Source: Asterochloris sp. CNOR1
Taxonomy: Eukaryota > Chlorophyta > Trebouxiophyceae > Trebouxiales > Trebouxiaceae
Direction of reading: 5' to 3'
DNA length: 64,000 bases
Assembly (NCBI GenBank): GCA_963969365.1
Contig: OZ017754.1
Location: forward strand, 124,001-188,000
The position numbers were made by a program, and so were the translations under genes. This document shows positions 1 to 64,000 of this stretch, piece after piece. The notes beneath the pieces were generated by a model. It saw only the letters and a list, made by a program, of their open reading frames with translations. It did not search any database and had not been told where the DNA came from. Positions within the stretch are counted from its first letter, which is position 1. Each line of letters begins with the position of its first letter.

Positions 1-24
1 CAAACCAGATCGACCCACCCCTTC

Positions 25-3014
25 ATGCAGCACTATCAGGTGCCATCTGCTGAGTACAGCAGCTACATCAACCATGTCATCAGTCTGGGGCTGGCTGGGG
101 ACTACATAGCACAACTACATGGCAGCTGCTCCCCAAACAGCCCCCCTGCCCTCAGAGCGGCCATTGATCAAGCCTGCAGACACTTGTCTGGAGTTGTGGA
201 TGATCTCCAGCCAGTGCCGGCCTCTGCTCCTGGTGTGCACAGTTTAGAGACTTTGGGCCAGCAGGATGGAGCACCAGTCTCAGACGCAGCAGTTGGCTTG
301 GCAGCAGCCATGCCTAACACTCCTGAGGAGGAAGCTCGTATCCTACAGCTCACCCAGCTCATCAATGCCCGTCATGGTGCGGCTAAGCCACAGAACACAG
401 TCCAGGCGGAAAAATCAGCTGCCAAGCTCTGGAGGGTAGGCACTGCATGGCCTTTTCTCCTGTTCTTATGGCTTCCTTGAGGCTTCCAAGGCCATGTCAC
501 TCACACACATGTGGTCCTGCAGAGATACTGTGAGCAGGAGGCGCACCGTTACCCTGATGGCGACCTCATGTCTCAGGCCAAGATTCTTGAGTTCTCGGTG
601 TGGCTTGTGGATGTGGCAGTGCAGCAGAATGGTGCTCGCTACTCATTCAGCAGCGTGGGGTGAGAGGCCCCTCCACTGCTGTGTCTGAGCTGCGCTCACG
701 TCCCTTCCCAACCCTTGGCCTGGTGCATGCAGTGATTATCTATGCCACCTCAAGGAAGTCCGCAGAGAGCAGTACTCAGAGGGCCGCATCACCTCAGATG
801 TACCTGCACCCCTGGAGATTCAAGCAGTCAGGGACTTGCTCCGTGCACGTGGCAGGGAGATGCAGGCTGAGAACCTCAATGCGCAAGTGGCAGCTCAGGT
901 GGGTACCGGCCTGGTCAGAGCGTCTTGTGCAAACAGAATGATGGTGTGTCTGACCCCAGCTTGTTGCTTGCATCTCCAGGTGGATGCCGCACTGAGCGCA
1001 GGGCAGCTTCGCCAGTCCCTGCAAGCAGCTTTCCAGCAGAAGCAGTGGCAGTGGGCGTATCTGCTGAGGATGGCAATGACATTCATGCCAGCCACACTGG
1101 GTCGCTCTGATGACCTGCGCAAGCTTCCCTGGAGCTGCCTGGCACTGAGAACACAGGATAATGTGGGCCCAGTGCCCTCTGTGGCAATCTTGTTTGGTAG
1201 CATGCAGGGGAAGACTGTGAAGCCTGGGCAGGTGGATATTCCTGGTGTCGTCAGGTATGCGCGTTCAAGCTGTCAGACGTAGTTGAGCTGTGTGCTGCCG
1301 TGTGTTTTCACTTGTATGCCTCCTCTGCCACAGGTACAGAGACCATCGCATCTGTCCTCAGGCAGCGCTTGCCGACCTGGCTGTCGCCACCTTCCACAGG
1401 GGCATCAAACTTGAGGATCTGGCCAAGTTCATTGTTGCCGCCCCTAGCATGCAGGGGAACCAGCCCATGAGTGGGGAGACTCTCAACGTTCACCTTCGGC
1501 AGGCTTTTGAACTTGCTGGTGAGCCAGTGCATCAATGCTGCAGCTTTTAGACACGGCTGTCGGTGACATCTGTGGCTTATTACACTGCAGGCGTGCCCTG
1601 TGGCAGGCTTGATGGGTACTCAGCTAAAGGGGAGGTCAGCCACAAATTTAAGAAGCATGGTGTGGAGGCGGCTAAGAGCATGGGCATCAACAAAGCGGAG
1701 ATCAAGATGGCAGCGAGGTAGGCAATACAGCCCATGGCATGCATTCTGAACAGTATTGTCTCCAGCTGGCTGACCATTGTTTTGCCTGTGCAGGCATGAG
1801 TCCGACACCACAGACCTGTATTGCATCTTTGACCCGGACACAGCACACAGGCTGGCTGGTTGGGGACGGGACTGGCATGAGAATCATCGTTTGGGCCAGG
1901 CTGATTACAAGGTACGGTAACTGTAGTGCCAGTGCTTCTCACAAGAATCACCAAATTCTGGGGAGGGGGTGACTGATCCAAATGTGTTCTGTAGGCTGAG
2001 GAGGACGTGCCGGACCGCATCATCCCAGGCTTGACAGTGCTCCTGCGCCAAGCTGGCATGTGATGCCACCCTGCACATCCTTTGCTGGCGCCCTTGAGGG
2101 CCATCGACCACCTTCGACAAGTGTTTGTGCAGAATGCCAGCTTGAGAATTGATTCGTATGGGGACCAGTGGCTCCGAAGCATCCCGCCAGCCGCCAGCCG
2201 CCTTCTGCAGAGCGCTGTAGGCAAGCAGCTGCGGCAGGAGACATGGGACAAACACGTTGCTGCTGAGGCGGTTCTCAGCGACAGAAATTTGTTGTTCACC
2301 AACCCAACAGTGAGTGCTGCCTAGGTGGTGTAGTCAAACATGCATTGCTCTGGACCTTTGCCCTTCCATGTTGCAGGCTTTCTTCTTCAAGACGCTGAGT
2401 GGAAAGGAGGCCATGCCTGTGCCTCTTGCCCCGATGGTGATGCTGCCTCAGGTGCCTCTTTCCGGTGTTCAGCCCCCAGCATCAGCCAAACCCATCCCAT
2501 GGGTGCCTCTGGCTTCACAGGCCAGCTATGGCATTACTCTGCCGCCTCAGTCCCTCAGTGCGCTGAGCGCCTTGGATGAGAGGGACTCCTTTTTGTTCGA
2601 GAAGCAGGTGTGTAGTCAATCGCCTTCCAGCTCGAGCGCCTGTATACTGGTCAGACTATACTTCTCCCTTTTCAGCTGCAGGTCTGGAAGCTCTCAGAAT
2701 TTCAAACAGTCCCAGAAGCATTTGAGGCGTTCTCCAAGATCTCAGCGGTGCCCTCAGACCTCCGCAGGTGGCATGGCAGCAAGAAGGATGCAAGGGCCAG
2801 CAGCACGGCCTTCTCGAGATTCAAGAATGGCCTTGCTGCTGTGGTCAGGAACCGCATGGCTGCCTTGGGAAGCACCATGGCTGCTGTTGTCGGGGCTTTA
2901 GAAATGGAACGTCAGCGCCTCCCTGCCACCAGGACAGTCAGCTCACTGCAGCAGCTATGCAGCAGGTACAGCAATGATTCCAAGCTCCTTGGCAAGCGTA
3001 AGCAGAGCGGCTGA
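25..3014 (+). pseudogene. Crypton-like tyrosine recombinase (Ndc10-type core plus GCR1_C-like domain), one in-frame stop
   Basis: Ten exons with consistent phases: 25-435, 523-659, 733-898, 980-1254, 1334-1518, 1591-1717, 1794-1911, 1995-2309, 2377-2607 and 2682-3014. An upstream exon may lie outside the window. Exon 4 has GRSDDLRKLPWSCL (first catalytic Arg region) and GKTVKPGQVDIPGVVR. Exon 5 continues YRDHRICPQAALADLA, as in Ndc10 domain II and fungal Crypton recombinases. Exon 6 has SHKFKKHG where HxxR is expected, so Lys replaces Arg. Exon 7 has the likely nucleophile in TTDLYCIFDPDTAHRLAGW. The last exon (VWKLSEFQTVPEAFEAF onward, then an Arg/Lys-rich helical stretch) resembles the GCR1_C DNA-binding domain of fungal Cryptons. 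A TGA at 2061-2063 interrupts exon 8 in frame; coding resumes in the same frame. So this is either a recent pseudogene or a protein ending just after the catalytic core. Family placement rests on motif recognition only. Confidence 0.72.
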
Positions 3015-3091
3015 GCAACCCTTTGATTGCTTGCTGACCTGCATTCACAACCTACCGCCATCTACCTGCACAGGTCACATCTCTCTGTTGA

Positions 3092-3168
3092 AAGTCATAT
3101 TTTACTGAGTGGTGTAGCATTTTACTCGTAAAGTGGCATTTCACTTCACAAAATCACATTTCATGCAG
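3092..3168. repeat. Iteron-like repeats, copy 1
   Basis: Four imperfect direct repeats of 18-19 bp start near 3094, 3112, 3131 and 3150, with a shared core close to CATTTYACT. The same array is present in copy 2 at about 12326-12400, although the intergenic DNA around it has diverged. It lies just after the recombinase stop codon and directly before a GC hairpin. Initiator-binding iterons next to a hairpin are typical of rolling-circle origins; that function is inferred. Confidence 0.55.
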
Positions 3169-3170
3169 GA

Positions 3171-3193
3171 GGGCAAGCCTCAAAGGCTTGCCC
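3171..3193. other. GC-rich perfect hairpin between the convergent genes, copy 1
   Basis: The arms GGGCAAGCCT and AGGCTTGCCC are perfectly complementary around a CAA loop. Copy 2 has a longer version of the same palindrome at 12401-12426. It could be a recognition hairpin for the HUH protein, or a shared terminator or 3'-end structure for the two convergent transcripts. Confidence 0.65.
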
Positions 3194-3204
3194 CCTGACA
3201 GACT

Positions 3205-3590
3205 ACACTTGAAACACTCTTGGTCTACATGAATCGATGATCTGCATTCCCGCGTAACCCTTTTCTCTGGGCCAATCAAACATTTTCTGGCTAGCCACTG
3301 CACAACAAAGTTCCACAACACTTGAACTCCACTTGAAAATATCAACCTGAGGGAGCCGGCCTGACTCAAACATGTCACACATGTGGTGGCTTTATGGACC
3401 TGGCATTGGCTACACTTGAATCCCTGGTGGCGAAAGAGGACCTGCTGGGGGCTTGAAAAGGGCTGCACTTGCGCAATCTGTGCATCTGTTACAAAGTCAT
3501 CAGGTGTGGGTACGTGGGTGCGCTTCCCACACCTGTGCTGTGGCATGGTGTATCAAAAATGCTTTCATGATCTTATAAACAAGCTTGTAT
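3205..3590. other. Conserved non-coding spacer with ACACTTGAA repeats, copy 1
   Basis: No coding frame is convincing here. The word ACACTTGAA or a close variant recurs around 3206, 3319, 3331 and 3409, and related words occur in copy 2. A TGTAA word on the minus strand (3493-3489), about 100 nt past the HUH stop codon, is conserved in copy 2 and is the likely polyadenylation signal of the HUH gene. Confidence 0.4.
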
Positions 3591-4720
3591 CATCTGGCCT
3601 TCATCACATCAGCAATGACAGCTGCCGGCAGGTTGTAACTGACACTTGCCCTTGCTGGCGCGCGACCAGCCGTCCATCCAGGAGGTGGGTACTTCCCAAA
3701 CAGATTGATGAATCCCTCCTCATAGTGCTGCCTCAGCTTGGCAATTGAGAGGTTGCCACGTCCAGTTTGTAACTTCCTGACAGGCTCAAGCAGCCTGAAT
3801 CGATGAAAGTCAGGAGGGTGCGCCTCTAAAAATTCATGACGAACCACCAGTTCCTCTCGCAGGCATCCGGTGGGCCCCTGCAGGTAATTCATGGAGCGCT
3901 TCCGCTGGATAGTCTGCTGCTCCTTTGGGAGGGCCTTGAACTCGTCCTCATCACAGGCAGGGTTGCGAATCAGGTCGCCTTCCTTACGCTTTGGCACAGT
4001 ACCAAAAGAGCTCTCGGCCAACACACTCGGCAAGGCGCTCCCTGTGCAACCCACACTCTCTGCGGCAGCTTTCAGCAGACGTTGGCACTCCTCATACGTC
4101 TTGCATGCAAATTCTGGAGTTCCTGCCTTGATGGCTGCTGTGGCCACTTGCACTGGGCCTTGGCGCCCAGAACCAATTCTTGCGCCTCCATGCGAGATCT
4201 CCCACTCTCCACTGCACATGAACTCCACTGTCCGGTGCTCAGCATCCTTTGGGCGGTGATTTGGATGGTCGTTGTTGTTCACGTACAGCGACCTGTAGTC
4301 GCCAAGCCCCTTCAAGCCGTGAGCCGGTCCAGCCTCTGCTTTCAACTCATTGAACATCTTGACCTCCACCAGCCCACTCTCTGTGCCAAATATGAGTGCC
4401 ATGGAGTCAACAATACGAGCTTTGACAGCGCTGTAGGTCCTGGGAGCCTCAGACATCACAAGGAAATGTACATGCTCGTTGCCTGGCTTGTGGTGAAGAG
4501 TGCCTGAGTACTTCTTGATGTTGTGTCCAAAGACATCCTTCAGAGCCGCCATGCTCTGGCGCGAGAACTGAGGCAGCTGGTCTTCATTAATGGTGATGTG
4601 GTTGACAACAATCTCAAAGTTGCGGTCTTGCCTCTTGCCGCTGCCTGGCTTAGACTTCATCATAGCCTGCTTTCCTATGGAGTGAGATTGAAAAGCTCTA
4701 AGTAAGTTCAATGTTGCCAT
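3590..4720 (-). CDS. HUH-motif Rep-like protein, copy 1
   Basis: Single open frame of 376 codons without introns. The conserved start may be the Met at codon 21 (4660), because the copy 2 product begins there. Residues 35-46 (NFEIVVNHITIN) form a candidate motif 1 strand. Residues 82-89 (EHVHFLVM, H83 and H85) match the metal-binding HUH motif. Residues 139-148 (LGDYRSLYVN, Y142 and Y146) could hold the catalytic tyrosine. A segment near residues 175-200 (GGAR...GPVQVATAAIKAG) resembles the G-R...V...I..G stretch that follows the nuclease domain in many Rep proteins. No helicase or Walker motifs follow, so the protein is much shorter than Helitron or parvovirus-type Reps. Similar small HUH proteins drive Replitron-type elements in green algae; whether this belongs to that group needs a profile search. 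Confidence 0.55.
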   Translation of the reverse strand: MATLNLLRAFQSHSIGKQAMMKSKPGSGKRQDRNFEIVVNHITINEDQLPQFSRQSMAALKDVFGHNIKKYSGTLHHKPGNEHVHFLVMSEAPRTYSAVKARIVDSMALIFGTESGLVEVKMFNELKAEAGPAHGLKGLGDYRSLYVNNNDHPNHRPKDAEHRTVEFMCSGEWEISHGGARIGSGRQGPVQVATAAIKAGTPEFACKTYEECQRLLKAAAESVGCTGSALPSVLAESSFGTVPKRKEGDLIRNPACDEDEFKALPKEQQTIQRKRSMNYLQGPTGCLREELVVRHEFLEAHPPDFHRFRLLEPVRKLQTGRGNLSIAKLRQHYEEGFINLFGKYPPPGWTAGRAPARASVSYNLPAAVIADVMKAR

Positions 4721-4732
4721 TGATCCTCGAGC

Positions 4733-4768
4733 TGCTGCCTTGCTTAGACTTCATCGTAGCCTGCTCTA
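4733..4768. repeat. Duplicate of the HUH gene start region
   Basis: The 35 bp here nearly repeat 4633-4668, which covers the MKSK start codons of the HUH gene about 100 bp away. It marks the point where homology with copy 2 stops, so it may record an insertion or template-switch junction. Confidence 0.5.
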
Positions 4769-4794
4769 AGAAAGTAGCCAGCTCTGTCTGCCTG

Positions 4795-5345
4795 AGCACA
4801 GACTAATGCTGAGCAGAAAGGACTGGCACGCGCATGCAAGCCCTTCCCCCTTGACTTTTGGTGAATTTGGTGATGCTCACCGGTCAAGACCAGCTGTATT
4901 TGGGGTAGCACAGATTCACGTCAAGCAGAAGGGATGGACAGGAGCACATGACAAGGGCATACGAGCCCCCACCCCTCCTGACATGAGGTCCCCCTCCCCT
5001 GACTTTTAGTGAGTGTGGTGGTGCTTGCAAGGTTCAGCTCTGTCTGCTTCAGCAAAGACTGAAGTCAATCAAGAAGGATCGGCCCGCCTGCATGAGCCCT
5101 CCTCTTCTGTTTCTTGGTGTTCATGGTGACAATGCCTGCCCAGACCAGCTTTGTTCGTCCTAGCACAACTTGATGTTGAGCAAAAGGGATGGACATGAGC
5201 CCCCGTCCCCTGGATTTGGTGATTTTGGTGATGCCCAGCCACTGAAGCTTCATCTACTTCAGCACAGACTGTGTTGAGCAGGACAATCACTGGAAGACAT
5301 GAGCCCCTCCTCCCCTGGAATTTGGCAACTTTGGTGCACTCACCT
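4795..5345. repeat. Degenerate tandem array of about 100-145 bp units
   Basis: Five diverged units begin near 4795, 4909, 5053, 5161 and 5262. Each starts with an AGCACAGACT-like word, followed by a GAGCAnAAGGGATGGACA-like segment and a GAGCCCCC...CCCCTGAnTTTGGTG segment. The array is absent from copy 2. No coding potential was seen. Confidence 0.65.
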
Positions 5346-5376
5346 ACCCATATAACAGGTCACATCCTCTGCTCAC

Positions 5377-5734
5377 CTCAATGTCCTTGAAGCTGATGCG
5401 TGATGGCTGTGACACAGCTGCTGACGCCTGAGCACTCAGCTTGGCCTGGTGCGCCTCCTCCTGGTTTCTCTGCAGGACAGTGAGAGCTGTGGGCCTGCTG
5501 GAGCCAAGGCCCTCTGTGAGCGGAATGCCAGCTTCCACAACACACCTTCTGTGCCTTTGCTGCAGCCAGTGCCTCCTCCTATTCCTGCTTCGTGATGCAG
5601 TTGCTGTCTGGGTCTTTTTCAGCGTCTGTCAGGAGGTCCCACCCCTTGCAATTAATTTTGCGCAGCTTCATGTGCGCTACGAAGTGTCCCCGCAGGTCAC
5701 TGAAGTGGTGGCAGGCAGGGCAGCGGAATGGCAT
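5377..5734 (-). pseudogene. Zinc-finger gene fragment inside copy 1
   Basis: Two minus-strand exons splice in phase: 5734-5546 and 5469-5377. The first begins MPFRCPACHHFSDLRG and has a CxxC...HxxxH pattern like a small zinc finger. It is interrupted by TAG at 5581-5579, then reads on as EALAAAKAQK. The second continues RNQEEAHQAKLSAQ to ISFKDIE, an acidic/Gln-rich helical stretch, and ends at a good donor site. No counterpart exists in copy 2. It may be a third element gene or a captured host fragment. Upstream and downstream exons were not found. Confidence 0.4.
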
Positions 5735-5890
5735 GGTGGCCAGTGAAACCGGGGTGCCGGTCAGGAGGGAAGCTCATTGACTTTCCTTTTGCATACTTCA
5801 AATCAATCATCACTCAGCAAGTCTAGGTGGGGCATAAGCACCATGAGTGAGCTCTGCCGCGAAGCAGCCCTTTAAGTTTCACGCCTTGTC

Positions 5891-5916
5891 GCAGGGTGTT
5901 ACATGGCTTACTTTAG
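5891..5916. repeat. Right-end word of element copy 1
   Basis: GCAGGGTGTTACATGGCTTA matches 14065-14084 with few changes. It also resembles the words at 9356-9411 on the left of copy 2. Similarity between the two copies stops a few bases after it (about 5916 and 14092), which defines the right edge. Confidence 0.5.
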
Positions 5917-6135
5917 GTCGGAAGGCAAACATCCCGAGACAAACAGCTGCATCAATTCTGCACCTTCCAGGTCTCCAAAGTATAACCATCAAGCAGCATT
6001 CTGCCGTCAGCAAGCAGTTGTCAGCAACGAACTGAGCACCTCCACACCAGCTGTGCAGGTGCGCACATCCTGCTGTCAGTGCCTTGTTCTGCATGGACTG
6101 CACCCAAGAACATAGAGGCTTGACTACCATCTGGA

Positions 6136-9100
6136 ATGTTCTCGATGCTGGTGGCTGCAGGCATGGATGCTCAGCAACTGGAGGACAAGCTGGTAGGAGA
6201 TGTGAAAGCGGCCAGGGAAGCATTGCTGGCCGAGGTGGATCCAGTCAACAAAGCAGAGCTCAGGATGATGTGGAAGGAGGCGAAGGATGAGCTGAACAGC
6301 TTCCGAAGGCAACAGGTGGCTGGAGGTGAGGATCACAAGCAGGGCTGCAAGGTTTGACCTGCATGGCATGTGGCAGCAGGTGGTGCGCCTGGCGGGAGGC
6401 GCTCTCCAGGGTCCTGCCACCAGGCTTGCAAGCCGCAAGCCTGGGCGTGCAGGGATGTTTGCACTTGTATGTCCACCCCACCAGGGCTGCACCATTGGGC
6501 TGGGTAAGCAGTCTTTACAGCCTGTGTCACAGCGGTTGAGAAGCGTGAGTGGTGATGCCTTGACGCTAAGTGTAGATGCCTTGGAGCTTGAGCGCCCAAG
6601 AAATGCGAACCTCATGAGCTCTTTGCAGTGCGCAGTAAGAGCGAAGACTTGAGGTTGCTAAGCTGCTTGTCATGGTAAAGGCCACCATGTCAATCATGTG
6701 CTGTGCCTTCTTGTGATGTGTGGGACACCAGGGTCATGGCCAGGCCTGGGCATGATCACCCTGTGATGGGTTCTTTCAAGTGGGCTGCAGCTTCTGTGCT
6801 GGCACACCTGGTGGGGACCTGCGCAGGAACCCAGCTCTGTCTGGCAGGGCAACTTGGGCTAGCAGATGCTTGTGCTCAGCCTGCAGGCATTGCACATCCA
6901 TCGTGCTGGGCTGCATCTGCAATGGGGAGGGCAGGCACTTCTTTGGCCTCTTGCACGGAGATGTATGGCAGCATGACCTGCAAGATTCTATGTGGGTCAC
7001 TTTGCTGGCCGCGAAGTCGAAGGCGGCCAGGTGGAAAGGTTTCACATTGGGCTCTACCTTACAATTGGGCTGCTGTTGCTGCAGGTCCCCCGCCAGATGT
7101 GTCCCCTGTACGCGCAGCAGAACTGGTGCAGCCAGAACTTCAGGGCCTGCCTCTCTCAGCACAGCTAAAAGACGTTCTGTACCAGAGGCCAGCCGCCAAG
7201 CTGCCTGTCTTCCGCAAAGCGCTGGCTGGCCTCAGCGCACATCTGGAGGGCCTGTGTGAGCAGGACGCGGGCAGCCACCTCACCCTGGCAGCGGCAGTCA
7301 CAGCTGCCATGTGTGCTCAACTCAGGCCAGGACAGGAGCACATGACTGCACTATTCATCGACAAATTCCTCACTGAGCTGCTGGTGGACGGGCTGGACGA
7401 GTCGCTGCCACCACAGCGGCGAATCGGGTTGATGGTGCTTCGCGATGAGGGTGACACTGACAGCACGATGACCCGCCGGTCAGACAAGGGCAAGAGCCTA
7501 CGCCCAGATGGGCAACTGCGCAGCCTAGACGGCCAGCGCCTGCTGTTCAAGTGGGAGGAGAAGGCTGCGGGTGTGCGGCTTGAGGAGGCTGTGGAGGACT
7601 TGAGATGTGAGACAACAAGGGTCATACAAAAGATGCCTTTGCCTGGGCTGCCTTTCTCTTCAAAAAGCAGGTGCTGCCATGTCCATCCTGCCCAGCAGGC
7701 CACTGGCTACCAACTGCAGCATGGCCACTTCTCACTTGCCATGCAAAGTTGCAGCCCTAAGTTGTGTTTTCGTGCTGACTGCAGGGAAGATGGCAGCATG
7801 GTCTCCCCTTTACTATGGAGATCTGCCCTACCTCCTGACAGCTGCAGCCGCTGGTGCACAATTTCAGTTCTTCGCCATCGAGCGCGAGAGTGTCGCCCTG
7901 CCTCTGCCAGTCGGTCCGCAACTGAACCTCAACCTCGCAAGAGACCGGGCTGAGCTAGTCATTGCCATGATCAACCTGCACCGCCTGCTGCGCGCCGTCC
8001 AGGAACTCCTTCCAAACTATGTGCTCCCCGTGGACCTGCCGCAGAGGGCCAAACACCAGCTTGGCTATACGCGCACATTGTGAGTGTCCTGCTCTGCCAT
8101 CTGCACTCATGATCCGGGCGTACCTCTGGACCAGGGCAGCACCAATGTTGGTCGGCAAGCCCTGATGCCATCCTGTGCCTGCTTTGCATGGCATGATGCT
8201 ACCCAGCATGGCTCACGGGATGCAAGGCCCCCTTGAACAGCAGTCACTGCCTGTCACATGTAGAAACCCCTCTGCTACTTTCAAACAGCATTGCATCTTC
8301 GTAGAACCTGCTGCCATCTGACCCTGACATGCCTGTGGTCTGCCTGCAGGTGCTTCAAGTCTGATTTGACTGTGCACAAGACCATCGAGAAGTGGAGCCT
8401 CTTCAGCAACGCCTGGAGTGTGGACCCTGCTGAGCTGGAGTCGGTCTACTTCCTCACTGCAGGCTGTGCTGGGCTTGTGCATGCGACGCAGCCCCCAGGC
8501 GTGTCTGAGGAGGACACCTATAGTGTCTACTTGCAGCCAGTTGGTCTGCAGCGCAGCGATGCCAAGCCCCGCAATGAAGAGGAGGCAGTCAGCGCAGCTC
8601 ATGGCCTGCTGCATGGCCTCGCCGCTCTTCACAAGGTGCGCACTCATGCAAGGCTGATGGCACTTGGGTGTGCCAGGTGAGGGACGTTGGCTTGTTCATG
8701 ACTGTCACCCTGCAGGAACAGCGTGGGAGTCCAGTCCCTTGACTGTGCACTCCCGGGCCCTGGGCAGAGCCGTGACCCTCCATCGTTGTGCAGGCTGGGT
8801 TTGTCCACAGAGATCTGCGCTGGCACAACACAGCCTGCAGCATCCAGCGGCGCTACTTCCTGCTCGACTTGGAGCTGTGTGGGAGGCCTGGCAGAACTGC
8901 ATTCACTGTGGAAACGTGGCCCAACAACATTGTGCAGCAAGGCGATGCATACACTGAGGCATCTGACATTCTCGTACTTGGCAACATGCTTCGCAGTTTG
9001 GATGTTGTGAGGAGCCCAGAGGGTCATGCATTCTTGCAGCGCATGCAGCCTTCCAGGCATGGCCAAGCTTTGCCAACAGCAGAAGACTTACTGGGTGATC

Positions 9101-9162
9101 CCTGGATAAGTTGCATTGGCGACACATGTAGGAGTGCTGGTGCACAGCCAAACATCAGATGA
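6136..9162 (+). CDS. PD-(D/E)XK nuclease-like plus protein kinase-like fusion
   Basis: Five exons fit in phase: 6136-6325, 7085-7606, 7785-8079, 8350-8635 and 8794-9162, giving 553 residues. Intron 1 (759 bp) is unusually long and may hide another exon. The first 60 residues are a charged helix. Around residues 203-223 the order RPDGQL...LLFKWEEK matches the PD...ExK core of restriction-like nucleases. The C-terminal exon opens GFVHRDLRWHN (H436, R437, D438, N443), a kinase catalytic loop. It is followed by FLLDLELCG, where DLE (D456) stands in for DFG. No clear glycine-rich loop or VAIK lysine was found in the preceding exons. Nuclease-kinase fusions of this order are known among Crinkler-type proteins of fungi, oomycetes and algae. 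A TGTAA word at 9201-9205 is a likely polyadenylation signal. Activity of either domain is unproven. Confidence 0.6.
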
Positions 9163-9355
9163 ATCAGTGCCTGACATCTGCAACTTGTGGATCAACAACT
9201 TGTAACATGCAGTGGACAACAGCTGCCATACTTTGCGTTCCTTTCCTTTGAGGCAGGAGCTGACCTGAAGAATGCGCTGATGAACAACCAACTTAGCAGG
9301 TGAAGGTACTCAGCACTCAAGAGGATGACAGAATATATGCAAACTCAGCACTGGC

Positions 9356-9411
9356 TGTCACATGGCCTGTGATATAGTAACATGTTACAGGGTGTCACAT
9401 GGCCTGTGATA
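9356..9411. repeat. Tandem 19-bp terminal word left of element copy 2
   Basis: TGTCACATGGCCTGTGATA occurs twice, at 9356-9374 and 9393-9411, 37 bp apart. Each copy is a near-palindrome (TCACA-TGGCC-TGTGA), the form expected of a recombinase core site. The core CACATGGC recurs at the right end of both element copies. Confidence 0.6.
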
Positions 9412-9470
9412 CAACGACCTAAGTCCTAGGTCAGCAACCCTAGCGCGCCAAAGTTCCCAGATCCATCTTC

Positions 9471-12246
9471 ATGCAGCACTACCAAGTGCCATCTGCTCAG
9501 TACAGCAGCTACATTAACCATGTCATCAACCTGGGGCTGGCTGGGGACTACATAGCGCAACTGCATGGCAGTTGCTTCCAAGACAGCCCCCGTTCTCTCA
9601 GAGCGGCCATTAATCAAGCCTGCAGACACCTGTCTGGCGTGGTGGATGATCTCCAGCCAGTGCCGGTCTCTGCCCTTGGTGTGCACAGTTGAGAGACCTT
9701 GGTCCAGCAGAATGGAGCACCAATCCCAGACGCAGCAGTTGGCTTGGCAGCAACCATGCCTAACTCTCCTGAGGAGGAAGCTCGTATCCTCCGGTGCACC
9801 CAGCACATCAATGTGCGTCATGGTGCGGCTAAGCCACAGAACACAGTCCAGGCTGAAAATACGCTGCCAAGCTCTGGAAGGTAGACACCGTAGCCCTTTG
9901 ATCCCATTCTTCATGGCGCCCTTGATGCTTACGAGGACATGTCGCTCACACACACCCATTCTTGCAGAGATACTGTGAGCAGGAGGCGTCCCCTGATGGC
10001 GACCTCATGTCCAGGCCAAGATTCTTGAGTTCTCGATATGGCTTGTGGATGAGGCAGTGCAGCAGAATGGTGCTCGTTACTCATTCAGCAGTGTGGGGTG
10101 AGAGGCCACTCCACTGCCGTGTCTGAGCTGCACTCAAGTCTTGCCCTCCCAACTTTGGCCTGGTGTGTGCAGTGATTATCTGTGCCACCTCAAGCAAGTC
10201 CGCAGAGAGCAGTACTCACAGGGCCGCATCAACTCAGATGTACCCGCACCCCTCGAGATTCAGGCAGTTAGGGACTTGGTCCGTGCACGTGGCAAGGAGA
10301 TGCAGGCTGAGAACCTCAATGCGCAGGTGGCAGCTCAGGTGTGTATGGACCTCAGAGGGCTTCCCTGTTTTGAAGTGGACTGTGGTGGGCTGGCATCAGC
10401 CTGGATCAACGAAGCTGGCGTCTTTGCCCTGACCATGGCTTCCAAGCTGCCATCGGCCAAGAAGTCTCAGCGCTGGGTGTTCTCAGGGTTGGCTGAACAG
10501 ATGACTGACATGCTTCCTAGCTCTGCTTTGTTCATCCACTTCTCTCCATGAGATTTTCTGTCTGTCTTGAAACGTTCCATCAGCTCGGCTGGCACAAGCC
10601 CAGCCGCTACTTGTGACTTTCATGCATCAAGTTGCTGTTTGAATGTGCAGGTGGATGCTGCACTGAGCGCAGGGCAGCTTCGCCAGTCCCTGCAAAAAGC
10701 TTTCCAGCAGAAGCAGTGGCAGTGGGCCTGTCTGCTGAGGATGGCAATGACGTTCATGCCAGCCACACTGGGCCGCTCTGATGACCTGCGCAAGCTTCCC
10801 TGGAGCTGCCTGGCACTGAGGACGCAGGATGGTGTGGGGCCAACGCCCTCTGTGGCAGTCCTCTGTGGTAGCATGCAGGGGAAGACTGTGAAGCCTGGGC
10901 AGGTGGATATTCCTGGTGTCGTCAGGTATGCGCATTCATGTTGTCAGACGCACTTGGGCAGTTTGCTGCAGTGTGTTCTCAGTTTTCATGCCTCCTCTGC
11001 CGCAGGTATCGAGACCATCGCATCTGTCCTCAGGCAGCGCTTGCCGACCTGGCTGTCGCTACCTTCCACAGGGGCATCAAACTTGAGATCTGGCCAACTA
11101 CATTGTTGCAGCCCCTAGCATGCAGGGGAATCAGCCCATGAGCGGGCAGACCCTCAACGTTCACCTTCGGCAGGCTTTTGACCTTGCTGGTGAGCCCGTG
11201 CGTTAATGCTTCAGATTTTGGACACGGCTGTGGGTGACATCTGTTGCTTGTTACACTGCAGGTGTGCCCTGTGGCAGGCTTGATGGGTACTCAACAAAAG
11301 GGGAAGTCAGCCACAAATTCAAGAAGCATGGTGTGGAGGCGGCAAAGAATGTGGGCATCAACAAAGCGGAGATCAAGATGGCGGCGAGGTAGGCACTTCA
11401 TGGCTCCGCACCATCCCGCCAGCAACCAGTCGCCTTCTGCAGAGCGCTGTAGGCAAGCAGCTGCGGCAAGAGACATGGGACAAACACATTGCCGCTGAGA
11501 GGATTCTCAAAGACAAAAATGAGTTTTTCACCAACCCAATGGTGAGCGCTGTGGCCTTGAGGTGTCCAGATCTAGATCAACCATGCTCTGACCCTTTCCC
11601 CTGCCATGTCGCAGGCTTTCTTCAAGACGCTGAGTGGAAAGGAGGCCACGCCTATGCCAGTTGCCCCTGTGGTGATGCTGCCCCAGGTGCCTCTTTCCAG
11701 TGTTCAGCCTCCAGCATCCGCCAACCCCATGCCGTGGGTGCCTCTGGCTTCAAAGGCCAGCAATGGCAACACTCTGCCGCCTCAGGCCCTCAGTGCGCTG
11801 AGCCCCGGGGATGAGAGGGACTCCTTTTTGGTCGAGAAACAGGTATGCAGTCGAATGCCTTTCAGCTTGAGCGCCTGAGTACTGGTCAGACCTTGTCGCC
11901 TTGTGAACTGCAGGTGTGGAAGCTCTCAGATTTCCAGACAGTCCCAGAAGCATTTGAGGCGTTCTCCAAGATCTCAGCGGTGCCTTCAGACCTCCGCAGG
12001 TGGCATGGCAGCAAGAAAGAAGCAAGGGCCAGCAGCATGGCCTTCTCAAGATTCAAAAATGGCATCGCTGCTGAAGTCAGGAACCGCATGGTGGCCTTGG
12101 GAAGCACCATGGCTGCTGTGGTCGGAGCTTTAGAAATGGAACGTGACCGAATTTCCGCCACCAGGACACTCAGCTCACTGCAGCAGCTATGCAGCAGGTA
12201 CAGCAGTGATTCCAAGCTGCTTGGCAAGCGTAAGCAGAGCAGCTGA
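9471..12246 (+). pseudogene. Crypton-like tyrosine recombinase, copy 2 (dead)
   Basis: Aligns exon by exon with the gene at 25-3014 but is clearly inactive. The codon matching the Leu after GVHS in copy 1 is TGA here (about 9690). Exon 2 (from about 9969) has several small deletions. One base is lost in exon 5 near 11086 (LEIW for LEDLAKF). A deletion of about 440 bp after about 11392 removes the exons with the presumed tyrosine nucleophile and the AEEDVPDRIIPGL segment. The C-terminal GCR1_C-like exon (VWKLSDFQTVPEAF...KRKQSS) is still open to 12246. Intron positions are the same as in copy 1. Confidence 0.75.
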
Positions 12247-12325
12247 GCAAGCCTTTGATTGTTTGCTGATCTAAATCGAAACCCCTACCGCCAATTACCT
12301 GCACAGGTACATTTCTCTGCTGAAA

Positions 12326-12426
12326 GTCATATCTTACTGAGCGGTGTAACATTTCACTCAAAAAGTTAGATTTCACTCCACAAAATCAGATCTCATGCAA
12401 GGGGGCAAGCCTGCAGGCTTGCCCCC
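12326..12426. repeat. Iteron-like repeats and palindrome, copy 2
   Basis: Counterpart of 3092-3193. The repeat units keep spacing and core (ATTTCACT, ATTTCACTCC, ATCTCATGC). The hairpin is a perfect palindrome with arms GGGGGCAAGCC and GGCTTGCCCCC around TGCA (12401-12426). The stem is preserved although loop and outer bases differ from copy 1, which suggests the fold matters. Confidence 0.6.
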
Positions 12427-12828
12427 CCAACAGACTACACTTGAAATACTCTTGGTCTACATGAACTGAAGATCTGCATGTCCGCGTAACCCTTTTCTCT
12501 GGGCCAATCAACCACTTTTGGCTTGCCACTACACAACAAAGGTTCCACTACACTTGAACTACACTACACAGGTATTACTCAGAGGGAGCTGGCCTGACCA
12601 ACACATGTGGTGGCTTTTTGGACCTGGCAGCATCTACACTTGAATCCCTGGTGGCACAAGAGGACCTCCTGGGCCCTTGAAAAGGGCTGCAGTCGCGCAA
12701 TCTGTGCATCTGTTACAAAGTCATACGGTGTGGTACATGGACGCACCTTCCACACCTGTGCTGTGGCATGGTGATTCAGACAAGTTCATGATCTTGTAAA
12801 TAATTATTTACAAGCTTATAAGCTTGTA

Positions 12829-13893
12829 TCATCTGGCCTTCATCACATCAGCAATAACTGCTGCTGGCAGATTGTAACTGACACATGCCCCTGCTGGCGC
12901 ACAACCAGACGTCCATCCAGGAGGTAGGTAGTCCTTGAACAGATGGATGAATGCCTCCTCGTAGAGCTGCTTCAACTTGGGAACTGTGAGCATCCTGTTA
13001 GATTGCAACTTCCTGATTGGCTCAAGGAGCCTGAATCTGTAAAAATCAGGAGGGTGTCCCTCCAGAAAGTTGTGCTTGACCACCACCTCCTCCCTTAGGC
13101 TTAGCCCGTCTGGCCCCTGCATATACTTCATGGTGCGCTTCCGCTTGCTGGTTTGCTCCTGTTTGGGTAGGGCCTTGAACTCCTCCTCATCATAGGCAGG
13201 GTTGGGGACGAAGTCACCCTCCACGCGCTTGGGCACAGTACTGAAGAAGCCCGGTACCTTCGGCAAGGTATATATGGTGCAACCCACACTCTTCGCGGCG
13301 GCTTCCAGCAGACGCCGGAAAGCCTCATAGTTTTTGCACTGCAACTCTGGAGTCCCTGCCCTGATGGCCGCTATTGCCACTTGCACTGGCCCTTGTCGTC
13401 CAGCACTGTTCCTGGCACCTCCATGTGAAATTTCCCAATCTCCACCACACATGAACTCCACTGTCCTGTGCTCAGGATGCTTTGGGCGGTGATTCTCATG
13501 GTCGTTATTGTTCACGTACAGCGACCTGTAGTCGCCAAGCCCCTTCAGGCCGTGAGCTGGTCCAGCATCTGCTTTCAACTCATTGAACAACTTCACTTCC
13601 ACAGAGTCAGTCTGTGTGCCAAAGATGAGTGCCATGGAGGCAGCAATACTGGCTTTGACAGCGCTCTTGGTCTTAGGAGCCTCAGACATCACAAGGAAGT
13701 GTACATGGTGGTTGCCGGACTTGTGGTGAAGAGTGCCTGAGTACTTCTTGATGTTGTGTCCAAAGACATCCTTCAGAGCCGCCATGCTCTGCCGCGAGAC
13801 CTGAGGCAGCTGGTCTTCATTGGTGGTGATGTGGTTGACAACAATCTCAAAGTTGCGCTCTTGCCTCTTGCCACTGCCTGGCTTAGACTTCAT
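12829..13893 (-). CDS. HUH-motif Rep-like protein, copy 2
   Basis: Open frame of 354 codons starting MKSKPGSGKRQERNFEIV, collinear with the copy 1 protein without frameshift over its whole length. The HVHFLVM motif (H63, H65), the GLGDYRSLYVNNNDH segment (Tyr candidates) and the C-terminal SYNLPAAVIADVMKAR are unchanged. Substitutions cluster elsewhere, for example in the central GTxxKRxEGD region. No intron is apparent, in contrast to the spliced recombinase beside it. A conserved minus-strand TGTAA word lies about 110 nt past the stop codon. Intact reading in both copies, while the recombinase has decayed, suggests that the HUH protein has been kept functional longer. Confidence 0.55.
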   Translation of the reverse strand: MKSKPGSGKRQERNFEIVVNHITTNEDQLPQVSRQSMAALKDVFGHNIKKYSGTLHHKSGNHHVHFLVMSEAPKTKSAVKASIAASMALIFGTQTDSVEVKLFNELKADAGPAHGLKGLGDYRSLYVNNNDHENHRPKHPEHRTVEFMCGGDWEISHGGARNSAGRQGPVQVAIAAIRAGTPELQCKNYEAFRRLLEAAAKSVGCTIYTLPKVPGFFSTVPKRVEGDFVPNPAYDEEEFKALPKQEQTSKRKRTMKYMQGPDGLSLREEVVVKHNFLEGHPPDFYRFRLLEPIRKLQSNRMLTVPKLKQLYEEAFIHLFKDYLPPGWTSGCAPAGACVSYNLPAAVIADVMKAR

Positions 13894-14064
13894 TCTAGCG
13901 TGCTTACCTATGGTGAGATTGAAAAGCTCTAAGTAGGCACACAGTCCTAAGCTCTTTGACTTTTCATTTGAAACCTCAAACTTTTATCAAGAAGTATTCC
14001 GGTGGGCATGAGCACGATGAATAGGCTCTGTTGCGGAGCAGGCCTTGAAGTTTCAAGCCATGTT

Positions 14065-14092
14065 GCAGGGCGTCACATGGCTTACTATAGGT
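14065..14092. repeat. Right-end word of element copy 2
   Basis: GCAGGGCGTCACATGGCTTA is the partner of 5891-5910 and shares CACATGGC with the left-end words at 9356-9411. Unique host sequence leading into the monooxygenase gene follows. Confidence 0.5.
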
Positions 14093-14166
14093 TCATGTTA
14101 CACATATGTTGCATTTGTGAGTTGCCACTGCTCTGACTGGCTGCTCCGTCCTGCTGTGCTGTGAAG

Positions 14167-17100
14167 ATGCATATCATTGTGGTTGGGGGATCCATTGGGG
14201 GGCTGTCTGCAGCCCATGCCCTGCTGCGGGCAGGGCACTCAGTCACGGTGCTGGAGCGGGCAGGCTCCATATCAGCAGCTGGCGCAGTGAGTGCCCGCTT
14301 GTCGCCACGACTCTGGGTCTGTCAAAGGCCACATGCATACATAACATGCATGGCGGGTGACATGGCCTATCCTGCTGGCGACCAATTTGCTTGCCCTTGA
14401 CCTGCTGCAGGGACTGCACTCCTGCACATGCACTACATGTGCACAGCAATAAGACTGCCCCACTCTCCTTCCATTCAGCCTGCTACAGGGCTGGACATGC
14501 ACACAGCGATCAGCCTGCCCCCATGCTGCTGCAGGGGTTGGGGCTGGACTCCTGCACATGTAGCGTCTTGGAGTCGTGGGGGCTAGGGGCGCAGCTGAAG
14601 CAGAACTCTGTGCCGATGGAGATAGAGGAGAACCGCATCATCACCAATAGGGCTGCAAAAGTGGTGCTGAGGGATCAGCAGCGGCGAAACCGCAGGTAAA
14701 CGCTCTTCAGACCATGGCACTACTACCATGCCGCTGAGCTGACGCACTCGCAGTGGCCTTCAAGCTGCTTGAGCTAAGCACTTCTGGCCCCACCGTGTTT
14801 AGAGCACGCCCTGGTCAGACATCCACCAAGTGCTTGAGCCGGCGCATATGGTCATTGCGCACCTCCTGCAAAGCCTCACAATACCGCCCTGCCTGCAGCA
14901 CGCACTGGTCAGACATCCATCAGATGCTGCTTAACGGCTTGCCAGACCCCAGCATCGTCAAATTCAGCCACAGGGTCATCGACTTCCAGCAGCCGCAGGG
15001 CAGCACCTGCGTGCACGTTGTGGTGGCCAAAGGGGGCAAAGAGGACCCTTCTGAGTGTGTGGAGCTGGAGGCAGACCTCATGGTGGCAGCTGACGGGTCT
15101 ATGAGCAACACGCGAGCCAAGTTCTGGCCAGATGAGAGGCGCAGGTGCACACCTGAGGGTAACCTTGCACACTGTCACTGCAGTAGCCTGTGGTAGGGAA
15201 AAACAGTTCCAGGCCACCACCTGGTTTGACTGTACAGTCCACCACCTGGTGCCCTGTCCAGGGGCAGCCTGGGGACCTGCCTGTTGCATAAGTCTGTCAA
15301 CACCACGGCGGCCCACCGGCAAGGTCTTGATCTGTATTGAGAGCCGGCCTGCCACGTGTCGAACTGCTTCATTTAGCCAGCATGTCCGCTTGACGTGCCA
15401 TGTGAGTGTGCTCATGTATGTGCAGCTGACAGCCACAACCCAGTGGCCCAGCCCTGCCCGTCAGTAACCTGGCCCCTGCTGTTGACCGTGACCCAGCCTC
15501 TGCTGTTGACAGCAGGCCCTCACCAGTTCCCCGCATGTGTGCAGGTACAGCGGCTACTGTGCCTGGCGTGGGGTGATGCAGGCCTCAGAAGATCCAGAAG
15601 TGGCCACCGCCATCCGGCAGGAGTACCACGACTTTGGCAATGCCTTATATTTTGACATTGCTGGTGACACCCATGCTGTGGTTTATGAGCTCCCTCGGGA
15701 GAGGCTCAACTGGCTCTGGTGAGCAAGCGCTAAGCATTGCCTGACTTCCTGTTGCCAATCAAATTGGCGTTGTTTACACTCTACAGATACTAGTAGCAGA
15801 CTTTACGCCCGCAGGCAAAGTGCATTTTCCATTCTTTGGCAGGCAGTTTCTGCATTTTAGGTGCGGCAGCGGGGTGGCATCATTCTATGTTTTGTTCAGA
15901 CAGCAGCTGCTCAAGCATCTGTGCTGTGCCCTGCCTGCATTCAACTACGCTTCACAGTTTGTGCCTCAAGCAGGCAACCTCCCGCCGGCAGCTGCCAATT
16001 GCACTGCAAAGGGTGTCAGTCCAGGCTCTCACATGGCATGTGTTTGATCAGGTTATTGCTGGGGTGGATGTATCATGTTGCTTGGAAAGCACTGCCACCA
16101 ACGTGAAGCAGTCGGTGACCAGGGCTTCACGTGAATTTGTGCAGTTCAGGTACGTCAACCAGCCAGAGCCAGAACTGCAGGGGCACTCCGTGACCGTCAA
16201 GGCAGACCAGGCCAGGACAGACAGCATGTGCCGGGATGCAGAGCAGACCTGGCCGCCAGCATTAAGCAAGCTGATGCAGGTAGGCCTGGTCCTTGTTTTG
16301 ACAAACATGGGGGGCTGGTGTGGTCTAGTAGGATCAGCAACCCGTGCAAAGCAAGTGGTGGCTCCAAACCTCTTGATGGTAAAATTAGAACACAAGCAAG
16401 TGCAAAGTAGTCTATCTGCTTGGACAATGTTCACTCGCAAGGTGCTATGTAAGTATTGTTGTTCTTTGCTCTTTGGCCGAAAAGCTTGGGGGGTCCTTGA
16501 TGTTTGCTGCGCATTTCATGCAGCGCGCACTATGAGGCTCACCCTTACTGCTGTCTGCATGAAGTAGCAGTACCTGCTGTGCTGCATTCATGGAGTAAAA
16601 CACACTTTGCCACCTTGTTATGATATGCAGCCGGGCTAGAGACACCCCAATGCATACATTTCCACAGTTTGTTGATGCCACAGAGCACTGCCGCGCCCTT
16701 CATCAATGCGATCTATGACAAGGAGCCGTTGGATCAGCTGGTCCACGGCAGAGTTGTGCTGCTGGGCGAGGCTGCTCATCCCACAACTCCGCACGGCCTG
16801 CGCAGGTAAGCTGCTCAGGCGCCACCAGAATTGCACTGTGGCGTACAGCATGTGTGACCACCAGTCCTGGTGACAGCAGCAATGTCACTGCTGCTGCTTG
16901 ATTTTCTGAGCCCAGGTGAGCCAGCAGGTGGGCTTGCTGCAGAGCCTGCTGGGAGGCCCGCCGCAACAATGGACAACCTGCCCCTATTGCAATGCATGTC
17001 TGAGCCCCTGGGGTGTCTGGCAATGGTGCAGTAGACTAGACTGCAATCCCTTGACCCAGAATGTCAGACTCCCAGGTCAGGCTCGATACAATTGGCTGCC

Positions 17101-17842
17101 AGGTGCTCATATACGAAGGCAAAGGTCGCGATGCTCCCCTGAACTTGCACGCGGCAGCGTGACACCAGCTGCACATGTTGTGTGCACAGCGCACAGTTGA
17201 GCTATGCCAGGCACCGGCTAGCATCCCCATGTGGGTGTTGCTGCATGCATGCAAGCTGCCTGCTTTGATGCTATAGCCAACGTCGTGAGCCGTTGTCTCC
17301 CAATGCCAGGAGGCTGTACGTCTTGCCAGCAGCGTGCAGCTTTGTGCCGGCCGCGCTGTCTGCCTGCCATGTGCAGCTGCAGCTGCCGCTGCAGCTGTTG
17401 ACATGTACCAGCAAAGCTTGAGCTCAGGGTCTCAAGAGCTCCCTGGTGTCCACCTGCAGCACCAACATGGCCATACAAGATGCTGGTGCCCTAGGAGAGT
17501 GCCTGGCAGACCACAAGGAAGATGTGCAGGCAGCACTGCAGCAGTACCAGAAGCAGCGTTTGCCAGCCACCACACAAGAGGTAGAAGTGCTGTGCTCAGG
17601 AGTTCAGAGCACCCGTCTGCCGTTCAATGCAGTGCCTTGTGCTTTTGAGCCACACGTACCGCCCTGATTGCAGCTTGTCATGAATGCTGCAGGTGTTGTT
17701 TTCACGATGGCTGGGGCAAATCAAGCAGAACATCCTGCAGCCCAATGATAAGCCCCTGCAGGAAGATGCTGAGCTGCAAGCCGTCATTGGCCAAGGCAGC
17801 ATGGACCACTTCGATGTTGAAACAAACCAAGTGGTGAAGTGA
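14167..17842 (+). CDS. FAD-dependent monooxygenase (salicylate hydroxylase/dihydroxypyridine hydroxylase-like)
   Basis: Eight exons close perfectly in phase: 14167-14286, 14535-14695, 14899-15144, 15545-15718, 16150-16279, 16684-16805, 17460-17580 and 17693-17842. They encode 407 residues, the usual size for a single-component flavin hydroxylase. The product likely hydroxylates an aromatic or similar small ring using NAD(P)H and O2; the substrate cannot be read from sequence. Residues 5-13 (VVGGSIGGL) form the FAD-binding Rossmann loop, with E30 ending the second strand. VAADGSMSNTR near residue 165 is the DG motif. VVLLGEAAHPTTPHG near residues 302-315 is the GD motif, but with Glu306 in place of the usual Asp. 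NMAIQDAGAL follows as expected. No targeting peptide precedes the FAD loop, so the enzyme is probably cytosolic. It begins only 75 bp past the right end of mobile-element copy 2. Confidence 0.85.
14401..14931 (+). repeat. Decayed copies of exon 2 and exon 3 heads in monooxygenase introns
   Basis: Intron 1 holds two echoes of the exon 2 acceptor and head (14401-14440 and 14477-14520; the real site is 14521-14570). They share CTGCTGCAGG and CTCCTGCACATG words. Intron 2 holds an echo of the exon 3 head at 14802-14836 (CTGGTCAGACATCCA), matching the real exon at 14899-14931, about 95 bp away. Confidence 0.65.
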
Positions 17843-18701
17843 GCTGCTCACGTACGCTATCACTTCACAACTGCTTCAACCACATGCAAGTGTTTACAGG
17901 AGGCTTGAAGACCCTTCCTTCAGACAATGTTGTAGGCCCCACTGGCCTGCACTACTGTTGTTGGCACCAGCATGCGTTAAGGCGATGGTCTCCTGCACTG
18001 TACACAGCCAGCACTCCAGGCGCCATGAAGGCCATGCTGCAAGTCTCACCTGGGCACAGCCAGTAGTGTGGGCACTGGCAAGCATACAGTGATGCTACTA
18101 GCCTCATTCCTGTCCTGGCCGGCCAAAGACGCGGCTGCAAACATACACAAATGCCATGCTGTCAGCCTCAGCCGTATCTACAGCAGGCCTTACATGCAGG
18201 AGTGCCATGCAGCCTAAACCAAGGGAGCACCATGACCTGTGCACCGCTGCTGTTGCACTTTGGGTGCTGTTGCTGATAGGTGGTGCAGCCAGGCTAGCTC
18301 AAGGCAATGCTGCAAGTCTTAGTGCATCTTAGAGACCTCAACGGCTTAGCAAAATTGTATGCAAAGCAGCGCACACTCTCTAAGATGGCTGCTTCTGGCA
18401 CCAGCAGCCATCACACTGGGGCTGCCTTGGCAGAGATCAACAGAACTCCCCAATGACGTTCAAGGAGATTGAATCTACCAAAATACCAGGCTCAGACATG
18501 AACACACTGACCAGCATCCCAGAAATGCCGCACAGAGCTGCAGATCTCGTATACACTGATGCTTACAAGTGCACGGTGGCTCAAAGCTGTGCTTTATTTG
18601 CACCGAATGTACAAGCCTAGATCCATTACCTGTTGCCAGCAGCAACTGTGACTATGACCTAGTCCTCAACGCGTTAGGTCTGCTATATTGATCTTCGCGC
18701 C
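17843..18701. other. Intergenic, no gene seen
   Basis: Lies between two plus-strand genes. No exon-like open frame with splice sites was found. It should contain the monooxygenase 3' end and the promoter of the next gene; no convincing core promoter word was recognised. Confidence 0.5.
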
Positions 18702-21700
18702 ATGCGCAATGTCAGGCTTCCTGAGTCTGCCGCTCAGCGTGAGAAGTCACAGGGCTCTTTGCCTGTTCATGGCAGGCCCAGGAAGGCATTGCGTGGCAAG
18801 AAGGCACTCAGCTCCCAGCTTTCAAGTGCCTTCTCCTTGTCACAGACCCAGAGCGCACAAGCATTGGTGAGGATATGTCTGAGATCCAGAACTCCTGTCA
18901 TATGTGTCTGCTCCGCACGGCACTGACATTGTGTGCTGTCCTTGCAGAGGGAGCATGCCGCTGAAGAGCTGAAACAGCTGTACTTGTCAGGGGCAAGGCC
19001 ATGGTCCCCTCTGCAGGGTGCAGGCAATGCATCTGCTGCGCATCAGCGTCCAGCAAGGTGTGGCAGTGGTCTGCCAAGGTGCGAGCCAAGCGCGGCAGCC
19101 TGCTGCTGCTTTCCCAGCAGCATGGCCACTTATGCGCTGATAGGCACAACGCACTGCTCTCCGTCTAGCGTCGTGAGTTCTCTATAGGTCTGCTGTCACT
19201 GTGGAGGAGCGAGAGGCTCAGGCAGGCTGGGCAGCACCAGCAGCACCAGCTGGAGAGCCAGGGCCTCAAGGCGGCCAGTCAGTGCCATCAGCCATGGCTG
19301 CCAGCAGAGGGAGGCTGGAGGTCAGACTGCTTCATGCTTTTGACGTTGCGCTCCCAGAGCAACCCATGGACCTGTCTGATCAAGCTTGCTTCTGCTCCAT
19401 TGCAGATGCTGGACATGTACTTTGGCCTGATTGTGCTGCCTCTGATGGCTTGCTGCAGCTTGCTTCCCACCTGAGGGAAGCCTGCTTAAAAGCATGCTCC
19501 AGGTTGGGGCTCGCAAGGTGCATCGGTGACTGCAGGGTGATGTTGCGCGGGTGTGTGCCTGCATGATCGAGAGTGCCAGGCAGGCAGCAGATGCAGGCAA
19601 GAGCTGGGGGTTGGCAGCTTTCATTGTGCCGGCTCACCACTGCCGCGCCCGAGCATGCTGGCACTGGAGGAGGGCTGGCACCTGCCTGCATGCACAGCAA
19701 GCACTTGACATCGCGTCTGCCCCTGCAGGTCTCAGATGACCGCTTCCTCAGCCTGCTGGCAGAGGCCACAAGGCTGGCTGAGGTGGCGCAGCAGGCCAAG
19801 CCCCAGAGCAGGAAGCCTGCAGTGCCCCACATGTCTGCTGCAGAGGCGGCTGCAGCCAAGGCTCAGAAGCAGCGCCACGGGCAGGAGGTCGCAGAGAAGG
19901 CCTCGGCTAAGCTGGCCCTGAAAGCGCGGCTGGGCATGCAGGTGGGCCTGCCTGAACCTCAGCAATTGCGAACCCATCTGGCTGGTCGCATGGTACATTG
20001 TTTGGAGCGTGGCGGCAGGAAGGCAGATACATCCTGATCTGAAGGCTCATAGAGGTTGCCGCGCTGCTTGGATGGTTTGATTCCTGGGGATGTTAAAGTA
20101 CAACATGGGCATCACACCTTGCCGGTGAGCTGGCTCTGAAGGTGCAGCTGAGCATGCATGTGGGGCTTGGCAGCTGCATGAACATTTGGCAGGTGACGCA
20201 CTTTGCAGACAAGGGGGAAAGGGGAAGGGTGAGTGAAAGGCTGCTGTGCTGCTTCACCCCTGTTTCCGGGGTATTTACATGGCGTGGCAACACACAAACC
20301 TTGCTGGTGAGCTCACTCCGAGGGCACAGCTGTGCACATGGCGCCCCTGTGAAGCTCAGGAGATGCAGGGGACAAGCTTTGCAGGGGTATGGCATGGGAG
20401 GCCCTGACAGACTGGTCTGGCTCTCCCGTCCTGAGACTCCCTGGGGCATGTGTTTATGCATGCATGGGCAGGACCCTGTGTCGTGGTCAAACTGCATGAT
20501 GCAGATGGCAAATGGTTCGCCAGCACACATTCCTGATGAACGCAAGGCCCAGGACAGCCACCGTTGTGATCGTGGTCATAAGAAATGGTCTCCTTGCCAC
20601 AGCCCCCCAATGATACAGTCCAGCATTGGCAGGCCTTGATGCGCCTGCCTTTTGGCTGAAGAGCAAGCTGCCGGAAGACACCCATTGGGCTGTTTGGGCT
20701 TGCTGGATTGCGGATTGCTGAGACACACCTGCTGCCCTGCAGAACGCCAAGCTATCGGTGTCATTGCCAGCCTCCCTGGCTGTCAGAGTGTCCACTTACC
20801 GGGACAACGAGGTGGAGCGTATACAGCTGGGCAGGCGGTGTGAAATCTGGAAGCAGGTGACCTGAGGCAGCTTACTGATGCGGCGGCAGACCACACAGGC
20901 AGGTGCTGGCCTGGCCTGCCGCTGCCGTTGCTGGCCAGGCATTGCCACCTTGGGCAGGCGAGCACATGCTCAAAGTTACCAGCCTCTTGCTGCAACCACA
21001 CAAAACACTGCAGCACTAGCTGGGCCAGTGACACTTGATCAACCATACATCTCCAGCAAGCAGGTGTGTCTCCTACACAGTGCCCAAGTCCTAGACAGCG
21101 ATGCTGAGATGGAGCCTGCCGTATCTTGTCCACCCTTTGCGGCCCATCCTGCTCTGCGGGCAGCAACAAAGAGTCATCTTCAGGCAGCAGGGCACACATT
21201 GAACCCGGCTGTCAGGATGGCTGCTGTGTGCCCCTTGCCTGCACTGCCAGCATTTTGTATGCAAGTGCTGCAAGAGGTGCACGCCGCCCACGTGGAGATC
21301 AACGTCATGTTGGGAAACTGCTGTCCCAGATGCTGAGTCTTCATGCCTGCATGCTGCAGGAGCAGGCCCACCACAGCGAGGTCAGCATTGCACGCGGCCG
21401 CATAGACCACGTGACCCTCAACGCCGTGGCCTTCCAGGTGCGGCCAAGCTCAGCTCCCCCCCAGAAGCCCTCGCGCCCCCTGTCATGCCAGATTCAGCGT
21501 GCCCGCCCGGCCACAGCCTCTACTGCAGGGACTGCGACGCGCCGCCAGTTGTCCCCCAGTGCTGGGCCATGCGACTTGTATTCCAGCATGTCCTTTGGGG
21601 TTCTGGACTCCGACACAGAGTCGGAGCTGAGTGCCACACCGCGGGTGCACACGCGGCGGGCAGTGGCCTGGTCTCAGGGGCAAACGGCGCTGCGGGACAA

Positions 21701-24700
21701 GTTGCTCAAGTTTGCGGGTGGGTGCGGTCTGCTTCAATTGCAGTGAGCAGCAAACAGGATTTTGAAAGGGCTCAAGTCACCTAGAGCAGATTGCGATGGC
21801 AGGAGCTGCCCTTGCTTTCAGCAGCACCTCCAGTGCATCAAGCTTGCCTGCAGCAGCATGTTGACATCACAAGCAGCGCTGCCCAGCTGTCCTGGCATGC
21901 AACTGGGTTACTTAATCTTGCCTGAGGGCAACTGAGTGCTGGCATGCATGAGCACTGGTAGGAGAGCAAAGAGGTCTTGCTTGTGCTCTCTTGCAGTGCA
22001 ACCGGAGGAGCTGCAGTGGCCCTGGCCAGAGATCAACGGGAGCCCAGGCGGGACTCGCCGCCTGTCCGCAGATGCTGCCGCTGCAGATGCAGGGGCCCGC
22101 CCAGCAACTGCAGGAAGCCTGAGGGCGTCCACCAAGGGTGAAGCAGACCCTGCAGGCCTTCAGCTGGGTGGCAGCTCCAGGAGGGAGGGGGGCAGGCAGC
22201 CCTTGCGACCCCAGACAGCTGGGAACATGCGGGTGCGCATGCTGTCATCTCAACAGGTGCTGGCAGGCCTGCTTGCCGGCACAAGCCATCCAGTCCCTGT
22301 GCAGGGCTGGTGCATGAAGTCATCGCTTGCAGCGCTGGAGCACATTACTCACTCTTTCTCAATACTTTTGTTGTCTGCTTGCCTGCACCAGACTGGAAGA
22401 CGCTTGACCAGCAGACGCCCTGGCTCTGCTCCTGCTCTGCCAAATCTGACCGACGTGGACGCCAAGCTGGTGCAAATGGCCCTCCCAGGCATGGGTGGCT
22501 CTCCTACCAAAAGGTGTGGCTGCATCGCAATTGTTCCTGCACTTGTCTCACTCCAGCTGCACTCTGGTCCCTCAGGGCAGTGGACACTGGCTGAGTGCAA
22601 TGCTGCTGATCATGGTTGCCGTGACCCCAAGGATAGGGCAGCCCACATCAAGTGCAAGCGCAGGCATTCCTGTCACATGCCAGCGCCGTTGCCAACTGCA
22701 CCAGCACAGCAGCTTGAGTTCCCCTGATGGCCCAGACAGGCCGCCGGCCGTCAGGAGGCAGCAGCAAGTCAAGTAGTGCTCTGCCTGCAAAGCCAGCATC
22801 AGGCCTGGCCCACATACATCAACTGGCGCTTTGCAACAAGACTGGGCTCAAGTGTTTGTTCATTGCAGTGTCCTTTGGGCCAGTGCTTCTTGACCAGACA
22901 GCGCACAGTAACATTCTGATGGAGTTTGACGGGCTGCCCTGCTGCTCTAGCCATTCAAGCAATTCTGCACATTGGTATTGTAATGCCAGGCCATGCACAA
23001 CTGCACACACCAGCACAGCAGCAGGAGCTGCCCCGCTGCACCAATGCCCCATGACCTGCTGTAGGCCAGAGTTCCTGGAGCACACCATGCGCAGCAGACA
23101 GACGGCACGGCGGCGGGAGGCCCAGACCTGGCGCCGCCACGTCGAAATGGAGGCAGCTCTGGAGCGGGAGCGCCTGGTGGCTGCAGGTGGGCTGGTGGAT
23201 GGGGTTCAGATGGGCGGTGGTGGCGTAGGGTGGCTAGGCAGGTCAGTCGTGTTGCCGGTGGGGCATTCCTGGTGAAGGGACGTCCCAGAGGGGGAGATGG
23301 AGGGTCAAAAAGTTTGGAATATGGCTGCAGGACTGAAGGGTTGAGGCTAAGGTAGACCTGCAGTACTGCCTGGCAGCCTTTGCCTTGCATGTTCTTGGCA
23401 GGCAACTGAGGTACCTGCTGATTCTATGTGGGTCTCACCAGGCAGGGCAACCTGTTGAAGCCTTTCATGGCCTGCAGCATGTCATCTGAGCCCACCAAGT
23501 ACACGCAGCCGGCATCACGTTGCCAGTCAAAAGCAAGCAAGGCTGCCAGTAACACCCTTCCCCTGACGTAGGTCTCATGGGCCCAGACAGGGAGGCTGAG
23601 GCGGCAGCCCAGCTGCAGCGGAGGCAGGCGTTCTGGGCCTCGCTGGTGGCTGGCTGCACAGCCCTGCAGGCCATGCGGGCAGCGGTGCTGCAGCAGAGAA
23701 AGACCGTCCTGGTGAGCCCTGGGTCACATCAGAAATGTTGCCTGGGTGGCTCCTATATGACTGCCATGCAAATCTCATTGGGCTTGTCACCAGCACCCTG
23801 GAGGCAGCATGCAGCCGTACAGCAGGCAGTGTGCATGCTGGGTGGACGAGCTATAGCTGCACTCCTCATCCCAGGACTGGCACTGTAACACTCTCAGGCA
23901 GATCCACAGTGGCTGCATCAGCACTGTGCGCCAGTGTGCTCTTCGCTTCCATTGTTCACTGAATGAGGCACCTGATTCCTGCGGGAGGCAGCTGGGGCAG
24001 CCTGGAGGTGGAGAATGGGCAGGACCGCAACGAGAGGCCCAGAGCATGTCATGTGTCCTTCCCGCGTCTGCAGGAAACACACGTGTACAGAGAGGCTGCC
24101 TGTTGCTGCCAGCCAGTTGATATGAAAAGCTGGCCAAGCAAATGTGCGAACCCCCCCTCAAGCTTGTCGTTTCCTGCAGGCATGAAGTCATGGCCATGCA
24201 AGAAACGCCCACCTGCATGGCACCAGGGCTGCCATGTATCTACAGGCACTTCTGATGTGTGCACCCTGCTGGAGTGCAGGAGGTGCAGCGGCGGAAGCAG
24301 GCAGCAGATTTCATTGCCACCACCTGGAAGAGCCGGCGCCAGGCTCGCTACAACCGCCTCCTCTTCCGCCTGACCCTGACGATCAAGCATCACATGGGCC
24401 CTGCAGTCCGGCGCGCCCGCCTGCGCCTACGCCAGAGGGCGGCAGGTGAGGCTATGCTGCTAGACCTTCAGATCCACACTCAGGACTGGGGCTTAAGGGG
24501 TCAAGGGTTTAGGGGCGCGCCTGCCTGCGCCTACCCCAGAGGGCAGCATCTGAGGGTACATGTGACGCACATGAATGGACTCACGAGCTTCCCACTGTCT
24601 TCATTCACTATCTAGCAGACCACAGCCATGGGAACGGACTCTAAGAAACAGTGAGGAAAGAGGACCCTGTTGAGCTTGACTCTGGTCCAACCTTGAGAAA

Positions 24701-27700
24701 TGACTTGAGGGGTGTCTGCCATCCCATTGGCATTACATTCAGGACTGGGGAGGCGAGCCTGCCTAAGAGTGCAGCAGAGGACCAGGGCAATTGTCATCTA
24801 CCTCTGGCAAAGGCTGTGGAGGCTGACCGCCTTTGCAACTTTGCAAGCTCTTGCTGTAGCCTGGTGCGCCTGCAGCTGAGGGCGCTGGTGGGGCTGCCAT
24901 GACCTGACCTTGAAAGGCTGAGAGGGCTGCCCACAGCCAATGAAGAGGCAACCCCCAGCCCACCATCCAGCGAGAACACAGTAAGGAACCGCCAGCCTGT
25001 CCCAGGGCGGCAGGTGGAGCAGCTCTGCCTGCGATCCAACACAGAGTCTGGCTACACTTTCAGCACTTGTGGCCGATCTGGTGCTTTCAGATGCTCCCAA
25101 GGGGTTTCTGGGCAAAGCATGTAGCCAAGCTCCAGTGCAGCGGCTCCAGATTGCCTGAACCCTGCAGTCTTGGCTGCAGGCAGCATCTTGTCGTTCCTGC
25201 AGCAGATGGAGAACAGCAACAACCTGATCGCCTACATCAGAATGTTTTGCCAGAAGGTGGGGGTTCAAGCTGGAGGCATTGCCCATGAATGACAAGCATT
25301 GGCAGTGTTGAATGGCCTGAGACGTGTCCATGCACAGGCATGAACAGAGACATGCATTGTGCTGGGAAGCGGCCATCATCTGTCAGGTGCTATTGTTGCT
25401 TAAAGGTCTACCTGGGCTGGTGGGCCATGCCATGGCAATGCCCCTGCACCACTCTGTCTCACTGCTATCTCTTCATTGCTATACGTTGGTGGGCTGCCTA
25501 GGGTGTTGCGCTGCCCTCCATGCACACCCTGACCAACAGTGGTGCTGTGCTGGAAGTGTTGCCGATGCCGATGGAGCCAGGCATGGCCCAAGACAACATT
25601 GCCTCTTCTTTTCTGGTTCAGAAGCGCTCCACTGAATGCTGGATGCAGGTCAGAGGTCTCCAGCACGCGTGGCGCGGCCTGCGAGCCATCCGGGGGGCCC
25701 AGCGCGAGCTGCTGCTCCTGCAGCTGCAGCGCTTTGAGGCGCAGCGCACTGGACGCCAGAGCCGCTTTGCTGAGGAGCCAGCAGAGGCTGCAGCAGCAGC
25801 TGCTGGCAGTGCTGGGGGCCAGGTGAGCTCAAGTGGCTGGGGAAGGCCCACCACTTGACGATTGGGTGCCACACCTGCACCAGCAGCTGCTGGCAGCGCA
25901 AGAGCAGTGATGAGCTGAGCATGAGTGGGCTGTGCCCTGGGCAGCAGACACATCGCTATCCATGTGACCCTTTGTGTGCTTTCAGCACATCTGCTGTCCA
26001 CTTCTGCATCTATGACAGCGCTTGCCAGCCTCAGGCATGCCCCTCAACCTTGGGCAGCATGTGTGCTGGCAGCATGAGGAGACGGGTGAGAGCTTGCTTG
26101 CCTGTCTAAGAGCCTGGCATTGCAGAGCTGGTGTCTGCGGGCAGCCGGGTGTAACGATGGCGTACAGGTAAGTGCTGGACCAGCTGGAGCAAAGGTTGCT
26201 GCCTGGCTGACACAAAAGTTGCCAGGGCAGGGCTGCCACTCGCTGGGCCAGCATTGGCTGCAGCTGCAGGCAACCTGGGGCCACAGGTGAGATGACAGCT
26301 GGGAAGGGCAGAGGGTTTGCTGAGCCATGGCCGGCAGCTGCCTCCAGGGGCAGCAGTTGCTTGCAGCGCGACTGCGCAGGTGAGGTTGTTGACTGGCTGG
26401 GGCGATGCCCGGCCTGGATAGAGCCGCCCCTGGAGGGCAGGTGTATGCGGCTGGCATCGCGTATGCTCGCGGCTCAAGACCAGGTGTCATCTCGAGTGGC
26501 TAAGGCAGAGAATTGTAACTGCTGCTACCAGATCTAGGGCTGGAGCTGTTGCACCAGTGACTGCAGCTGCAAGTTACTTCAGGAACCCACCCACTGCTGC
26601 ACCCATCAGCGGCAGACCAGCAGTCAACAGCCAGCTGAAAGGTCTCATTTCACTGCCAGCGTCTTAGCTCAGGCAAGCGCCCTTCCTGCAGGCGGGCATC
26701 AATGGCAGGGCAGCAGCAGGGGCAGGAGTGCGCCCCAAGACGGCAGATGCCTCTTCAAGGTTGCCAACGCAGAGCTCCAGCCGCGACTTGACGTCTGCAG
26801 GTATTTGATGCTGCTGCACTGGTTGCTTGCAGATGACATGATTTGATCTTTTGTTGCATATTGTTTTTCTCCTAGCTGGCCTGCCGCGCTCCCACAGCTG
26901 TTAGAATCCCAGTGACCTGCAGCCTGCTCAGCTCTGCAGCCCAGGCAGCCATGATGGAGCATGGGAGGCAACTGGCAGAGGGGCTAACCCTGGAGCTGCT
27001 GCACATGCCAGGGATTATGCAGGGCCCAACAGATCTCCCAGGATTGCAGCTCATGCAGTAGACATGGCAGCCACCTGCAGCACGTGCAGCACTTTGGGCC
27101 TAAGCACAAGGCGTCTTGCATGTCCGCCCAGCTGGGTTGCAGCCAGTCTGACTCCAGCCGCGGCATGGCAGCCTTTTGCCCTCAAACATATGGGCAGCCG
27201 GCAAACACTTGTTTTGCTGCAGAAGAATTGGGGGCCACCTGCAACATAGGGACTTTGTTGCTGCAGAGCACTTAGGAGCTAGCTGCAGCCGGGGCAGGCT
27301 GTTGCTGCAAGTTTCCTGGGAGCCAGCTATAGCATGGGCAGCCTGCTGCAGTGGAAATCTGCAGCTAGCTGCAGTCAAATCAGCTTTTGTTCTGCAGAAG
27401 ACCAAGGAGCTGGCTGACATCTGGCCAGCCTCTTGTTGCTGCAGGGGACTTGGGAGCCAGCCTGAGGCAGTCAAGGCGACTGAGCAAGGAGGTGTATGCC
27501 CCCACAGGCACCCTGGGCCGTGCAGGCCGCCAGAACAGCCGAGAAGGCTCTCTAGGTGCGACAGTCTGTCTGGGTCAGTGCATCCAGGCCGCCGGCCTGC
27601 ACACGAGTCCTCTGGGATGTCTCCCTGAGCAGGACTTGAAGTGATGTGTTATAGTTGCCTGCCCAAGTCGGCTGCCTCAGGGTTCATTGCCTGCAGGCGC

Positions 27701-28448
27701 TCAAGCAGCCATGCAGAGCACCATGTTGCGGGCATGCAAGTTGGGGGAGAAGGTGCCCCAGGTGAGCTGCCTAGATGCTGCGGTTGCCAACGAAGCAGCA
27801 GAGGCTGCAGGCTCTGGGCCACGCCACATGTATAGGAGCAGTGCAGGAGGTTGTAGGGAGCTGAGCAGTCCGCACACACCTGCAGAGCTTGCTGCTGCTG
27901 CAGGACATCCTGTGCAGCGTAGTGGACAGCACGATGGGTGAGCTGCGCCGAAGTTTTCACCAGGCCATGGATGAGTACTGGAAGAAGAGGGAGGTCTACC
28001 ACATGCAGATGGCTATTGAGGAGGTAACATGTTTCTCCTGCCTAGCTTTGCTGAGCCAGCAGCTGCAGCCGCTCTGGCCGGGCATGTCAGGATCTCAGTT
28101 CCAGCTGTGCAGGTGCGGCTGGACCTCCTGCGCTCCGCCAACAAGGCAGCAGTGAGCACTTTGGTGGCCCCTGAGCGTCCCCAGTACAAGGTGTTGCAGA
28201 GTAAGGAGAGGCTGAGGATGATGCTGGCTCAGGCACAGCAGGTCAGATTCAAAGTTCATCTGATCAAGTCTGCTGAGGCAAGCTGTTTGCAACATAGCAA
28301 ACGGGAAAGCTTTAGCTCTTTTCACTGGGAACCCTTGCAGATTGCGGAGGAGAAACGCTCAGATGCTGACAGGGCTAGATTGAAGGCAGCAGAGGAGGAC
28401 GCCAGAATGGCAGCCTGGAGTTCCAGGCGTATCAAGGAGCTGGCCTGA
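18702..28448 (+). CDS. Large multi-exon protein of unknown function, basic and helical
   Basis: Not recognised. Exons supported by splice sites and matching phases: 18702-18866, 18948-19017, 19188-19320, 19729-19941, 20743-20856, 21360-21717, 21997-22256, 22392-22513, 23065-23186, 23572-23711, 24280-24445, 25180-25256, 25649-25822, perhaps 26019-26085, 27445-27555, 27697-27761, 27886-28023, 28113-28241 and 28341-28448. Together they encode about 900 residues. Phases do not join between 19320 and 19729, so at least one small exon there is missing. The N-terminal part is basic with a coiled-coil-like Ala/Lys-rich stretch (AAEAAAAKAQKQRHGQEVAEK). The middle is Ser/Pro-rich and disordered (two RPATA-like motifs). 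The C-terminal half is rich in Arg/Gln helices with IQ-like segments (MRSRQTARRREAQTWRRH; MFCQKVRGLQHAWRGLRAIR). It ends in a charged helix (KRSDADRARLKAAEEDAR). This composition suits a cytoskeletal, basal-body or flagellar protein, but that is a guess. It could also be two adjacent genes. Confidence 0.5.
19905..20345 (+). repeat. Echoes of an exon tail with its donor site
   Basis: The exon end around 19905-19960 (CTGGCCCTGAAAGCGCGGCT, then GGGCATGCAG and the GTGGGC donor) recurs in decayed form at about 20113-20170 and 20298-20345, inside the following intron. Spacing is about 180-200 bp. Confidence 0.5.
24411..24562 (+). repeat. Echo of an exon tail with its donor site
   Basis: CGCCTGCGCCTACGCCAGAG plus GGCGGCAG and the donor GTGAGG (24411-24455) is repeated 114 bp downstream, within the intron, at 24523-24562. 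In the copy the donor has decayed to CTGAGG. Confidence 0.65.
27174..27470 (+). repeat. Short-period array of acceptor-plus-exon-head copies
   Basis: At least five diverged units, mostly about 40-50 bp apart, precede the exon at 27445. Each has a TTGTTGCTGCAG-like acceptor followed by a CTTGGGAGCCAGC-like exon head (near 27212, 27256, 27300 and 27387, and the real site at 27433-27460). Several would look like usable splice acceptors. Confidence 0.6.
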
Positions 28449-28714
28449 AGCTTGCCACCTGCAAGCAGGAAGCACAAACCTGGCAGGCAGCCAACAGCAA
28501 GTGGCAGAGGCACAATGTGTGCAGCTGCCCTCAGTCAGATGTTCCGCATCAGAAGATATCAGAATGCTAAATTTGGTTTTTCGTGTTTGCATCCCAGGAC
28601 AGTATCCGCTTAACAATGCAATGACTGGTTCTCAGAACCAGTCTGAATGCCCACAGCAAGGCCCAGTGCTGCCTCCCAACCACAGCAGTGCTTCAGCCTT
28701 GGCCCACCTCGCAT

Positions 28715-31700
28715 TCACTCCTCCTTGAGCCCTCGCCGAGCCATCTGTAGAGCGCCCTCTTCTGTTGCATTACCACCAATGAAGCCGCTGGCGTGTACAA
28801 AGACACCACCAGGGATGCCTGACTTAGCACTGAGCTCCTCATCGCGCAGACCCCACCATGCTGTGGGCAGGGGCTTCCTACTGGCAAAGCTGCCCAGCGC
28901 CGCTGAGACAGCCTGCACCCTCCACTTATTTTCTGTTGTGTCCTGCAGGGCAGTGCAGCTCACAAATCAAAAGGATAATGAACAGCTTTTGTTTTGGGCA
29001 GGACTTGCAGGGGGTGTTGTTTGACGATGCCATGCATCCCCAGAAATGCCTGCCGTGGCCACAAAGTCTGTCGAAGCTGATAGGGAGGTCATGTAGCCGA
29101 CGCAGCAGGTGGCTGCCAGCAGGTTCATATGCACGTGAAGCTCACCTGATAGAGGCAGTACTTGATAGGTGTGTCAATGCCCATCTCCTTCTCCAGCTCA
29201 TACAGGTGCTCCTTCCAGGGGCAGGAGCAGGAGAAATTCAGGATCTCGCCACTCTCATCCACCTGAATCAGGGCAAGAACGGCATCAGTGGGAGGCACCA
29301 TCTGTTGTACTTGAGCGCAAGGATGCTTCTAGAAGCACACTTCCAGGAGTTGAACAACCCCAGAATGCTGCTGTTCTCACCCCGCCGCATGGGAGCAGTC
29401 ACAGCTCAGTGAACAGCACGCCTGCCACCTGATTTGGAACCTCCAGCACATTCTCAAGGAGACACGAACTCCAACTCAGTGATGCTTCATCTGCGCAAGC
29501 TGCAGTCAGAATGCAGGGGTGTGCCACTGCGCCAAAGCTGATGCACACAGGATTGGCGCAGCAGTCAGACTGTTGTCACGGCAGATGTCAGGAGGAGAGA
29601 GCTCAGCAGGTGCTACGCTCATGCTTCCAGTGTCAGCTGAATGGCCTGCAGCACTGGGCTGAACCCACACCTTGTGCTGGTGGTTGAAAGGTGCATCCAG
29701 CAAGCCGCACAGCAATGCAGTGGCATGTTGACGGGTGCAGGTGAACCTTTACATCCTTTTGTGCAACCTCTCCTGCGCTCTATGAGCAATGGCTGCATGC
29801 CAAAAGGCCAGCGGGCTGCTCTCAAGCTCTTGAATCTCTTCTCATGCGCTTGGCACCTCACCATTCTCAACCCTGGCTTCCGTCATGCCCCTGCTCCAGC
29901 GCTGTTCACACACCACACCAGGCAGGCAGCCAGCTCCTGCTGCATGACTAGTGCTGTGCATCCAGCATCGCATCATGCCGTTGCCATTGTACCTGACCAT
30001 CTGTCTCCAGCCAGCACCCTCCTGTTTTTGAGACTGCCTCACCTCGTGCCGCTGTTTCAGGGCCTTCCTCACAATTTCCCTTGCTGGTAGCCAGCACTTG
30101 GCAAAGTACTCCACGCTCTCCAGAAATTCGCCCCCTGTGAGGTCCATAGCCTTCAGAAAGCGCTGTTGGGTGAGTTCAGGGGAAGCGTCCTCGTTCCAAC
30201 GGGGATTCAGCCCCCCCACACGTGAGCTCAAGTTGGTACTGCTCACGTAGCGCGGGGGCTGCTCAGTATCGTATTGGTTTACGCCTGCACCACAACATGG
30301 AGGCGGCTTTGGTGACTTTGCAGGAAGGCAGCTTCAGCGGTAGAGCTGCACGGAGACATAGGGTCACGCCTGCAGCACAGTGTTGGGAGAGCGCCTGCGG
30401 GAGGCCTGACTTGGCAGGGCTGCACTGGGGCATAGTGGTACTCCTGATGATGTGGCGCTGGAGCATGTGGCCTTGCTCATGCGCTTGGTCCCTCCTCGGT
30501 GAGAGCCTGCACTTTATCCCTCCCAGGAGAGGACCTGCTCTGGTCCCACCCCGGAAAAACCCTGCTGTCTTTCTTTCCCACAGATGGAGACTCTGCGGCA
30601 GGGGCGGTGCAGATGGCGGTCGGGGTCTACCAGCAGCTCCTGGTGTCAGAGAGCAATTCCTGAAGACGTCAGTTGGGGTCTGATAGCAGCTCCTGATGTC
30701 AGAGAGCAATTCCTGAAAACAAGCTGATCGCCATCAGCGCTTCAGGTGCAGTGAGACCCGCAGCAAGGTTATGCTTGTGAACACGCTGACATCTGCTGAC
30801 TCAACTGCTGCAGCCAGGCCACACACGCATGTTCCTTCATCCAAGTACAGCGACAGGCTGCGCCGCGGGGTGTCAGAATGTCTACCCAGGCTGCCATGGT
30901 CACCTTGTATGTGCAGAGACTCAGATCGTCCGGCCTGTCTTGACGCATGATAACCTACAGGGTAGGTTTCTCACCACTATTGATGGCATACACAGCCTTG
31001 ACAATAGTGTTGTGGCCCCGGCACACCTCTCACAACAGAGCATGGGCTAAGTTGTCAGCTGCAGCACAGGGCTCACCATTGTCGATGGCATCCAGAGCCT
31101 CAATGAAGAACTTGTACACAGTGAGCCACAGGAGCTGAGCGTTCTCGTGATCTGGGGCCACCCCAGCAGCCTCAGCCACGATGTCGCGCCCAAAGTGCTT
31201 GTACACCAGGCCCGCGCTGGAGAGCTTGGTGGAGAAGCCGTGGCCAAAGACCTCGGTGAAGCCCCGCTGGTGGTGGTCGTACCTCTGCTGCTCTGCAGGG
31301 CGCAGTGGGCGGACCGATGTTGGACATGTGCATGAGAGGCTGGCAATGATGTGTGCAGAGTTGACCACGATTTGTTGCTCTGCAGGCAGGGGGGCTTTGG
31401 CACGTGTTAGGCATGTTTGGTAAGAAGCAGGCTGTGATCTGTACAGGGTGGACTAGGTGTAGTAGTGAGCACTCTGCTGGTGTGCAGATGGGCCTGCAGG
31501 CCTCAGGCAGAGAGTGTGAGGGAGTGATTTGAGTGCAGGCTATGCCAGTGAATGCCCCATGAGCACAGTCAATAATGGTCAGACCTGTGCTGTTCTGCAG
31601 ACCGGGTGCATCTGGACGTGTGAGGCGAACACCAGAGTGTGCAGGCTGTGATGGGGACAAGCGTATTGGAGGCAGCTCTTGTCCAGCAGCACAAGGTGGC

Positions 31701-32267
31701 GCTGTGCTCATGGTTGCACGCAGCAAAGAGAGGCACTGCATGATGGCTGAAATGGAACTCGTGTATGCAGGCATCATGCCGGCCAGCAGGCTACAAGCAG
31801 CTGGCAACGGCTCTTGCTGCACTGTCTGTCTGTCCAGGCAGTGACAGCTCCCACAGAGACTTGTTTGCCCAGCACATGCAGCAGGTGCACAACTAGAAGC
31901 AAGCAACAGTGCTGCTGTTCGTGGGGCCCAGCATGGACAAATTGCATGGCATGCACTCTCCTGTTGCCCAAATGGCAGCTGCACTGCAAGGGCACTCACT
32001 AGGGTCGTACACGCCTCCCACATCAATCACCACGTCGCAGTCTTTGAGCACTGCGGGGTCCCTGCTCCGCACCACCCCTGCATCCTTTAGCAGCTTGGTG
32101 CGCTTGAGAAGGAAGCAGCCCAGAGCCTCATCACAGTGGAAGGCACCACTGTGGGTGCCAATGGTGGGTGCCATCTTGCGCTTGGTGCCTCCACTGCTCA
32201 TGCACACAAGGGAGAAAGGGGATCTGCTGGTAGTAAAAGCAATCACACGGGGTGCTCTGAGCAGCAT
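28715..32267 (-). CDS. MYG1: MYG1 family exonuclease (UPF0160), mitochondrial/nuclear
   Basis: Five minus-strand exons close in phase: 32267-32000, 31292-31077, 30284-30043, 29262-29146 and 28942-28715, giving 356 residues, the normal family length. MYG1 is a DHH-type 3'-5' RNA exonuclease reported to act in mitochondria and nucleus. Residues 36-48 (IGTHSGAFHCDEA) hold the first metal ligands (H39, H44, D46). RYDHHQRGF near residues 93-101 is the DHH motif. CPWKEHLYELEKE and SGIPGGVFVHASGFIGGN are classic C-terminal family blocks. Translation from 32267 adds a 22-residue Arg/Ser/hydrophobic leader, ahead of a second Met (MSSGGTKRKMAP, 32201) that begins a basic stretch. The two starts could give mitochondrial and nuclear forms. 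Intron 3 (781 bp) and intron 2 (792 bp) are long. The 3' end converges on the unidentified gene ending at 28448. Confidence 0.93.
30618..30720. repeat. Two-copy tandem repeat of about 52 bp in a MYG1 intron
   Basis: The segment CAGCAGCTCCTGGTGTCAGA plus GAGCAATTCCTGAA is repeated once with two changes (first copy from about 30618, second from about 30672). No function is apparent. Confidence 0.75.
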
Positions 32268-32347
32268 GCAGCTCTGGCAGACAAATAGAAAGGAAGTTCA
32301 GGTCAGTGCCCTTCAGTGTCTCTTTGAAAGCAAAGGGCTGCACAGCC

Positions 32348-33167
32348 ATGAGGCTCCGCAGCAGCGACCCTGCATCTGATGATGATCAACCAGAGGAGGT
32401 TTCCTTGGCAGTCGCCAAGCAGGCTGAGACAGCCAGAGCAAAGCAGCAAAGGCAGTCTAGGGCCAGCCGTAAGCGCAAGGCGCCATATTCCACCCAACAC
32501 CAGGAGCCTGCTGTTGCACAAGCAGATCCCGCTCCCCCACAGAGCACTGCAGACCAGCCTGCAAACCAGCCTAACGCAGAGGAGGACAACGATGTTCTGC
32601 CGGCACACGTGATTGAGGAGCTCATGCAACGACGCAGGTGCAGCTGCACTTTCGGTGTGGTGCAGCTGCAGGTGCTGCTTGATTGTGTCTCCATGCTGCG
32701 ATGGTAGTCATGGCTTCTGCTTGCTGTGGACTGGGCAGTGATCCCACGACCTGCAGGCAACAGCAGGCTGGCGCAGAAGGAGGCCTTGAGCGCCAGGCAG
32801 CGCCAAAGGCAAGACGGCAACGGCAGTTGAAGCAGAGATCGCAGGCGCAGCAAGGCCTCCAGCGTCAAGTAGGCCCTGTCACTGTGGCCGTGCTTGGCGC
32901 AGAACCTGGCCCCCAGCCCTCAGGTGAGCCCTGCTCACCGCCACAGTTCATGCTGATGAGGCCTCTGCTGTGGCAGGGTAGTGCTGGTTGCCCGATTGGT
33001 TGTTTTTGGAGAGTCTCAATGCGATGGCAGGCATTAATGATCAGTGTTGCTGTGCAGAGTCTGCACAGAGCTTTGTTCAGGAGGCACTCTATGGGCATAA
33101 GCGCTCCGCCACAATGCTGCTGGCCAACAAGCATGACCCTGGGCCTGCTCCAAACTGGCGGCACTGA
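32348..33167 (+). CDS. Small basic nuclear protein, possibly UTP16/U3 snoRNA-associated-like
   Basis: Three exons close in phase: 32348-32637, 32757-32923 and 33058-33167, encoding 188 residues. The start is the first ATG after an in-frame stop region and lies about 80 bp from the divergent MYG1 start, so the two genes share a short bidirectional promoter. Residues 1-60 alternate acidic (SDDDQPEE) with strongly basic stretches (ASRKRKAP). Residues 80-97 (LPAHVIEELMQRRR) form a helix. The middle is Gln/Arg-rich (KARRQRQLKQRSQAQQ). The C-terminus (SFVQEALYGHKRSATMLLAN, ending APNWRH) looks like a conserved short motif. The overall layout recalls U3 snoRNP-associated small-subunit processome proteins, but the match is weak and was made without a search. 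Confidence 0.55.
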
Positions 33168-33932
33168 AGCTAGAACTGCCTTTGATATTGCCTTCAGAGT
33201 ATGTGATGTTCCTGTCTAGAGGCACCTGTGCAGTCTCACATCAATATAACATGTCTGGCATTGACGCTGAGCATTATGTCCCTTTAACAGCTTCCACGAT
33301 CTTGTTTGATGTCATCAGCATTGTTTGTATGGTTGTGATGGTTACATTAGTGCAGTCGGACGCCACTTACTGCATTGTAGGGCTTGCAAGCTACAGCAGC
33401 CACTTCACATGCATTGCTGCTGTTGATCATAACAGCCAGGTGGCAGCTATTAAGAGTCGTGGAGCAGTTCACGAGCAAGCAATGTATCACAGACCCTCCT
33501 CCAAGGCTCTAACAGGATGGTGCTTTTGCCATCAATGCAGCAATGCATGCCTGACCACTTCTGCACAGCCCTGGAAGTCACATGTATATGCGCATGTGGC
33601 ACTGTGGTGGTATGCATGCCCAACTGGTAGGTGTATGGTGTGCAGCATTGGACCAACTGGCACCCACAAAGAGAGGTGCTGGATATCTCTTGGGGCATTG
33701 TGACAAAGCCACACAAGATGTGCACAACACCTGCGCCACCAAGGATTTGAGCCAGTTGTCCACTAAGTGCAGGCACTGACAGTAGCCCTTGCAGTGCTGA
33801 GCGTGAGCAATATAGGCAATGTTTGTCGCTGCCACTGCTGCTGTCAATTGTACACTTCAGATTACGTTTTAGTACCAAGGGTGCTGATCAAGGGTTTCCC
33901 TGTTGTGAAGTTGGCAGATTGTGGCAGTCATC
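33168..33932. other. Intergenic, no gene seen
   Basis: Somewhat AT-richer than its neighbours, with no splice-supported coding segment. It holds the 3' end of the upstream gene and the promoter of the YjbQ-like gene. Confidence 0.5.
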
Positions 33933-34880
33933 ATGGCTCAGTGCGAGCAAGTGCAAGTCAAGCTGCCAGCAATGCAAAGAGGCTGCCACCTTGTGACAGA
34001 TCAGGCATGTTCATAGCTGTCACCTGTGCCTTATGCAGTGGCTGGCAGGCAGGATAGCTCAGGCTCTAGCAGAAACACAAACCAGACCTCACTGCCTGCA
34101 GATTGAGCGCCAGTGCAGGAGCGAGCTTGCCAAATTTGACAAGGGCCTAGCGAATGTTTTTATTCAGCATACCAGTGCCTCCCTCACCATCAATGAGGTG
34201 AGATAAACATTGCTCTTTGAAAATGCCAACACAGCCAGAAACAGCGCATGACACCCTCACTGCCGCAGAATTGCGACCCAGATGTGAGGACTGACATGGA
34301 GACGTTCCTCTCTCAAGTGGTGCCAGAGGTGTGAATGCTTTGGCTAGGTTGCTGTCCAAGCTGACACTCAAAGCTCTGGGCAAAGGCATTCCGATGCATC
34401 ACAAGCCTGGAGGGCAGTAGTCGATGTCCCTTTAGGGTCTGCAGGCTTGCATTACAGCTCAGATGGGGTGCATACTACTCTGCAGGGCCGCAGAGCGCCA
34501 TGGATCCACACAGCAGAAGGGGATGATGACATGCCAGGTACTGGTCCACAAAAAAATTGCACCATGTGTTGCGCCATGCCTTTCAGTAGAGGTTGGCAGT
34601 GATGAGTCCATAAACCCTGAGGCTAGCTGCCTGGCTGCAGCTCACTGCAAGAGCTCGATGTTCGGCTGCTCTCTCAACATTCCTATCACTGGTGGCCGCT
34701 TCAACCTGGGCACCTGGCAGGTCAGTGCAAGTTTGGCCTTAAGTTCGCCATGCCTGCGAAGTCCTGGTCTGACCCTGGCTTTCAGCCATACAGGGTATCT
34801 GGATATGTGAGCACAGGGACCATGCCAGCAGCAGGAGGATAGTTGTGACACTTCAGGGGTCTTCAAAATCTCAGAGATAG
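33933..34880 (+). CDS. YjbQ/UPF0047 family protein (thiamine-phosphate synthase-like fold)
   Basis: Six exons close in phase: 33933-34004, 34102-34197, 34269-34328, 34486-34537, 34641-34720 and 34794-34880, encoding 148 residues, the family norm. The order of blocks is textbook: RGCHLVTDQ, FIQHTSASLTINENCDPDV, HTAEGDDDMPAHCKSSM, IPITGGRFNLGTWQ and ICEHRDHASSRRIVVTLQG. The conserved His, Asp and Glu residues of the proposed active site are all present. The bacterial homologue YjbQ has weak thiamine phosphate synthase activity; the role in plants and algae is not settled. Intron 1 appears to use a GC donor (CAG|GCATGT at 34005), because only this junction restores the family's exact spacing. 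A TGTAA word lies at 34960-34964. No targeting peptide is encoded by these exons. Confidence 0.93.
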
Positions 34881-35064
34881 TATGCAGAGAGTACAACAAT
34901 GCAGCGATGCTCTAAAGCATGGTCAGTGTCAGCTGTTTCACACTCGGTCAGTAAACATCTGTAAATTGGAATGCATCCTCTGAATGACATGCCAGCCCCA
35001 GTTGGCTGTTGTACTACCCATTGCAAGGAGTTTTATGCTACAGCTGGAATATGTTAGCACCCGC

Positions 35065-36267
35065 TCACTTTCCGCTTGCCAGGCTGCCAGAGTAACCTAT
35101 GGTGAAGATAAAAGAGACCCCAGCCAGCACTCCCTGAGGGAACAACTTCTTCTTCTTGATGAAGCCGTTGGCCATGTACAGCCCCAAGGTGCCCGTGGTT
35201 ACTGCATAGCAGCAGGCAGCGCCTCAGCCCGCAGGTAGCAAGGCTCATCCTGCTGTATAGGCACATGGGGCCTTGCACAGCAGCAGGGGGCACACCCATG
35301 CGTGGTCGGCATGGCAGGCCTTGCTGGTGTTATGCCAGGAGAGCCATGATTGAGGCTGCTGACGCTCCCCAGCAGCAAGCAGTACTGTGTCACACCGGCA
35401 GACTGCAGAGTAAGTGACTGGATCAACTCTGGCCACGTCAGCAGCTTGTGGCGGCGCACATCTCACCTGCGGCCAGCCTTACTCCATAGCTGTTGCCTGC
35501 CAGGCTCATGAGCCCTGCCGACATCACCAGCAAACCAGCCAGGATGCTGGACGCTATCAGGCTGTCCCTGCTGCCCTTCTTCTTGTACCCCATGACACCT
35601 CCGACTGCAGGCACAGGCAGGCCAGCCTTGCTAGGAGGATGCATGCATCCATTGCTGATGACGCGACGTGTCCCTGAGTACAGCACATGCAGGCAGGCCT
35701 TGCTGGGGAGGGGCGAGTGGCTGAGCGGGCGCTCACGTGCAGCACAGAGCACCTGTCTGGACTTGATAGCACTGCTGCTCAGGAGGGGCGCCGCAACATG
35801 GCAATGGCCCGCTTGACAGTCGCCAGCCCAATGCAGATGCAGGGTCAAGCCAGCCACAGGTCGACGCAAGGGGTGGCCAGCAGGGCTCGATCTCCCGTTC
35901 ATGCACAGCATGCTCATGACGCAGCACCTGCAACCACAGGTTCATGCCAGTCCAGCACAGCACTCAAACACAAAATGACTGCTCTTGTGTCGCTGCATGC
36001 TGATCCCAGCATGGCACTCCACACACAGCATGAAAGCTGTGTCGCCTCCTGTGCCAATCCCTGCGCAGCACTTCAGTCACGGCATCGGTGAGGCCCCAGA
36101 ACTTACCCAGCACGAAAGCGGCAAACAGCAGCGTCATTATCTGCATGCCCCTGCGGCCGCTGGAGCTGTCACCGCCTCCATCCCCGCCCCAGTCACCACC
36201 GGAGGCCTTGCCCGAGCCGCCATCCCCACCGTTGCTGGCTGTAGCCTGGTCTGCACCAGGCAGAAAC
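35065..36267 (-). CDS. FAX/TMEM14 family membrane protein (5' end unresolved)
   Basis: Three minus-strand exons join in phase: 36267-36107 (acceptor uncertain; 36250 is also possible), 35604-35467 and 35201-35065. The first is Gly/Asp/Ser-rich (SNGGDGGSGKASGGDWGG) and runs into a hydrophobic helix (IMTLLFAAFVLVGGVMGY). The second gives KKKGSRDSLIASSILAG and a second helix. The last gives TTGTLGLYMANGFIKKKKLF and a final helix ending SGSLASGK. The Gly-rich leader, then GGxMGYxKxGSxxSL and a K/R-rich loop before the last helix, is the signature of plastid FAX proteins, which export fatty acids across the chloroplast inner envelope. TMEM14 mitochondrial relatives share the fold. The transit peptide should lie upstream, possibly in an exon ending at 36452, but its frame and start could not be fixed. 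Confidence 0.8.
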
Positions 36268-36499
36268 CTGGCTAAGGCTCCTTGCTATCCGGCCAGATAG
36301 CCTGAGCAGGGAGACGCGAGCAACTGGAACGCTGCATGCAGCTTCTGGGTCTGCCAAGCGCTTGCAGCATGCAGCACACATGACTCAAGGCCCTGCCATG
36401 AGATCTGAGCCGCAGTAAAGCTGTGCAACACCCTCCGCCTGCAAGGCATACCGTGATGCCCTCATGCAGGGTGAAGCCCAGGCTGACCTGGGCCATATG

Positions 36500-37271
36500 G
36501 CCGCGGCGTCTGGTAGCTTCTGGGGGTAGTCAGATTTCGGGGGGTTGTGTAGCCTTGAGGTGCCTGGAGGGTGCCGCAGCAGGCAAGTCTTTAGCGCTTG
36601 AAGATCATGCTGCCAGACGCCGCCTCAGCTGCAGAAGCAACTGTGATCTGGTTGTGGCAGGCTCACCGTTACCTGCCACCACCTGGGAATGCCACCAGCT
36701 GGCTTGTTGGCATGAATGGGCGGGGACTGCCCTGCATGAGAGGAGATCATGTGGCAGACATTGAGCTTGCTTCCACGCAGTAACATGTGTGCTTGAACCT
36801 CTAGGAGAACCTGCAGCTTTTGCTTTTTGAACAGCTTGCAGCCAATATGTCACATCCCTGGGCGTCACCTATTGCTGAGCTGTCATGGCCCACCAGATGC
36901 GTCAAGTCACAGCATGGTACTGCCATGCCACTGCATGCAAGTGCCAATCACCTGGCTTGTCAACAGGCCCTGAAGTCTTGTGGGGGGTCCTGAAGTCCCT
37001 TGGTGTACTCAAGTCAGGAAATGGCTTGAGGTGAGGAGGAGAGGTTTGTGGCTTGAGTCTGTAGCCAGGCACGTCAACCTCTGAGCTTGCACGGACCTTG
37101 TTGCATGAGATGGCCAGCATTGCTCAGCTTGCCCGGTCAGCTCAGGATCTGTGGTCAAACCCTGAGTTGGCTGGATTCAGAGTGACCAAGTAGTAACATC
37201 CAGCAAATGTTCTACCTAGCTCCTGAGACGGACGTCTGGTTGTAGATCAGCCTCTGAGATCTGTCAGCATC
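36500..37271. other. Spacer between divergent FAX-like and VPS53 genes
   Basis: Probably contains the missing first exon of the FAX-like gene and both promoters. A small direct repeat of CCTGAAGTC words occurs at about 36970-37010. Nothing else is identifiable. Confidence 0.4.
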
Positions 37272-40200
37272 ATGACAGAGGCCCATGTCGAGAGGCAATC
37301 ATCTGCCATTGCAGCACTGCAGTCTGTTGATGTGGAGACGATTTTTGACAAGGTGAGGCAGCCTGAGGCTGTTTCAGCATTGTCTGTAGCCTTTGCATCT
37401 GCCAGACTTGAGCCACTCTGGCTTCACTGGCATTGCAGGATGACTTTGATGCGGAGAAATATATCAATGAGATGTTTCCTAGCGGTGCGCTGGCATTTGA
37501 AGCACTCTGCTCCGCCAACTGCCAACCTCAGAGCTTGTCAGTGGGCCTGCCTGAAAGCAACGACCTCGGCTTGATGCCCCCTGACATCTGAGGACGCTGC
37601 TCTTCCCATAACTGCAGAGACCAGCCTGGTGGGCCTGGACCCTCTGATAGGCAACCTTAAGCACAAGGTACGGCTGTCCTCTTGGGCTCTGGCGGTGCTT
37701 GTGCATTCCTGGTCTTTAAGGGTCTTATTCTCAGCCAGCAGGTGGATGTCTTGCAGTTTTGGTGGTGCATGTGCCAAATGGCCAGACTTGTAGCACAGCT
37801 CCTGTGGACGTGCTGCAGATCCGCAAGGTGGACAACGAGATCCTGACAGCAGTGCGGCAGCAGAGCAGCTCCGGAGCTCGAGCCAGGTGCGCACCTTCAC
37901 ACAATCTGGCCTCATACTTCACCGCAGCTGCACCTGCGTGCTGGTATCACAGGCAGCTACTGCTGTACACAGGGCTGTGAGGCGCATTGGATCCCTACTC
38001 TGAGGTGCATCTTCCCTACCAGATGCACAGCGAGCATGGCACAGGCCATGTCAGCAGCTGTGGCCCCCTGAGGTGTACAGATGCTGCCACTTGCGCCGTG
38101 TCTGCAAGCAGCTTGTGGGAGGTCAACAATGAGAGTCCCCTGATGCGGTTGCCTGTGCAAAGCTCCCATCCCTGTTGAGCCACAGCTTGCAGTGCATGGT
38201 ATGCTTGCCGAGCTGATGAGGTGCGCCAGGCATGGGCCTGCATCGTACTTGTGGCTGCTGGGGTGACCCTGAAGGAGCTCAAGCTGGCCAGTCAGGGAGC
38301 TGCTGGTCATGGACAACAACGCCTTGCCCGCAGATACTGTGGCTCTTGCATGCCAGCCCAAAGAGGCCAAGGCCTCCATCTATCATTCTGTGCAATCCAG
38401 TGCATACACGGAGCTGGCCTTGGAGTACGCACTGCTCCTGTGCAGCAAGGATGCGCTCCTGTTCCTGCAGGGCTGACCTGGAGAAGTCCAAGCTGGCCAT
38501 CGAGGAGCTGTTTGGGAAGATCAATGAAATTCGGCACAAGGCGGAGCAGAGCGAGGTCATGGTGCAGGAGATCTGCCGCGACATCAAGAAGCTGGACTAT
38601 GCAAAGAAGCACCTCACGCACACCATCACCGCCCTCAGGCGGCTGGCCATGTTGATCAGCGCTGTTGGTGAGACTCAGGGGGTTTCAGAGGAGGAGGGAC
38701 TTGCGAACTGGTCTTGCGCACGCTTGAGATGTGATGGGAAGCCAACAACCAGACATGCAGCCGCAAGCGTCTTGCTGCCCGGGTGCCCTATGGCGGCACA
38801 CATTGCTGAGCATCCCCGCGGCAACCAGAGGCCCCTGCCCTGCGTGCCTGAGTGAACACACCATTCCGCATCCCAGCCCACTGCGCCTCTCCATGTACAG
38901 CGCACCTGCCTGGGCAGGAACAGGCAAGGTGCTTAGCTCGCCCTGCTCAAGCATCCGCAGCCTGACCACGCCCCACAGAAGCACTGCAGGCCCTCTCTGA
39001 TCCATAGCTAATACGCGTTGGCCTGCCAGCCAGGGCGCCTGCACAGCCACGCAGACCCAGCTGGGGAGCCCAGCGTGTTGTCATTAACCCTGCAATTGGC
39101 TCCAGCAATGCCAACGGGCTCTTCTTAGGTCTGCAAAGCATCATCACAAGCTCAGGCTTGGTCCCTCCCTGCCCCGCAGACCAGCTGCAGCGCGCCACAG
39201 AGCGGCAGGAGTATGCAGAGGCTGCCCACCTGCTGGAGGCTGTGCAGCAGCTGGCCGGCCACTTCCAGTCCTATGTGCAGATCCCCAAGGTGGGCCCTTG
39301 CGGCTGCAGCTGCTGATCCCATGCCCTCATTGCCGGTGCGCAAGGATGTCCTGTCAGCATTAGTCTGGTCATGATGGTGCCTTGACATAGGTTCCAGCGG
39401 CAGCCCAGCACATGTAGTGGCAAGATCTTGCTTTGAGTGGCGTCATGAGGCACAGCATCATCTGCCTGTGCTCTTGGGCACGTTCAAGTCAAGCTGCAGG
39501 GTCAAGCGTGTGTCCTCTGCCATGCTACTGAGCTGCCTGCATGCGCCCCCAGTGCGCAGTGCAAGACAGCGCTCATGCAAATGGCTGACCTCAACCGCAT
39601 CTGAGCTTCCTGTGCAGATGCATTTCTCTGCCATGCAGGCACCTTGACGTCGTCAGGTATCAAGGGCGCCGCAGCTGCATGTTGAGCTGCCTGCTAAGGT
39701 CCACTCCCAACAAGGTTATCATCATTTATTATTGTTCCTGCCATGCAGGTGGCTGAGCTCAGTGGACGCCTGAGCACGCTGCAGATGAGCCTGCAGATGA
39801 ACGTGCAGCGGGAGTTCGAGCTGCTGGGCACCAGTGAGGACAAGGCCAACGTGCTCCTGCTGGAGCGTTTGAAGAGCTGCTGCATGGTGGTGGACGCCCT
39901 CGGCTACAAGGTGGGGCTTGGCCGACACTTGTGCCCTGAACCAGAGGTGGCATTCCGCATTGCCCCATGAGCACAGCAGAGCCAGAAGTCTGTGCAGCTT
40001 GTACTGGGACCCCAAGGCATTGTGAGACAACAAGCAGTTGCAGCTCATCCTTGTAACCCCTGTTGTCTGTGGTTCTGTGCTTGTAACCCCCAAAGCTGGG
40101 CCACAACAACGTGTGGGATCACCTGCTGCACGGACCTGTGCCTTCACATCCATAGCGGTCTGCAACAGTTGGTGGAACATTGGCTGAGTGTGTCCCCCCC

Positions 40201-43200
40201 TGAAGTGGATTGCCACAACGTGGCAGATCAATTCAAGGCAGCTGGCCTTTGCCGCACACTCTTTGCCTGCTGCAAGCTCACAGCCAGCTGGTGGTCTCCA
40301 TCTGCCTTGATCTTTCCAACACTTGGCTCCCAAGAGCACACACAAACCAGGGACATGCTGCTGTGTGATGTGTTGGTAACCCCTTGCCATTGACCCCTGA
40401 CTCTACCCTATCTCCCCCTGCAGGCCCGAGACCAGCTGGTGGACTCCATCTGCCGCAAGGAGGTGGGCGTGTACACCCAGATCTTCTCAGCCACAGGGGA
40501 GACTGCCGCCATTGACCGCACTGAGCGGCGGTATGCGTGGCTGCGCAAGCGCCTCCGGGCGCGAGAGGATGTGTGGGCTGTCTTCCCAGAGGCCTGGCGC
40601 GTGCAGCAGCATGTGTGCCTGCTCTTCTGCAAGGTGGGGTGCTTGGAAGATGCGGGCAGGCTGCATGGTCATCTCTGCAGACAGGGAGTTCATAAATGGC
40701 ACGGCGAAACATCTTGAGGGATGTAGGCAATGGCTGCTTGAAGCTCTCTGCAGGCCACAAGCAAGACAATGGCTCACTGTGTTGTGCAGGGAGCACCTAC
40801 AGGAGCATGCGGGCTTCAGCCTGCAGTGTGAGGTGCTGTCTTGCTTTGGGGTTCCTGCCTAGGTCACGACACGTACAGACCATTTTTGCACAAGTCAGGG
40901 TCAGTTGCGGAAATGAGATGCTGTGGCCTATGCGTGGCGCGCAACAGCATGTGTGCTACCCCTCTGCAAGATCAGATGGCGAGGCGGCGTGGGCTGTTTT
41001 GTGATGAGGGATTGTAGCCTGTGCTTGGCGTGCAACAACATGTGTGCTGCCTTCCTGCAAGGTAAAATAGTGAGACAGTGTGGGCTGTCTTGTCCTGGAG
41101 ACTTGTGTCTCAAGCAGCAGCAATGATGGATGCTGATGTGCATATCTGGATGATGCATCATCAGCAGGGCCGCTTGCTATGTCAGGGCATGCGCTCCAAG
41201 AGGAGCCTGCAGGGGCCTGCCAGCCATGATGCAGATGGCAGTCATCTAGTCAGCAAGTGCCCCTGCGCAGCAGCACGTGAGGACCTGAGCAGCTGTCAGG
41301 GTGATGATTTGGCCTGCCCCGAGCATATGATGAATGTGGCACAATCTGACCACAAACATGCAACACAGGAGGAAACCTGCATGAGCTGCTACACTTGCAT
41401 TCTGAGACGTGCGCGGTCTGTTTGCAGACCACCAAGGAGCAGCTGGGAAGCATTTTGGAGGCAAAGCGGCCAGAGCTGGGCAGCAATGTGGAGGCCCTGC
41501 TGCTGGCAGTCAAGGCCACCAATGACTTCGAAGCAGAGATGGCCAAGCGCTTTGGGGGAGGGGAGGAGCTAGACGGCCTGGAGGTCAGTTGGTGTCAATC
41601 AGATGTGGCAGCGTGAGCTGCCCAAAACCTTTCTGGCAGGACGAGCACTGTGGCCCTGGCTGGCAGCTGCAGGAGGAGCAAGCCGGTGCCACCGTTGCAT
41701 GATAGCCAGGCAGTCTGGAGGTGCATGTATTGTTTGCAAACTGCATGTCAGCCTGCCCCACAGCTTGCTAGATGTGCTGTTGCACTGCGTGCAGCCTTCA
41801 ACCCTGATGGCCTGACAGCCTAGGCTGGAGCGTGGCGCCTCACATGTCAGGCAGACCCTCTCACCCGCCCTGCACTGCAGCTTTCCTTCTGCCGATGCAG
41901 GACCTGTCCCCCGAAGACCTGACAGCCGATGATGCCTCCCCGGCCAGCGCGGTACGCCAGCGCTATGAGAAGCTGTTCAAAGAGCGCCAGAGGGCGGCAG
42001 AGACTGGGACGCCTAAGGGGGCAGACGCTGCTGCTGCGCGGGCGACGGCCAACCTGCAGGCGCGCATGGCCTTCCAGGGGATCATCTCCTCCGTGTTCAT
42101 GAAGTTCCTCAGGTGAGAGCTGCTGGGGCCTGCTGCAGTACTTAAGGCCCCTGCAGCACAAAGGCCTTTAAGGTGCTGGAGCAAGCTTTGTTGGAGGTTG
42201 CCCCCAGACCCGTGCCCTGCAGCTTTCCTGTAAGCTGAGGAGAGGAACCTGCCCACCATTCAGCAGGACGCTCAGCATGAGACGCAACCAGCGCATTCAT
42301 TGCATCAGAGCTTGCTGTGCAGAACAAACATCTCCCCTGCCGGCCTGCAGTGCACACCAGCTTGGGATTCTCCGCCTTAACATGCTTATTACATTATCTC
42401 ACAGTGCTGGATCTGTCCTGCAGTGTATACGTGGATGCTGAAGAGCGGCAGCTACGGGAGACCCTGGAGCAGCTGGTGCGCGAGGAGACCTGGCAGCCCA
42501 TGGAGGATGCGCAGCAGACCAACGTGCTCAAGTCCAGCAGCGAGCTGTTTGGGGTCATCAAGAAGAGCCTCACACGGTGCAGCAAGTTCGTCAGTCGGGG
42601 GGCGGCCATGCTGGAGCTGTGCAAGGCCTTCCAGGTGGGGCCGGCGCATGCAAATTGGTTGGCTTCTGAGACCGTATGCCTGGCCACAGTACCCAAGCAG
42701 TTCCTTGTTTGACACCACTTTCAGAGGTGCTGCATGTAGGCTGAAGTGTGGCTCCGTAGGCCCAGATGCTTCTGCACAATCACTGCTTGCAAAAACACTG
42801 CCTGCCACTGCCTGCTGATTGATTCCAATGCTGCAGAGAGTCCTGAAGGCCTATGCGGGGCGTCTAGTGGGGCGTCTGCCCAAGACTGCCACTGGGGCCA
42901 CCGCTGCCACTGCCACAGCACACACCACCGACTGGCAGGTGGGTGCCCAACTTGATGGCACTTCATAAGTCTGTCTCTGTCGGCCAGTCTCTGGTCGCAT
43001 TTTTTTATTTAGCAGACTGCAAGCATCTGCACCGCCTGCCTGCTCAATTAGAAGACTGCACAGCTCTTTGCTGCAGGGCCCCAACAGCAGTGATTTAGTG
43101 CTACTGCAAAGCTTGCTGGCCCAGTGTGTGACGTTTCCTGTCGTCTGTGCAGATAAAGCTGGCAGATGAGGACATCCCGGTGGTGTGCACCATTGTCAGC

Positions 43201-46200
43201 ACAGCAGAGTACTGCGTGGACGTGGTGGGGGCTCTGGGACGAAACGTGGCAAAGATGCTGGATCCGCCTTATGGAGACCAGGCAAGCTTTCCCTGCCCGC
43301 AATGCATCACACAGTGCTAGACGCTACACAGCACAGCAGCACCTGCACAATTTTGAGTGAGAGGCAGGCAGAGTGTGAAACAATCTAGACATGTTGCTGA
43401 GGGGCCTGGGACAGGAAAGATCAGTTATTGACCACATCTGGTGCCAGATACAAATGGCCCAAGTGTCCTGCACTGCCAGCTGGAGTAGACCATACCGCTC
43501 AGGACAGCAGGTCATCTTCATACTCACATACGCACTACTTGGGGTCAGTTCAGGCTGCCAAGCTTTGAATCACTGTGGAAGAATGAGCTGTGCTGCCTGC
43601 AGCACTTGACTGCAGCATGCGGCCTCTACTTCGCTGCCTGTGAGCTGCAGATGGGCGTATCTGCTGAGCAGACGTGGCCAAGAAAGAGATGGATGCGTCA
43701 GGGAAATTCACCAAAGGCAGCGCCTGCAGGTGGACATGTCTGAAGAGGAGGACGAGTTCCAGGCGGTCATCACAGCCTGCCTGAGCGTGCTGCTGCTGGG
43801 CTGCGAGACGCGGCTTGATGCCGCGCTGGCACAGATGGCACGCATGCCCTGGTCAACCCTGGAAGCTGTGAGTTGACCGACAAGGGACAAGTTGTTGTTA
43901 GGATCGCGGGCACTGAGTGGATGACGTGGATTGGACCACAGATGCACTGTAGGACTCTTTGTGGGGTCATTGCATGCTGGGGCTAGGGGTTCAACCAGCT
44001 GCAGGTTGGACTTGCGGGTGTGCAGTGTTGGGCTTCCTGCTTGGTGGGCAGCTGCATGCCCTGAGCCACATGAGACAGACCGCAACCTGTGAAGCAGCAG
44101 GTGGTGGCATGTGTCTCCAAACAGAAAAGGTGCATGGCAGCAGCTGGGGTGGTGTTGTTATGCCCAGGTGAAGCACCAGGTTGTGCTACGTGGCTGCAAC
44201 ACTTCAGAAGCCATCTGCAGTCGGTTGATTCAAGGGTGAGCAGTCAGAGGCAGGCTGCAGCTTAGCAACTCATGCTCTGCAACGGTGATGCGCCAAGCCC
44301 TGCATGGCAGAACACAGGGCCGCGCTGGCATGGCCAGCCTGCATCGCTGTGAGTGCTGGCTTCATGACTGACTGCAGGCAGAGCATTCAGTTGCTCCCTC
44401 TGTCTTGAGAGCCTCACCTGGAGCTGGCCTCACCCTTTGCAGGTGGGCGACCAGAGTGAGTTTGTCAACACAGCCAGCCGAGTGCTGGCCGAGTTGGGAC
44501 CCCGCATTGGGGGCTTCCTGAACGACAACCACTTCCGCTACTTCTGCGACAAGCTGGCCAACTCGTTCACCCCTCGCTTCTACGACTACATCTTCAAGTG
44601 AGGCGTTTGCAGTGAAGCTCCCATTATGGCAGGGCGGCACCTTTATAGCAGCCTCTGTTGTCAAGTGTTTTGCTTTCTCGCACTTGCCAATTGTGCTGCA
44701 CTCGCTGCTACCAGGTGCTGCAGGGGCAAAAGCGTTAGGAAGGCCGTCTTGGCACAGCTATAGCACAGCTCAGCTTCAGCTGCATCTATGACCCCTTTGC
44801 CTGTGCTGCTGCAGGTGTCGCAAAATTGGGGAGGCTGGCAGCCAGCAGCTGCTCCTAGATACGCAGGCCATCAAGGGGCTGCTGCTGGAGCTGCCGGCTG
44901 CAGGTCAGCAGCCGCACCTGCTGCCTCGGCTCAAACTGTGGCAGGCCACTCTTGGGGGTACACATTCAGCCAGTGATCCACCGATGGTGGCAGACCATTG
45001 TGGGGTTACGGGTACATGTGCAGGTCCTTGCAGCAGCTGATTCATGGATTGTTGCAGCCGAGTTCTGTGGGGTACCAGCGTAGGTCCTTGCAGCAGAAGG
45101 TGTGCCAGCAGCAGCTGTGTCAAACAGCAGAAGTGCCATGCATGCAACCTGCTTGCATGGGTGAGCTGTTGGTGAGTGGCCCATGCACGCATTGCCCTCC
45201 TGCCAGAGCTGCCAGGCCAGCTAAGGGGGCCGTGGTCACCAGGCTGCAGAGCTGCGGGCCACATGCTGCTGCAGACTGAGAGCAGCAGAAATGCCTGCAC
45301 GGCCTGGGCATAGCAGATGGGCACCTTGGAGATTCTGCCAGATTGGCAGGGGCTACAGAGCAGCCCCCTGCACCACCTTCAGGGGCCAGAGTTACTACAT
45401 GCACAGTAGCAAATTGGCGCTAACATTGTGGTGACGCCTCAGTGACACCACTGCACTGCGCTCCTCAGTCATGCCAGGCACTTTGCTGGCTGATAAGTTT
45501 GCAGCCTGAAAACCTAGATGCTTGTGAGAAATCGAGCGCATTCATGCAGGCCGTACTGCTGGTGAGGACGGCGCCAGCAGCGCCTTCAGCAGCTGGGTGC
45601 ACAGGGAGATGGGGCGTTGCGAGGCGCTGCTCAAGGTGGGTATCGGTCCATGCCAAGCAGTATTCATGTCGTCCAAGTCTGCTGATTGCCTCCTACCGAG
45701 AGGGTCTGCTCAAGGTGTGGCTGCCTCAGTCCCTGTTGGGTCGACCTTAGGGGCAAGCTGTTGCCGTGCCAGTAAGTGCATGAAGGCACCCACTGACGTC
45801 TGGTGCAGGTTGTGGGGTCGCGCCCTGATACAGTGGTGGACAACTTCTTCACCCTCATGCCTCAAGGGGCTGCTGCCGACTTCCAACGCATCATCGACCT
45901 CAAGGTGAGTGCTGCTGTTGTTGAGCCCCAGTTGCTGCGTCAACCTGGCTTTCTCACATGCTGTGGCCTTGTTCAACTGACACAGCCTTGTGGTCCTGCC
46001 TAAAGGCCCTTCATGCCAGAGGATTGCTGTTGGCAGCACCTGAGCTGCAGGCAGCTGTACCGTGGCCGCACTTGCAGAGCATGCATCAGGTCTCAGCGCC
46101 GACCCTCCTTGACCCTGACTGAGCACCAACACCATTCCTCGCCTGCCCTCGGCAATTGCCTGATTCCCCTCTGCTGTAGGTTATGCGCCGCAACGAGCAG

Positions 46201-46848
46201 CAGGCCTGCATCGAGGCCTTCAACCGCCGCAGCGGGCGCGGTGGGGCACCGTCTGCTGCGGCGGGCCCAGTGCAGTTCCCACGGCCGCCCGGCGCGCCCA
46301 CTGCCGGCGCCACCGCCACAGCGGCAGCCCTGGGACCGCAGCAAGGGAGCGTGGCTGCCCTGGGGAATGCTATTGACAGGGGCAGCATCACGAGCCGCCC
46401 CTCGCTTGCACCGCGGGCTGGGCTGGAGGGGGCTGCACTGAGGCCATCCACCTCCACCCAGGAGCTGGCTTCGCGCTTCAAGTGGGAACTCGAACTAAAT
46501 TGTGTCTTGGGGATCTGTAGAGCTGGCCAAAGAGTCTGAGGGGGTTTCTCAGCATGTCACTCTGGCTGCGGTGCTGTCCTGGGCACTATGATAAAGGTGG
46601 CTGCTCAGCACAGCTTGCTCTCCAGGCTGGTCTGCTGCTTGTGGGCTGCACTGTGCACTACTACAAGGTGGCAAGAGCTTCAGATGTCCCTCCGTGCCTG
46701 CAGGTTTGGTGCCAACACTGCAGCTGCACGGGCCAGCGCAGCCACAGCCACCGCCACTGAGAGGATGAAGGAGAGCATGGCAGGCTCACTGGCTGCCATG
46801 AAGAACCTAAACCTGGGTTTCAAGCGCCCAACGGCCCCAGACCATTGA
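37272..46848 (+). CDS. VPS53: VPS53, subunit of the GARP/EARP tethering complexes
   Basis: Twenty exons close in phase, giving 914 residues: 37272-37352, 37439-37484, 37618-37667, 37819-37886, 38471-38667, 39180-39289, 39749-39910, 40424-40633, 41428-41583, 41901-42112, 42424-42634, 42837-42938, 43153-43281, 43730-43867, 44443-44597, 44815-44903, 45550-45635, 45809-45904, 46180-46481 and 46704-46848. VPS53 tethers endosome-derived vesicles at the trans-Golgi (GARP) and at recycling endosomes (EARP), with VPS51, VPS52 and VPS54 or VPS50. Family blocks: EKYINEMFPSETSLVGLD; the N-terminal coiled coil with IRHKAEQSEVMVQEICRDIK and LDYAKKHLTHTITALRRL; RTERRYAWLRKRL; ATNDFEAEMAKRF; RKIGEAGSQQLLLDTQAIK. 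The protein is longer than yeast and plant homologues (about 820-830) because of a low-complexity Ala/Pro/Thr-rich tail of about 100 residues encoded by exons 19-20. Intron 13 has a GC donor (CAG|GCAAGC, 43282). Confidence 0.93.
40568..41105 (+). repeat. Echoes of VPS53 exon 8 tail inside the next intron
   Basis: The exon 8 end and donor (GTGTGGGCTGTCTTCCCAGA, GCCTGGCGCGTGCAGCAGCA, TGTGTGCCTG, then CTGCAAGGT; 40568-40636) recur at 40921-40985 and 40988-41070, with a partial third copy at 41076-41105. The copies are diverged and frame-broken. Confidence 0.7.
45008..45110 (+). repeat. Two-copy repeat in VPS53 intron 16
   Basis: GGGTACATGTGCAGGTCCTT plus GCAGCAG recurs about 70 bp later as GGGTACCAGCGTAGGTCCTT plus GCAGCAG. 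It is not obviously derived from a neighbouring exon. Confidence 0.6.
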
Positions 46849-47694
46849 GCGTTGTGAGCCATCCAAATGCATGCCCAAGAAGCCCCCGTCTTCCCCATGA
46901 GAATGCTTGCAGCCGAACTCCATGAGTTTTGCTTGTGAACCAAACGCTGTTGCGCACCACCGCTAATCTCCCTTCGTCTGCACACGTGCTGCTGAGTCAA
47001 ACAAGTTTCCACTGTTTTTGCGCTTGACACCATAAATGCAGCTGCAATCTGGGTGCCTTTCCAGAGATTGGGCTGATGCTGTGCTTGGCGTTGAGCACAT
47101 TGCAAGGTCTTGAGCATCAGAGTCATGGAGGTCAGCAAAGTGAAGCCTTCCCCTGCTGTCAGGCGCAGTTTATCAGTCCTTTGTCCTGTGACGGGCAGTT
47201 TCTTAGGTATGAGTTTGTGCCAGGCTCTGCTTGTCCTGCTGATATGATAAGCTAGTCTGTGCACCAAGATCATTGCTGCTGGTGAAGGTGACCGTCCTGG
47301 TAAGCCATTGACCTCCACCCATGAAATTTTGCTGAGTCCTTGTCTGAAGGTCTGCACCCTCTCTGCAGTTGTCAAGCATAGGAGGCCTTGCGAACATGCC
47401 TGACATGTTGCCTTGCAAGCTGCGCTATCTCTGTGTCAGTCGCCTTAGCTGTTGTGTTCCGAGGAGCACAGGCTTAAGCTGACTGCATTTGTTGGCCAGC
47501 TGCACCAGGCATGGCTGGTGTTGGCTGCTTTGGCAGCGGATATTGCGGCAGGATGATGAGAGGTGTCAGTGAGCGTCAAGCACAGCTGCAAGTCCATTTC
47601 AGAATCCGTCTCCGACTAATTGATAAGGTGTCACATGGCATGTTGAAACTCAGTCATTTTGAAACAAGGCTGAGTTGAGAGCTTCTCCTGCACC
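46849..47694. other. Intergenic between VPS53 and WDR70
   Basis: No splice-supported coding segment. GGTGTCACATGGCA at 47627-47640 resembles the terminal words of the mobile element, without any other element sequence around it. It lies about 55 bp before the WDR70 start codon. Confidence 0.45.
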
Positions 47695-50600
47695 ATGTCT
47701 GCTCTGGTGAGTATCACAAGCTGATCTGCATCTGATCAAGGTATCTATGTTGTTGCATCCCTGAGAGTGTTTGCTGTGCAGGCTGCCCTGAAGGCCAGGC
47801 AAAAGGCAGCCAAGGACCAGTTTCTAGATGGGAGCAACAGGTGGGACTGCCACCTGCACCACCTGCTTCGCAGCACAGCAAAGCCTCCACCCACTCTACA
47901 CTGCACCTGTATGCAGGCCAGCTGGCCGGGAGGCACAGCCGCCAGCAGAGCGGGACCCTTTGTCAGACGAGGACGAGCCTCAAGTGGTGGACGATGGTGA
48001 GGGGGCCCGTGAGGAGCCCATGATGTACGAGGACCTGCGGGCGGCCTTTCCCATGGACTTTGGTGAGCGTTGACCTGCCCATGGGAGCTGCATGCCCCGG
48101 CAGACACCCCAAGGCCGTGCAGAGCGGCTGGGTGGCCGGTGAGGCGCCGTGCAGGCCGCAGGACGGGGGCATGGCTAGAGAGATGCTGCAGCCTCAGCGA
48201 TAAGGGCCCTCTCACACAGACAGCCTGGTGTCTACAAGCATGCTCCCGTCCGCAGAATAGCAACTCACTCTGCGGGGCAGATGAACTCGACTGATCACAT
48301 TGTTTGACATGGGCCAGCCAGCTCTTGGAAGCTGTCACCAGCCAGCATGAAGGCGTGGTGCCTTGCTGCCTGCGCTAGTCAGGCAGTTTCCTGCAATGAC
48401 AGAGGTCTTGCTATGCGTGGTCCATCTGAATCAGGCAACCTGGACAGCAACTGTCAAGCTTGAGCTTGCTGCCAGACAATCTTCTGCCACGTGCTACACG
48501 CTGAAGTCTGGGCTCAGTGCACTGCTGGCTGACTGCTGCTCCTATTCCTCTTGTACAGCAACACAAGCAGAGAGCAATCTGACTCGTACTGTGTCTGCCA
48601 TGCAGACAATGCATGAGCTGCATGCTGAAGCGTGTCTTTTGCCAAGTGCTCTTGTGTGCTGCCTCTCGATATCACCCTGCAGGTGACAGGGGAGCAAAGG
48701 AGCTGCAGGCTTGCAACACGGCAGAGACTCAATCTTGGATGCAAGACGCTGCCTCCCCCTGCCTGTAGGCCAGCAGGAGAAGAAGAGCCAGGCACTGCCA
48801 GAGGTGCATGCGCAGTTCGAGCGCAGCAAGCAGGCCGGTATCCAGGCCTCTGAACAGAATGCCCTTGATCAGGGAGACATGGATTCAGGAGCTGCAGTCT
48901 CTGACGGAGAGGAGGATGATGCAAATGGCTACAGGCTGCCCATCTCACATGAGGCAGCTCTTGAAGGTGGGAGACCCGCTTGGCTGCTGCATGCTGCACG
49001 GCTGCATGTGGCACTGGGTGGCTCATGTAGTAAGCTGCTCCAGCAGCAGCAAGCACTCTGCGGCTTTCATGCGAGCTGCCCCTGAAGGTGCAGGACGACC
49101 TGCCTGCAAGGTGTCCTCCCGTCAATGAGCTGTATGTGAGGGCAAGGGTGCTTGTGACAGGGTAGCAGTCACTCTGCATTGCGTGCCTCAGGCTTAAGGG
49201 GGGCCTGCTGGGCCCTTATTGCCTGCTGCAGGGTTGAGTATCGACTGCGTCTCCCCTTGATTACCTCCTCCAGGCAAAGCGTGAGATATGCAGGCCAGCA
49301 ACTGCTAGGCCCTGTGTCCTTCAAGCTTTGCTGCCTGGTGCCAGGGTTCCTTCAGGAGACATTTTGCGGACTTTGATGCCCTGCATGAAAGCATGGCTGG
49401 AGCCTGCAATATTGCCGGGCGCAGAGGCTTGCATCAAACACCGGGGTCTGCGCTGGGCAGCCCCTGTTGGCAGCAGCTCCCTCCTGCTGTGTGCAGAAGA
49501 AGCACAGTCAGAAGCCACTTTGCTGGAGTGAGCGGCTTTCTCGAGGAGCCAGTTTGTCACGAGCACAGCGCAAAGTGGCTCAGTGACCTGCTGCTGCTGC
49601 TGGAAACCCCTGCTCCAACATGCAGCCCAGGGCATCTGGTGTGCCTCCCAGATGTTGGACTCAGCAGGCACTCTGGAAGGCTGGCATGAGCACTGCCACC
49701 ACGCAAGCAGCTTCAGTGTCCTGCTGCCGTCCAACACATCTGCTTCTGCATGCAGCCCAGGGCAAGCTGGTGTGCGCACTGGACGTGGAGCACAGCGGGC
49801 AGCGCGTGGTGGCGGGCAGCAAGGACTACACAGTGCGCATATTCGATTTCAACGGCATGAAGACCGACATGCGCAGCTTCCGCAGCCTGGAGCCGCAGGA
49901 CGGACACCCAGTGCATGCGCTCAGCTGGAGCCCATCAGGTGAGGCAGAGAAGGGAACGTTTGCTGGCCATGGACTCAGCTGCACTACACAGTGAGCTGCG
50001 CCGACAGGAAGTGCCAGCACTATGCCCTCGGCTGGAGCCCTGCTGGTGTGCCGGGGTGGTGGATGCGTGCTTGGGAGGCACATCTTGTCTTGCAGGACAT
50101 GAATTGACAGGGTGTTTGTGCATGTCCGGGTCGGCGCTCCACGGATGCGCCACAGCAGTGGCTGTTCACAGAGGGGCCTGTACTGAAGTTTTGTGTGATT
50201 TGTCTTTTCAACCCTCACAGCCACCCAGGGCAGGGTTGGACGGCGCTGCACCATGTCTGACACCCCACGCTGCAGGCGACGCCTTCCTCGCCGTCACTGG
50301 GTCCGCAAGGATCAAGGTGTACGACCGCGACGGGCGCGAGCGCGGGGAGTCCCTACAGGGGGACATGTACATCCGCGACCTGCGCAACACCAAGGGCCAC
50401 GTCAGCCCCTGCACCAACGGGGCATGGCACCCCCTGGACAGGTTAGTATCATCTCTGGGGGTGGCACATGTGGCGCAGGCAGGTCCTGCCAGGGCTGCGT
50501 CAGCCCCCGCACAGACAGGGCGTGGCTCCTCCTGGAGAGGTCAGCAAGCGGGAATGATGCGTTTGGAGGGCAGCACACATGGTGCAGGCAGATTCTGGCA

Positions 50601-53600
50601 GGACCATACCATCCCCAGCACAAACAGGGCCTGGCCCTTCTGGGAAGGTCAACATGTGGAGCAACAAGCCTGTACTACTGTGAGGGCAAAGGCAGCCCCT
50701 GCCCACTAGGGGGTTGCCACCCCTGACTTTGTGGGCAAAAGGGAACTACCTCTGGTCTGTGTCAGGGTTAGGTCAGGACCTGCTTCCAGCTGGTGCTTGC
50801 GCGGTGCAGTCCCTGGGTTCGACCCAGCATGGTGTCGCAGATGCACCTGGAGGGCCAAGTCAGGTGCAGCACTTGCCCTTTGTGGTATGTACCCTCTTGA
50901 GCTGAAGAGCAGACTCGACAAGGCTTGTCTGGTGAACTTGACTGCACTGCGGTGTGCAGCAGTGTTCAGAACCAGCCGAGTCATCTGTCATTGTTGTCCA
51001 GCCTGCTTCGCCACCTGCTGCAGGTACACTGGGTTGACCAGCAGCGAGGACGGCACCATCCGCGTCTGGGACACCTGGAATGTTCTGCAGAAGACAGTGA
51101 TCAAGCCCACGCAGAACAGGCCGGGCCGCAAGTCTATGACCACCTGCAATTACAGCCTGGATGGGCGTCTCATAGTGGGCGGCCTGTCAGATGGCACCCT
51201 GCAGCTGTGGGATGTGCGAGGTGAGGCCGCGGTGATTGATGCTGAAGTGCTGATGGTCTGCCCTCTAGGCTGGAGGGATTAGAAGCCATCGCATCCTGCA
51301 GCTGTCAGATGGTCAAGATGAGGCATCGGGGTCTTCCCTGCTGCAGAACTGTGCAGAGAGAAGTGCTGCTGGGGCCACCTCTTGGAGCTGCCAAGGGCCG
51401 GTCACATCTTGCGGGGCCAGGTCACAGCGATCCATCTGCATGGAGTGAGTGTTGGGTAGCTTGTGGCAGAGCAGCTGCTGCATGGCACCTTGCAGGAGGC
51501 TGCTGCTGAGAGTTCCACCAGACCCATCATGAAATGTTGCTCAGCGACATGACAGGGACGGCAGTGTGCCCATCTGTACCCAGCTGCCGCTCTGCCCTGC
51601 AGGAAATGTGTCCAGGATGGTCTCCAGTACAATCTCAGCCTCACGTCTCACCCAACCTGACATCTTGCCTGCTGTCATGGCCTGCAGGCAAGTTTGGCAC
51701 AGCGGCCAGCACAGGCACTGTGGCACCGCCAAAACCCCAGATGGTGGCCAAACAGGACTGGACCTACAAATCTGGGGGCGGCCAAGTGGTGCGGGACGCT
51801 CACGAGCCAGAGCTGGAGATCACGGGCCTCTGCTTTGCGCAGGACGGACGCACCTTTGCCAGCCGGGGGGCTGATGCCACGCTCAAGGTGACCTGCACGG
51901 CTGTGGGCTTGTCTCTGGAGCATGGCTGAGCATAGGACTGTGGTGCACACCCTCACCACAGTGGTGGCTATGGCTGATGTGGTGAAAGGGCCTGGCCTGC
52001 CGTTTGGCTCACTGTGCAAAGGGTCAGTCGACCTGCCAGGAGGCGCGGCAGCATCATGAGGTGTGTTCAGGCAGGCTGGCAGAGGGCTTCGTCAATGTCT
52101 GAGCTCAATGCTGCCCCGTAGCTGCACTTTGTGTGTTTTTGCGTGGCCCCTTCTCCTGCAGCGGGCTGCCTGCCAGCTGTGGGGCATCCAGTATGGGTCG
52201 GCACCTAAGTGCACTTGGCAGCCTGTCGCATGCACACAATTTGCTGCCCGTCAGGCTTGAGTTGTCTGATTGCGTGGTCTACCACTCACCAGCTGCTGCC
52301 CCCTGCAGCTCTGGGACACTCGGAAGCTCAAAGCAGCGCTGCACACCTTCGGCGACCTGCCTACCAACCACTCTGAAACCAACTGCTGCTTCAGCCCTGA
52401 CCAGCGCCTGGTATTGACGGGCACCTCTGCCCTGAAGGACGGCAGCGGCAGCGCGCTCCACTTCTTTGACGTACAAAAGTGAGCCCTGCCTTCTCTGGGG
52501 CTGGCTCTGCTGTTGTGCTGTCTCAGGGGGCCCCATGTGCAGACTGTCTCCCTTGTGCGGTGCACCCCGTGTGGCAGTCTGCTGCAGATGACACAGCCCA
52601 ATATGATGCCGTCAGTGTCAGTGACCATCACAGGCTGCGATTTGGCATGCTGCATATACTGTGAATGTCTTTGGAACACTATTGACCTTCGCATAGAGAG
52701 AAGCCGCACTGCAGCAGCCTCCTGGACTGCCTGCAGACTGCAGCTAGTGAGCAGCGTGGGCATGGCCACAAGTGTGGTGGCAGTCAAATGGCATGAACGC
52801 ACCAACCAGATCCTCCTTGGGACAGGTGAGGCTGAACTGGTGCTGTCTGTGGCAGCCCTGGGTGGCTGCTGCTGGAATGCATTGTAAGGGAAGTCACATT
52901 GGCATGTAGGCAAATCTGATGTTCACTCACTGCCACTTCTGGCCACGCGTGCATGAGTGCACCTTGCTTGTTGTTGTTATGGAAGGTGTGGTAAGGAGGT
53001 GGAGAAGGACTGCCGCCCAGCAAGCAGTGTGATCGGCTCAGAATGTAATTTGATGTACATCTGACCTTATCGATCAATTGGGGTTTATTGCCTGCATTAG
53101 TGCTGCTGCAGAAAGCGCCTTTCTCCAGCCTGTGGCAGCTCCAGCTGTCAGCTGTGCACTGACATTCAGGCTCACTGACCTGCAGGTGACAGGAATCAAG
53201 GCTGTGTGCGTGTGCTGTACAACCCCACCCTCAGCGAGGCGGGGGTGCTCAAGTGCGCGGCGCGCAAGCCCCGCGCTGCAGACCCGCTGGACTTTCAGGT
53301 GTGGGCAGAGAGGTTCACGAACAGTGACCTCGCGTGCCACACCTGTGCTGCACTATGCCTGATCAGGAACACCTGCTGGAAGCAGCATCCCCTAAGGCCG
53401 TCTGGCCCAGGCTGTAGGTGGCTGTCTGCGCTGCACTCAGGTGCTCTACCCCTTGTGCTTGACATCTGCCGCCTGTCAGCTCCACCCTGCGGCATGATGC
53501 GTGCCTACTTGCTGACATGCACTATCTGGCCTGTTTGCGCATGCCTTTCAGCAACAGGGGTCCCCTTGTCAGCCCCATGGCAAGTCTACAAGCAAAAAGC

Positions 53601-54643
53601 ACTGTCCTGCAATTGCATCGCTTACAGCCACTTCTCTGTGTGTGCCATCAAAAAGGTTTCGTGCACTGCCTGGCCAGCACACCCTGTTATTATAGTGTTG
53701 TTTTTCCTCCTATGCTGCAAGCCATTGCCCACACATGTCCTCAGCTCAACCACATTCACTGCTGACCTGCGCTGCTGCTCCTGCCTGCAGGCTCCCCTGG
53801 TCATCCACGCCCCCCACGCGCTGCCCATGTACCGCGACGACCAGCACAAGCGCAAGCGCAAGTCGGAGCGCGACCGCGACGACGCCGCCAAATTCCGCAA
53901 GCCGCAGGCAGGGCAGTCTGCTGCGCAGCTGGGCCGCGGCGCAGGCGGCAACATCGGGGCCACGGGCGGCACGCTGCTCACGCAGTATGTGCTCAAGTCA
54001 CAGGTGAGTCTCTTGACCGCGACTCCTCACCAAATGACTTCCTTATCATTCTCGTACTCCAGTGACTCCAAGGCATCAGAAAGCGAGGCTACGCCAATGA
54101 AAGCGCCGCAGTGAAGATGGTGTGACAGTGTCATTCTACAGTGTGGCAGTCATGAGCTGCATGCAGGCACAGTGCGTTCTGAAATGCTGAGCACGCTTCT
54201 TGCATCTATGTTTGAGCAGCATCACCCTGCAGTACTGTGCAGTAGAAGCTGCGTCAGGCCTGCCCATACTCTGCTCGTCCATAACCTGCTCAAGTTCAGC
54301 CAAGCTGTTGTCTAGTGAGGCAACAAGGGAAGCTGCCCATTTTGAGAGGACTTTGTTGTATGGCAGCATCCTGCCTGCAGTCTCCTGCACCACAGGTCAG
54401 GGGCCACAGCTTCACCATGCAACCAAGCAGATGGCAGGCCTCGCGTGAAAGATGCCCCCCCTCTCTGCCCTGCAGGGTCTCCTCAAGAACCCAGCCGAGG
54501 AGGACATCCGCTCTGCCATCCTGCGCCATGGGGATGCAGCAAAGCAGGAGTTTGGCGCCCATCTGAAGGCTTATGCCCAGACGCAGCCCAAGCCTGTGTT
54601 TGCCAAGGACGAGGAGGAAGAAGAGGATGCTAATAAGCAATGA
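47695..54643 (+). CDS. WDR70: WDR70 / gastrulation-defective 1 homologue, WD40 nuclear protein
   Basis: Thirteen exons close in phase, giving 637 residues, close to human WDR70 (654): 47695-47706, 47782-47840, 47917-48062, 48769-48966, 49756-49938, 50276-50441, 51024-51220, 51688-51887, 52309-52478, 52737-52825, 53186-53298, 53791-54003 and 54476-54643. The first exon is only 12 nt (MSAL). An acidic N-terminal third ends in RLPISHEAALEG. WD40 repeats follow with diagnostic blocks: AGSKDYTVRIFDFNGM, FRSLEPQDGHPVHALSWSPS, KVYDRDGRERGESLQGDMYI, SSEDGTIRVWDTW and VVAVKWHERTNQILLG. LYNPTLSEAGVLKCAARKP and PHALPMYRDDQHKRKRK are the C-terminal family motif. The tail is Lys/Arg-rich and then acidic (DEEEEEDANKQ). 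Known roles in animals and fungi are in chromatin, histone H2B ubiquitylation and DNA damage; in algae the role is inferred from homology. Confidence 0.92.
49617..49790 (+). repeat. Echo of WDR70 exon 5 acceptor and head
   Basis: CATGCAGCCCAGGGCATCTG followed by GTGTGCCTCCCAGATGTTGG (from about 49619) copies the true exon 5 start CATGCAGCCCAGGGCAAGCT with GTGTGCGCACTGGACGTGGA (from about 49749), about 130 bp upstream within the same intron. Confidence 0.65.
50394..50660 (+). repeat. Echoes of WDR70 exon 6 tail and donor
   Basis: The exon 6 end (GGCCACGTCAGCCCCTGCAC, then CAACGGGGCATGGCACCCCC) with its donor and first intron bases is repeated from 50492 and again from 50601. The period is about 98-109 bp. 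Both copies keep a potential GT donor (GAGAGGTCAGC; GGAAGGTCAAC). Confidence 0.7.
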
Positions 54644-54840
54644 CATGCGGAGACTGCCATGTTGTTCCCCTCCCTTCGGTCACAACCCTGAGGATTGAAA
54701 TACCTGCCAGTGTGCTGTGGCTTTTTAGCATTCAGATTGGAAACCCCCTCCCTTGAAGATCACCACTCCCACATATGAACACATGCATGGACCTTTAGTG
54801 GGATGAGGGTATTTTCCTTATTTCCCGATCGCTGCACGGT
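54644..54840. other. Short intergenic spacer
   Basis: About 200 bp between the WDR70 stop and the next start. It must contain both the terminator region of WDR70 and the promoter of the FAD oxidoreductase. No specific site is recognised. Confidence 0.4.
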
Positions 54841-57800
54841 ATGGTTGCTGAAAGGCACATATGTGGATTGAGCAGGCCCAGCCTGCTGAGGGTTCAGCAA
54901 TCCCGCAGGAGCGCCATCCCAGGGAGGCAACAAGTCCAGCATGTAAAGGCCAGGACCAGAACCCACAGGCACAGCCACAGGGTAGTGCATGCAGCTTTGG
55001 ACAATAAGCATGAAGTCATCATCATTGGAGCAGGCGCAGCAGGACTCAGCTGCGGGCTGACACTGCAGAAAGCCGGCATTCCCTTCACCATCCTAGAGGC
55101 TTCAGATGGGGTGGGAGGTGAGTGACGCTCAGGGCCAGGTCTTGCAAAGGCCTGACACGGCTGCCATGCAGGTTGCTGGGCTATTCATGCAGGTTATAGC
55201 GGGGGGTTCTGCAGGAAGGTTGTGCTTCCCACTGACGTTGATTTCTCTGGAAGCTGCAGCAACATTGGGCTAACCCTGTTTAATCCAAAGGCAGTGATGT
55301 GAACACCTGCACAATGCAGTGCACAGTGCCCCCTTCGGCTCATGGAAGCCAAGGTCAGTCCCGTATAGCTAGCATCTGACTCTGTTGCAGTTTAATGGAC
55401 AATCACCTGCAGCTGCTTCAGGTACCCCATTGTACAGCTGAGATGGCTGGCACTGCAGACAGGGTTGCCTGCTGCATGAACTCCCATGGCAGGTGGCTGA
55501 CCAGACATGGACACCACTTTGTTGCTGTTGCAGGCCTCTGGTGTGTCACAAATTCAGGGAAAGTCAAGACATAGCTGATGTGCTCTTCGTGCACAAAGTG
55601 TGCTCACAGACTAGGTGGGGCTGGACCCTGACTGGACTGCAGCTGCCCCATGCTGTTCTTGATCAATCCATAAAAAGCACAACAAGGAACATTTCTTCCA
55701 TGAGCAGATCTGTATGTGTCCACTGCGGTGAGTGTGTGGCAAGTGAGCCCTCTTGGACAAGCAGATGCCGCGAGAGTCTCCATAGAAAGCAGAACATAAA
55801 CATATGGCTTGAAGCTGGAGCAGGCAGGCCTTCCATTGCTACTTCTGCAGCTCCCTGCTGCAGGCTGTCTGCTGCACATGGCTGCCACACAGCCAAGGCC
55901 GACGGCAGACCCAGGTCACTACACACATAATATATGACAGTTTATCCTCAGGCACAGATGACGCTGATAGCTTCAAGCTATACCGATTCCTGCTGATCTG
56001 TGCAGCTCTGTATCTGCAGGCTCCCTGCTGCACTTAGCTCCCACACAGCCAAGCATGAAGGAACAGAACATGTCGCTCTGTGCTGCAGGCAGAGTGCGTA
56101 CAGATGAGGTGGATGGCTTCAAGCTGGACCGCGGGTTCCAGATCTTCCTGACCTCTTACCCCGAGGCTGAGGCGGCCCTGGATTACGGCAGCCTGCAGCT
56201 ACAGCCCTTCTATGCTGGAGCAATGGTCCGCCATGCCGGCCGCTTTTACAGGGTAGGTTCTGGCCTTGAGTTTCAGCTTTCAAAGGGTAGGTGCTGCTCA
56301 GACATTGTGTTGCCAGCCTGTGCTGGCAGGCATGGCGGGGTCTGCTCAGCTAGAGGTGGGTTCCCTCTCAAAAAGCGGATTTCAAATTACTCTGTGTGGG
56401 CAGCTCAGGCAGGGTAGATGATGCTGAGGGAATCAGGTGTCTGGCTTTTTGCTTGGCTCTCATCCTGGCGAGGCTAGCAGGCAATCGTTGCACTGCTCAT
56501 ACTTGATTCGCAGCTGTCACCCCTCAAGAAGAGCACTGCAGGTGGCAGACCCAGCGCGGCACCTGCCAGACTCCCTGGGCACCCTGCTCAACCCTGTGGG
56601 GTCGGTGGGCGACAAGATAAACGTGGGGTGGTACCGCCTCAAGTCTGCCAAGGGAACCCTGGACACAGTGCTCACCAACCCTGAGACCACCACCCTGAAA
56701 GCCCTGCAGGTGAGCTGCCCTTGCTTGGAGGCACTGCTGAGCATTGCTGGACTGCTGACAGTGTGGCCTGAGAGAGGGAATGCTTGTCATGCTGCTGCCT
56801 GGGGGGGACGCAATTTTGAAGAAGAGCGGCCTGTGTCACAGCTTTGCACATAGCTCACCAGCGACAGCCCTGCATTGGCCCCTCCTGTTAGAAGTTGCTG
56901 GCCCACATAGGGACGCTGTGCAGGAGTCTTGCTGGGCAGCACACAGCAGCCCGACACCTGCTGCACACTAGCGCTCCCACTCACCTTTCCTTCCCTGTAG
57001 TAGACCAGCACACTCTTGTGCCACTCCTGCTGGGCCTGCACATAGAGACGTGCACGGCACCCTTGACAGTTATCGTAAATGGTGTGGTGCGTCCCAATGC
57101 TACATCCATCCAGCGCTCATCAGCAACCCTAGAGCTGAATACCCTCAGCCAGCTGCCCCCCTGTCAGCGAGTGCAGCGTGACCACCTTGCCCAGCTGTGT
57201 ATGCAGGAAGAGGCTTCGCAAAGAACCTATGAGCAGGCGTGTTGACTGCAAATTAGCTCCCCTGGCTGTGCATGCAGGAAGAGGGCTTCTCGCAGGACAT
57301 GATCGACCGCTTCTTCCGCCCCTTCCTGGGGGGCATTTTCTTCGACACCGACCTCAACGTGACCTCCCGCCTGCTCCAGTTCGTGATGCGCATGCTGGCG
57401 ACCGGGCAGAACTGCCTGCCCGCGCAGGGCATCGGCGCCGTCTCCCAGCAGCTCGCGCAGCAGTTGCCGTCCAGCAGCATCCACATGGGTGAGGTCAGTG
57501 TTCTTTTGGCCTAAACCGCAGGATGTAGGGCAGCAGGGCTGCCTGCAGCGGCATAACAGCTTTTGAGGATGGCTGCTGTCCCCATCAAGAGTATCAGAGA
57601 AAGAAACCTTGATCTTTGCGGGGAGCAGTCTCCCAGCACTTCACATAGCAGCGGCAGTCCAGCAGCAATGACACTGGTGAAATCAGTGTTCTACTGCCTG
57701 CCTGCCTTGCAGGATGTAGGGCAGCAGGGCTGCCTGCAGCAGCATACAACCTTTTTGCATTTGGCTGCTTGCCTTGTTTTATAAGTCATTGCAGCGGTCT

Positions 57801-60096
57801 GAGGCACAGCGAGGTTTTGGTGTCTTGTCAAGGATGCTGCATGGCTTCATGCTGCCTGGAGATGGGTGCTGCTGCTTAATTGATGGCACTGGTGACCAGG
57901 GCAGCGTGAGATAGCCCCTGCTGGCAACTGTGTCTGTTGGAGTCAATGGCGCCAGTTCCATCTAGCTGACAGGTGGTAGCAACTCACCTTGTGTGAGCGC
58001 CTGCTCACTTGTGCACTGATACCCTTGGGCATCAGACAGCCGCTGACAGGTGCCACACTTGACGGCAACATCTCCAACCTCAACAGGCAGCGGCGGCTGT
58101 CTGAACACTTGCTTGCAGGGCTGCTTGCTCATACACAGGTTGTCGTCAAGCCTGAGCGATGTGGTGCCATGCCATGTCACTGCCATGCCTGCAGGCGTGC
58201 GGGTGGAGAAAGTGACCGGCTCTACCCAGTCCGATAACGCGACTGTCAGGACAGCAGATGGAAAGGAGCTGACAGCCAGCAGGGGTGTTGTGGTGGCCAC
58301 AGAGGGGCCGGCCGCGCAGAAGCTGCTTGGGGAGGCACTGGAGCTCAGCCCCTCTCAGGAGGGCGCCCCCAAGGGGACCTGCAACCTTTACTTCAGGCGA
58401 GCAGTTTGCTGGGCCTATGTTAGGACATTGATGGGGATCAGCAGGCATGCAGTTGCAGAGTGTGTTGCCTCTGCCCCTGGCCCACCATGCGTGTGTGCAC
58501 ATTCAGGCCCAGCCAGCCCTAAGCAGGGTTGAGACCAGGTGGCAAGCAAGGCTCTAAGGCCGAGACCCTCAGCCAGGCTCCTGCAGTGCTGCCTGCCATG
58601 CAGATGAGCATCCTCAGGCCCCTTGCCCTGCAGGGGCCCGTGACGACCCAAGGACCATTCACCAGCTGTACCCTGCTCTGATGCAGGACTGCTACTGCCC
58701 CGCCACCGGACAACATCCTGTATCTGAACGGCGATGGCGAAGGCATCGTCAACAATGCCTGCTTCCCAAGCACCGTTGCGCCCTCATATGCACCCCAGGG
58801 CCAGGTAAGAGTTTTGCATCTGGGCTGCTAAGCTCAGCTCATGCACTGCTTTCCATCTGGCAGCCTTGTCCGTGCCTGAGGCAGCCCCACTTTCAGCAGC
58901 TGGCCTCAGGGAGTTGCAGGTCATCACATGCCAAGTCTGCAGCTCTACATGCTGACATACTGCCAGCCATGTGCACAGCGACATGCTTCTTGTCCTGCTT
59001 CTGCAGCATCTGGTGTCTCTGTCCACTATTGGCACGCACGACGAGCTTTCAGACGATCAGCTGGCCAGCCAGGCCAAGCAGCAGATGGCGGAGTGGTTTG
59101 GACCGCAGCTGGTGGATGACTGGCAGCTACTCCAGGTCTACAGAATCTCTTATGCACAGCCTCCTCAGGTGGGCTTATAAAAGCCGCAACAAACCACTGT
59201 GTGGTCTGCTTCTGCTTAGTTTCTCTTGAGAAGCAGAACAGGGGCTCTCAGAGGACATAAATCTCATGCTGTCTGAAGGCTGAGCGCTGTGATAGATGGT
59301 CTGGCCCTCAGCCACACCCAGGGGGGGTCAGCTCGGCTTTGTGTGTTGCAGGTTCCTGTGTGGGCTGACATGCTTCTCTAGAGCTTGACTTGTTCAAGGA
59401 CGAGCAGGATGCACTGCTCATCCCCTTGACACAGCCAGCAGGTGCCACTTGTACAGGCACTGCGCAAGTTGGCTGCATACCTGGAATCATGGCTGGGGCG
59501 CATGCCATTGGAGTGTGTCCATGACCCCTTCCCTGGCGCTAACACAGAGGGACGTAGCTGCAGGCTCCCCCTCGCCAAGCAGATGACATGTGCCACATCA
59601 GCACGTCGCACTGGTCCAGGCAGGTTACATAACAGGCCTAGCCCTGGGCTGGCCGGCCAGACACAGGAATTGTGCCCTAACATTAGCCGTGTCCCGCCTG
59701 CAGGCCCCACCTACAAATCTGGCGCGGGCTGTGCAGCTGGGTGGGCGCCTCTACGTTGCTGGAGACCACCGCGACACTGCCACTCTTGACGGTGCCCTAA
59801 AGTCCGGGCGCCGGGCTGCTGAGGCTCTTTTGGTAAGCTGACGTATGAGTTGCGTCCAGCGCTCCTGGTGATTCACCCATTGCTGAGTGAGCTCGCAGCC
59901 TCTACAAGCAGCAAGCTTCATCTGGTGCCCTATGGTTGCAAGCTAGTGACCCTATTGCTCATTGCCCAAGCCAGGGTCTGTGCTAACTGCCAATGAAGCT
60001 GTGACGGACACGCCGGTGGTGCATGTCCTGCAGGCAGACACTGCTCAGGAAACCTCAGCTGAGAAGCAGTTGGTGGACGCCACAGAGATGGCCTGA
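54841..60096 (+). CDS. Plastid-type FAD-dependent amine oxidase-fold oxidoreductase
   Basis: Nine exons close in phase, giving 497 residues: 54841-55117, 56089-56252, 56542-56709, 57278-57488, 58195-58396, 58687-58804, 59007-59168, 59704-59832 and 60034-60096. Residues 1-55 are Arg/Ser/His-rich without acidic residues until Asp54, as in a chloroplast transit peptide. EVIIIGAGAAGLSCGL (G63, G65, G68) is the FAD-binding loop, and ILEASDGVGGRVRTDEVDGF the second nucleotide-binding segment. GFQIFLTSYPEA and FFRPFLGGIFFDTDLNVTSR are blocks shared by plant and cyanobacterial phytoene-desaturase-like oxidoreductases. VAGDHRDTATLDGALKSGRR is the C-terminal FAD-binding motif. The substrate is unknown; a carotenoid, tetrapyrrole or quinone-related one is plausible by family. 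Intron 5 uses a GC donor (CAG|GCGAGC, 58397). Intron 1 is 971 bp. Confidence 0.87.
55847..56056 (+). repeat. Two-copy repeat in intron 1 of the FAD oxidoreductase
   Basis: GCAGCTCCCTGCTGCAGGCT ... GCCACACAGCCAAG (55847-55899) recurs as GCAGGCTCCCTGCTGCACTT ... CCCACACAGCCAAG (56016-56056), directly before the exon 2 acceptor. Confidence 0.65.
57465..57756 (+). repeat. Echo of exon 4 tail and donor in the FAD oxidoreductase
   Basis: The region from the exon 4 end (CCAGCAGCATCC, donor GTGAGG) through GGATGTAGGGCAGCAGGGCT (57465-57563) is repeated about 188 bp downstream (57652-57756), again with a GTGA word at the donor position. Confidence 0.7.
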
Positions 60097-63000
60097 GCGG
60101 CCGCCCAGCTGCTGGCATGTGTCTACGTAGACAGATGGTATACCATCAAATGCAGAACATCTTGCCGCATGGCTGCAACTTGCAAAGAGAATCACGGCCA
60201 GAAACGTTTCTTTGCAGTCCCTGGCTAACAAACTCTGACCTCATGCCAAAAACTTTGTCCGTTTCGACATCATGAACCCATGCCTAATCACTTCTTGACT
60301 TGTTAAATTCCTTAGAACAATTTTGGTGCATGCAGAGGCTAGTGCCAGAGGCTGCATGAAGCACTGCTGTGCAAGTTCTGGCTGGTAGTGCAGCAGCAGC
60401 GATGAGACGCCTAGCACTAGCCTGCCAACTCCTGTTTGAGACCTAGAAAGCAGATTGTTGCTGGTGCTTCAGACAGCTCTCGCGCTTGCATGAGGTCTTG
60501 CAAAGAAGATTACATTATGCTGATGTAGTGGCTTTGCCGCAGAGACAAGCATCTCGATTGGGAACCTGCTCTTGTGTGTTATTTCAAGGGCAGCTGCAGC
60601 TGATGCTCTGCGCAGAGCATGCAGCCATTTGCGGTCAGTCCATTAGAGCACATCAAGGCCTCCAAGGGGCTCAATGTTATAGCACCAGCCCAAGGCAGCC
60701 TCATGCTAACCTTTGAACCTGTCTTTGCCAAGGGGCACAGCAGGGGATGCTGCTGCAATGGCTATCTGTAGCAAGGTGGCTGTGAGATCAAGACTTCTTG
60801 CAGCCCGCAAGCCAAATTGAGGGACAGCGGAGGGGTGCATTCTTGACACCTCCATTAGTGCGTCGCAAACAATACAAGCATCCTGTTGCCAAGAAGCAGA
60901 GGACCTGAGCTCTCCTCGAGGAGAGCAGCACAGCTAGTGCAGCAAGTGCCCAGCAACGACCTTATAAGGTCCAAGCTTAAGCTTGGCACAGAAGGTCAGT
61001 TCTCCTCAGGCAGCTGGAGCAAAGCCAGGTAGACATGGAAGTGGTGCATACAACATGAGCTGCTGGTGGCACTGGGCCCCAGACCAGGCTGCAAGATCAG
61101 TGTACATCCGTGTATTGTTCACAGCTTTACAGGTCTGCTTGCAAGCGCAATAATGGGTGAGTGTGCACCCCGGCAGCAGCCCTGGCAGGGCTGTCAGTCC
61201 AGTTCAAATTTGATGACACCAAATGCAATGCACTGTACATGTACCTCAAGGAGAGCTACATGCTCTATATTCACATAGCTTTGGCTGGCTGAGGCAAGAA
61301 AATCTTTATGCGGTTGTACTACTTGTGGAACTTCTTCTTCTGACCGTCCAGCCTGGCCCACGGGCTCAGGCACTGGCCATTGTGGCGAATGGACATTCAG
61401 CCCTTTGTGAGGATAGCCTGTAGAGAAGGAGGCACTGCTGGCAACATAACATGTGCACGGTGGCTCTGTGACCATTACAAAGACAGAGCATGGGAGCCCA
61501 CCATAATGCCAGCCATGGCACCAAAACCAATGTACTCCCACAACCCTGCCCTGCGTTGTGTCCCACTCCTTGTGCAAGAAGGGGTGCGCGCAGGCGGCCG
61601 CAGGAAGTCAGCGAGGGCCTGGTTGATGGCCTGGCACTGGGGGCACGACGATGAAGCATCTCCGCGAGGCAGGCGACCGCTAGCGTAGCATGTCTGCGGT
61701 AAGAGTCACAATTGTGCAAGGTACTTTCTGGCCATGTTGCAGACCCAACGGCACACGAGGCAACACTGCCAGTGGTGATAAAGAGAGGAGTATGCACCTC
61801 AGCCAGCTGTGCCGTACCGTACAAATGGCAATGTGAGGCATGCTTCTCAAGGCGAGCATCAGGATCAGCAGCCTCTGCAGGTCAGAAGCACCACCAGTGA
61901 TCAGCAGCATTGCAAAGCAAAGGCGCTTAGCAAGGCCGCTTCTCACTGGGTCGCGAGGGTCAAGCGCTTGTGCGTTCGGCCGAACTCTTTGTGGCCTGAG
62001 ACTGGTGTGCAGCGCCCTCAGGTTGGTGCCAGCAACCCCAGAGCTACCGACAGGACTAGGGGGCCGGGCTGCAGGCGAGGCAGCCGCAGGGAAATGCTCT
62101 CCTACAAACAGCGGTCGCAGCTTACTTCAGCAGCCTGCCAGCAGTAGAGCCAGCCTGAAGACCACGAGCCATCATCGGAAGCCCCGATGTCCAGAGCAAA
62201 GGAACGCTTGACCTCACCTGCACTCATAACTTGCCCCTGATGTTGTGACTGGTCGAGGCAAGGCCGAGTGGTCATCAAGGACAGCAGGATCTGTGTTTGA
62301 CCATAAAGAGGAAACCTGAACCACCCTGGTCAAATCCTCTTGATCTTGTAAACGCCGACACCGGGCATGCCATGGGTGAGGTCCTCGCAGCTGCAGCGCT
62401 GGCATTCAGCAATCAGCGCAATCAATTTCCTGCTGCACCTCAGCGACTTCATGCTGTTACACAGAGCTTGCAGCCTGCTGTCCCCCATGCAACAGGGGCA
62501 GACATCCTGCACAACATAATGGCTGGTGTAAGGGTGTCCATCACTTGACCCAACATACCTTTGCTTGCACTTGACTCACCCCAAGGAGTGTCTGCTCTGC
62601 TTTGACCAGCATGTGCTGTTGGCAAGCTCAGTAAGCAAGGCATCCTACCCAATTGCCTGCCAGCAGCAGGAGTACTGTCTTTGGCAAGCATCTTGATAGG
62701 ATGCCGCGGCGTGGCACCTGCCGGCTGGACTGCCGTCTGGTTACACGGCCCTGTGTGCGCCAGGCCTGTGGGTGCCAACAGCAGCAGCTTTGTGGCATGG
62801 CCTGTCTAAGCAGAGCAATGTTGCTCTGCTGCCTCAGTAGCGTGACAGCTGTCAGAAGGCAAAGCAAAGCGCACCAGCCTGTCATGCTTCACAATGTCTA
62901 AGGAGCTCTTTGCAACTGCCTGTCCCAGACGAGTCTTCCTGGTGGTGCATTGATGTTTGGCCCTCTGTGCTGAAGCAGGCCTGTCAGGCAACTGTGCTTG

Positions 63001-64000
63001 TGGCTCCTGTGTAGCACTATCAGGAAGACTGACTCAGTCAGTGAATGAGACATCACAAACACAGGTGTGCCAGGGCAGCAGTTGCAACAGGCTGCAGGCC
63101 TGATGACATCTCTGCTTTTCCCTGCTGCAGGTCACGCAGGGTCCAGCACTGTGCTTGTTGTTGGCACCAGCACTTCCAGCCAATTCACCTTTTACTTTCA
63201 CTGCAGCTTTGACCCAGTCAGGGCAGGAATAACACAAGCTCTCACCCAGCTGAGCACGCCTCGCCTGAGTAAGCACTATCTCTGGCAGCTGCGATGCTTG
63301 ACGCTGGCGTCAACTTGTCAGGAGGTATTTGCGTTTAGCCTGGCTGTGTTGCATATCTGCTGCAGCTGGCCAACTGCGCAAGGAAGCCATGGCGATAGCT
63401 GTACGGAACACTTGCTTGTCAGGTGAGATGGCAGCCTGATGGAGGAGTTGGAGCTGTGCAAGATCGCTTGCAGCTTATGCGCATCAATTGTTGCATAAGC
63501 CTTCAGCTGGGCAGAGGTAGGAGGACCCTGGTGTGCGAGCCAAGTCAACTGGAATGGCCATTCCATGGTGCAGCTCATGCTATGTGAGATGCCAAGTTCT
63601 CAGCCTACCACCAGTACTTCACGCATGTTCTCTGGGTATGTGCTTAGCTGACTCAGGGACAGATCTCAGCGCCTCAGCTGGCCAGTATGGCAGCTGGTAC
63701 TGAGCCAGGTCTGTGGCCGAACGGGGGGTACAACACTGACTTCTTGCCTCCCACCGCTGCAGTCAGCTCAGCAGTGCCACATGTGCATACAGCAATCTCC
63801 TCATGAGGTGCGCAGCAAATCCTGCTTGCTTCTTATAGGCAGTAAGCCAGCACCTGAAGTGTGCTGTCAGCCACCTTCTCATGGACAGTTTGTTCGAACT
63901 CACTGCCTTGTGCTAGTACCAGTTTGCCTGGTCAGGCTTGCTGCAATCTGCTTCATCAACTTGGCAGTGCTATGCTACCTGATTTGATGGCCTGGCTCAT
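60097..64000. other. Region without a resolved gene
   Basis: About 3.9 kb follow the FAD oxidoreductase. No open segment joins to another in phase well enough to support a gene. Weak minus-strand hints are a stretch around 61540-61480 (LWEYIGFGAMAGIMVGSHAL, membrane-helix-like) preceded near 61640-61600 by CPQCQAINQALADFLR, and a segment near 63500-63440 (AQLKAYATIDAHKLQAIL). These could be exons of a minus-strand gene whose start lies beyond the window. No repeats or RNA genes were recognised. Confidence 0.3.

Follow-up and report, generated by a model that had tools for sequence, protein, structure and literature searches.

Classifications of mobile elements in eukaryotes generally assign each of them to a single recombination chemistry. 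Bacterial integrative elements (AICEs and IMEs) combine an integrase with a relaxase or Rep protein, and carry cargo. Among eukaryotes, Helitrons and Replitrons are HUH elements, and the Starships of fungi are tyrosine recombinase (YR) elements with variable cargo. Cryptons (CryptonF) have a YR of the Ndc10 kind, direct end repeats of 4-6 bp and a proposed circular form (PMC3212892). Effectors of the CR (Crinkler) type are described with C-terminal HNH, trypsin, kinase with REase, and P-loop NTPase domains (PMC5289972). No eukaryotic element combining a YR with an HUH protein is described in the titles and abstract openings listed for this combination and for lichen-alga Crinklers, and the words Crypton, recombinase and Crinkler do not appear in the body of the publication on the Asterochloris genome (PMC6652019).

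The window analysed here, 64,000 nucleotides of the green alga Asterochloris sp. CNOR1 (contig OZ017754.1, positions 124,001 to 188,000), contains two copies, W1 and W2, of a module (module A) with convergent YR and HUH-like genes (Table 1). That these are diverged copies of one gene pair, as in the original prediction, is confirmed by alignment of 21-4704 with 9467-13935 in three blocks of 83-91% identity; the W1 module extends beyond the window start, up to a palindrome at contig C9:123967-123983. A search of the genome (56.4 Mb) reveals a larger pattern than first described, with 81 HUH clusters. Among the YR matches listed (part of 293 matches, with four rows inside already counted clusters omitted), 45 of 51 YR clusters are convergent to an HUH cluster, compared with a mean of 0.4 and a maximum of 2 in 200 shuffles. 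In support of the original prediction, the two genes are found together in many copies, between shared termini.

The 4.7-kb unit initially proposed is not the whole element, and a 5-kb unit was dropped as a complete element because the far-end motif of a third part, a cargo module (module K), is found in register with module A; the stretch between the window copies, 5914-9421, is such a part. We consider it probable that A and K together constitute a modular mobile element, in which the YR would excise, insert and swap modules at a GACCTA core and the HUH protein would nick and replicate it.

Table 1. Positions of modules, genes and sequence features of the probable element in the window
Feature	Position	Strand	Details
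W1, module A (HUH + YR)	1..5919	-	read downwards from left end 5919
W2, module A	9416..14093	-	read downwards from left end 14093
Cargo module K	5914..9421	+	inverted with respect to W2; lies between the left end of W1 and the palindrome of W2
YR gene of W1	25..3013	+	11-exon model, 733 aa
W1 YR exons 1-6	25-435, 523-659, 733-898, 980-1254, 1334-1518, 1591-1717	+	
W1 YR exons 7-11	1794-1911, 1995-2036, 2133-2309, 2377-2607, 2682-3013	+	
YR gene of W2, broken as read from sequence	9467..12246	+	stretch matching W1 1725-2168 absent
HUH relaxase-like gene of W1	3590..4660	-	HVH motif; GLGDYRSLYV
HUH relaxase-like gene of W2	12829..13893	-	354 aa, open frame
Stem-loop between convergent genes, W1	3171..3193		10-bp stem, 3-nt loop
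Stem-loop, W2	12401..12426		perfect 26-nt palindrome
Repeat-bearing extra DNA	4766..5770		between HUH gene and left end of W1; also in W1's close relatives
Core TAGGTC/GACCTA	5914..5919		left end of W1 and of inverted cargo
Left core of W2, TAGGTT	14088..14093		AACCTA on minus strand
Cargo right-end repeats	9361..9411	+	37-bp spacing, at least 2 units
Palindrome GACCTA-AGTCC-TAGGTC	9416..9432		joint of W2 module A and cargo

In 29 of 30 loci module A has the same left end, where near-random DNA gives way to GACCTA, preceded by T at position -1 in 17 of 28. At the other side, 51 exact right ends were identified, and 19 of the 28 listed left ends have one of 24 compared right ends 4.7-8.9 kb away. 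The far ends of the cargo, 32 of which were fetched, are organized similarly: conservation stops and is followed by four variable bases, GAC (30-31/32), CTA (22-28/32) and near-random DNA. The left end of the element and the far end of the cargo are inverted repeats, matching at a mean of 22.8 of 31 bases (range 17-26 over 28 x 32 pairs), against a mean of 8 and a maximum of 17 in 2000 shuffled draws. GACCTA at both ends of A+K is a direct repeat. A simple target duplication was set aside because the four variable bases next to the core are not the same at the two ends of a given element. Matching stem-loops at the two ends were dropped as a candidate on recount, the inverted repeat being firm and the stems not: a 9-10 bp stem is present at only 12 of 28 left ends, and the far end has mostly 5 bp (27/32). 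Between the convergent genes, the stem seen in W1 recurs with arms of at least 9 in 23 of 30 loci, with a variable loop.

The joint of A and cargo is marked by a palindrome of the form GACCTA-N5-TAGGTC. Beyond it, cargo is found at 39 of the 51 A-right ends, as forward K in 34 and inverted K in five; behind the other 12 lies neither clear K type, some of these resembling K with a changed core. A change of cargo at this point is illustrated by the W1 module, which is 99.74% identical (3825 bp) to a copy on C4 and 99.63% identical (3826 bp) to one on C16, comparisons that cover all but about 2 kb of those two A modules. Identity is 100% over 97-99 bp through the palindrome and then passes into different cargo, that of W1 and C16 being similar at the ends only. 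The palindrome's spacer tracks A and not K, with GCAA, ACAA, GCAT or GCGT in 17/17 subfamily-a copies and in 1/34 others (two more carry GCAC or ACAC). In 7 of the 8 groups with several members, similar cargo starts are found next to two or more A types; in this uncontrolled count, one of the 7 is the inverted group, which is united by end repeats. The shared ends, cores and arrays, the inversion of K and the change of cargo at the palindrome are established at the sequence level.

The window cargo starts with TAGGTCGGAAGGC and ends with TGATA-CAAC-GACCTA. Of 39 far ends of cargo, 27 lie in register with a module A (25) or abut one (2), against a random mean of 0.6 and a maximum of 3, and 12 are without a counted module A. 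Nine cargo left ends beyond the exact A-right set were fetched: five lie behind slightly altered A-right ends, those at C3 and C9 are preceded by a common other sequence and have the appearance of tandem cargo, and those at C11 and C15 are preceded by unrelated DNA. Cargo genes vary between copies, with weak matches to HNH, trypsin-like, kinase and P-loop domains, and the cargo gene looks like one of the CR (Crinkler) kind. Nine cargo modules were read and, apart from those of C3 and C1, scanned; in 5 of the nine, typical Crinkler C-terminal domains are weakly matched, all below cut-offs: HNH_2 at 2e-3, Trypsin_2 at 1.6e-4, AAA_16 at 1.3e-3 and Pkinase at 5.5e-6 and 9e-6. The domain search gave nothing useful for the C16 and window cargo, a kinase-like frame at 8788-9159 in the latter being recognized by motif only, with no Pfam match. 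No Crinkler header domain was matched in the two header pieces scanned, and a joined cargo sequence used as a homology query returned nothing at E 0.001, gene models of the alga itself included. The original prediction had no cargo module with CR/Crinkler-like genes, no GACCTA core and no inversion.

The YR gene of W1 is spliced on the + strand, as proposed at the outset: a hand-made model with GT-AG introns has no stop and is 86% identical over 100% of the length to gene model P0086 (734 aa). The intron at 2037-2132 is doubtful, being used by one aligned gene model (P0096) and coding in nine; when the stretch is read through it contains an in-frame stop, and the W1 gene may therefore be broken. 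The W2 gene is broken, to judge from the missing counterpart of W1 1725-2168. Assignment of the recombinase as Crypton/Ndc10-like is a weaker call than that of the HUH protein, with NDC10_II E-values of about 0.01-0.2. This profile matches a W1 piece (E 0.029 over 160 residues, a weak score), 4 of 10 pieces of YR relatives (E 0.008-0.16) and 3 of 15 whole members (best E 0.016); for the whole spliced W1 protein, Pfam yields nothing at E 0.1. A whole-genome NDC10_II search gave no match and is uninformative because its controls were equally silent. A YR motif usually has the form HxxR; relatives whose sequence extends over it have Lys where this second Arg would stand. A GCR1_C domain, part of the original 'Ndc10/GCR1_C-type' label, was rejected: the C-terminal exons gave no match, and the one genome match among those listed lies away from the element, on C8. 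Nor did the YR proteins or pieces match DUF3435, the Starship captain family, in Pfam at a maximum E of 10, a search in which HMMER filters drop most weak matches.

The HUH proteins of W1 and W2, from open reading frames at 3593-4660 and 12832-13893 on the - strand, are 77% identical, and among the 24 loci read HVH is present in 22 and GLG[DN]Y.SLYV in 23. For W1 against W2 dN/dS is 0.31, and the median over 181 pairs with dS 0.3-0.6 is 0.295 (of 30 loci, the frame filter retained 24), rising in closer pairs to 0.38 (dS 0.1-0.3), 0.43 (0.03-0.1) and 0.62 (<0.03); the substitution pattern demonstrates that the reading frame is constrained between subfamilies, with dN/dS about 0.3. HUH-type families in two libraries match relatives, below the curated cut-offs as for all profile scores here: MobL in 11 of 35 family members (best 1.8e-4, across the HVH region), MobP2 in 7, MobP3 in 3, and also Rep_OBD. 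The weak matches of these relatives support the predicted HUH character, but neither HUH protein of the window matches MobL, MobP2 or MobP3. Members also match unrelated families (DUF4630 in 5/35, DUF1382 in 3/35). PDB sequence searches gave nothing useful, PHROGs no informative match and the 354-aa protein no helicase match; its named relatives are all Astpho2 models, and the others are ENA records. The gene was described as intronless; this may be incomplete, since P0009, a gene model, fuses the HUH protein with a C-terminus rich in Cys.

In the probable modular element, the YR would recombine GACCTA cores. Direct cores at the outer ends would allow A+K to be excised as a circle and inserted at TGACCTA-like sites, and the inverted cores flanking K would let it switch orientation, or pass from one element to another by cassette exchange. 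The HUH protein would nick near a stem-loop, the best candidate being that between the two genes, and movement would raise copy number because the nick starts rolling-circle copying. The circle, the catalysis and the role of each enzyme are what we infer from this arrangement; neither an empty site nor a circle was seen.

An unlikely reading, though with an appreciable chance of being correct, is that module A alone (about 5 kb) is mobile and K represents a separate effector family, or a set of independently mobile units next to whose left ends A preferentially sits. The different cargo beside nearly identical A copies, the 12 of 39 far ends without a counted A, the tandem cargo and the two cargo left ends next to unrelated DNA all suit this reading. 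Against it, the left end of A is mirrored at the far end of K and not at A's own right end, left flanks of A are cargo-end-like in only 4 of 29 (by eye) whereas K forms the right flank in 39 of 51, and K is found inverted at exact cores. That a Crypton and an HUH element were joined by chance, one partner being dead weight, seems very improbable: each enzyme type occurs singly in eukaryotes (for Cryptons, PMC3212892) and dN/dS reaches 0.62 in the closest pairs, but nearly all loci have the common left end, the listed YR clusters are overwhelmingly paired, and dN/dS is about 0.3 across subfamilies.

Two further possibilities concern the HUH protein, and we hold both to be improbable. It could act as the transposase, transferring strands at the ends in the manner of Helitrons or Replitrons, with the YR merely resolving or inverting; inverted ends, partly with stem-loops, and four variable bases beside GAC are consistent with this, but the direct GACCTA repeats, exact inversions and cargo exchange suit site-specific recombination. 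With similarly poor prospects, it could be a DNA-binding regulator with a mere resemblance to HUH enzymes, as the scores below cut-offs and the unmatched window copies might suggest; the relaxase and Rep matches in two libraries, the conservation of both motifs and the genome-wide specificity of MobL, whose three matches all fall within this protein family, argue otherwise.

The modular element thus has points of likeness to several known systems. As in Cryptons (PMC3212892), a circular form is proposed, the YR may be of the Ndc10 kind, and there are direct repeats at both A+K ends, of a length within 4-6 bp; the element adds a putative HUH enzyme, a cargo module and a palindromic internal core, and lacks the GCR1_C match of CryptonF. 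Its ends are inverted repeats, whereas Cryptons have no terminal inverted repeats. The similar set of C-terminal domains, weakly matched, resembles that of the CR effectors (PMC5289972), but here the domains are exchangeable cargo of a YR/HUH element, with the header domain unmatched. Variable bases adjoining a short common core are reminiscent of the sites of CTnDOT and Tn916 integrases. Like AICEs and IMEs it appears to combine a YR, an HUH protein and cargo, but it is eukaryotic, its genes are spliced and no transfer genes were noticed. It is much smaller than Starships, has an HUH-like protein and changes cargo at a palindrome; unlike Helitrons and Replitrons it has no fused helicase, and it has a YR and YR-type ends.

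The algal element appears to carry two recombination chemistries, as bacterial integrative elements do. Somewhat speculatively, it might be the eukaryotic equivalent of an integrative mobilizable element or an integron, in which a YR and a relaxase shuffle, stack and flip cassettes of toxin-like effectors through a natural form of recombinase-mediated cassette exchange, and possibly move them between cells. It offers a possible route for swapping and inverting effector genes as cassettes, and the suspected link between Crinkler effectors and mobile DNA becomes testable in a lichen alga.

Together, the convergent genes for a Crypton/Ndc10-like tyrosine recombinase (YR, forward strand) and a relaxase-like protein with an HVH motif (HUH, reverse strand) form a linked, repeated unit, and this is very well supported. 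Both copies of the pair that the original prediction placed in the window, W1 and W2, were borne out. A query with the HUH protein gave 128 matches in the 56.4-Mb genome, grouped in 81 clusters, with 25 matches that begin at residue 1 or 2 and cover the rest of the protein free of stops; the YR protein gave 293 genome matches, which make at least 51 clusters among the matches listed. A convergent HUH cluster lies within 8.5 kb of 45 of these 51 YR clusters, compared with a mean of 0.4 and a maximum of 2 in 200 shuffles, and at least 45 of the 81 HUH clusters have a YR partner among the matches listed. The gene models named among the matches are those of Astpho2, that is, Asterochloris.

Features of the gene pairs and their surroundings in the window
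Feature	Window position	Remark
W1, gene-pair copy	1-5919	convergent genes
W2, gene-pair copy	9416-14093	convergent genes
Intron of W1 YR model	2037-2132	common to one aligned gene model only (P0096); coding in nine
Cys-rich frame (KCSQCQ..CVTC)	3154-3546 (-)	after the HUH gene
Repeat-bearing insertion	4766-5770	between HUH gene and left end; common to a few close copies
Inverted cargo	9421 down to 5914	follows W2; other end fused to left core of W1
W2 left end to next reading frame	14093-14169	left end about 75 bp ahead of ATG (14167)

The YR gene is spliced, and its eleven-exon W1 model encodes 733 aa with 86% identity to gene model P0086 over 100% of the length; left unsplit by the tabulated intron, the W1 frame meets a stop within that stretch. 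Part of the W2 YR gene is missing. As to the proposed Ndc10/GCR1_C assignment, the W1 catalytic exons match NDC10_II weakly (0.029) and no other family, and GCR1_C gave no match. NDC10_II is also matched by four of ten natural pieces of gene models (0.008-0.16) and by 3 of 15 whole YR members. Motifs seen by eye are RSDDLR, GKT, YRDHRICPQAAL, SHKFKKHG and RHESDTTDLY, and a lysine replaces the arginine of the HxxR motif of other tyrosine recombinases. The product is probably a tyrosine recombinase. The only GCR1_C match listed for the genome (L001, C8:2780580-2780834) lies outside the copies of the element seen.

In W2 the HUH gene is a 354-aa open frame, and the W1 frame has a similar length; among 24 loci read, the HVH motif is present in 22 and GLG[DN]Y.SLYV in 23. 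All relaxase and Rep matches among 35 members fall below cut-off: MobL in 11 (best E 1.8e-4; residues 25-112 of the relative P0022, with the HVH motif inside), MobP2 in seven (0.017), MobP3 in three (0.022) and Rep_OBD in three (best 0.03); DUF4630 (five) and DUF1382 (three) were matched as well. The two window proteins gave no relaxase or Rep family match, and a PDB sequence search gave nothing useful. A six-frame search of the whole genome with MobL yielded three matches, the best at E 0.003 and below cut-off, all inside copies of the HUH gene; the same search gave a match in one of 14 control genomes. The small protein is probably an HUH enzyme, and the YR assignment is somewhat less secure, given low-scoring matches and the stop codon in W1. 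Gene model P0009 has a Cys-rich stretch similar to that in W1 spliced onto its HUH protein. The frame beside W2 begins MHIIVVGGSIGGL and is FAD-monooxygenase-like by eye.

The gene pair (module A) appears to be one part of a larger arrangement. In 29 of 30 loci, GACCTATAGTAAGCCATGTGAC or a sequence much like it marks an abrupt onset of similarity (the left end), and an exact motif marks the opposite side at 51 sites, followed by a palindrome, GACCTA-N5-TAGGTC, that is altered in some copies. Beyond this lie, mostly, GGNAGGC and then variable cargo (module K); in copies for which a next far end was located, the cargo extends 2-10 kb up to it. The far end reads TTGCGGGGTGTCACATGGCCTGTGATA-NNNN-GACCTA, after which the DNA is unrelated, and it mirrors the left end: on average 22.8 of 31 bases agree, compared with a mean of 8 and a maximum of 17 after shuffling. 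Weaker evidence comes from stems, which measure 9-10 bp in 12 of the 28 left ends and mostly 5 bp at far ends. Module A lies upstream in register at 25 of 39 separate far ends and abuts in inverted orientation at two, with neither at 12; random placement gives a mean of 0.6 and a maximum of 3. The four bases ahead of GAC at the far end vary, the last being T in 24 of 32, and T is favored ahead of the left core (17 of 28), as expected if old host-site bases travel with the element. Some bacterial integrases carry host-site bases along in this way as coupling sequences, which the variable bases would then resemble.

Cargo is found in both orientations and in different company. Of 51 right ends, 34 lead into forward cargo, five into inverted cargo (one of them the diverged L079), and 12 into no clear form of either; at L009, a cargo end runs through ATAT into GACCTATAG, with a single core shared between two units. 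Over the 3.8 kb compared, W1-A shares 99.74% and 99.63% identity with the copies on C4 and C16, whose A modules are about 2 kb longer than this stretch, and its last 97-99 bp, palindrome included, are 100% identical to both. The C16 cargo shares end sequences alone with that of W1, and the C4 cargo (∼100 bp seen) is by eye a diverged relative. The palindrome spacer goes with the A subfamily, placing the breakpoint at the second half, TAGGTC. Seven of eight groups of like cargo starts include more than one A type, one of the seven being the inverted group united by end repeats and two depending on A ends that could not be classed.

Tandem 37-bp repeats occur at cargo far ends (e.g. L091, L093, L112), and the 4-base spacer behind each repeat differs, a pattern that stepwise addition of units would give. 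Two cargo modules apparently stand in a row behind one A or remnant at C9:1455078-1465143 (L127, L134) and C3:820-9553, and DNA ahead of the cargo left ends at L124 (C11) and L125 (C15) resembles no module A end.

Nine cargo modules were read, whole or in part, with C3 and C1 outside the profile scan. Matches were to HNH_2 in W1 (2e-3), Trypsin_2 in C5 (1.6e-4), Pkinase in C6 and C18 (5.5e-6 and 9e-6) and AAA_16 in C12 (1.3e-3), all below cut-off; neither C16 nor the window cargo gave an informative match, and a P-loop or REase-like stretch was seen by eye in C3 and C12. The CR C-termini of CRN proteins listed in a review (PMC5289972) include NTPase+REase, REase+kinase, HNH and trypsin types. 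Because the Crinkler header had no match in the two pieces scanned, cargo genes are only likely to be CR (Crinkler) members. An A subfamily at L027 and L131 (C6:2356775-2365754) has ∼4 kb extra between HUH and YR that contains a piece of kinase-type cargo.

We propose that YR would act at the GACCTA cores: direct cores at the outer ends would let A+K be excised and inserted, and the inverted cores around K would let K flip or be exchanged with another element. Such reactions are typical of tyrosine recombinases. The direct cores resemble the 4-6 bp direct repeats of Cryptons, for which a circle is proposed (PMC3212892). The HUH protein would nick DNA to start rolling-circle copying, and a stem-loop between the two genes (23 of 30 loci) is the leading candidate for the nick site. 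The dN/dS of the HUH ORF is ∼0.3 between subfamilies and 0.4-0.6 in close pairs, and therefore constraint has been long-run, while many recent copies may escape it. Copies at 99.6-99.7% identity make recent movement of the element likely, and on balance we favor a three-part exchangeable element as the best reading.
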